The notes under the pieces were generated by a model. The model made no database searches. It was not told where the DNA came from and worked only from the letters and a program-made list of their open reading frames with translations. This document shows positions 1 through 32,013 of a stretch of DNA of 32,013 bases, piece by piece. The number at the start of each line of letters is the position of its first letter. Positions within the stretch are counted from its first letter, which is position 1. Origin of the DNA: Opitutales bacterium (GTDB lineage Bacteria; Verrucomicrobiota; Verrucomicrobiia; Opitutales; Seribacteraceae); contig JAQXCL010000070.1 in the NCBI GenBank assembly GCA_029251885.1, positions 1 to 32,013 of the forward strand, read 5' to 3'. The position numbers and the translations under genes were made by a program.

Positions 1-141
1 GTGCACACGCTAAACGGCTCTGCCTTAGCTATTCCACGTGTACTGGCAGCCCTTTTGGAAAACAATTTACAGGAGGATGGAAAAGTAAAAATTCCAGAAT
101 GCCTACAAAAATGGTTCCCGAAGGATACGATCGGAATTTAA
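1..141 (+). CDS. serS: Seryl-tRNA synthetase, C-terminal end (partial)
   Basis: The window opens inside a reading frame that runs 46 codons to a TAA. The peptide begins [20 protein letters not shown] and continues with a [13 protein letters not shown] segment. This matches the extreme C-terminus of class II seryl-tRNA synthetase, where the motif 3 region (TLNGSGLAVGR type, ATP binding) is followed by an 'ILENxQxxDGSVxIPExL' tail. SerS charges tRNA-Ser with serine in the cytosol. The usual motif 3 arginine appears here as the R of IPRVL. Only the tail is present because the gene starts upstream of the window; this is not a truncation. tilS follows after 10 bases, so the two may be co-transcribed. 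Confidence 0.9.
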
Positions 142-151
142 GAACCTAACT

Positions 152-1615
152 ATGGAACACTCTTTGGACCTGCCGGATGACTTAACCGAGCGGTCGAGGG
201 GATTGCTTGAATTGGTACCATTTGATTCGTGGCATTCAGATGCACTTTATTTGCTTAAAAAGACTCCCAGTAAAAAAGGTCTTATCGGGATTGCATGTTC
301 CGGAGGGGCTGACAGCACCTTTTCTCTGATTCTATCATTTGCTGCCTTTCCTCAATTGCGAAAACGAATGGTCGTCCTGCATTACAATCATCGATTAAGG
401 AATGAAGATTCAGAGGGTGATGAATCCTTTGTCCGCCTTTTTGCCAGCAAACTCGGATTACCCTGCAAGGTAGGGTATCCAGAAAGCTCAAAATGCGGAC
501 CAAATGAAGCCACATTAAGGAAGGATAGGTTGGGCTTTTATGCAAAACAGGGGAAGCAGGATGGAATCATGCATATTATACAGGGGCATAACCTTGATGA
601 TATTGCAGAAACTTTACTGTGGCGGATACCAAGAGGAGTAACCGTAGATGGCTTAATTAGTCCGCGAGCAGTTAGCCAAGTTAGTTGCCTTAGCTTCCTA
701 CGTCCCTTTGTTACATTGGGCAGACAATTTATTCGGGATACACTCAAAAAATGTTCGATTCCATGGAGAGAAGACGCAAGCAATCAAGAGAATGAATACC
801 TGCGCAATCGAATGCGCAATTCAGTATTGCCGAAGTGGATCGAAGCAAGTGACCGAAACCTTTTACAAGGAATTGCCCAAACGGTAGATCTTTTAAGCCA
901 AGATTCCAAGGCCCTAGAACATTATGCCAGAGAATCTTACAAACAATGTAAAGCAGGAGAAAAATTAGATTTTGAGGGTTTGATAAAATTGCCTTGTGCC
1001 ATCCAAAGAAGAGTCCTGATTAAGTGGTTAGAGGAAATTGAAGACAAACTTGCTCCCTCCCAATCCTTAAGTGCAAAAACTGGTCGGTTGGTTCAATTAC
1101 TCAAAAATGACAATTTTATAGCTGTACAATTGGCTGAAAATTTTAGCGTGAGGAAGAGGAGGGGATTCATAGAACTCGAATATTTAAATGAATTACCTTC
1201 TATGCCAAAGGCAGTCTTGCCTTTTAGTTATTCAATTTACCTACCATGCGGTGGAAGGGTCGTAGCAGAACAAATGATGCTAAATACCCGCATTCTTGAT
1301 CTAATTAATGGAAAACAGGTAAATCCTCAGAACGAAGCATTTATTTCACTAAAAACTTTGCCAGATTTCCTTTTCATACGGTCTCGAAAAGAAGGCGATA
1401 TGTTTCGCCCACTCGGATCGCCAGGAAGCAAAAAACTATCAGATTGGATGATCGACCGACAGTGGTCGAAAGCTAAAAAAACGAGTACTCCCATTTTCTT
1501 AAATCAAAAAGACGAAATCATATGGATACCAGGCTTTGCACCAGCAGAATCCGCCAAGGTTTCCAAGGCTGACTTGCGGGTAATCCGTTTGACTTACCAA
1601 CAATCTGACACATGA
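152..1615 (+). CDS. tilS: tRNA(Ile)-lysidine synthase TilS
   Basis: TilS is an ATP-dependent ligase that puts lysine on C34 of the CAU-anticodon tRNA-Ile, so that it reads AUA as isoleucine. The N-terminal PP-loop ATPase signature SGGADS is at about residues 50-55. It is followed by the HYNHRLR segment and by GHNLDDIAETLLWR, both typical of TilS. After the N-terminal domain comes a long helical middle region. The C-terminal domain contains RSRKEGDMFRPLGSPGSKKL, the usual TilS-C feature. At 487 residues it is within range for the full-length, two-domain form. The ATG at 152 is 10 bases after serS. ftsH follows within 5 bases, an order (tilS-ftsH) common in bacteria. Confidence 0.93.
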   Translation: MEHSLDLPDDLTERSRGLLELVPFDSWHSDALYLLKKTPSKKGLIGIACSGGADSTFSLILSFAAFPQLRKRMVVLHYNHRLRNEDSEGDESFVRLFASKLGLPCKVGYPESSKCGPNEATLRKDRLGFYAKQGKQDGIMHIIQGHNLDDIAETLLWRIPRGVTVDGLISPRAVSQVSCLSFLRPFVTLGRQFIRDTLKKCSIPWREDASNQENEYLRNRMRNSVLPKWIEASDRNLLQGIAQTVDLLSQDSKALEHYARESYKQCKAGEKLDFEGLIKLPCAIQRRVLIKWLEEIEDKLAPSQSLSAKTGRLVQLLKNDNFIAVQLAENFSVRKRRGFIELEYLNELPSMPKAVLPFSYSIYLPCGGRVVAEQMMLNTRILDLINGKQVNPQNEAFISLKTLPDFLFIRSRKEGDMFRPLGSPGSKKLSDWMIDRQWSKAKKTSTPIFLNQKDEIIWIPGFAPAESAKVSKADLRVIRLTYQQSDT

Positions 1616-1619
1616 TTGT

Positions 1620-3656
1620 TTGGCTGTGGAAAACAATAAGAAAGATAACTCGGACGGGCAGGCTAAAGGCTTTCAGCCCAAGGTTTTATTAATTTGGCTG
1701 GCAGTACTTGCTGCTATCATCGGGCTAGTTATGGTCCAATCGGGAGAAATTACCCCTAGCCAACTATCGATTTCATCCATTGATGATTTGATAACAGCGG
1801 CCAAGCAGGATCGGGTGGACAAAGCCATTATCCAAAGTGATCCGAAAGGCGGAGAGGACTGGTATATCATCCAAGGAAAAATCCAAAATCCCGCATTTGA
1901 AATAGATGAAAATCAGTACAAAACCCTTCCCTTCGTGGTCAAGGGTAGGGTAACAGAATCAGACTACAAAGAACTCAGGGATTTACTGGGAACCCGTTTT
2001 CGCGAAGAACCTTCGAGTACTATTTGGACAGAATTGCTCTTCAGCCTCTTACCATTTCTTCTCATTATCGGTCTTCTTTACTTTCTATTTGTTCGCCAAC
2101 TGCGAATGGCAGGAAAAGGTGCACTCAGTTTCGGTAAAAGCAAAGCCAAGTTACTTACCCGCGAAAATGAAAAGATTGTTTTCGATAATGTAGCTGGATG
2201 CGACGAAGCCAAGGAAGAGGTTTCTGAGATTGTTGATTTCCTCAAAGACCCGAAGAGATTTCGTAAAATCGGAGGAAAAATCCCCAAAGGTGTTCTCATG
2301 GTAGGGCCCCCTGGCACAGGCAAGACACTTCTCGCTAAAGCTGTCGCCGGTGAAGCAGATGTTCCTTTTTTTAGTATAAGTGGTTCCGACTTTGTAGAAA
2401 TGTTCGTTGGTGTCGGTGCTGCCCGTGTAAGGGACATGTTTGAACAGGGAAGGAAAAATGCACCCTGCTTAATTTTTATAGATGAAATTGATGCTGTAGG
2501 TCGACAACGGGGTGCCGGGCTTGGCGGAGGTAACGACGAGCGCGAACAAACCTTAAACTCTTTACTCGTAGAAATGGATGGGTTTGATGGTCATGAAGGT
2601 ATCATCATCATTGCTGCAACAAACCGTCCGGATGTTTTGGATAATGCACTACTTCGCCCAGGTAGGTTTGATCGACAGGTTATGATCGACCTTCCTGATT
2701 TGGAAGGTCGAGACGCCATTCTCAAAGTTCATGCTAAAAAGATTAAACTATCTGAAGAGGTTGAACTTAAGTCGCTGGCCCGTGCAACTGCTGGTTTTTC
2801 AGGTGCAGACCTTGCCAACCTACTTAACGAAGGTGCATTGATTGCAGCACGAAGACGAAAGAAACATGTTGAACCTATCGACCTTGATGATGCCAGGGAA
2901 AAAATCTCATTCGGCCGCGAGCGTCGCAGAGTCATGGATGACGAGGACAGGAAAATAATTGCCTACCATGAAGCCGGTCATGCAATCGTTCAGGCAAAAA
3001 CTGATGATGGATTACTCCCCATACACAAGGTTACCATTATCCCAAGAGGGCAAAGCCTTGGAAGTACGATGTTCACGCCCAAGAAGGATATCTTAAATCA
3101 CAGCAAAAGAAGAATGCTTAACCAAGTTTGCTGTGCAATGGGTGGACGGGCTGCAGAGGAAATAGAGATCGGAGATGTAACCAGTGGTGCGGCAGGAGAT
3201 ATTCGCATGGCTACAAACATTGCCCGCAGCATGGTTTGCGATTGGGGGATGAGTGAATTGGGAATGATTTCTTTTGGCGATAAACAGGACCAAGTCTTCT
3301 TAGGCAAGGAACTTAGTAGGGCTCAAAATTACAGCGAAGAAACGGCTCGTAAGATTGATTCTTCAATTAAGGAGATCATTGACCAACAATACGACAGAGC
3401 TAAAAATATCCTCACCGAAAATATTGAGTCATTGCACGCAGCAGCAAATGCACTGCTCGAATTCGAGACAATTGAAGGAAAACACATCCATGAAATTATA
3501 GATCATGGTAAAATCATTTCTGAAATAACCAAATCCGCTGAAAAGAATTCTGATAAAAAAGAGAACGAGGATTCTATCGAATCAGCAAATGATTCATCAG
3601 AGAAAAAACAAGACTCTATCGAACCTGGGGCAGAACCAATAGGTGCAACTGCATAA
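1620..3656 (+). CDS. ftsH: ATP-dependent zinc metalloprotease FtsH
   Basis: FtsH is a membrane-anchored AAA+ protease that degrades misfolded membrane proteins and short-lived regulators. Two transmembrane segments (about residues 21-40 and 138-158) flank a periplasmic FtsH_ext domain. The AAA module has Walker A GPPGTGKT (229-236), Walker B LIFIDEID and the second region of homology [18 protein letters not shown]. The protease domain carries the zinc motif HEAGH (450-454). At 678 residues the length is normal. The C-terminal tail is rich in Glu, Lys and Ser and looks disordered. The start is a TTG at 1620, five bases after tilS; a GTG two codons later (1626) is an equally possible start. No strong ribosome binding site is visible for either. 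Confidence 0.96.
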
Positions 3657-3707
3657 TTTTTTTTTATCACTTGAAATATTACACATTTTCCAATAAGTAA
3701 ATTAATC

Positions 3708-3863
3708 ATGAGCAGACATCCAAGTTTTAGTCCTCCAGGAGGACTGTCCAAGAACAGAAACGTACTTAAACGCTTTGAGCGTGTCGAGTTGCTACGCAAA
3801 CGTGGACAGTGGAAAAAAGGTGATCGCGTCGTTTCTTTAATCAAGACAAAACCAGAGGAATAA
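3708..3863 (+). CDS. Small basic protein (Verrucomicrobia/Chlamydiae family)
   Basis: This 51-codon ORF is absent from the supplied ORF track. It starts MSRHPSFSPPGGLSKNRNVL, continues KRFERVELLRKRGQWKKGDR and ends KTKPEE. It matches the family I know as 'small basic protein' (TIGR04137 type), shared by Verrucomicrobiota and Chlamydiae, with the characteristic 'HPSL...RNVLKRFERI..L...' pattern. The function is not established. The protein is small and strongly basic and is presumed to bind nucleic acid or ribosomes. It lies 51 bases after ftsH. The 5' part contains a CTCCAGGAGG stretch inside the coding sequence. Its presence is the best lineage marker in the window. A minus-strand ORF in the track (3503-3868) is its shadow. 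Confidence 0.85.
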   Translation: MSRHPSFSPPGGLSKNRNVLKRFERVELLRKRGQWKKGDRVVSLIKTKPEE

Positions 3864-4275
3864 TTCACTCGAGTTTTGGAGACGCTTTTAGCGGATATCC
3901 AAGATTTAAATTCGCTAGTCCTGACAATCTAATATATCCATTGCGGTGATTCGTAAGAGTATATTTTATGTCTTTGATTTTTGTATTATCGTTTCTTAAT
4001 TATTTCCGTGTTTCACTCATACTTTACATTATTCAATTTAAACATTTTTTCGTTCCATGAATAAAATGTTGAGAAAAGAACTTCTATTCCCAGACGCACT
4101 AAATTTTTGTTAAGAAGTTCACGAACAATATTCTGAGCAACTTTTTTGATGATCCAGTCGTCATTCCAACCATAATTGTATTGTTATTGCCCTTCATCAT
4201 AGAAATACATTGCAAATTTCACATTTCCCCCTAAATTTCAATCCCTTTGCACAAATCTAATCACCTAACCTAATT
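3864..4275. other. Long AT-rich intergenic region upstream of rpoZ
   Basis: These 412 bases lie between the small basic protein gene and rpoZ. No tRNA, known RNA element or convincing hairpin-plus-T-run terminator was seen. The base composition is more AT-rich than the flanking genes. It holds a possible broken gene on the minus strand (next entry) and presumably the rpoZ promoter near its right end, which I could not place with confidence. Confidence 0.6.
4013..4210 (-). pseudogene. Possible decayed small gene, function unknown
   Basis: On the minus strand, a frame opening at ATG (4208-4210) reads MYFYDEGQ, hits TAA (4184-4186), then stays open for 56 codons to TGA at 4013-4015. The long part begins QYNYGWNDDWIIKKVAQNIV and contains RELLNKNLVRLGIEVLFSTF. 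This reads like real protein: mixed helix-forming residues, three tryptophans and few runs. It would be one gene if the single stop were removed. I do not recognise the family. An open frame of 56 codons can arise by chance in AT-rich DNA, so this is a weak call. Alternatives are plain intergenic DNA or a short real ORF with another start. Confidence 0.22.
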
Positions 4276-4488
4276 GTGAGAGACGAATACCTACAAGAAG
4301 CCCAATCCATCGTAGAGGACCCTAATGCCCTCATCAACTTGGTCTCTCGACGCTCTAAGCAACTAAAGCATGGAAGCAAACCCCTGATTGAATCTTTGGA
4401 GAAATTAGAACCAGAAGATGTTGCACTTCGCGAAATCATCGAAGGCAAAATAACATACCAGCCCTGGGACGAAGACTCCGAGGACTGA
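4276..4488 (+). CDS. rpoZ: DNA-directed RNA polymerase subunit omega
   Basis: This is a 70-residue acidic protein starting at GTG 4276. It contains DPNALINLVSRRSKQLKHGS followed by KPLIESLEKLEPEDVALREIIEGKI. This is the omega fold: the N-terminal 'N.y.Lv.lvskRarqL..G..pl' segment and an 'ALREI.eGKI' tail. Omega binds the C-terminal end of the beta' subunit and helps RNA polymerase assemble. In E. coli rpoZ is next to spoT and gmk; here it precedes smpB. The call rests on motif resemblance and length. The start is uncertain only in that no upstream ATG is available in frame. Confidence 0.8.
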   Translation: MRDEYLQEAQSIVEDPNALINLVSRRSKQLKHGSKPLIESLEKLEPEDVALREIIEGKITYQPWDEDSED

Positions 4489-4504
4489 TTCAGTCAAGTA
4501 GACT

Positions 4505-4527
4505 ACTACGGGAAAACTACCTGTAGT
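4505..4527 (+). terminator. Possible weak terminator after rpoZ
   Basis: ACTACGGG and CCTGTAGT form an imperfect 8-bp stem (one mismatch) with a 7-base loop, followed by TTAATTT. It lies 16 bases after the rpoZ stop and 25 bases before smpB. The T-run is interrupted, so termination, if any, would be partial. Confidence 0.3.
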
Positions 4528-4551
4528 TTAATTTACGCCAAGTAATTCATC

Positions 4552-5031
4552 ATGGTAGGCAAAAAAAAAGTTGCCGATCGTTTGCCGTCCTTCAGCAACT
4601 CAAAAGCTAGGCATAAGTTCTTACTTGGAGACAAAATGGTTGCAGGTATTGAATTGCAAGGCACAGAAGTAAAATCCATTCGCAATGGTAAGGCTCAGAT
4701 TTCCGAGTCGTTTGCCCGATTTAATAAGGATCAACTCTATTTGTACAATGCTTATATTGACGAATATATTTTTGGTAATGAAAACAATCATGAACCCACA
4801 AGACCCCGGAAATTACTTTTAAACCGCAGAGAATTAGATCGTTTAAAAGCAGCAGTCGAAGCTTCGGGGAAAACCATTGTTCCCTTAAAGCTTTTTTTTA
4901 AAGGTGCTTTAATCAAATGTGAACTGGCATTGGGCACGGGTAAAAACCAAAGAGATAAGAGGCAGGATTTAAAAAAGAAAGTTGCCCAGAGAGAAGCTGA
5001 CCAGGCAATGAAAAATTCTCTCAAAAGATGA
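4552..5031 (+). CDS. smpB: SsrA-binding protein SmpB
   Basis: SmpB binds tmRNA and brings it to stalled ribosomes for trans-translation. Family motifs are ARHKFLLGDKMVAGIELQGT, EVKSIRNGKAQISESFA and the C-terminal basic tail with GKNQRDKRQDLKKK. 159 residues is a normal length. The basic tail after the beta-barrel is the part known to enter the mRNA path. The ATG at 4552 is well placed before the family's conserved start. trmL begins inside the last codons (ATGA overlap at 5028-5031), so the two are probably translationally coupled. No tmRNA gene is in this window. Confidence 0.95.
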   Translation: MVGKKKVADRLPSFSNSKARHKFLLGDKMVAGIELQGTEVKSIRNGKAQISESFARFNKDQLYLYNAYIDEYIFGNENNHEPTRPRKLLLNRRELDRLKAAVEASGKTIVPLKLFFKGALIKCELALGTGKNQRDKRQDLKKKVAQREADQAMKNSLKR

Positions 5032-5489
5032 TAGATGTAATTCTTTTCCAGCCTGAAATACCTCAAAACACTGGAAATATTGGAAGGCTTTGTGCCTTTA
5101 CCAATTGCCGACTTCATCTCATTCACCCACTAGGTTTTGAAATCAACGACAAGAATTTGAAGCGTGCGGGTATGGATTATTGGCAGACCCTTGAAGTTAT
5201 TGAATATCAGAACTGGGAAAGCTTCATTAAATCTCCTAAACGACCAAGCAAACTTTATCTTTTGAGCACCCATGCCAAGAAAACTATATGGGATGCAAAT
5301 TTTCAATCCGGAGATGGTTTAATTTTTGGAAATGAAGGCAGTGGTGCCCCTGATTACATACATGAATGGGTTGGAGAAAACCGAGTTACCATTCCAAAGT
5401 ACGCACCCGAATTACGATCCCTAAACCTTGCAGTTTCCGTTGGTATTACCGTTTACGAAGCGATCCGGCAAATATCATCTTCTAATTAA
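5028..5489 (+). CDS. trmL: tRNA (cytidine/uridine-34-2'-O)-methyltransferase TrmL
   Basis: TrmL is a SPOUT-class, S-adenosylmethionine-dependent enzyme that 2'-O-methylates the wobble base of tRNA-Leu isoacceptors. Motifs are FQPEIPQNTGNIGRLCAFT at the N-terminus, LIHPLGFEINDKNLKRAGMD, and the C-terminal trefoil-knot parts FGNEGSGAP and RSLNLAVSVGITVYEA. 153 residues is the standard single-domain length. The start overlaps the smpB stop by 4 bases. The other small SPOUT family (TrmH type) is longer, so TrmL is the better call. Confidence 0.93.
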   Translation: MIDVILFQPEIPQNTGNIGRLCAFTNCRLHLIHPLGFEINDKNLKRAGMDYWQTLEVIEYQNWESFIKSPKRPSKLYLLSTHAKKTIWDANFQSGDGLIFGNEGSGAPDYIHEWVGENRVTIPKYAPELRSLNLAVSVGITVYEAIRQISSSN

Positions 5490-5501
5490 AATCAATAAAA
5501 C

Positions 5502-6527
5502 ATGCCTCCTCAAGTTTCGATTGTACTGCCGGTTCGAAACGAAGAAAAGTTTGTAGAAGAATGCCTTAAATCCATTCTACAACAAACTCTGACACATTGG
5601 GAACTCATTGCAGTTGATGATCATTCAACTGATGAAAGCCATCAAATCTTAGAAACTTTTGCCCAAAGAGACAGTCGTGTAAGAATCTTTAAAAACCCAG
5701 GCAACGGCATCTCAGATTGCCTTAACTTTGCTATCTATTTAGCAAAATCCTCCTTAATTGCGAGGATGGATGGAGATGACCTTATGGAACCAAAACGTTT
5801 GGAGATTCAAGTCGATCATTTGGATAAGAATAAAAAGGTTGGTTTAATTGCCAGCCAAGTTGAACCTTTTCCCAAGGCCATTAAAACTCAAAGGAAAGGG
5901 TACGAATTGTATGTCCAGTGGACCAATGAGATTCTCACTCCAGGAGAACATTCAATTAATCGATTTGTAGACTGTCCATTTGCTCACCCATCGATAATCT
6001 TCCGTAAAAGTCTTATTGATTGTTATGGCGGTTACGCTAATGGAATGTTTCCCGAGGATTTCGAACTCTGGTTGAGATGGATGGGGCATGGTGTGGTAAT
6101 GGAAAAATTACCGCAGGTTCTTTTAAAATGGAGAGATCATCCCAAACGTGCTTCCCGAACAAAATTAAGCTACGCACCTTCCGCATTTCAAAAAGTTAAA
6201 GCCAAGTACTTACGCCAATGGTTGGAAGAAGAGTTTACCCTAGGTAAACGAATCATCCTTTGCTGGGGAGCAGGTCGAGTAGCCAGGGAATTTTTCAGTC
6301 TTTTAAAAAAGGAGGGGATTAAGATTTCTGGCTTTATTGATCCGGACCCTAAAAAAATTAACAAACAAATTGCAACCTTACCCATTATGCCGATTGAACA
6401 GATTCCATCACCCAAACAGTGTTTTATCTTAATTTTGGCAGGAGCAAGAGGTGTTAGAAAAAAAACAGCTGAATATTTGCAAGTACATGGATATGTTGTA
6501 GGTCATGACTTTCTACCCTTGGCGTAA
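5502..6527 (+). CDS. GT2 glycosyltransferase with C-terminal Rossmann-like domain
   Basis: The N-terminal 220 or so residues form a GT-A family 2 glycosyltransferase: VSIVLPVRNEEKFVEECLKS at the start, VDDHSTDES for nucleotide-sugar binding, ARMDGDDLMEP as the DxD metal motif, and a later FPEDFELWLRW segment typical of the acceptor and catalytic-base region. Residues from about 245 change character: RIILCWGAGRVAREFFSLLK, then ISGFIDPDP, which looks like a nucleotide-binding Rossmann fold of the kind found in PglD and other sugar-modifying proteins. The sugar and acceptor cannot be read from sequence. It lies 12 bases after trmL, with no other polysaccharide genes nearby. No transmembrane segment is evident, so it is presumably cytosolic. 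Confidence 0.85.
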   Translation: MPPQVSIVLPVRNEEKFVEECLKSILQQTLTHWELIAVDDHSTDESHQILETFAQRDSRVRIFKNPGNGISDCLNFAIYLAKSSLIARMDGDDLMEPKRLEIQVDHLDKNKKVGLIASQVEPFPKAIKTQRKGYELYVQWTNEILTPGEHSINRFVDCPFAHPSIIFRKSLIDCYGGYANGMFPEDFELWLRWMGHGVVMEKLPQVLLKWRDHPKRASRTKLSYAPSAFQKVKAKYLRQWLEEEFTLGKRIILCWGAGRVAREFFSLLKKEGIKISGFIDPDPKKINKQIATLPIMPIEQIPSPKQCFILILAGARGVRKKTAEYLQVHGYVVGHDFLPLA

Positions 6528-6582
6528 TTTTTTAACCTTTTCCAAATTGCCAGCAAGCATTCGATAATCCATAAAGTTTCTC

Positions 6583-7278
6583 ATGAAGCCAACTCTCCAT
6601 CTATTTCTATTAATTGGATCTTTCTTGCATTGTTTACATGCCCAACCCAAAGACTTCAAAGCCTTATTCAATGGGAATAACTTGAATGGCTGGTGGGGGC
6701 TCGGTACGGTTGACCCATCCACATGGGTTAACCTACCCGAAGAAAAACTTGTTAAAAAAAGGGCAGACAGCCTAGCTAATATAAATAAGCACTGGCGGGT
6801 TGAAAATGGTGAACTCGTTAATGATGGACATGGTCTTTACCTGACCACAGTAGAGAACTTTGCTGATTTTGAGTTACTACTAGATTATAGAACCGTGCCA
6901 CTCGCGGATAGTGGGATTTACCTGCGAGGAGTACCCCAAGTGCAAATCTGGGATACTACTGAGGCAGGAGGGAAATGGAAATACGGATCAAAAAAAGGAT
7001 CTGGTGGACTTTGGAATAACGGTAAGGGTACCCCAGGGCGGGATCCCCTCGTTTATGCTGATAAGCCTTTTGGAGAATGGAATCAATTTCGAGTCATAAT
7101 GACTGGAAATATTGTAACGGTCTGGCTTAACGATAAACTGGTAGTCGATAAGGCTCCTCTTACCAAGTACTGGAAACGGGCAAAAAGCTTAATTGACCGA
7201 GGTCCAATTCAATTACAAACACACGGCGGAGAAATTCGTTGGAAAAATATATTTATCAAGCCAGCAACTACAAACTAA
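6583..7278 (+). CDS. Secreted DUF1080 (3-keto-disaccharide hydrolase-like) protein
   Basis: It has an N-terminal signal peptide (about residues 1-20, ending LHAQ). The rest is one DUF1080 / 3-keto-glycoside hydrolase domain with a concanavalin-like beta-sandwich. Typical parts are FKALFNGNNLNGWWG, the HWRVENGELVNDG strand, DFELLLDYR, SGIYLRG and the closing GPIQLQTHGGEIRWKNIFIK. 231 residues equals one domain plus the signal. Some members hydrolyse 3-keto-glucosides; many Planctomycetes and Verrucomicrobiota members have unknown substrates. It would act in the periplasm or outside. It is isolated, with no 3-dehydrogenase of the usual pathway next to it. Confidence 0.88.
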   Translation: MKPTLHLFLLIGSFLHCLHAQPKDFKALFNGNNLNGWWGLGTVDPSTWVNLPEEKLVKKRADSLANINKHWRVENGELVNDGHGLYLTTVENFADFELLLDYRTVPLADSGIYLRGVPQVQIWDTTEAGGKWKYGSKKGSGGLWNNGKGTPGRDPLVYADKPFGEWNQFRVIMTGNIVTVWLNDKLVVDKAPLTKYWKRAKSLIDRGPIQLQTHGGEIRWKNIFIKPATTN

Positions 7279-7334
7279 TCAAAGTAGCTTTTATTAATTT
7301 AACCATAAGCCTTTAATTAGTTTTTGACCGCAGA

Positions 7335-8309
7335 GTGATAACCTCCAAGTTGCAAAGAAAAAAAAGCGGACAGACTCGCTTTTTTCCAGAAATCGCAATT
7401 TCGTGCTCCAGAGAACTTGAAAACTTAGGTTTTTCAGCAGAAGTATTTTTGATACCTGGGGGACTGGGCGTTCGCTTTCTTTCCGATCGTCAATTCTCGA
7501 ATCTCTCCAGCTTGTCTCATCTCCCCATTAGGGAGTTAGACTTTTCTAAAGTTTGTTCCTTTGACCCTGAACATATTCAATCTTTTTCACTGGAGGCTTT
7601 ATCACTTCCTAAAGGATGCACTTTTCCTTTCCGTGAATTTAAAAGGTTTAAACTTAAAAGACTGTCCGCGATCCAATCTCAATCAACTGACTTTGAATCT
7701 TTAGCTATCTTACCCATTGAGGAATTAAACTTATCCGGATGCTCTGCTCAAAACTTATCTTTTACTCATTCGATGCCTTTAACCAAGTTGGACATTTCAG
7801 GTACAAATCTTCTCGACCTTCGTCCGCTTTCTGAAAAACCATTGGAGCAATTATTTCTTCAAAACACAAAAGTCGAAAATTTATCTCCACTTACAGACTG
7901 TCCACTAGAAGAATTGAATTTAAACAAGACAGTTATTTCTGATCTTGCTCCGCTTCGAGGCAGTCCACTTCGCTCCCTAGAACTCAGAAAAACTGAGGTC
8001 AATGACCTTGGTCCATTAATGGAGTCCCCTTTAGAAAATTTAACATTGCCCGGATCTCCGATTTTCTCAATCGCTCCACTGACTTATTGTCCGCTAAAAA
8101 ATTTGAATTTAATCGGTCTCGACCTTGATGATCTATCTCCACTCAAAGAGATGCAGCTTACCAGTTTGTCTATCTCTCCACTTGAATTGAATATGGAAGA
8201 TTTTTTGCTTTTGAATGAGATCGATACGTCCTATTTGACAGGACCTGGAGATGACCTTAAACAGACTGTTAAGCAATTCATGGACAAATATAACCACGAA
8301 GATCAATAA
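7335..8309 (+). CDS. Leucine-rich repeat protein with 21-residue repeats
   Basis: This 324-residue protein has no signal peptide or membrane segment, so it is likely cytosolic. From about residue 64 it is built of consecutive 21-residue units with consensus PLxxLxLxxTxVxDLxPLxxx (see the repeat entry). The first 60 residues contain [20 protein letters not shown] and do not match a domain I know. Leucine-rich repeats of this compact kind form solenoids for protein binding. In Verrucomicrobiota and Planctomycetes they often follow kinase domains, but no kinase is present here. The GTG start at 7335 is the only in-frame start before the repeats that keeps the N-terminal segment. Function is unknown. 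Confidence 0.75.
7524..8153 (+). repeat. Ten tandem 63-bp/21-residue LRR units without indels
   Basis: Residues 64-273 of the LRR protein divide exactly into ten 21-residue units. The first three (starting PIREL, SLEAL, KLKRL) are degenerate. The next seven (starting PIEEL, PLTKL, PLEQL, PLEEL, PLRSL, PLENL, PLKNL) are clear. An eleventh partial unit starts QLTSL. The register is never broken. The DNA copies have diverged, so this is an old protein repeat rather than a recent DNA duplication. Confidence 0.85.
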
Positions 8310-8356
8310 ATCGGTTTGTTTCCCGGATCTCCCACTCTACACTAGTCTATACTTAC

Positions 8357-9847
8357 ATGAATCCCAAAAGAGACCACTTAAAAGGTGCTAAAGACTATTA
8401 CGATGTTGTAGTAGTCGGAAGTGGTCTGGGGGGATTAACAGGTGCTAATTGTTTAGCAAAACAAGGACACTCTGTACTCTTGCTAGAAAATCACTATCAA
8501 TTTGGAGGCTTAGCAACATGGTTTAAGCGGGCAGGGGGACATATTTTTGATATTTCACTCCATGGATTTCCTGTAGGCATGATTAAGTCTTGCCGTAGAT
8601 ATTGGACCAAGGAAATTGCTGATTCGATTGTTCAATTAAAGAATATACGATTTGTTAATCCGCAATACGATCTTAGGACCACATTTGATCGAATGGACTT
8701 TACTAATATTCTTCACAATACCTTTAAGATTGCTCGTGAAAGGGTGGAAGAATTTTACGATCACTTGCGCAAGATGGATTATTTTGCTCAAGATGGACGT
8801 ACCATCGGGGATCTCCTTGAAGAATTCTTCCCAGGACGTGACGATGTCAAGAGGCTCCTGTTAGAACCAATTTCCTACGCAAATGGCTCATCCTTTATGG
8901 ATCCTGCGATTGCTTATGGGATTGTTTTTACTAACTTCATGCGCAAGGGGATTTATACCTTTAAAGACGGGACCGACTCTTTAATCCGTAAAATGGTTGA
9001 TGAATTACGAAGCAATGGAGCAGAACTGCGACGCCAATGTTTGGTTGAAAAACTGATTACTGAAGAGAGAGATGGAAAATCCTGCGTAACTGGAGTTATC
9101 GTTAATGGAAAAAAAATTCGCTGTGGAGCTGTTCTTTCTAATGCAAATCTAAAAAACACTATCGAAAGTATGCTTGGCCTTTCCAAATTACCAAAGAAGT
9201 TTGCCTCTCAAGCCAAAGAAGTTCGACTAAATAGCACATCCTGCCAAGTTTACATCGGGCTGAAAAAAGGGGCAGTGATTCCAGAATCGGTTGGCGACCT
9301 GATATTCACATCGGAATCTGCAAATTTCTCGACCGATGAACTCGCAGACTTTCACACTACAAGCCGTACTTTTTCGATTTACTACCCAGACACCCGACCT
9401 CATCGAAAAGACCCAAGATACAGCATTGTTGCCTCTTTAAATGCGAATTGGAAAGATTGGGGGAAACTAACCGATGAAGAATACGAAAAAGCTAAAAAAA
9501 GACTTTGCGAGGAAAGTTTGGAGGCCCTTGAAAAAATAATTCCTGATATCAGGGATAAAATTGATCATTTGGAAGCGGCCAGTCCAAGAACCATAAAACA
9601 TTATACCCAACATGCAAACGGGGCAACATTCGGAACCAAGTTCGAAGGCTTAGAAGTTTCAGGAGACTTACCGAAATACGCACCCGGACTTTTTCATGCC
9701 GGCTCGGTAGGAATTATCATGTCCGGCTGGCTTGGTACCATTAATTACGGAGTAATTACAGCTAATAAAATAGATAGCTTTTTACGGCTCAAATCAGGTA
9801 AGGACAGTCCAGACGATACAGACGAGTCTACCTTTGCCATTGCCTGA
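8357..9847 (+). CDS. FAD-dependent oxidoreductase, CrtI / retinol saturase-like
   Basis: This 496-residue protein has the dinucleotide-binding motif [20 protein letters not shown] (GSGLGG at 21-26) followed by [13 protein letters not shown]. The C-terminal FAD motif is [21 protein letters not shown]. This is the phytoene desaturase / carotenoid isomerase / all-trans-retinol 13,14-reductase superfamily, which adds, removes or isomerises double bonds in long hydrophobic chains. Length is normal. No other carotenoid genes (crtB, crtE) are nearby. Instead it lies 33 bases before a fabZ-like gene and the oleAB genes, which suggests a lipid or polyene substrate (inference). The exact reaction cannot be told from sequence. 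Confidence 0.85.
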
Positions 9848-9880
9848 GAGGCTTTAATTCTCTAGCTCTCTTCCTTGACT

Positions 9881-10324
9881 ATGGAAGAAATTTATCGTCG
9901 CATTCCTCATCGCCCCCCCTTTCTCTTTATCGATAAAATTATCGAGATTACAGAAACAGGGGCTCGTGCAGCTCTAACAATCCGTCCGGACTTTTCTTTT
10001 TTCGAAGGACACTATCCAGGTAATCCAATTATGCCTGGGGTTCTCCTATGTGAATCGGTTTTTCAAACGGGTGCCATTTTCCTGGCTGACCACTTGCAGT
10101 CCGAATCCTTAACTGACAAATCAGTAACTCCTGTACTTTCGAGAATTCGAGACGCTCGATTCAAGCGCATGGTAAAACCAGGTGACGAGGTTGAAATATC
10201 TGTAACTCTAGGCGAAAAAATGGGTCAGTTCTTCACCATGACAGGAGAAATTCGAAAAGAAGGTAAAGTTGCTCTGACTATATCTTATGCACTGGCCATG
10301 GTTAGAGAAAATCCCTCCCAGTGA
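9881..10324 (+). CDS. fabZ: FabZ-like 3-hydroxyacyl-ACP dehydratase
   Basis: This hot-dog fold dehydratase removes water from 3-hydroxyacyl-ACP in fatty acid elongation. Motifs are RIPHRPPFLFIDKI and FFEGHYPGNPIMPGVLLCES, with the catalytic His at 44 and Glu at 58 (numbered from the chosen start). I chose ATG 9881 rather than the track's TTG 9875 because it gives the family's usual 'Mxxxx.ipHR.PFL' start; 147 residues is a normal length. The stop overlaps the next gene's GTG (GTGA, 10321-10324). Because it sits between a CrtI-type oxidoreductase and fabI-oleA-oleB, it is probably a pathway-specific copy rather than the housekeeping enzyme, but that is inference. Confidence 0.88.
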   Translation: MEEIYRRIPHRPPFLFIDKIIEITETGARAALTIRPDFSFFEGHYPGNPIMPGVLLCESVFQTGAIFLADHLQSESLTDKSVTPVLSRIRDARFKRMVKPGDEVEISVTLGEKMGQFFTMTGEIRKEGKVALTISYALAMVRENPSQ

Positions 10325-11133
10325 GTTTTCTTAACCTCAGAGGAAAAAACTTTTTAGTCGTTGGAATTGCCAACCGCAAGAGTGTAGCCTGGGCCATTGC
10401 CAAGATATTAGAATCTGAAGGGGCAAACCTGCTTTATTGTGTTCGCAGCGAAAAACGACGTTTGGAGTTACAAAAAATCATTCCTTCACCAAGCCCGATT
10501 TTCATCTGTGATTTTGAAAATACTGCGGACTTAGAAAATTTACAGACCTCTCTAGAATCCGAGCGAGAACTCCAATTAAACGGCGTTGTCCATTCCATCG
10601 CCTTTGCCAATTATACTGATGGAGTAAAACCATTTTACGAAACCAAAAGAGAGGACTTTCTTCAAGCTACTCAAATTTCATCTTTTTCCTTGGTCGAATT
10701 GGCAAGGATCTGCAAACCATTCCTGGTAAAAGATGCTTCCTTTATAACCATTGGTATTTCTTCCACTGAAGTAACTGCTGAGAATTATGGATATATGGCC
10801 CCTATAAAAGCATCTTTGGAAGCTTCTATAAGATACCTTGCCAAATCATTCTCAAAGGATACTTCAGTAAGATTTAATTCGGTAAATGCTGGTCCTTTGA
10901 AAACCAGTGCATCAGCAGGAATCCCCGGATATCTCGTTAATTATTTGTATGCTGAAAAATTGACATTTCGAAAGAAAGCTTTGCAAACCGAAGAAGTTGC
11001 CAACTTGGCCGCCTTTTTATTGAGCCCTCGCTCCTCTGGAATTAATGGGCAAGGAATTGTCATTGATGCAGGAATGGGAATGAATTATTTCGATCAGGAA
11101 ATTGTTCAGGAAGCCATGCGTTTGAATCCATGA
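10321..11133 (+). CDS. fabI: FabI-like enoyl-ACP reductase
   Basis: This is a short-chain dehydrogenase fold of the FabI type, which reduces enoyl-ACP with NAD(P)H in the last step of each fatty acid cycle. Evidence: VVGIANRKSVAWAIAK near the N-terminus (the FabI form of the nucleotide motif), HSIAFAN, and YGYMAPIKASLEASIRYLA carrying the Tyr-x6-Lys pair at Y156 and K163. It ends with the usual GQGIVIDAGMGMN. Length 270 is normal. The tyrosine expected ten residues before Y156 in FabI is not seen: the stretch reads FITIGISSTE. The start is GTG overlapping the fabZ stop, and the stop overlaps the oleA ATG. It may be a diverged reductase serving the Ole enzymes. Confidence 0.85.
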   Translation: MSFLNLRGKNFLVVGIANRKSVAWAIAKILESEGANLLYCVRSEKRRLELQKIIPSPSPIFICDFENTADLENLQTSLESERELQLNGVVHSIAFANYTDGVKPFYETKREDFLQATQISSFSLVELARICKPFLVKDASFITIGISSTEVTAENYGYMAPIKASLEASIRYLAKSFSKDTSVRFNSVNAGPLKTSASAGIPGYLVNYLYAEKLTFRKKALQTEEVANLAAFLLSPRSSGINGQGIVIDAGMGMNYFDQEIVQEAMRLNP

Positions 11134-12158
11134 GTTTATCATCTGTGGTAATTGAAGGGATGGCTTACTCCCTGCCTCCCGAAATTTATACATCTTCTGA
11201 TATCGAAAAGAAGCTTTCTCCACTGTATGAATCTTTAAAATTACCCACTGGTCGCTTAGAGCTGATGACCGGAATCTCTGAGCGCCGACTTTGGCCGAGC
11301 AACTTCAAACCCTCTCAAGCCTCTGCCGAAGCTGGGCTTAAGCTGTTACAATCAGGAATTGATGGAAGCGAAGTGGATTTACTTATTCATTGCTCGGTCT
11401 GCCGAGATCGCTTGGAACCTGCTACTGCATCTTATGTTCATCGATTGATGGGACTGGGAGGCGGTACCCAAATCCTTGATATTTCCAATGCTTGCCTTGG
11501 TTTTTTAAATGCATTGGTACTGGCAGGTTCGATGATTGAAACTGGGCAAATTCGCCGAGCCATTTTGGTCTCTGGAGAGAATGGGGCACCTTTGGTTGAA
11601 AAAACCATTCAATTATTGAATGAGGATGATCATACCCGAAAATCGATCAAGCCATTTTTTGCCAACCTAACCATCGGAGCAAGTGCGGTCGCATGGTCCA
11701 TTGCCCATCGAGACTTAGTTGATAAAGATTGTCCAACCTTGGGTTCATGGGCCACGGAAACCGATACTTCCTACAATGAATTATGCCAAGGGGATGCCTC
11801 CGGTGATGACTTGGTCATGCAGACCGACTCGGAAGAACTTCTGCATGCGGGTATTTCAGTAGCTCAACGGGCATGGGCTAAATTTCTTAAAGTTCAAGAT
11901 TGGGAACCTAATGATCCAGAACTTATAATCACTCATCAAGTCGGGAAAGCACACACGCAGGCAGTGCTTGAAGCCCTTTCCGTTGATCCATCAATCAATT
12001 TTTCAAGCTTTGAACACCTGGGTAACTGCGGATCCGCATCCCTACCCATAACATATACTCTTGCGTGTGAAAAAGATCCGCAAAACCTCATAAGGAAAAC
12101 GGCACTATTGGGAATAGGCAGTGGTCTATCCAGCTTAATGCTTTCGATTAATCCTTGA
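11130..12158 (+). CDS. oleA: OleA-like acyl-CoA/ACP head-to-head condensing thiolase
   Basis: OleA joins two fatty acyl chains head to head by a non-decarboxylative Claisen condensation, giving a 2-alkyl-3-ketoacid for olefin or ketone synthesis. The protein (342 residues) is of the thiolase/KAS III superfamily. It resembles characterised OleA more than FabH: ISERRLW early, CSVCRDRLEPATAS (Glu96, the OleA-specific glutamate at the partner's active site), ISNACLGFLNA (nucleophile Cys122), ITHQVGKAHT (His269), LGNCGSASLPI (Asn299) and LLGIGSGLSS. So the Cys-His-Asn triad plus the OleA glutamate are intact. It overlaps fabI upstream (ATGA) and oleB downstream (TTGA). The alternative, a KAS III-like enzyme of another lipid pathway, is less likely given the neighbouring oleB. 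Confidence 0.88.
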   Translation: MSLSSVVIEGMAYSLPPEIYTSSDIEKKLSPLYESLKLPTGRLELMTGISERRLWPSNFKPSQASAEAGLKLLQSGIDGSEVDLLIHCSVCRDRLEPATASYVHRLMGLGGGTQILDISNACLGFLNALVLAGSMIETGQIRRAILVSGENGAPLVEKTIQLLNEDDHTRKSIKPFFANLTIGASAVAWSIAHRDLVDKDCPTLGSWATETDTSYNELCQGDASGDDLVMQTDSEELLHAGISVAQRAWAKFLKVQDWEPNDPELIITHQVGKAHTQAVLEALSVDPSINFSSFEHLGNCGSASLPITYTLACEKDPQNLIRKTALLGIGSGLSSLMLSINP

Positions 12159-13042
12159 ACATTCCATCCAATCTTAAGGATTCTTATCCTTTTGAACCTA
12201 AGCGGTTCAAACTTTCCAGCGGACATTCCCTGAGCTATCTGGACGAAGGTAGTGATGAGAAAACGCCCACATTATTCCTTCACGGTAATCCCACCTGGTC
12301 TTTTTATTACCGAAAGGCCGTCCGTTTTTGGAAGGATCATAGCAGGTGTATTGCAGTTGATCATTTAGGTTGTGGGCTTTCTGACAAGCCAAGTTCTTCT
12401 TCTTTTTCCTATAACCTGCAAAATCATGCTAACAATCTTTTGGAGTTGGTTGATTCATTAAACCTTCAAAACTTTAATTTAGTGGTGCATGATTGGGGAG
12501 GAGCAATTGGAATGACTGCTTTTGCGGATCAAGCTCATCGAATTCGTAAGATCGTATTGCTCAATACAGCTGCCTTTCCATCACGGGATGTACCTCGCCG
12601 TATTCTGTTCTGTCGACTTCCAGTCATTGGTGAATTTTTTGTCCGGGCACTCAATGGATTTGCTGGTCCGGCAACTTGGATGGCATCATCCAAAGGAATG
12701 ACAGACTCAGCTAAAAAAGGATTGCTCCAACCTTATGGGAATTGGAAAAATCGTGTGGCTATCTGGAATTTTGTTAGAGACATTCCTTACGAGCTTAATC
12801 ATCCAACCCTTTCAATTCTTCAATCCACGGCAGAAAAGCTAAAGGGATTCTCAACCACTCCAGCGATGGCATGCTGGGGAATGAAAGACTTTTGCTTCCA
12901 TGGTGGGTATTTAAAAAAATGGGAGAAGCAATGGCCCCATATAATATCCCATCGTTTTGCAGATTCGGGTCACTATATTTTGGAAGATTCTTTTGAAGAT
13001 GTAAGGGCCAAAGTAGAACCCTTCTTGTTTGCCAATGAGTAA
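12155..13042 (+). CDS. oleB: OleB-like alpha/beta hydrolase (beta-lactone decarboxylase)
   Basis: OleB is a haloalkane dehalogenase-like enzyme that decarboxylates a cis-beta-lactone to a cis-olefin, the last step of the Ole pathway. Matching parts: YLDEG, FLHGNPTWSF (oxyanion region), DHLGCGLSDKP, VVHDWGGAIG (nucleophile Asp113), NTAAFPS, YGNWKNR, RDIPYE, and ADSGHYILED (His273), with WGMKDFCF as a candidate for the acid. The NTAAFP, NWKNR and DIP motifs set OleB apart from ordinary dehalogenases. 295 residues is a normal length. The start is TTG (12155) inside the oleA stop, so expression depends on oleA translation. The beta-lactone would need OleC and OleD, which are not in this window. 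Confidence 0.87.
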   Translation: MNIPSNLKDSYPFEPKRFKLSSGHSLSYLDEGSDEKTPTLFLHGNPTWSFYYRKAVRFWKDHSRCIAVDHLGCGLSDKPSSSSFSYNLQNHANNLLELVDSLNLQNFNLVVHDWGGAIGMTAFADQAHRIRKIVLLNTAAFPSRDVPRRILFCRLPVIGEFFVRALNGFAGPATWMASSKGMTDSAKKGLLQPYGNWKNRVAIWNFVRDIPYELNHPTLSILQSTAEKLKGFSTTPAMACWGMKDFCFHGGYLKKWEKQWPHIISHRFADSGHYILEDSFEDVRAKVEPFLFANE

Positions 13043-13107
13043 GACTGGAGGAAGTCAGCTGCTTCCGCTTGCCAAGCCAAGCAGACGGAACCATCTTAGA
13101 TACAAGC

Positions 13108-13329
13108 ATGAGCAAGAAAACTCCATTAAAGAATCGATCTGAGAGATCCGGTAACCTTGTATCAATTGCTCCTTATGATAGTACCTCTAATGCTTATAAA
13201 AAGGACTCTCAACAGAGCCCACAAACTGGGTTCGGGGCCTACCTTACTGTTGCAATCCTGGTCTTTTTAGTGGTCTTTTTTGTCGGCATTTATGAACTTG
13301 TCGTGGAAACGTGGATACGACTGAAATAG
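13108..13329 (+). CDS. Small single-pass membrane protein, unknown
   Basis: From the ATG at 13108 this gives 73 residues: a polar N-terminal half with SERSGNLVSIAPYD, then one hydrophobic helix (AYLTVAILVFLVVFFVGIYEL) near the C-terminus. The track starts at TTG 13069; I prefer the ATG. The end overlaps the recombinase start by 19 bases. I do not recognise it. It could be the last gene of the ole-type cluster or a leader of the xer gene. No cysteine pair, lipobox or enzyme motif is seen. Confidence 0.55.
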   Translation: MSKKTPLKNRSERSGNLVSIAPYDSTSNAYKKDSQQSPQTGFGAYLTVAILVFLVVFFVGIYELVVETWIRLK

Positions 13330-14258
13330 AATTAGAAAACAAAAGGGAACCGGAAAATCCGAAACCGGAGGTAGTTCGATTCTTAGACCACTTGTCCCTG
13401 GAGCGAAGATTATCTGCCCACACATTACGGAACTACAAAGGAGCCCTTCAAAAGTTTGCCCTTTGGCTATGCCAGGAGTCAAAAGAAAAGAAACTCATTA
13501 AGGTGGATAGGCAAATTGCCCGGTCTTATCTTATTGAGGCTCAAAATTCTTTATCTCGTAGAACTTTAGCCAATCAAGTGTCGGCTCTACGCTGCTTTTA
13601 CCAGTTTTGCCAAACCCGTGGCTGGGCAAACTCCAATCCTTTTAAAAACTTATCTCTGCCTAAAGCTGAAAAATCTCTCCCAAAATTTTTAACTGAGAAA
13701 CAGGCACGCGCCCTTATGTCAGCCCCGACCTTGGTTCACCAAGACTCCAATCATGCTGATTTTCTGGCGACACGCGATGGGATCATTCTTGAACTCATGT
13801 ATGGTGCCGGACTTCGAGTAAGCGAGGTCGTGTGCTTAAATTATGAACACTTAGATCTGCCCAACAGGATAATTCGAGTAATAGGAAAAGGGAATAAGGA
13901 ACGAACCTGTCCAATTGTAGCAATTACCGCATCAAAGCTCGTTCATCTTCGAAAGTCCTACAGCAATGACGCCTCGCTGCATGCTCCTGTATTTACAAAT
14001 CAATCAGGGAAAAGACTTACAACGAGATGGGTACAATTGTTTCTCAAAAAATGCCTAAAAACTGCATCGCTTCCACAAGACTTTACACCTCACAAACTCA
14101 GGCATTCCTTTGCCACCCATCTTTTAGATAATGGGGCTGACCTCCGAGCAGTCCAAGAACTCCTCGGGCATGCAAGCCTATCCACCACCCAAGTGTACAC
14201 GCATGTATCTGTGGGGAGGTTAAAAAATGCTCATAAACTCGCCCACCCGAGAGCCTGA
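13311..14258 (+). CDS. Tyrosine recombinase XerC/XerD
   Basis: XerC/XerD recombinases resolve chromosome dimers at dif. The N-terminal SAM-like core-binding domain contains LSAHTLRNYKGALQKFA. The catalytic domain has all six expected residues: Arg169 (GAGLRVSEV), Lys193 (IGKGNKER), His261 and Arg264 (HKLRHSFATH), His287 (LLGHASLST) and nucleophile Tyr296 (VYTHVS). 315 residues is standard for XerC/XerD, and the sequence gives no sign of a phage or transposon integrase. The GTG start at 13311 lies inside the upstream small membrane protein gene. Whether it is XerC or XerD cannot be told from this window. No attachment site or mobile cargo was seen beside it. Confidence 0.92.
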   Translation: MDTTEIELENKREPENPKPEVVRFLDHLSLERRLSAHTLRNYKGALQKFALWLCQESKEKKLIKVDRQIARSYLIEAQNSLSRRTLANQVSALRCFYQFCQTRGWANSNPFKNLSLPKAEKSLPKFLTEKQARALMSAPTLVHQDSNHADFLATRDGIILELMYGAGLRVSEVVCLNYEHLDLPNRIIRVIGKGNKERTCPIVAITASKLVHLRKSYSNDASLHAPVFTNQSGKRLTTRWVQLFLKKCLKTASLPQDFTPHKLRHSFATHLLDNGADLRAVQELLGHASLSTTQVYTHVSVGRLKNAHKLAHPRA

Positions 14259-14268
14259 GCTTAGTATT

Positions 14269-14547
14269 ATGGTTAGATGCACCTTAATTTTCCTCCCCTT
14301 ATCCATTGCAATGTTTTTTTGGTTGAAAGATGGTGCCAGGCTTTCTTTTTGGGCAACCAGTGAGGAAATTCATCAAGAAATACCAGTAGTCGAAGGAATG
14401 CCTGAACTGGGCACTCAAACTCAAGTAATTTGGAAAGATCGTTTTATATGTGGTATCGAAACTCCAATATTGGGCTTAACATTTTCTTCACTCCTGACCC
14501 TGAGTTCGTTTTATCAAAAAAGAAGATTGAAAAATTTGCCTCACTGA
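14269..14547 (+). CDS. Small two-helix membrane protein, unknown
   Basis: The ATG at 14269 gives 92 residues with two hydrophobic stretches (TLIFLPLSIAMFFWL near the start and PILGLTFSSLLTLSSFY near the end) and a polar loop between them. The track's earlier ATG at 14227 overlaps the recombinase and adds a proline- and charge-rich leader, so I chose the later start. It ends KKRRLKNLP after the last helix, so both ends would be cytosolic. It lies 10 bases after xer and 14 bases before the yceI-like gene. No family is recognised. Confidence 0.5.
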   Translation: MVRCTLIFLPLSIAMFFWLKDGARLSFWATSEEIHQEIPVVEGMPELGTQTQVIWKDRFICGIETPILGLTFSSLLTLSSFYQKRRLKNLPH

Positions 14548-14561
14548 TTCGTACTAACTGC

Positions 14562-15164
14562 ATGAATTTATTTTATTTTTTTTTATTAATTGCTCCTCTT
14601 TGCATATTCGGGTCGCCCAAATCATTTGATTTTAAGGACCCCAAAGGGGTAAATACCATCATTTTTCAATTGGATGCATTATTGGAATCTATAAACGGTT
14701 CGGCTGGGGGAATTTCCGGAACGATTTCCTACGATCCAACGAAACCAGAATCGACCAAGGGTTCAATTGTTTTGGATGCATCAAGCCTAAGGGTAGATAA
14801 TTCTGTGCTTCAGGAACATATGCACGGAGAAGGCTGGCTTCATGTATCAAAATTCCCTCAAATTGTATTCACACTTTCGAACCTTAGAAACATCAAAACA
14901 GAAGCTCGTGTCCTCAAGGCAACAGCTGATGGGAAAATGACTATTCGAAATGTTACTATAATCATGGAAGTTCCAGTTGAACTGACATATCTCGAAGGCT
15001 TGCTTGAAAAAAGAAATAAAACCCCAGGAGATTTACTAGTAGTTCGGTCAAAATTCAAAGTAAAGAGGGACGATTTCGGAATCAAGCCCGGAGAATATTT
15101 AGATAAAGTTGCTAACGAGATTGAAATCTCGATTAATCTTGCCGGAGCCTTCCCAACTCAATAA
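14562..15164 (+). CDS. Secreted YceI family protein
   Basis: It begins MNLFYFFLLIAPLCIFGSP, a signal peptide of about 18 residues, then a lipocalin-like beta-barrel. YceI-type elements are FDFKDPKGVNTIIFQLDALL, ISGTISYDP, LDASSLRVDNSVLQEHMHGE, HVSKFPQIVFTLSN and the late KVKRDDFGIKPG. YceI proteins are periplasmic and bind isoprenoid or other hydrophobic chains. The family is about 190 residues; this gives 200 with the signal. The track start (14430) reads through the upstream gene in another frame and lacks a signal, so ATG 14562 is the start. It is followed by a strong terminator. Confidence 0.88.
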   Translation: MNLFYFFLLIAPLCIFGSPKSFDFKDPKGVNTIIFQLDALLESINGSAGGISGTISYDPTKPESTKGSIVLDASSLRVDNSVLQEHMHGEGWLHVSKFPQIVFTLSNLRNIKTEARVLKATADGKMTIRNVTIIMEVPVELTYLEGLLEKRNKTPGDLLVVRSKFKVKRDDFGIKPGEYLDKVANEIEISINLAGAFPTQ

Positions 15165-15206
15165 TTTAGACTCTTACCCCATGAGAGAGAAATCTCTCAC
15201 CCCAAT

Positions 15207-15244
15207 AAGCGAGAGCGCCCCTAAGCGTTCTCGCTTTTTTTTTT
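15207..15244 (+). terminator. Rho-independent terminator after yceI-like gene
   Basis: A 12-bp stem (AAGCGAGAGCGC paired with GCGTTCTCGCTT, one G-T pair) with loop CCCTAA is followed directly by a run of T. It separates the xer-yceI group from cysCDN. A small hairpin (TGAGAGA, loop GAAA, TCTCTCA) lies just upstream at 15182-15199. Confidence 0.88.
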
Positions 15245-15270
15245 AGATATGTTAATTTCTTCCTTTTTTC

Positions 15271-15870
15271 GTGAAAAACAAGAATATCCATCCGATTTCT
15301 GATCGTTTAATTGCTCAAACTGAGAAAGAGAAACTTCTCGGAAGTAAAGGTATGGTCTTTTGGCTTTATGGCTTATCTGGTTCCGGAAAAAGTACCATGG
15401 TTGTAGAGATGGAAAGACGCTTGCATAAAAAAAACATTCATTCCGTAGTTCTAGATGGTGACAACCTCCGTTCAGGACTGAACCAGGACTTAAGCTTCTC
15501 CGAAAAAGACCGTCGTGAAAATATTCGTCGAGTTAGTGAGGTGGCCAAAATCTTTTCAGAAAATGGCATTATTGTTTTCGTTTCATTGATTACCCCATTG
15601 CGTGAATTCCGTCAAAGTGCACGAACGATTATCGGAGATGATTATTTTCAGGAGGTTTTCGTCAAAGCCTCCTTTAATACTTGCCAGGAACGAGATGTGA
15701 AAGGCCTGTATGCCAAAGCAAGTGATGGACTGGTGCCTTCTTTTACAGGGCAGGGGTCTGATTTTGAAGAACCCGTAGATCAACAATTTATTATAGACAG
15801 CGAAAAAGAGAGTGAGGATGTTTCATCTGAAAAACTTTTTCAATTCGTGCTCGATTCAATTTCTCTTTAA
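15271..15870 (+). CDS. cysC: Adenylylsulfate kinase CysC
   Basis: CysC phosphorylates adenylylsulfate (APS) at the 3' position with ATP, making PAPS. The P-loop GLSGSGKS is at 34-41, followed by VVLDGDNLRSGLNQDLSFSE, the DRRENIRRV motif and FVSLITPLREFRQSAR, all family marks. FVKASFNTCQERDVKGLYAKA is the CysC lid region. 199 residues is the length of a stand-alone kinase. The start is GTG at 15271, 26 bases after the terminator's T-run, so the operon's promoter should lie in or just after the terminator. cysD follows after 4 bases. Confidence 0.94.
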   Translation: MKNKNIHPISDRLIAQTEKEKLLGSKGMVFWLYGLSGSGKSTMVVEMERRLHKKNIHSVVLDGDNLRSGLNQDLSFSEKDRRENIRRVSEVAKIFSENGIIVFVSLITPLREFRQSARTIIGDDYFQEVFVKASFNTCQERDVKGLYAKASDGLVPSFTGQGSDFEEPVDQQFIIDSEKESEDVSSEKLFQFVLDSISL

Positions 15871-15874
15871 ACAA

Positions 15875-16780
15875 ATGAAAAACTATAACCTTACCCATTT
15901 GGAACAACTAGAGGCGGAAGCTATATTCGTACTTCGCGAGACAGCTGCCCAGTTTGAACGACCAGGATTGCTTTTTTCCGGAGGCAAAGATTCGATTGTT
16001 ATGGCTCACTTAGCCTACAAAGCATTTTTTCCAGCTAAGTCTCCTTTTCCACTGGTTCATGTAGATACTGGGCATAATTTCCCGGAAACCATAGAATTTC
16101 GGGATCAATTTGTAGATAAGGTTGGATCCCAGCTCATTATTGGACTGGTACAAGATTCCATTGATCAAGGTACTGCAGTTGAAGAAACTGGTCCCAATGC
16201 AAGTCGCAACGCTCTTCAATCAGTAACTTTACTCGAAACAATTGAGTCACAGAGTTTGGATGCTGCCCTTGGAGGTGGTCGTCGAGACGAAGAAAAGGCC
16301 AGGGCTAAAGAGCGTTTTTTCTCTCACCGCGATGCATTTGGACAATGGGATCCCAAAAACCAGCGTCCTGAATTGTGGAATCTTTTCAATGGTAGAAAAA
16401 GCCAGGGTGAACACTTTCGGGTTTTTCCCTTGAGCAACTGGACGGAAATGGATGTTTGGCAATACCTTAAAAAAGAAAAAATCGATCTCCCTTCGCTTTA
16501 CTTTTCACATGAGCGCGAAATTATTGAGCGAAACGGATCCCTTCTCGCAGTGAGTGATTTTGTCACTCCCAATGATAAGGAAACTCCACGGACAGAAATT
16601 GTTCGCTTCCGCACCATTGGAGATGCCACCTGCACGGGAGCTGTTCTTTCAACGGCTGCCAACTTGGATGAAGTTATTGCCGAAGTGGCAGCTTCACGCG
16701 TAACTGAGCGTGGAACCCGGGCAGATGACCGAAGATCGGAATCAGCCATGGAAGACCGCAAAAAACAGGGATATTTCTAA
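15875..16780 (+). CDS. cysD: Sulfate adenylyltransferase subunit 2 CysD
   Basis: CysD is the catalytic subunit of the GTP-driven ATP sulfurylase, making APS from sulfate and ATP. The PP-loop SGGKDS is at 35-40 and is followed by DTGHNFPETIEFRD and GGGRRDEEKARAKERFFS, the usual CysD stretches. The end SAMEDRKKQGYF is the conserved C-terminus. I chose ATG 15875 (301 residues, starting MKNYNLTHLEQLEAEAI) over the track's 15812 start, which overlaps cysC. cysN follows after 19 bases. Confidence 0.95.
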   Translation: MKNYNLTHLEQLEAEAIFVLRETAAQFERPGLLFSGGKDSIVMAHLAYKAFFPAKSPFPLVHVDTGHNFPETIEFRDQFVDKVGSQLIIGLVQDSIDQGTAVEETGPNASRNALQSVTLLETIESQSLDAALGGGRRDEEKARAKERFFSHRDAFGQWDPKNQRPELWNLFNGRKSQGEHFRVFPLSNWTEMDVWQYLKKEKIDLPSLYFSHEREIIERNGSLLAVSDFVTPNDKETPRTEIVRFRTIGDATCTGAVLSTAANLDEVIAEVAASRVTERGTRADDRRSESAMEDRKKQGYF

Positions 16781-16799
16781 TTATTAACCGCCACTTTTT

Positions 16800-18074
16800 A
16801 TGAGCGAAGACAAAAACTATCTAAATATGGATCTCTTACGTTTCACCACTGCTGGCAGTGTGGACGACGGCAAGAGCACTTTGATCGGCCGACTTTTTCA
16901 CGACACAAAAGCGATTTTTGAAGATCAATTGGAAGCAATTGAAATCAGCAGTAAGAAAAGAGGGGACGAACATGTAAACCTTGCCCTTCTCACCGACGGT
17001 CTGAAAGCTGAAAGAGAGCAGGGCATAACCATAGATGTTGCTTATCGTTATTTTGCCACCCCCAAACGAAAGTTCATTATTGCTGATACGCCTGGCCATA
17101 TCCAGTACACCCGAAATATGGTGACTGGTGCATCAACCGCAAACCTAGCCCTTATTCTTGTAGATGCACGGCACGGAGTGGTCGAACAGACTAAAAGACA
17201 TAGCTTCATTGCCGATCTGCTCGGGATCAAACATGTTGCAGTATGCATTAACAAAATGGACTTGGTGGGCTATGAGGAAGATGCATACATCAAAGTTCTT
17301 GAACAATTTACCGATTTTGCCAGTCGTTTGGAGAATGTTACCGATATCACTTTTATCCCCATCTCTGCACTAAAAGGAGACAATGTAGTGGATAGATCGG
17401 AAAACATGAATTGGTATAAAGGTCCGCCCTTACTTTATCACTTGGAGAATGTATATGTTGGATCGGATTTTAATCATGTGGATGCCCGCTTCCCGGTACA
17501 ATGGGTTATTCGTCCTCATTCTGACAAGCATCATGACTTTCGTGGTTTTGCAGGTCGTGTTGCGGGAGGTGTTTTTAAAACGGGAGATGAAGTGACTGTT
17601 CTCCCCTCAGGGTTTTCTTCGAAGATTAAACAAATCATGCTCGCGGATAAAGAACTCGACGAGGCCTTTCACCCTCAGTCCGTCACCATCTTGCTGGAGG
17701 ATGAAATTGATGTAAGCCGGGGTGACATGTTGGTCAAACCAAACAACCAACCAAATAATTCTCAGGACTTAGATGCTCGTATTTGCTGGTTTTCAGGAGC
17801 TAAAAAACTTAAAAAAGGAGCCAAGTTCCTTTTTCGACAAACGACCAAAGAGGCTCAAGTCTTGGTTAGTGAAGTTCGCTACAAAATTGATGTAAACTCC
17901 CTCAGGAAAAACGAAGATGATCAGGAATTAGGCATGAACGACATCGGTCGTGTTGCCCTGAGAACTTCACAACCTGTTTTCTGGGACTCATACCGTAGGA
18001 ATCGTAATACGGGGAGTTTTATTTTGGTCGACCCTTTTACCAATGAAACTTTGGGCGCAGGAATGCTCCGTTAA
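16800..18074 (+). CDS. cysN: Sulfate adenylyltransferase subunit 1 CysN (GTPase)
   Basis: CysN hydrolyses GTP to drive APS formation by CysD. It is an EF-Tu-like GTPase with G1 AGSVDDGKST (18-27), REQGITID, G3 DTPGH, G4 NKMD and a late SALKGDN. 424 residues is the length of a CysN without the fused CysC kinase domain, which fits the separate cysC here. The C-terminal beta-barrels contain GFAGRVAGGVFKTGDEV. Its stop is inside the terminator hairpin. The three genes together give PAPS. No cysH, cysI or sulfotransferase is near, so use for reduction or for sulfating a polymer is open. Confidence 0.95.
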   Translation: MSEDKNYLNMDLLRFTTAGSVDDGKSTLIGRLFHDTKAIFEDQLEAIEISSKKRGDEHVNLALLTDGLKAEREQGITIDVAYRYFATPKRKFIIADTPGHIQYTRNMVTGASTANLALILVDARHGVVEQTKRHSFIADLLGIKHVAVCINKMDLVGYEEDAYIKVLEQFTDFASRLENVTDITFIPISALKGDNVVDRSENMNWYKGPPLLYHLENVYVGSDFNHVDARFPVQWVIRPHSDKHHDFRGFAGRVAGGVFKTGDEVTVLPSGFSSKIKQIMLADKELDEAFHPQSVTILLEDEIDVSRGDMLVKPNNQPNNSQDLDARICWFSGAKKLKKGAKFLFRQTTKEAQVLVSEVRYKIDVNSLRKNEDDQELGMNDIGRVALRTSQPVFWDSYRRNRNTGSFILVDPFTNETLGAGMLR

Positions 18075-18088
18075 AAACGGATTTTTTT
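18067..18088 (+). terminator. Rho-independent terminator after cysN
   Basis: TCCGTT and AACGGA form a 6-bp stem with an AAA loop, followed by seven T then CTTCTTTT. The cysN stop codon lies in the hairpin. This ends the cysCDN unit. Confidence 0.7.
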
Positions 18089-18182
18089 CTTCTTTTGGCA
18101 TAATCTTGCCGTCTTATTCTATTAGAATTCATTGTTTTCTTTTAATTCTCATACAAAAATTTACCGTCTAAGCTTATTTCTG

Positions 18183-19946
18183 ATGAAATTGAAATTACTG
18201 TTTTTACTAACTGCCCTTGTCTTGACCGCACCTGTGTTCTCACAATTAATCGCCGCTGCCCCCTCTGAGCAATTACCTCTATCAAGACCCTATGCATGGA
18301 CAACCGACCACCTACAAATTGGGGTTCGGTGGCAACCTTTTGGACTTCCCGGGTGCGAACTTTACGATGCCAACCGACCACTAATATCACAGCACAGTAG
18401 TTATGCCCAATTTTGGGTAAGTTGGAATGCGGTGGAACCAAATGAACAAAATACGGATTACAAGAATCATATGTCCGGTCATTTACAATCGATCGAAAAT
18501 GCGGTTAATTTGTGCGTTGAACGAGGGGTGAAGGTCGAATTTGTGATGTGGCATACACCCAGGTGGGCATCGGTTTCTGGAAACGCTGGACCTTGGCGTC
18601 CCAAAGCAGGTCTGCACGCCGAATTCATCACCCGAATTGCTGATCATTTTAAAGGTCGTGTGGACGCCTATCAACTCTACCACGAAGTAAACCTACAAGG
18701 TATGATGAATGAAGCCGATTCTGACTTTATCATAAAAGAGATTTTCAAAAAAGGTACCAAAGCTGTCCGCTCGGTCTACGACCGAGAACCGAGAATGCCA
18801 GTAATAATATCCACCTCGGGAACTTCTCCCTGTGGAGGTTGCGAATCTCTCGCTGGATTAAAAGGAAAGGGTGCTGTGGCCGTGGATGATTACTACGATC
18901 AGCAAATTGCCTCCACCGAAATGATGAATGGAATCGATGCCCTCAACATGAATGTATCCGACCACTTCAACGGCTATGGGATGATGGATGGACAAATCAT
19001 TCCTAATGTCTGGGGCCAATATGATTTGGTCCGAAGCAAACTGGATGCTGCCAATTTACATTCCAAAAAAATTCTCTCTTCTGAATCCTGGATAGTCTGG
19101 GATAATTCGGGCAAAAATCATGATGTCAATGCTGACGGAGTAAAAGACGAGAAAGATTCTTTCGATAAAACAGTTACCATCTTTGGGAAATTATTGGAAA
19201 GAGGTTTAAATACCATGAATATGCCTTGGTGTGACAATTCAAGTAGTTGGTCGATGGGCTTGGTCAAACGAGTAGATTACAACGGCAGAATCAAACAATT
19301 AAAACCCAAATGGGTTATTCCTTCCAATGACGGAGGACCTGATATCATAGGCCGTAAGATCGGGTTAAGGGGCGACTCCGATGACACAATGATACCTGTA
19401 GAGGTACAATCCAGTGGACATCCATTCACCGAAGCAAACTATATTAATCCTGGGGACCCCAACCACCTTCATTACTATGTCTGGCGTTGGTATGCACAAA
19501 TATCTGGAGGTTCTGACGAAGTGATTCGCCATGCACTTGCTGGTGAGCTGGGAAATAATATCAAAGCAGAAGGAATGGGGATGACAGGAAAGGAACAATA
19601 CCGAATTTCTTCTTACAACCGCTCAAAAAAATCCTTCACCGTGCTTATTTATTCTGGAGGAGCAAATGGAAAAGGATGGGCAAATGTTTCAATACCTTCA
19701 ACCATTCAAAACGGAAAATATTATAACAACGAGCACTCAAAGATAGACTTTCGTGGAGAAGGCATAAAGAACGCACGAAAGTATGCTACAAGAATTATAA
19801 CCAAGGGAATAAGTCGTAAAGATGGAAGCGACCAGAACGTCAAAGAGATCGTACTGAAAAACCAAGTGGTCAGAGAAGGAAAACTTACCGCCCGTGTCGA
19901 TGGGATGAACAAATTCACCACTATCGAATTCTCACCAATCAATTAA
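18183..19946 (+). CDS. Secreted glycoside hydrolase-like protein (clan A type barrel)
   Basis: From ATG 18183 it has 587 residues with a signal peptide (MKLKLLFLLTALVLTAPVFS). The middle looks like a TIM-barrel glycosidase: FWVSWNAVEPNE, VKVEFVMWHTPRWASVSG, then YQLYHEVNLQGMMNEA with a candidate acid/base Glu168, and ILSSESWIVWD with a candidate nucleophile Glu302. The two glutamates are spaced as in clan A enzymes, but the usual Asn-Glu pair reads His-Glu, so activity is not proven. A DVNADGVKDEKD calcium-loop motif follows the second Glu. The C-terminal third is a beta-rich domain. Substrate is unknown. The track's TTG start (18132) adds 17 residues before the signal and is less likely. Confidence 0.65.
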   Translation: MKLKLLFLLTALVLTAPVFSQLIAAAPSEQLPLSRPYAWTTDHLQIGVRWQPFGLPGCELYDANRPLISQHSSYAQFWVSWNAVEPNEQNTDYKNHMSGHLQSIENAVNLCVERGVKVEFVMWHTPRWASVSGNAGPWRPKAGLHAEFITRIADHFKGRVDAYQLYHEVNLQGMMNEADSDFIIKEIFKKGTKAVRSVYDREPRMPVIISTSGTSPCGGCESLAGLKGKGAVAVDDYYDQQIASTEMMNGIDALNMNVSDHFNGYGMMDGQIIPNVWGQYDLVRSKLDAANLHSKKILSSESWIVWDNSGKNHDVNADGVKDEKDSFDKTVTIFGKLLERGLNTMNMPWCDNSSSWSMGLVKRVDYNGRIKQLKPKWVIPSNDGGPDIIGRKIGLRGDSDDTMIPVEVQSSGHPFTEANYINPGDPNHLHYYVWRWYAQISGGSDEVIRHALAGELGNNIKAEGMGMTGKEQYRISSYNRSKKSFTVLIYSGGANGKGWANVSIPSTIQNGKYYNNEHSKIDFRGEGIKNARKYATRIITKGISRKDGSDQNVKEIVLKNQVVREGKLTARVDGMNKFTTIEFSPIN

Positions 19947-20398
19947 AGATCAGTTATATCCTTGTCTGCTTTTAATATTTTTTTTGCATCCCGCAGCTCT
20001 TTTCCCCTCGTAAAAACTTTGTGAGTCCACAGAGCTCGTCTTGATTCCCCAGGCAGGCGATTTAAAACATTGGCCACTACAAGACAAACAGACAAACAAA
20101 GTAAGGAAAATACAGAAGGGTCGTAGAGAAAAAGGAACACCATAGCTGATAGCAGAATAAAAAGAATCACGAGAATTCGAACGCCATAGACTAACCTTTT
20201 ACAATTCTTCAAATATTGCATCACTGACCCACAGGTCACACAGTGTGGAATCTCCATGTTTTCAGAATAGGCACCACCATCTAAATCAGCGCGGGGTACA
20301 GTTGTCCATTTTCTACGATAATCGGTAAAGCATGAACAAGTTGAGCACCACGGTTCTTCTTTTTTCTCCTCGCTTAGGTCAACGATTTCATCTTCCAT
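19943..20398 (-). CDS. Membrane protein with two CxxC pairs, unknown
   Basis: This 151-residue protein has an acidic start, then CSTC and HCVTC pairs (residues 18-21 and 53-56) that could form a zinc ribbon. Two hydrophobic helices follow (about 69-90 and 95-112), then a basic C-terminal tail. The zinc part would be cytosolic, in front of the membrane. I do not recognise a family. Its last 4 bases overlap the end of the glycosidase-like gene on the other strand, so the two are convergent. It faces away from dprA, leaving a 127-base divergent gap (20399-20525) that should hold both promoters. Confidence 0.6.
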   Translation of the reverse strand: MEDEIVDLSEEKKEEPWCSTCSCFTDYRRKWTTVPRADLDGGAYSENMEIPHCVTCGSVMQYLKNCKRLVYGVRILVILFILLSAMVFLFLYDPSVFSLLCLSVCLVVANVLNRLPGESRRALWTHKVFTRGKELRDAKKILKADKDITDL

Positions 20399-20525
20399 TT
20401 GTTTACCCTGTACAAGATGATTGAACTTCGCAAGTCCATGACAATCAGCTGCAATAATGCTATCTAAGAACTACTGTTCTATCCGTTTTACATTGGGAGA
20501 TATCTTATCCATTCTTTGAAATTAA

Positions 20526-21647
20526 ATGGACCCAAAAAGAACAAAGGATGAACGAGATGGTCGAATGCTGTTAAATTCGGTTCCTGGAGTTGGTCCCATT
20601 ACCCTTAGTCGTTTACTCGAAAATTTCCACAATGACCCTTGGGAAATTCTCGATGCCAATGAATCCGAGCTAAAAAGGGTTAGAGGGGTGGGGGAACAAG
20701 CATCCGCAGCTATTTGCAAAGCTCAATCAACTGGATGGTTAGATAAAGAAAAAGAAAAACTAGCTAAGATGGGTGGACATTTTCTCCTAAGTTCTGAGAT
20801 TTCCAAATATTTAAAAGAGCTATGCGATCCACCAATCGGATTGTATTGCCTTGGGGAAATACCGAAGATGCCTTGCATCTCCATTGTAGGCACTCGCATT
20901 CCGTCGATGTACGGAAAGAAAATGGCCCGTAAAATCGCCTCGGAATTGGCAGAGTCTGGAATATGCATCGTTTCAGGTATGGCTAGGGGAGTGGATAGTG
21001 CTGCCCACGAAGGAGCTCTAGAAGCAGGTGGAAAAACACTGGCATTTCTGGGTAGCGGGCTTGATATCATCTATCCTCCGGAAAACCTCAACCTCTACCG
21101 AAAGATTCAAAATTCTGGAGCTGTTCTTTCAGAGTTTCCCTTGGGCAGAAGAGCGGATCGTCGAACTTTCCCGATGAGAAACCGCTTGGTTGCTGGAGTT
21201 TCCCTAGGGGTATTAGTCATAGAATCTGCAAAATCCGGAGGGAGTATGATTACAGCAAAATTTGCTGCAGAACAGGGCAGAACTGTATTTGCACTTCCCG
21301 GTAGAGTGGACCAAACAGAATCACAAGGATGCTTGGACCTACTAAGGGATGGAGCCACTCTTGTTCGTAATTCTGGAGATATATTAGATGAAGTGGCACC
21401 GATGCTCGATTTTGCTTCCTTATCATATCCAAGTGGTGATTTATCTGTTAAGAAAAAAGACTATTCTTCACTCGATAGTGACGAACAAATAATAATGGAA
21501 AAATTAGGGGGGGGAGATGCTTTTACCGTCGACCACTTTGACCAAGTTACGCAATTGGCACTTCCCCAAATTATGTCCACCTTAACCATGCTGGAAATTC
21601 GTGGATTAATTCAAAAGCGAACGGACGGTTCCTACGAAGCCACATAA
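20526..21647 (+). CDS. dprA: DNA-processing protein DprA/Smf
   Basis: DprA protects incoming single-stranded DNA and loads RecA during natural transformation. The N-terminal helix-hairpin-helix region contains LNSVPGVGPITLSRLLE. The Rossmann-fold core has SIVGTRIPSMYGKKMA, IVSGMARGVDSAAHEGAL, FLGSGLDIIYPPEN, FPMRNRLVAGVS and IESAKSGGSMITAKFA, all DprA marks. The last 60 residues form a winged-helix domain (DSDEQIIMEKLGGG...LPQIMSTLTMLEIRGLI). 373 residues is the full length. It suggests DNA uptake capacity, but no com genes are in view. The gene stands alone before the thiamine operon. Confidence 0.94.
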   Translation: MDPKRTKDERDGRMLLNSVPGVGPITLSRLLENFHNDPWEILDANESELKRVRGVGEQASAAICKAQSTGWLDKEKEKLAKMGGHFLLSSEISKYLKELCDPPIGLYCLGEIPKMPCISIVGTRIPSMYGKKMARKIASELAESGICIVSGMARGVDSAAHEGALEAGGKTLAFLGSGLDIIYPPENLNLYRKIQNSGAVLSEFPLGRRADRRTFPMRNRLVAGVSLGVLVIESAKSGGSMITAKFAAEQGRTVFALPGRVDQTESQGCLDLLRDGATLVRNSGDILDEVAPMLDFASLSYPSGDLSVKKKDYSSLDSDEQIIMEKLGGGDAFTVDHFDQVTQLALPQIMSTLTMLEIRGLIQKRTDGSYEAT

Positions 21648-21687
21648 TTTTCACTTTTTCAAAAACTTTATATTTGTATGGTTGCCT

Positions 21688-21715
21688 TTGCCAAATTTGC
21701 GCCATTGAATAAATA
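21688..21715 (+). promoter_or_regulatory. Candidate promoter for the thiamine operon
   Basis: TTGCCA (21688-21693) and TAAATA (21710-21715), 16 bases apart, resemble -35 and -10 boxes. Transcription would begin just at the 5' edge of the TPP aptamer, which supports the placement. It is a pattern match only. Confidence 0.35.
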
Positions 21716-21812
21716 GCTGTTTAGGGGAGCCCGGGGATGATGGGCTGAGAAGTTGGATCCATTCCGCCAACGACCCTCCGAACCTGATGCGTTTTGCGCC
21801 GTAGGGAAAACT
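21716..21812 (+). ncRNA. TPP (THI-box) riboswitch
   Basis: The region has the hallmark TPP aptamer parts in order: GGGGAGCCC, GGGCTGAGA, then ACCCTCCGAACCTGATGCG and GTAGGGAAAA. AGCCC and GGGCT pair as one stem. CTGAGA binds the pyrimidine and the GAACCTGAT segment forms the junction. An optional extra stem is GTTGG with CCAAC. It lies about 65 bases before thiC, so the whole operon should be shut down by thiamine pyrophosphate. The exact ends are approximate. A GTTT/AAAC pairing could be the closing P1. Confidence 0.95.
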
Positions 21813-21847
21813 TTTTCTTTAATCGCATAAAGAAAAGGCTCTACGAC
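21800..21847 (+). promoter_or_regulatory. Candidate expression-platform hairpin of the TPP riboswitch
   Basis: CGTAGGG (21800-21806) can pair with CTCTACG (21841-21847, one G-T), and CTTTTTCTTT with AAAGAAAAGG (10 bp, one G-T), giving one long hairpin with loop AATCGCAT. Its 5' arm uses bases of the aptamer's 3' strand, so the two folds exclude each other. No T-run follows, so control by transcription termination is not obvious. Which fold is ON is inference. Confidence 0.5.
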
Positions 21848-21863
21848 AACGAATGAATCTTAA

Positions 21864-24006
<2,143 letters not shown>

Positions 24007-24007
<1 letters not shown>

Positions 24008-24666
24008 TGGAGCACCCTTTAGCCATATTGATTTCCGCCGCATCACTAAGGGATGGTGAGGCAGGTATTATATCGGATTTATTTGAAGTGGGTTTGCAAA
24101 GATTTCACCTTCGCAAACCAGATGCCACAGCACCCGAAGTAGCAAAACTCTTAGGTCAAATTCCCGATATTTATCATGGTCGGATTGTCCTCCATCGCTT
24201 TCCTGAGTTAATAAAAGATTTTTCGCTTTGTGGATACCATCATTACTCAAAAGAAAAACTGGTCGAAACGAAGGGGACGATTAGTCGTTCGCTCCATAAA
24301 CTTGATGAACTTAAGAATTTAAATGAACCATTAGATTATTGCTTCTTTGGTCCAGTTTATGAATCAATTTCCAAAAAAGGATATATTCCCAAGGTTTCTT
24401 TACCCGAGTTGGGTGGTCTTCTTTACAACTTAAAGAAAGAAAGTTCTAAGAAACCATTAATTTATGCCCTAGGTGGAGTAAGAAGGCGTAAAATACCTGA
24501 ACTTTTTAACCTCGGGTTCGATGGTGTAACTTTACTTGGATCGATTTGGGGGAAAAAAGACCCGGTTGCTGCATTTGAACGATATCAATTCATCGAGCGA
24601 AGCGTTTGGGCTAAAAAGGAAAAGGAAAATGGAATCCTAAAAAGGTTACTAGGAAAAGAAGATTGA
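24007..24666 (+). CDS. ThiE/TenI-like protein (probable thiazole tautomerase or diverged ThiE)
   Basis: This 219-residue TIM-barrel protein of the ThiE/TenI family has DLFEVGLQRFHLRKPD near the start and DYCFFGPVYESISKKGY followed by ALGGV. It lacks the GVHLGxxD-type motif of true ThiE; the matching place reads GYHHYSKEK. A true thiE follows directly. TenI-type proteins speed aromatisation of the thiazole phosphate, a likely role here. A similar second ThiE-like gene, starting 'iissp...LFeeGLe.fHLRKP', is found in Bacteroidetes thi operons. The ATG starts one base inside the thiS stop. Confidence 0.75.
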
Positions 24667-25308
24667 GTGCCTATGAACAATTCAATCATGTGCCTAACCC
24701 GAGATTGCTCTGAGTATTCCCACGACCAGCAAGTAAAAGATTTTATTCAAGGAGGAGGGCAACTCATTCAGTTACGATCAAAATCTATTCCAAATGAAGT
24801 TTTGTACCACCAGGCAAACAAGGCGGTGACTTATGCCAAGTCATACGGGGCAAAACTTATTATAAACGACCACATTGAACTGACTCATAAAGTAGATGCT
24901 CACGGGGTGCATCTTGGTGCAAACGATGGATCGATAGCAGAAGCCAGAAAAATTCTGCCTTCTGGGAAAATTATTGGAAAAACCGTACATTCGATCAAAG
25001 AAGCTTTATCTGCCAAAAAAGATAAACCCGATTATGTCGGGATGGGACCTTACCGAATCTCTTCCACCAAAAAAGATCTCCAACCCGTTTTGAGTAACTA
25101 TCAATTTCAACAGATTGTGAAAATTCTAGACCCAATACCCGTCTATTTGATTGGTGGTTTGTCCAAAGATGATTTTTCATTGATCGAATCTCTTGGTGTT
25201 CAAGGACTCGCCTTGTGCTCGGCTTTATTTTCCGGTAAAAACCTTACAGATCAGACAAGATTGGCAGTTGATAAAAGCCAAGCCTATTCCCGTCTTACAA
25301 TTTACTAG
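24667..25308 (+). CDS. thiE: Thiamine phosphate synthase ThiE
   Basis: ThiE couples the pyrimidine pyrophosphate and thiazole phosphate to thiamine phosphate. It has GGGQLIQLRSKS (pyrophosphate/pyrimidine binding), LIINDHIELTHKVDAHGVHLGAND, the GKTVHS strand and DYVGMGPYRISSTKKD, then YLIGGL. These are the expected ThiE motifs. 213 residues is a normal length. The track start is GTG 24667, directly after the previous stop; an in-frame ATG two codons later (24673) is an equally good start. It probably is the functional synthase of the pair. Confidence 0.92.
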   Translation: MPMNNSIMCLTRDCSEYSHDQQVKDFIQGGGQLIQLRSKSIPNEVLYHQANKAVTYAKSYGAKLIINDHIELTHKVDAHGVHLGANDGSIAEARKILPSGKIIGKTVHSIKEALSAKKDKPDYVGMGPYRISSTKKDLQPVLSNYQFQQIVKILDPIPVYLIGGLSKDDFSLIESLGVQGLALCSALFSGKNLTDQTRLAVDKSQAYSRLTIY

Positions 25309-25314
25309 TTTGCT

Positions 25315-26088
25315 ATGAAAACTGACCCTTTAGAAATTGCTGGTGTTACATTTACTTCCCGTCTGTTTGTAGGAACTGGTAAGTTTTCATCCGGTCAAGT
25401 TCTCCAGGAAACTGTAAGGTCAAGTAAATCAGAGCTGATCACCGTAGCGATGAAGCGTGCTAATCCACGCGGTCTAGAAGATTCGATCCTTGATTATTTA
25501 TCAGATAAGAACATCAGAATCCTACCAAATACTTCAGGCGTAAGGAATGCCAAGGAAGCTATATTTGTGGCTCAAATGGCGAGAGAGGCTCTTAATACTA
25601 ACTGGTTAAAACTCGAGATTCATCCCGACCCGAAATACCTAATGCCTGACCCCATTGAAACTCTCTTAGCTACAGAACAGTTAGCCAAAGAAGGATTTGT
25701 TGTCTTGCCTTACTGCCACGCAGATCCTGTGCTTTGCAAAAGGCTTGAAGATGCGGGTGCCTCAGCTGTTATGCCTTTGGGATCTCCCATAGGAAGCAAT
25801 CGCGGTCTGGAAAGTCGGGAGTTTTTACGGATTATCATCGAACAGTCAGAGCTCCCAGTTGTAGTAGATGCAGGCATAGGTGCCCCCTCGCATGCAGCCG
25901 AAGCTTTAGAGATGGGTGCATCAGCTGTATTAGTAAATACCGCATTGGCAGCTGCCAAAGATCCCTCCCAAATGGGAATTGCCTTCAGGAAATCGGTTGA
26001 TGCTGGAAGACTTGCATATCTCGCTGGCTTGGGTGGGAAATCTCGCACAGCTCAAGCAACATCACCGCTTACAAGCTTCTTAGACTAA
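25315..26088 (+). CDS. thiG: Thiazole synthase ThiG
   Basis: ThiG builds the thiazole ring from deoxyxylulose 5-phosphate, ThiS thiocarboxylate and dehydroglycine, using a Schiff-base lysine. The protein starts with [16 protein letters not shown], has [25 protein letters not shown] and the late [20 protein letters not shown], then [16 protein letters not shown]. All are conserved ThiG segments. 257 residues is a normal length. It lies 6 bases after thiE and 8 bases before thiH, so it is in the same operon. Confidence 0.96.
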
Positions 26089-26096
26089 ATTTTTCC

Positions 26097-27299
26097 GTGA
26101 CAAAACACTCCTCTTTTTCACACTTTTTAAAAAGTCAGGACTGGTCCGCACATTCCTCGAGCCTCCAGCAAATTGGTCCCCAGCAAATTGAATTTGCACT
26201 CAAGCGGCAAGGGCAGGGCGGAATCGATGATTTAAGAGCCCTACTTTCTCCACTGGCTGGAGAAAAATATCTCGAAGATATGGCCAATCTCAGTCATTCC
26301 CTCACCCGAAAGCGGTTTGGCCAAGCAATTCGACTGTTCGCCCCCATGTATCTGTCGAATGAATGTAACAATATTTGCGACTATTGCGGTTTCAGTATGC
26401 ATAATCAGATCGCACGCAAAACACTGACCGATTTAGAAATTCTGCGGGAAGCCGGAATTCTCAAGAAACGAGGCTTTGATCATGTTTTGCTTGTAACTGG
26501 AGAGTCAAACCAACAGGTAGGTATGAATTACCTATCCCATGCAATTGATCTGCTTCGTCCGCACTTTGCTAACCTCTCTATCGAAGTACAACCTTTGAGT
26601 TTAGATAATTATTCTTCCCTCATTGAACGAGGCATCCATGCAGTAATGGTTTATCAGGAAACCTACGATCAGGAAAGTTACTCCAAGCATCACCTCAAGG
26701 GAAAGAAAACAAACTTTGAATGGCGGCTTGATACTGCTGACCGTCTGGGACAAGCAGTCGTAAATAAAATCGGATTGGGTTGCCTTTTCGGTCTGACGGA
26801 GGACTGGAGGGTGGATGCTTTTTATGCAGGCATGCACTTGGACTATTTAGAAAGACGCTATTGGCAGACCAGTTATTCGATGTCATTCCCAAGGATACGC
26901 CCCTATGAGGGAGATAACATTGTGGCAGTCGACTTAAAGGATCGAGATCTCGTTCAGTTGCTCTGCGCCTTTCGTATATTTAATCATGAATTGGAGATTA
27001 CTCTATCAACCCGGGAAAGCCAACAACTCAGGGAAAACCTTCTCCCATTAGGTGTTACCACAATGAGTGCTGGTTCGAAAACCAATCCAGGTGGCTATGC
27101 AGAAGATTCGCAATCCCTTGAACAGTTCTCCATATCAGACGAAAGGTCTCCGAGAGAAGTCTCTGCCATGCTAAAGTCCAAGGGTTATGATCCTGTATGG
27201 AAAGATTGGGACTCTTCCTATGATAAGCCTCGAATGACAAATCTTGATTCCCCCAGCTTAGAACCAGCAAACTCCCCTCAGGTTGCAGCTTCCTTCTAG
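26097..27299 (+). CDS. thiH: 2-iminoacetate synthase ThiH (radical SAM)
   Basis: ThiH cleaves tyrosine with a 5'-deoxyadenosyl radical to give dehydroglycine for ThiG. The radical SAM cluster CNNICDYC (Cys90, 94, 97) is intact. Other marks are MYLSNECNN, HVLLVTGESNQQVG, MVYQETYDQESY and the late TTMSAGSKTNPGGYA. 400 residues is slightly longer than the common length of about 375, with extra residues at the C-terminus. The start is GTG at 26097. Use of ThiH rather than the oxygen-dependent glycine oxidase ThiO points to a low-oxygen-compatible route. It works with ThiG, encoded upstream. Confidence 0.95.
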   Translation: MTKHSSFSHFLKSQDWSAHSSSLQQIGPQQIEFALKRQGQGGIDDLRALLSPLAGEKYLEDMANLSHSLTRKRFGQAIRLFAPMYLSNECNNICDYCGFSMHNQIARKTLTDLEILREAGILKKRGFDHVLLVTGESNQQVGMNYLSHAIDLLRPHFANLSIEVQPLSLDNYSSLIERGIHAVMVYQETYDQESYSKHHLKGKKTNFEWRLDTADRLGQAVVNKIGLGCLFGLTEDWRVDAFYAGMHLDYLERRYWQTSYSMSFPRIRPYEGDNIVAVDLKDRDLVQLLCAFRIFNHELEITLSTRESQQLRENLLPLGVTTMSAGSKTNPGGYAEDSQSLEQFSISDERSPREVSAMLKSKGYDPVWKDWDSSYDKPRMTNLDSPSLEPANSPQVAASF

Positions 27300-27314
27300 C
27301 AGGAATTAATAAAC

Positions 27315-28457
27315 ATGACGGAGTTGAATGAAGGCGAAGTTGAGCAGTATAGTAGGCACCTTTCCCTGAAGGACTTCGGTCAGGAAAGTCAAATTAAGCT
27401 AAAAGAATCGTCAGTATTAGTGATAGGGGCGGGTGGATTAGGTTGCCCTGTTCTCCAATACTTAGTTGCTGCCGGTGTGGGCAAAATTGGCATCGTAGAT
27501 AGTGATGTGGTTGAATCCTCCAATCTGCAAAGGCAAATTCTTTTCAACCATGATGATATCGGTACTCCAAAAGCCAAGGTAGCGGCTGCAAAACTTACCC
27601 GCTTAAATCCATTCATCAAAATTCATCCCATTGTTGAACGATTAAAGAAGGGAAACGCTGAATCCCTATTTAGTGATTACGATTTAATTGTGGATGGAAC
27701 AGATAATTTTTCAAGCCGTTACCTGATTAATGATGCATGTATCATTTTTGGAAAAACTTTGATTCATGGATCTATTCACTTATTCGAGGGAATGGTAAGC
27801 GTATTTAACTTTCAGGATGGACCCACCTATCGTTGCCTCTTCCCTGAACAACCTGATTCCTCAAGCATTCCTTCTTGTGCCGAAGCTGGAGTACTTGGCG
27901 TTCTTCCCGGAATCATTGGATGTATGCAGGCAATGGAAGCCATCAAGGTGATCACAGGGCGAGGACAACCTTTATCCGGCAAAGTACTAACCTACGATTC
28001 TCTCACCAACAGTACTCGCATGATTAATCTTCAAGCACTTCCCCAGAGCAGGGAAATTAAAGAACTGCCCGATACATGTGAGCCATGTTCCACCCCATCT
28101 CAAACAAAGTGCCAGAATAAAAAAATTGTAGAGGTTTCTGAGGATGAATTAAGACAAATGATGGCAGAGAAAAAAGATCTGCAAATATTGGATGTACGAG
28201 AAGACTGGGAAAGGTTGCAATCGAGAATCGATCCATCGTTTCATCAACCCTTGGGTAACTTGGTTAACTCGGTGCCCATTTCTCCATTGGATTGCTTAAT
28301 TCCAGAAAAAGATGTTGTTGTTTATTGTAAAGCGGGAGTTCGTAGCCGTATGGCTTGTGAAGCACTTCAATCGATAGGTTTTAATCATCTTTTTAACTTA
28401 ACTCCGGGTATGGACGGTTGGATGCATACATTTCCAGAGTTGACTCATCGTGGATAA
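27315..28457 (+). CDS. thiF: ThiF/MoeB-like adenylyltransferase fused to a rhodanese domain
   Basis: The E1-like domain (about 1-245) has the nucleotide motif VIGAGGLGCPVLQYL, VDSDVVESSNLQRQILF, VDGTDNFSSRYLINDAC and SCAEAGVLGVLPGIIG with candidate Cys188. It would adenylate the ThiS C-terminus. From about residue 275 a rhodanese domain follows: LQILDVREDWE and the active loop VVYCKAGVRSRMACEAL (Cys338), which may pass sulfur to ThiS. 380 residues is normal for this fusion. The first zinc pair, CYRC in MoeB, reads TYRC here; CEPC (255/258) is kept. Its place in the operon makes the ThiF role most likely; a molybdopterin role (MoeB) is the alternative. Confidence 0.88.
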   Translation: MTELNEGEVEQYSRHLSLKDFGQESQIKLKESSVLVIGAGGLGCPVLQYLVAAGVGKIGIVDSDVVESSNLQRQILFNHDDIGTPKAKVAAAKLTRLNPFIKIHPIVERLKKGNAESLFSDYDLIVDGTDNFSSRYLINDACIIFGKTLIHGSIHLFEGMVSVFNFQDGPTYRCLFPEQPDSSSIPSCAEAGVLGVLPGIIGCMQAMEAIKVITGRGQPLSGKVLTYDSLTNSTRMINLQALPQSREIKELPDTCEPCSTPSQTKCQNKKIVEVSEDELRQMMAEKKDLQILDVREDWERLQSRIDPSFHQPLGNLVNSVPISPLDCLIPEKDVVVYCKAGVRSRMACEALQSIGFNHLFNLTPGMDGWMHTFPELTHRG

Positions 28458-29199
28458 ACCCAAATCCAAAAAAATAGGCATCATTGGAGGAACAGATTCT
28501 TCGAGGGGTTCCGGTCTTTTTGCAGACGAAGAGACTATATATGAACTGGGTGATAAACCCATTGCCGTGATCAGTGCAATAACCCAGCAATGCAATTCAT
28601 CCAAAATAAGAATTCATGCGGTTCCAGCCTTAGGTTTGGAAAGTCAATTAGATGGGCTACTTCAGGAAGAACTAGACGCGATCAAAATTGGTATGCTACC
28701 AGACGAATCATCCGTCAGAAAGGTAGGAGAATTCTTAAATAAATCTTCCTGTAAAAAAGTGATCTTAGATCCAGTTCAAATGACAAGCAATGGCCACTCC
28801 CTTATTACCGATGAAGGATGGGAATGCTTAATTAAGGATTTAATACCAAGAGTTAATCTAGTAACCCCAAACATACAAGAAGCCTGTAAATTGCTTAATA
28901 TCAATAACTCGGAAAAAATAAGCCCCGTTTCCCTCGCTAATGAATGCTCAAAACTTGGGGCTCGATCGATTCTCTTAAAAGGAGGTCATGCTGCAGGAGA
29001 GCAGTCAACTGACTTATTGGTTGAGGGCACGAGCCCAGTAATCGAATACAAATGGGAAAGAATTCCTGGAGGCACAGAAGTTCGAGGTACCGGGTGTCGT
29101 CTTGCCTCTGCCATCTCGTGTAACTGGGCAAAAACAAATCATCTTCCCATTTCTGTCAAAGAAGCAGGCAAGTACCTGCAAAATTACATTCGCCGTTAG
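28450..29199 (+). CDS. thiD: Hydroxymethylpyrimidine/phosphomethylpyrimidine kinase ThiD
   Basis: ThiD phosphorylates hydroxymethylpyrimidine phosphate for ThiE. It is a ribokinase-fold enzyme: GGTDSSRGSGLFADEETI at the N-terminus, IKIGMLPDE, VILDPVQMTSNGHSLI, LVTPNIQEACKLL and the anion-hole motif EVRGTGCRLASAIS, with ILLKGGHAAG. The motifs are recognisable but diverged from the standard GGSDPSGGAGIQAD and GTGCTLSSA, so this is a less canonical copy. 249 residues is short but complete. The GTG start overlaps thiF by 8 bases. It ends the operon. Confidence 0.85.
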   Translation: MDKPKSKKIGIIGGTDSSRGSGLFADEETIYELGDKPIAVISAITQQCNSSKIRIHAVPALGLESQLDGLLQEELDAIKIGMLPDESSVRKVGEFLNKSSCKKVILDPVQMTSNGHSLITDEGWECLIKDLIPRVNLVTPNIQEACKLLNINNSEKISPVSLANECSKLGARSILLKGGHAAGEQSTDLLVEGTSPVIEYKWERIPGGTEVRGTGCRLASAISCNWAKTNHLPISVKEAGKYLQNYIRR

Positions 29200-29218
29200 G
29201 CCGCTTAGCGACCTAACG
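29194..29218. terminator. Hairpin over the convergent thiD/ruvA stops
   Basis: CGTTAGG and CCTAACG form a 7-bp stem around an inner GCT/AGC pairing. It covers the thiD stop (29197-29199) and the ruvA stop (29205-29207). Being an inverted repeat it could act in both directions. There is no T-run on the plus strand, so it is at best a weak terminator. Confidence 0.35.
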
Positions 29219-29837
29219 CCTTACGGATTAACGCTTCGGTTGTGCAATCTTTACCTAACACATCTGCTGCTCTTCGAACGGCTTGATCCGCATCCGTAGC
29301 CTTGTAACCCAAAGTGAGAAGGGCGGATACAGCATCCCCATAGATTCCTAAATCCTGGGAAAGTGAGGTTTCGTTATCTACTGAAATTGAACTGGTGGAA
29401 CTTATGGCAGGAGAAGCGATCGTTGTGCCCATGGGCAGAACCTTATCCTTTAGTTCAACCACAATTCTTTCAGCAGTCTTCTTTCCTAATCCCTGTGCTT
29501 TGGAAAGCATACCCACATCTCCATGAGCGATTGAATTCTTAAGCGTCGGTAGGGAGAGGGAACCAAGAAGGTTTAAGGCAATTTTTGGACCGATGCCTGA
29601 AACCTTGTCCACAATCATCCGAAAAAAATCACGGGATTCTCGATCAATAAAACCATACAGTGTTTGAGAGTCCTCACGGTAGGTTGCCTGCATATGCAAT
29701 CTCACGGACTCGCCAAGTGCGGGCAATTTCTCGGAAGTTGTCAAGGGAACATGAATTTCATACCCGATACCTCCAGTTTGAATGACCGCCAAGTTCAATT
29801 GGCACTCGATTAGTTTACCTTCAATAAATGCAATCAT
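29205..29837 (-). CDS. ruvA: Holliday junction branch migration protein RuvA
   Basis: RuvA binds Holliday junctions and recruits the RuvB motor. It begins MIAFIEGKLIECQLNLAVIQ, the OB-fold domain, with the ATYREDSQTLYGF segment. The helix-hairpin-helix part has VSGIGPKIALNLLGSL and KAQGLGKKTAERIVVELKDK. The C-terminal domain III contains SALLTLGYKATDADQAVR, which binds RuvB. 210 residues is a normal length. It lies 6 bases downstream of dapB on the minus strand, so it is in one unit with dapA-dapB; ruvB and ruvC are not here. Confidence 0.96.
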   Translation of the reverse strand: MIAFIEGKLIECQLNLAVIQTGGIGYEIHVPLTTSEKLPALGESVRLHMQATYREDSQTLYGFIDRESRDFFRMIVDKVSGIGPKIALNLLGSLSLPTLKNSIAHGDVGMLSKAQGLGKKTAERIVVELKDKVLPMGTTIASPAISSTSSISVDNETSLSQDLGIYGDAVSALLTLGYKATDADQAVRRAADVLGKDCTTEALIRKALGR

Positions 29838-29843
29838 TTTTGC

Positions 29844-30584
29844 TTAAGAAGTTAGCCCAAGTACATCTTGCATCGAATAGAGGCCTGGCGAATTACCTAC
29901 CACCCACTTTGCTGCCCGTAGAGCACCTGCAGCAAAGATTTTCCTGTCAGTTGCACGATGTGTCAGTTCAATCCTTTCCCCCATACCTGCAAAAAGTACG
30001 GTATGATCACCCACAACATCCCCTCCACGCAGAGCGTGAGAACCAATCTCCCTGGCCGGGCGCGCCCCAACCATTCCGCTTCGTCCGTGAGCAACTTGAT
30101 CATCACCAAGCTCGCGAGATTCTTTGAGAATTTCCAATAACCGATCTGCGGTTCCACTAGGAGCGTCTTTTTTCAATCGATGATGCATCTCGATGACTTC
30201 AGGATCAAAATCAGATTGGCCATCCAGTACGCGAGCAGCTTGTTCGGTCAAATAAAAGAGCAAGTTTACACCTGTGGAAAAGTTCCCAGCCCAAACCATG
30301 GGTATCTTCGAGGAAATAGCCTCGATTTCGGCCTTTTCACTCGGTTCATGTCCAGTAGTTCCGATTACCATAGGTTTACCTGCAGCTGAAGACAAGCGGG
30401 CGAGGGGAAGTGTCGCCTCCCTAAGAGAAAAATCAATCACTACATCGCAGGCATCAATACCTTGCGCTGGATCATCCCCCAAATCTACAGGAAAGGAAAT
30501 AGTACAACCATGATCTTGAGAAATTAAAGAAATAGCTTGGCCCATACGACCGCCGGCTCCGCAAAGTAAAATATTCAAGCTCAT
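29844..30584 (-). CDS. dapB: 4-hydroxy-tetrahydrodipicolinate reductase DapB
   Basis: DapB reduces hydroxy-tetrahydrodipicolinate in lysine and diaminopimelate synthesis. The NAD(P)-binding motif CGAGGRMGQAI is at residues 8-18. VIDFSLREATLPL and VIGTTGHEPSE follow, and the catalytic region reads VIEMHHRLKKDAPSGTA, with GDHTVLFAGMGERIELTHRA near the end. 246 residues is a normal length. The start overlaps dapA's end by 4 bases (ATGA on the minus strand), so dapA and dapB are translationally coupled. Confidence 0.96.
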   Translation of the reverse strand: MSLNILLCGAGGRMGQAISLISQDHGCTISFPVDLGDDPAQGIDACDVVIDFSLREATLPLARLSSAAGKPMVIGTTGHEPSEKAEIEAISSKIPMVWAGNFSTGVNLLFYLTEQAARVLDGQSDFDPEVIEMHHRLKKDAPSGTADRLLEILKESRELGDDQVAHGRSGMVGARPAREIGSHALRGGDVVGDHTVLFAGMGERIELTHRATDRKIFAAGALRAAKWVVGNSPGLYSMQDVLGLTS

Positions 30585-31486
30585 GAAACTATTCTTTCAG
30601 GAATGGAAAGTTTCGACCCTAACTCTTTCAACAAATTATGGTTTGCAGAGGAAGCTGCGATCAGAGGTGAGCGAACTTCGGAAGATTCAATAAGCCCTTT
30701 CATTTGCATAAGAGTTTTAACCGGAACGGGATTGGGCTCACAAAAAAGATCAGTAAACAATTGGTAGTTTGACAGATGAATTTTACGGGCTCTCTCATAA
30801 TCTCCTACCAAAGCGAGGTTAACCAATTCCGTAACGAGCTCAGGAATTAAATTCGAGGCAACACTAACCACGCCCTTTGCTCCGCATGCCATAAAGGGCA
30901 AAGTAAGACCATCATCTCCAGACAAGACTACAAAATTCTCATCAATCGAGATCAAGGTTTCTGACACTTTTGACGACCTGCCCCCCGCTTCCTTGAGGGC
31001 ACAAACATGGGGGTATTTTTCACGCAGACGACAAACCACTTCTGTAGAAATCTCAATTCCACACCTTGAGGGTATCGAATATAAGACGATTGGTTTTTCA
31101 GTGCTCTCAGCTAGGGCACTAAAATGAGCAAATAAGCCCTCCTGGCTGGGTTTATTGTAATAAGGTGCAACGAGCAGAAAGGCATCCGCCCCCGCATCAT
31201 CAGCAGCTTGGGTAAGGGAAAGTGCTTCGGTAGTCGAATTCGCACCAGTTCCGGCAATTACCAGACTCTTACCGTTAGCACCGTCAATGCAGGTGCGTAT
31301 AACCTGTAGGTGTTCCGATTCCGAAAGGGTGGGGGATTCTCCAGTGGTCCCGCATGGGACTATACCTGAGACCTTTGTCTCCATTTGCCTTTCGATCAAG
31401 CGTTCCAAATCTGCATATGCAACCGCACCATCCGACATTGGGGTAACCAATGCAGTGTGCACTCCGTGAAGTCGATTCTTGTCCAT
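30581..31486 (-). CDS. dapA: 4-hydroxy-tetrahydrodipicolinate synthase DapA
   Basis: DapA condenses pyruvate with aspartate semialdehyde, the first step of the diaminopimelate branch. It starts with HGVHTALVTPMSDGAVAYA and has the substrate loop CGTTGESPTLSESEH, LLVAPYYNKPSQEGLFAHF, IVLYSIPSRCGIEIS (the tyrosine-containing strand) and ALKEAGGRSSK with the Schiff-base lysine, then VLSGDDG. 301 residues is a normal length. ATG at 31486 is the family start. The gene is divergent from lepA across 88 bases and is the first gene of the dapA-dapB-ruvA unit. Confidence 0.96.
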   Translation of the reverse strand: MDKNRLHGVHTALVTPMSDGAVAYADLERLIERQMETKVSGIVPCGTTGESPTLSESEHLQVIRTCIDGANGKSLVIAGTGANSTTEALSLTQAADDAGADAFLLVAPYYNKPSQEGLFAHFSALAESTEKPIVLYSIPSRCGIEISTEVVCRLREKYPHVCALKEAGGRSSKVSETLISIDENFVVLSGDDGLTLPFMACGAKGVVSVASNLIPELVTELVNLALVGDYERARKIHLSNYQLFTDLFCEPNPVPVKTLMQMKGLIESSEVRSPLIAASSANHNLLKELGSKLSIPERIVS

Positions 31487-31515
31487 TGTATGATTTTATG
31501 AAATAATGATGAATT

Positions 31516-31527
31516 ACACTTAAGTGT
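31516..31527. promoter_or_regulatory. Perfect 12-bp palindrome between dapA and lepA
   Basis: ACACTTAAGTGT is a perfect palindrome 30 bases upstream of the dapA start and 48 bases upstream of the lepA start, in the divergent promoter region. It has the size of a dimeric repressor site. No regulator is known for it. One such palindrome can arise by chance. Confidence 0.35.
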
Positions 31528-31574
31528 TCTTCTTTGACTTTTGTCGAGAGAAACACGGGGTGGTCAACTTTTTA

Positions 31575-32013
31575 ATGGTGGAAACGCAAAGGATTCGCAA
31601 TTTTTGTATTATAGCGCATGTCGATCACGGCAAGACAACCTTGTCTGATCGATTACTTGAACGCACCCACACGGTGATGCAAAGAGAAATGAAAGCTCAA
31701 CTCCTTGATTCCATGGATTTGGAAAGAGAGCGTGGAATCACAATTAAGTGTCATCCAGTAACCATGAAGTATCTGGCGAAGGATGGGCAAAACTACACCT
31801 TTAACCTCATAGACACTCCTGGCCATGTGGACTTTGCATATGAAGTTTCGAGAAGCTTGGCCGCTTGTGAGGGTGCCCTGCTTTTGGTCGACGCCTCACA
31901 GGGAGTGGAAGCCCAAACTTTGGCAAATGCTCAACTTGCAGATGCTCAGGGACTTAGTATTATACCGGTTATCAACAAAGTGGACTTACCAAGTGCCGAT
32001 GTGGATCGAGTTT
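31575..32013 (+). CDS. lepA: Elongation factor 4 LepA (partial, 5' end)
   Basis: LepA (EF4) is a ribosome-bound GTPase that acts on stalled or mispositioned ribosomes. The frame from ATG 31575 runs off the window after 146 codons and is not in the ORF track. It reads [20 protein letters not shown] (G1), then [16 protein letters not shown] (switch region), [11 protein letters not shown] (G3), [20 protein letters not shown] and VINKVDLP (G4). The [15 protein letters not shown] and [10 protein letters not shown] motifs separate LepA from EF-G and TypA. The gene is cut by the window end only. Confidence 0.95.

Follow-up and report, generated by a model that had tools for sequence, protein, structure and literature searches.

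Olefin biosynthesis by the Ole enzymes proceeds in four steps: OleA joins acyl groups, OleD reduces, OleC lactonises and OleB decarboxylates, giving an internal cis-alkene (PMC7158056, PMC7064751, PMC6463001). The stretch of Opitutales DNA analysed here, a window of 32,013 nucleotides, contains oleA and oleB, and the initial annotation remarked that neither oleC nor oleD accompanies them. Are the two genes encoded elsewhere in the genome? Or, as that annotation also proposed, do different enzymes make the substrate of OleB, or is the product something other than a simple olefin? The window is part of contig C75 of a metagenome-assembled genome (MAG) of 2.18 Mb, which is 94% complete and in 167 contigs. 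Here we investigate the identity of oleA and oleB, their surroundings, and the distribution of the ole genes in this genome and its relatives.

The two genes are not an isolated pair. They end a run of five genes on the forward strand (8357–13042), which opens with a FAD oxidoreductase resembling CrtI, CrtD and carotenoid isomerase (CrtI2, 8357–9847). This is followed by an extra copy of a FabZ-like 3-hydroxyacyl-ACP dehydratase (9875–10324; NF000582, 103.8 bits), a FabI-like enoyl-ACP reductase (10321–11133; NF006369, 181.7 bits), OleA, the head-to-head (non-decarboxylative Claisen) acyl condensing thiolase (11130–12158), and an OleB-type alpha/beta hydrolase, the predicted beta-lactone decarboxylase (12155–13042). 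FabZ and FabI overlap at 10321–10324, FabI and OleA at 11130–11133, and OleA and OleB by the four bases TTGA. Because these overlaps reach upstream of oleA, the unit to be explained is the whole run. The initial annotation was correct in its reading of the pair, yet made no use of the genes next to it (CrtI-like, FabZ and FabI), and these carry more information. Just 5' of the operon is a gene for an LRR-like protein (7335–8309), a position conserved across the genus and in some of the family. A literature search on olefins in Opitutae and on a link between ole and CrtI genes returned no description of this operon; the 2010 survey (10.1128/AEM.00436-10) lay outside its scope and might already discuss how ole genes are arranged in Verrucomicrobiota.

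In profile searches OleA scored 373.6 bits against NCBIfam NF006720, the cut-off of which is 285. Its best PDB matches are the OleA structures of Xanthomonas campestris at 192 bits, compared with 61 bits for the best FabH-type structure. Cys122, His269, Asn299 and Glu96 are invariant in an alignment of 16 sequences that includes X. campestris OleA, where they correspond to C143, H285, N315 and E117, the last being the OleA-specific glutamate. In a small tree the protein groups with OleA, including that of Bacteriovorax MAGs with contiguous oleABCD, and OleA is split at 100/100 from the FabH of these genomes; the X. campestris branch is long, which calls for caution over long-branch effects, and its exact place within the OleA side is unsure. 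A phylogeny outside OleA had been named beforehand as grounds for withdrawing the assignment, and the tree places the protein with OleA and not with FabH. By these sequence comparisons it is a genuine and intact OleA, predicted to condense two long acyl groups without decarboxylation.

By its family matches OleB is an alpha/beta hydrolase of the haloalkane-dehalogenase-like group. Asp113 (the nucleophile), His273, Asp245, Asn45 and Trp114 are invariant in 12 relatives. The protein is 43–44% identical to the OleB encoded in contiguous oleABCD clusters of Bacteriovorax MAGs, and homologues lie inside contiguous oleABCD at three of the retrieved loci (L185, L188 and L203). Judged from its sequence it is a genuine, HLD-III-like OleB, with predicted beta-lactone decarboxylase rather than dehalogenase activity. 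Family models, invariant residues and open reading frame ends thus agree with the initial description of a recognisable OleA and OleB with intact active sites and a TTGA overlap.

Whole-genome profile searches gave no match on C75 to the OleC family or to the 3-beta-HSD-type family of OleD; their reported absence from the 32 kb is therefore real. Both genes are present in the same genome, on contig C79, where they overlap one another. With NF006754 OleC reaches 501 bits, over a cut-off of 478; its second-best model is NF045786, the olefin beta-lactone synthetase, at 406 bits, below the strict cut-off of 900. For OleD the best model is NF042422, the 2-alkyl-3-oxoalkanoate reductase OleD, at 340 bits (E = 1.5e-101), below a strict cut-off of 580. 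In a phylum so distant, scores under the cut-offs of these narrower Xanthomonas and Shewanella equivalog models are to be expected. The first of the proposed options, that the genes are encoded elsewhere, is thus the one that the genome bears out, and true absence of oleC and oleD from the genome is ruled out. With the pair on C79, the two other options, a different route to the OleB substrate and a product that is not a simple olefin, lose their premise. The description of oleAB without oleCD holds for the window; as a puzzle it is gone, oleCD elsewhere having been foreseen as what would reduce it to a split standard pathway. Mis-binning of C79 is unlikely, given that genomes of the same genus share an oleC-oleD-trxB-tatD block (66–98% identity) and the same split. 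Replacement of OleD by the FabI of the operon is a needless assumption, OleD being present.

Is the split a peculiarity of this genome? Across this genome and its relatives, OleA exceeds its cut-off in 72 of 92 genomes and OleC in 73. In near-closed genomes oleA and oleC lie at 2.11 and 4.33 Mb (G071), 2.00 and 4.26 Mb (G074), and 2.92 and 0.74 Mb (G060), a separation of 1.5–2.3 Mb. In the retrieved flanks of 77 named Opitutales-type oleA loci, oleC does not occur once, and oleD adjoins or is near oleC in most retrieved oleC loci. Throughout the genus and in part of the family, the neighbours of oleC-oleD are trxB and tatD, whereas oleAB is flanked by the LRR gene and xerC. The neighbourhood comparison in relatives that the initial annotation had suggested thus reveals an order-wide division into oleAB and oleCD, in a pathway that is split but standard, and this division goes back a long way in the order. 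Contiguous oleABCD is usual and not required; here oleAB is on C75 and oleCD on C79. It has been described previously that ole genes can reside apart from the clusters feeding them (PMC3098273).

The company of oleA is also conserved. It is next to oleB in 70 of 74 loci, and where 4 kb or more of upstream sequence is available (56 loci) FabI is nearby in 46, FabZ in 44 and CrtI2 in 33; some loci have oleA without CrtI2, FabZ or FabI nearby. The complete run of five genes also occurs in a cultured member of the Opitutae, strain DG1235 (L182). In two ruminant-gut Opitutales MAGs (L165 and L169) and at L161, an OleA homologue stands without OleB, FabZ, FabI or any CrtI-like gene in the surrounding sequence of up to 9 kb. 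Two reduced genomes of 0.8–1.1 Mb, G066 (L090, 6904–8809) and G082, have oleA and no detected oleC in the genome. The gap is likely to be missing sequence, because a relative in each family has oleC. G066, which is 95% complete and carries oleA, oleB and CrtI2 with CrtI1 not detected, could be a real case of oleAB without oleC.

Do the neighbouring genes serve general fatty acid synthesis? FabV is encoded on C128 of the same genome, and a second FabZ is present on C76 in a 444-aa frame, with a third, FabA-like match on C129. FabZ and FabI of the window are therefore extra copies, and FabI is unlikely to be the housekeeping enzyme of this genome, FabV being present; for FabK, the genome search gave weak matches only and no real candidate. 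FabI keeps the Tyr...Lys pair in YGYMAPIK and matches PDB FabI structures (E = 6.5e-43), whose catalytic Tyr and Lys align with this pair. CrtI2 is harder to name. It matches TIGR02733 and TIGR02730 at about 102 bits, far under their cut-offs, and a PDB search gave weak FAD-domain matches only. Its orthologues are 55–99% identical across the order.

A further locus, on C117, has a FabF-type ketosynthase (KS), an acyl carrier protein (ACP) and a second CrtI-like enzyme (CrtI1) side by side; CrtI1 was found by searching with the CrtI-like protein of Synoicihabitans. Both CrtI-like enzymes score far under the cut-offs of every named family. The KS has Cys164, His302 and His338, and the ACP has the DSMD serine. 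A response-regulator-type gene lies directly 5' of KS-ACP-CrtI1 (L213, 13788–15371), similar regulator fragments lie upstream in the Synoicihabitans locus, and control of the pathway by this gene is possible. The genome has three KS matches, all in frames of about 420–430 aa; a PUFA synthase feeding OleA was rejected since this search found no large KS.

The genes that are scattered over contigs here are found together in other bacteria. Synoicihabitans, of the Opitutaceae, has KS-ACP-CrtI1-CrtI2-FabZ-FabI-OleA-OleB in one run (L199). MAGs labelled Bacteriovorax in their record titles have the order KS-ACP-CrtI1-OleA-OleB-OleC-OleD, the four ole genes being contiguous; some 3 kb further on, FabG-FabZ-FabI follow on the opposite strand. 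Their OleA, OleC and OleD match the same family models as those of the window genome, and their KS, ACP and CrtI1 are 59%, 62% and 40% identical to the C117 proteins. The gene that comes next after oleD in these MAGs is on the opposite strand and encodes a protein of about 705 aa (L185, 13584–15704; L203, 12881–14992).

Joint inheritance was assessed in 58 genomes with a completeness of 90% or more and a contamination of no more than 5%. Presence of oleA and oleC agrees in 52 of them (45 both, 7 neither), that of oleA and CrtI2 in 55 (47 both, 8 neither), and that of oleA and CrtI1 in 53 (46 both, 7 neither). Fisher p-values range from 4e-5 to 2e-7 and ignore shared ancestry; the better argument is therefore the repeated joint absence. 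Seven genomes from five families have none of oleA, oleC, CrtI1 and CrtI2, and in two of these families other genera keep them. CrtI1 and CrtI2 are co-inherited with the ole genes.

Taken together, the genome very probably encodes the standard OleABCD olefin pathway, distributed over at least three contigs and fed, as the genomic context suggests, by a dedicated type II fatty-acid-like module. As the best explanation of the observed gene content, conserved residues, synteny and co-inheritance, we infer the catalytic steps, the feeding by FabZ, FabI and CrtI-like enzymes, and the product. KS and ACP, with a FabG, would elongate the acyl chain; FabZ would dehydrate and FabI selectively reduce the chain intermediates. 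While the chain is bound to its carrier, CrtI1 and CrtI2 may introduce double bonds, isomerise them or remove them again. OleA would couple two such chains head to head, OleD would reduce the beta-keto acid, OleC would close the beta-lactone, and OleB would expel CO2 to leave an internal cis-alkene, probably polyunsaturated. By analogy with the proposal for Desulfotalea (PMC2649909), the product is probably a polyunsaturated long-chain hydrocarbon. A more specific version is tentative, and we lean slightly against it: a discrete oxygen-independent type II system of KS, ACP, FabZ, FabI and two CrtI-like flavoenzymes, common to Opitutales and Bacteriovorax, could build the polyunsaturated chain for OleA and replace the giant PUFA synthase.

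The adjoining genes could instead be incidental, with housekeeping-like FabZ and FabI and an unrelated CrtI-like gene beside oleAB, and membrane acyl groups being turned into mono- to tri-unsaturated olefins. OleABCD alone suffices in Xanthomonas-type bacteria on cellular fatty acids (PMC7064751), and FabI keeps ordinary catalytic residues. We consider this unlikely, as the genome has FabV and another FabZ besides the FabZ and FabI of the window, both CrtI-like genes have been lost along with the ole genes in five families, and the same gene set clusters with oleABCD in another phylum. Somewhat more doubtful still is a module of CrtI-like enzymes, FabZ, FabI, KS and ACP that makes a separate lipid, such as a polyene pigment or a ladderane-like fatty acid, and is merely co-localised with oleAB. 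In anammox bacteria, comparable sets are the candidates for ladderane synthesis (PMC2649909, PMC4790861), but the overlaps that join FabZ, FabI, OleA and OleB, and the joint loss with oleA and oleC, tie the module to the olefin genes, and the relative with such a set, Desulfotalea psychrophila, produces polyunsaturated hydrocarbons of C31 but not ladderanes (PMC2649909).

Might OleA and OleB still work without OleC and OleD, through another route to the OleB substrate or towards a ketone? In the absence of OleBCD, OleA by itself yields ketones (PMC6463001), oleAB is physically apart from oleCD, and G066, at 95% completeness, combines oleA, oleB and CrtI2 with no detectable oleC or CrtI1. However, the genome has both oleC and oleD, oleA and oleC are inherited together, and all four ole genes are contiguous in the Bacteriovorax relatives, which leaves this explanation hardly credible.

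The pathway shares with OleABCD of X. campestris, Shewanella oneidensis and Micrococcus luteus the four enzymes, the intact catalytic residues of OleA and OleB and the adjacent oleC-oleD. It differs from these classic systems in its split oleAB and oleCD loci, the placement of oleAB inside a CrtI-FabZ-FabI operon and the lack of a fused oleBC. A dedicated chain builder supplying OleA has a parallel in the Pfa PUFA synthase with OleABCD of Shewanella (PMC6463001, PMC3098273); here, unlike Pfa, the builder would consist of discrete type II enzymes, the KS genes being three of stand-alone size only.

Type II fatty acid synthesis (FASII) clusters with phytoene-desaturase (CrtI)-like enzymes were described in Kuenenia and D. 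psychrophila by Rattray et al. in 2009 (PMC2649909). D. psychrophila makes C31:8 and C31:9 hydrocarbons, and the authors proposed that type II enzymes build polyunsaturated chains anaerobically. Both there and here an extra FabF/KS, ACP and FabZ accompany CrtI-like enzymes (two or three there), with no large PUFA synthase, a likeness judged from the published description of the gene sets. The Opitutales set differs in being tied directly to oleAB by operon structure, and an unsystematic look at the retrieved Opitutales loci noticed no radical SAM enzyme, unlike the Desulfotalea and Kuenenia clusters. By this analogy, the module looks like the 2009 idea with ole genes attached. Anammox CrtI-like and FabF/FabZ genes expressed in Escherichia coli yielded no new fatty acids (PMC4790861), a result that speaks against the model.

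With the missing-gene puzzle dissolved, there is no alternative beta-lactone route to seek here. Instead, the neighbourhood of oleAB and the joint loss of its partners point to a dedicated enzyme set feeding the olefin pathway. The Opitutae, some of which are cultured, offer a test bed for the route proposed in 2009, in which type II enzymes would make polyunsaturated hydrocarbons anaerobically and which has also been invoked for ladderanes.
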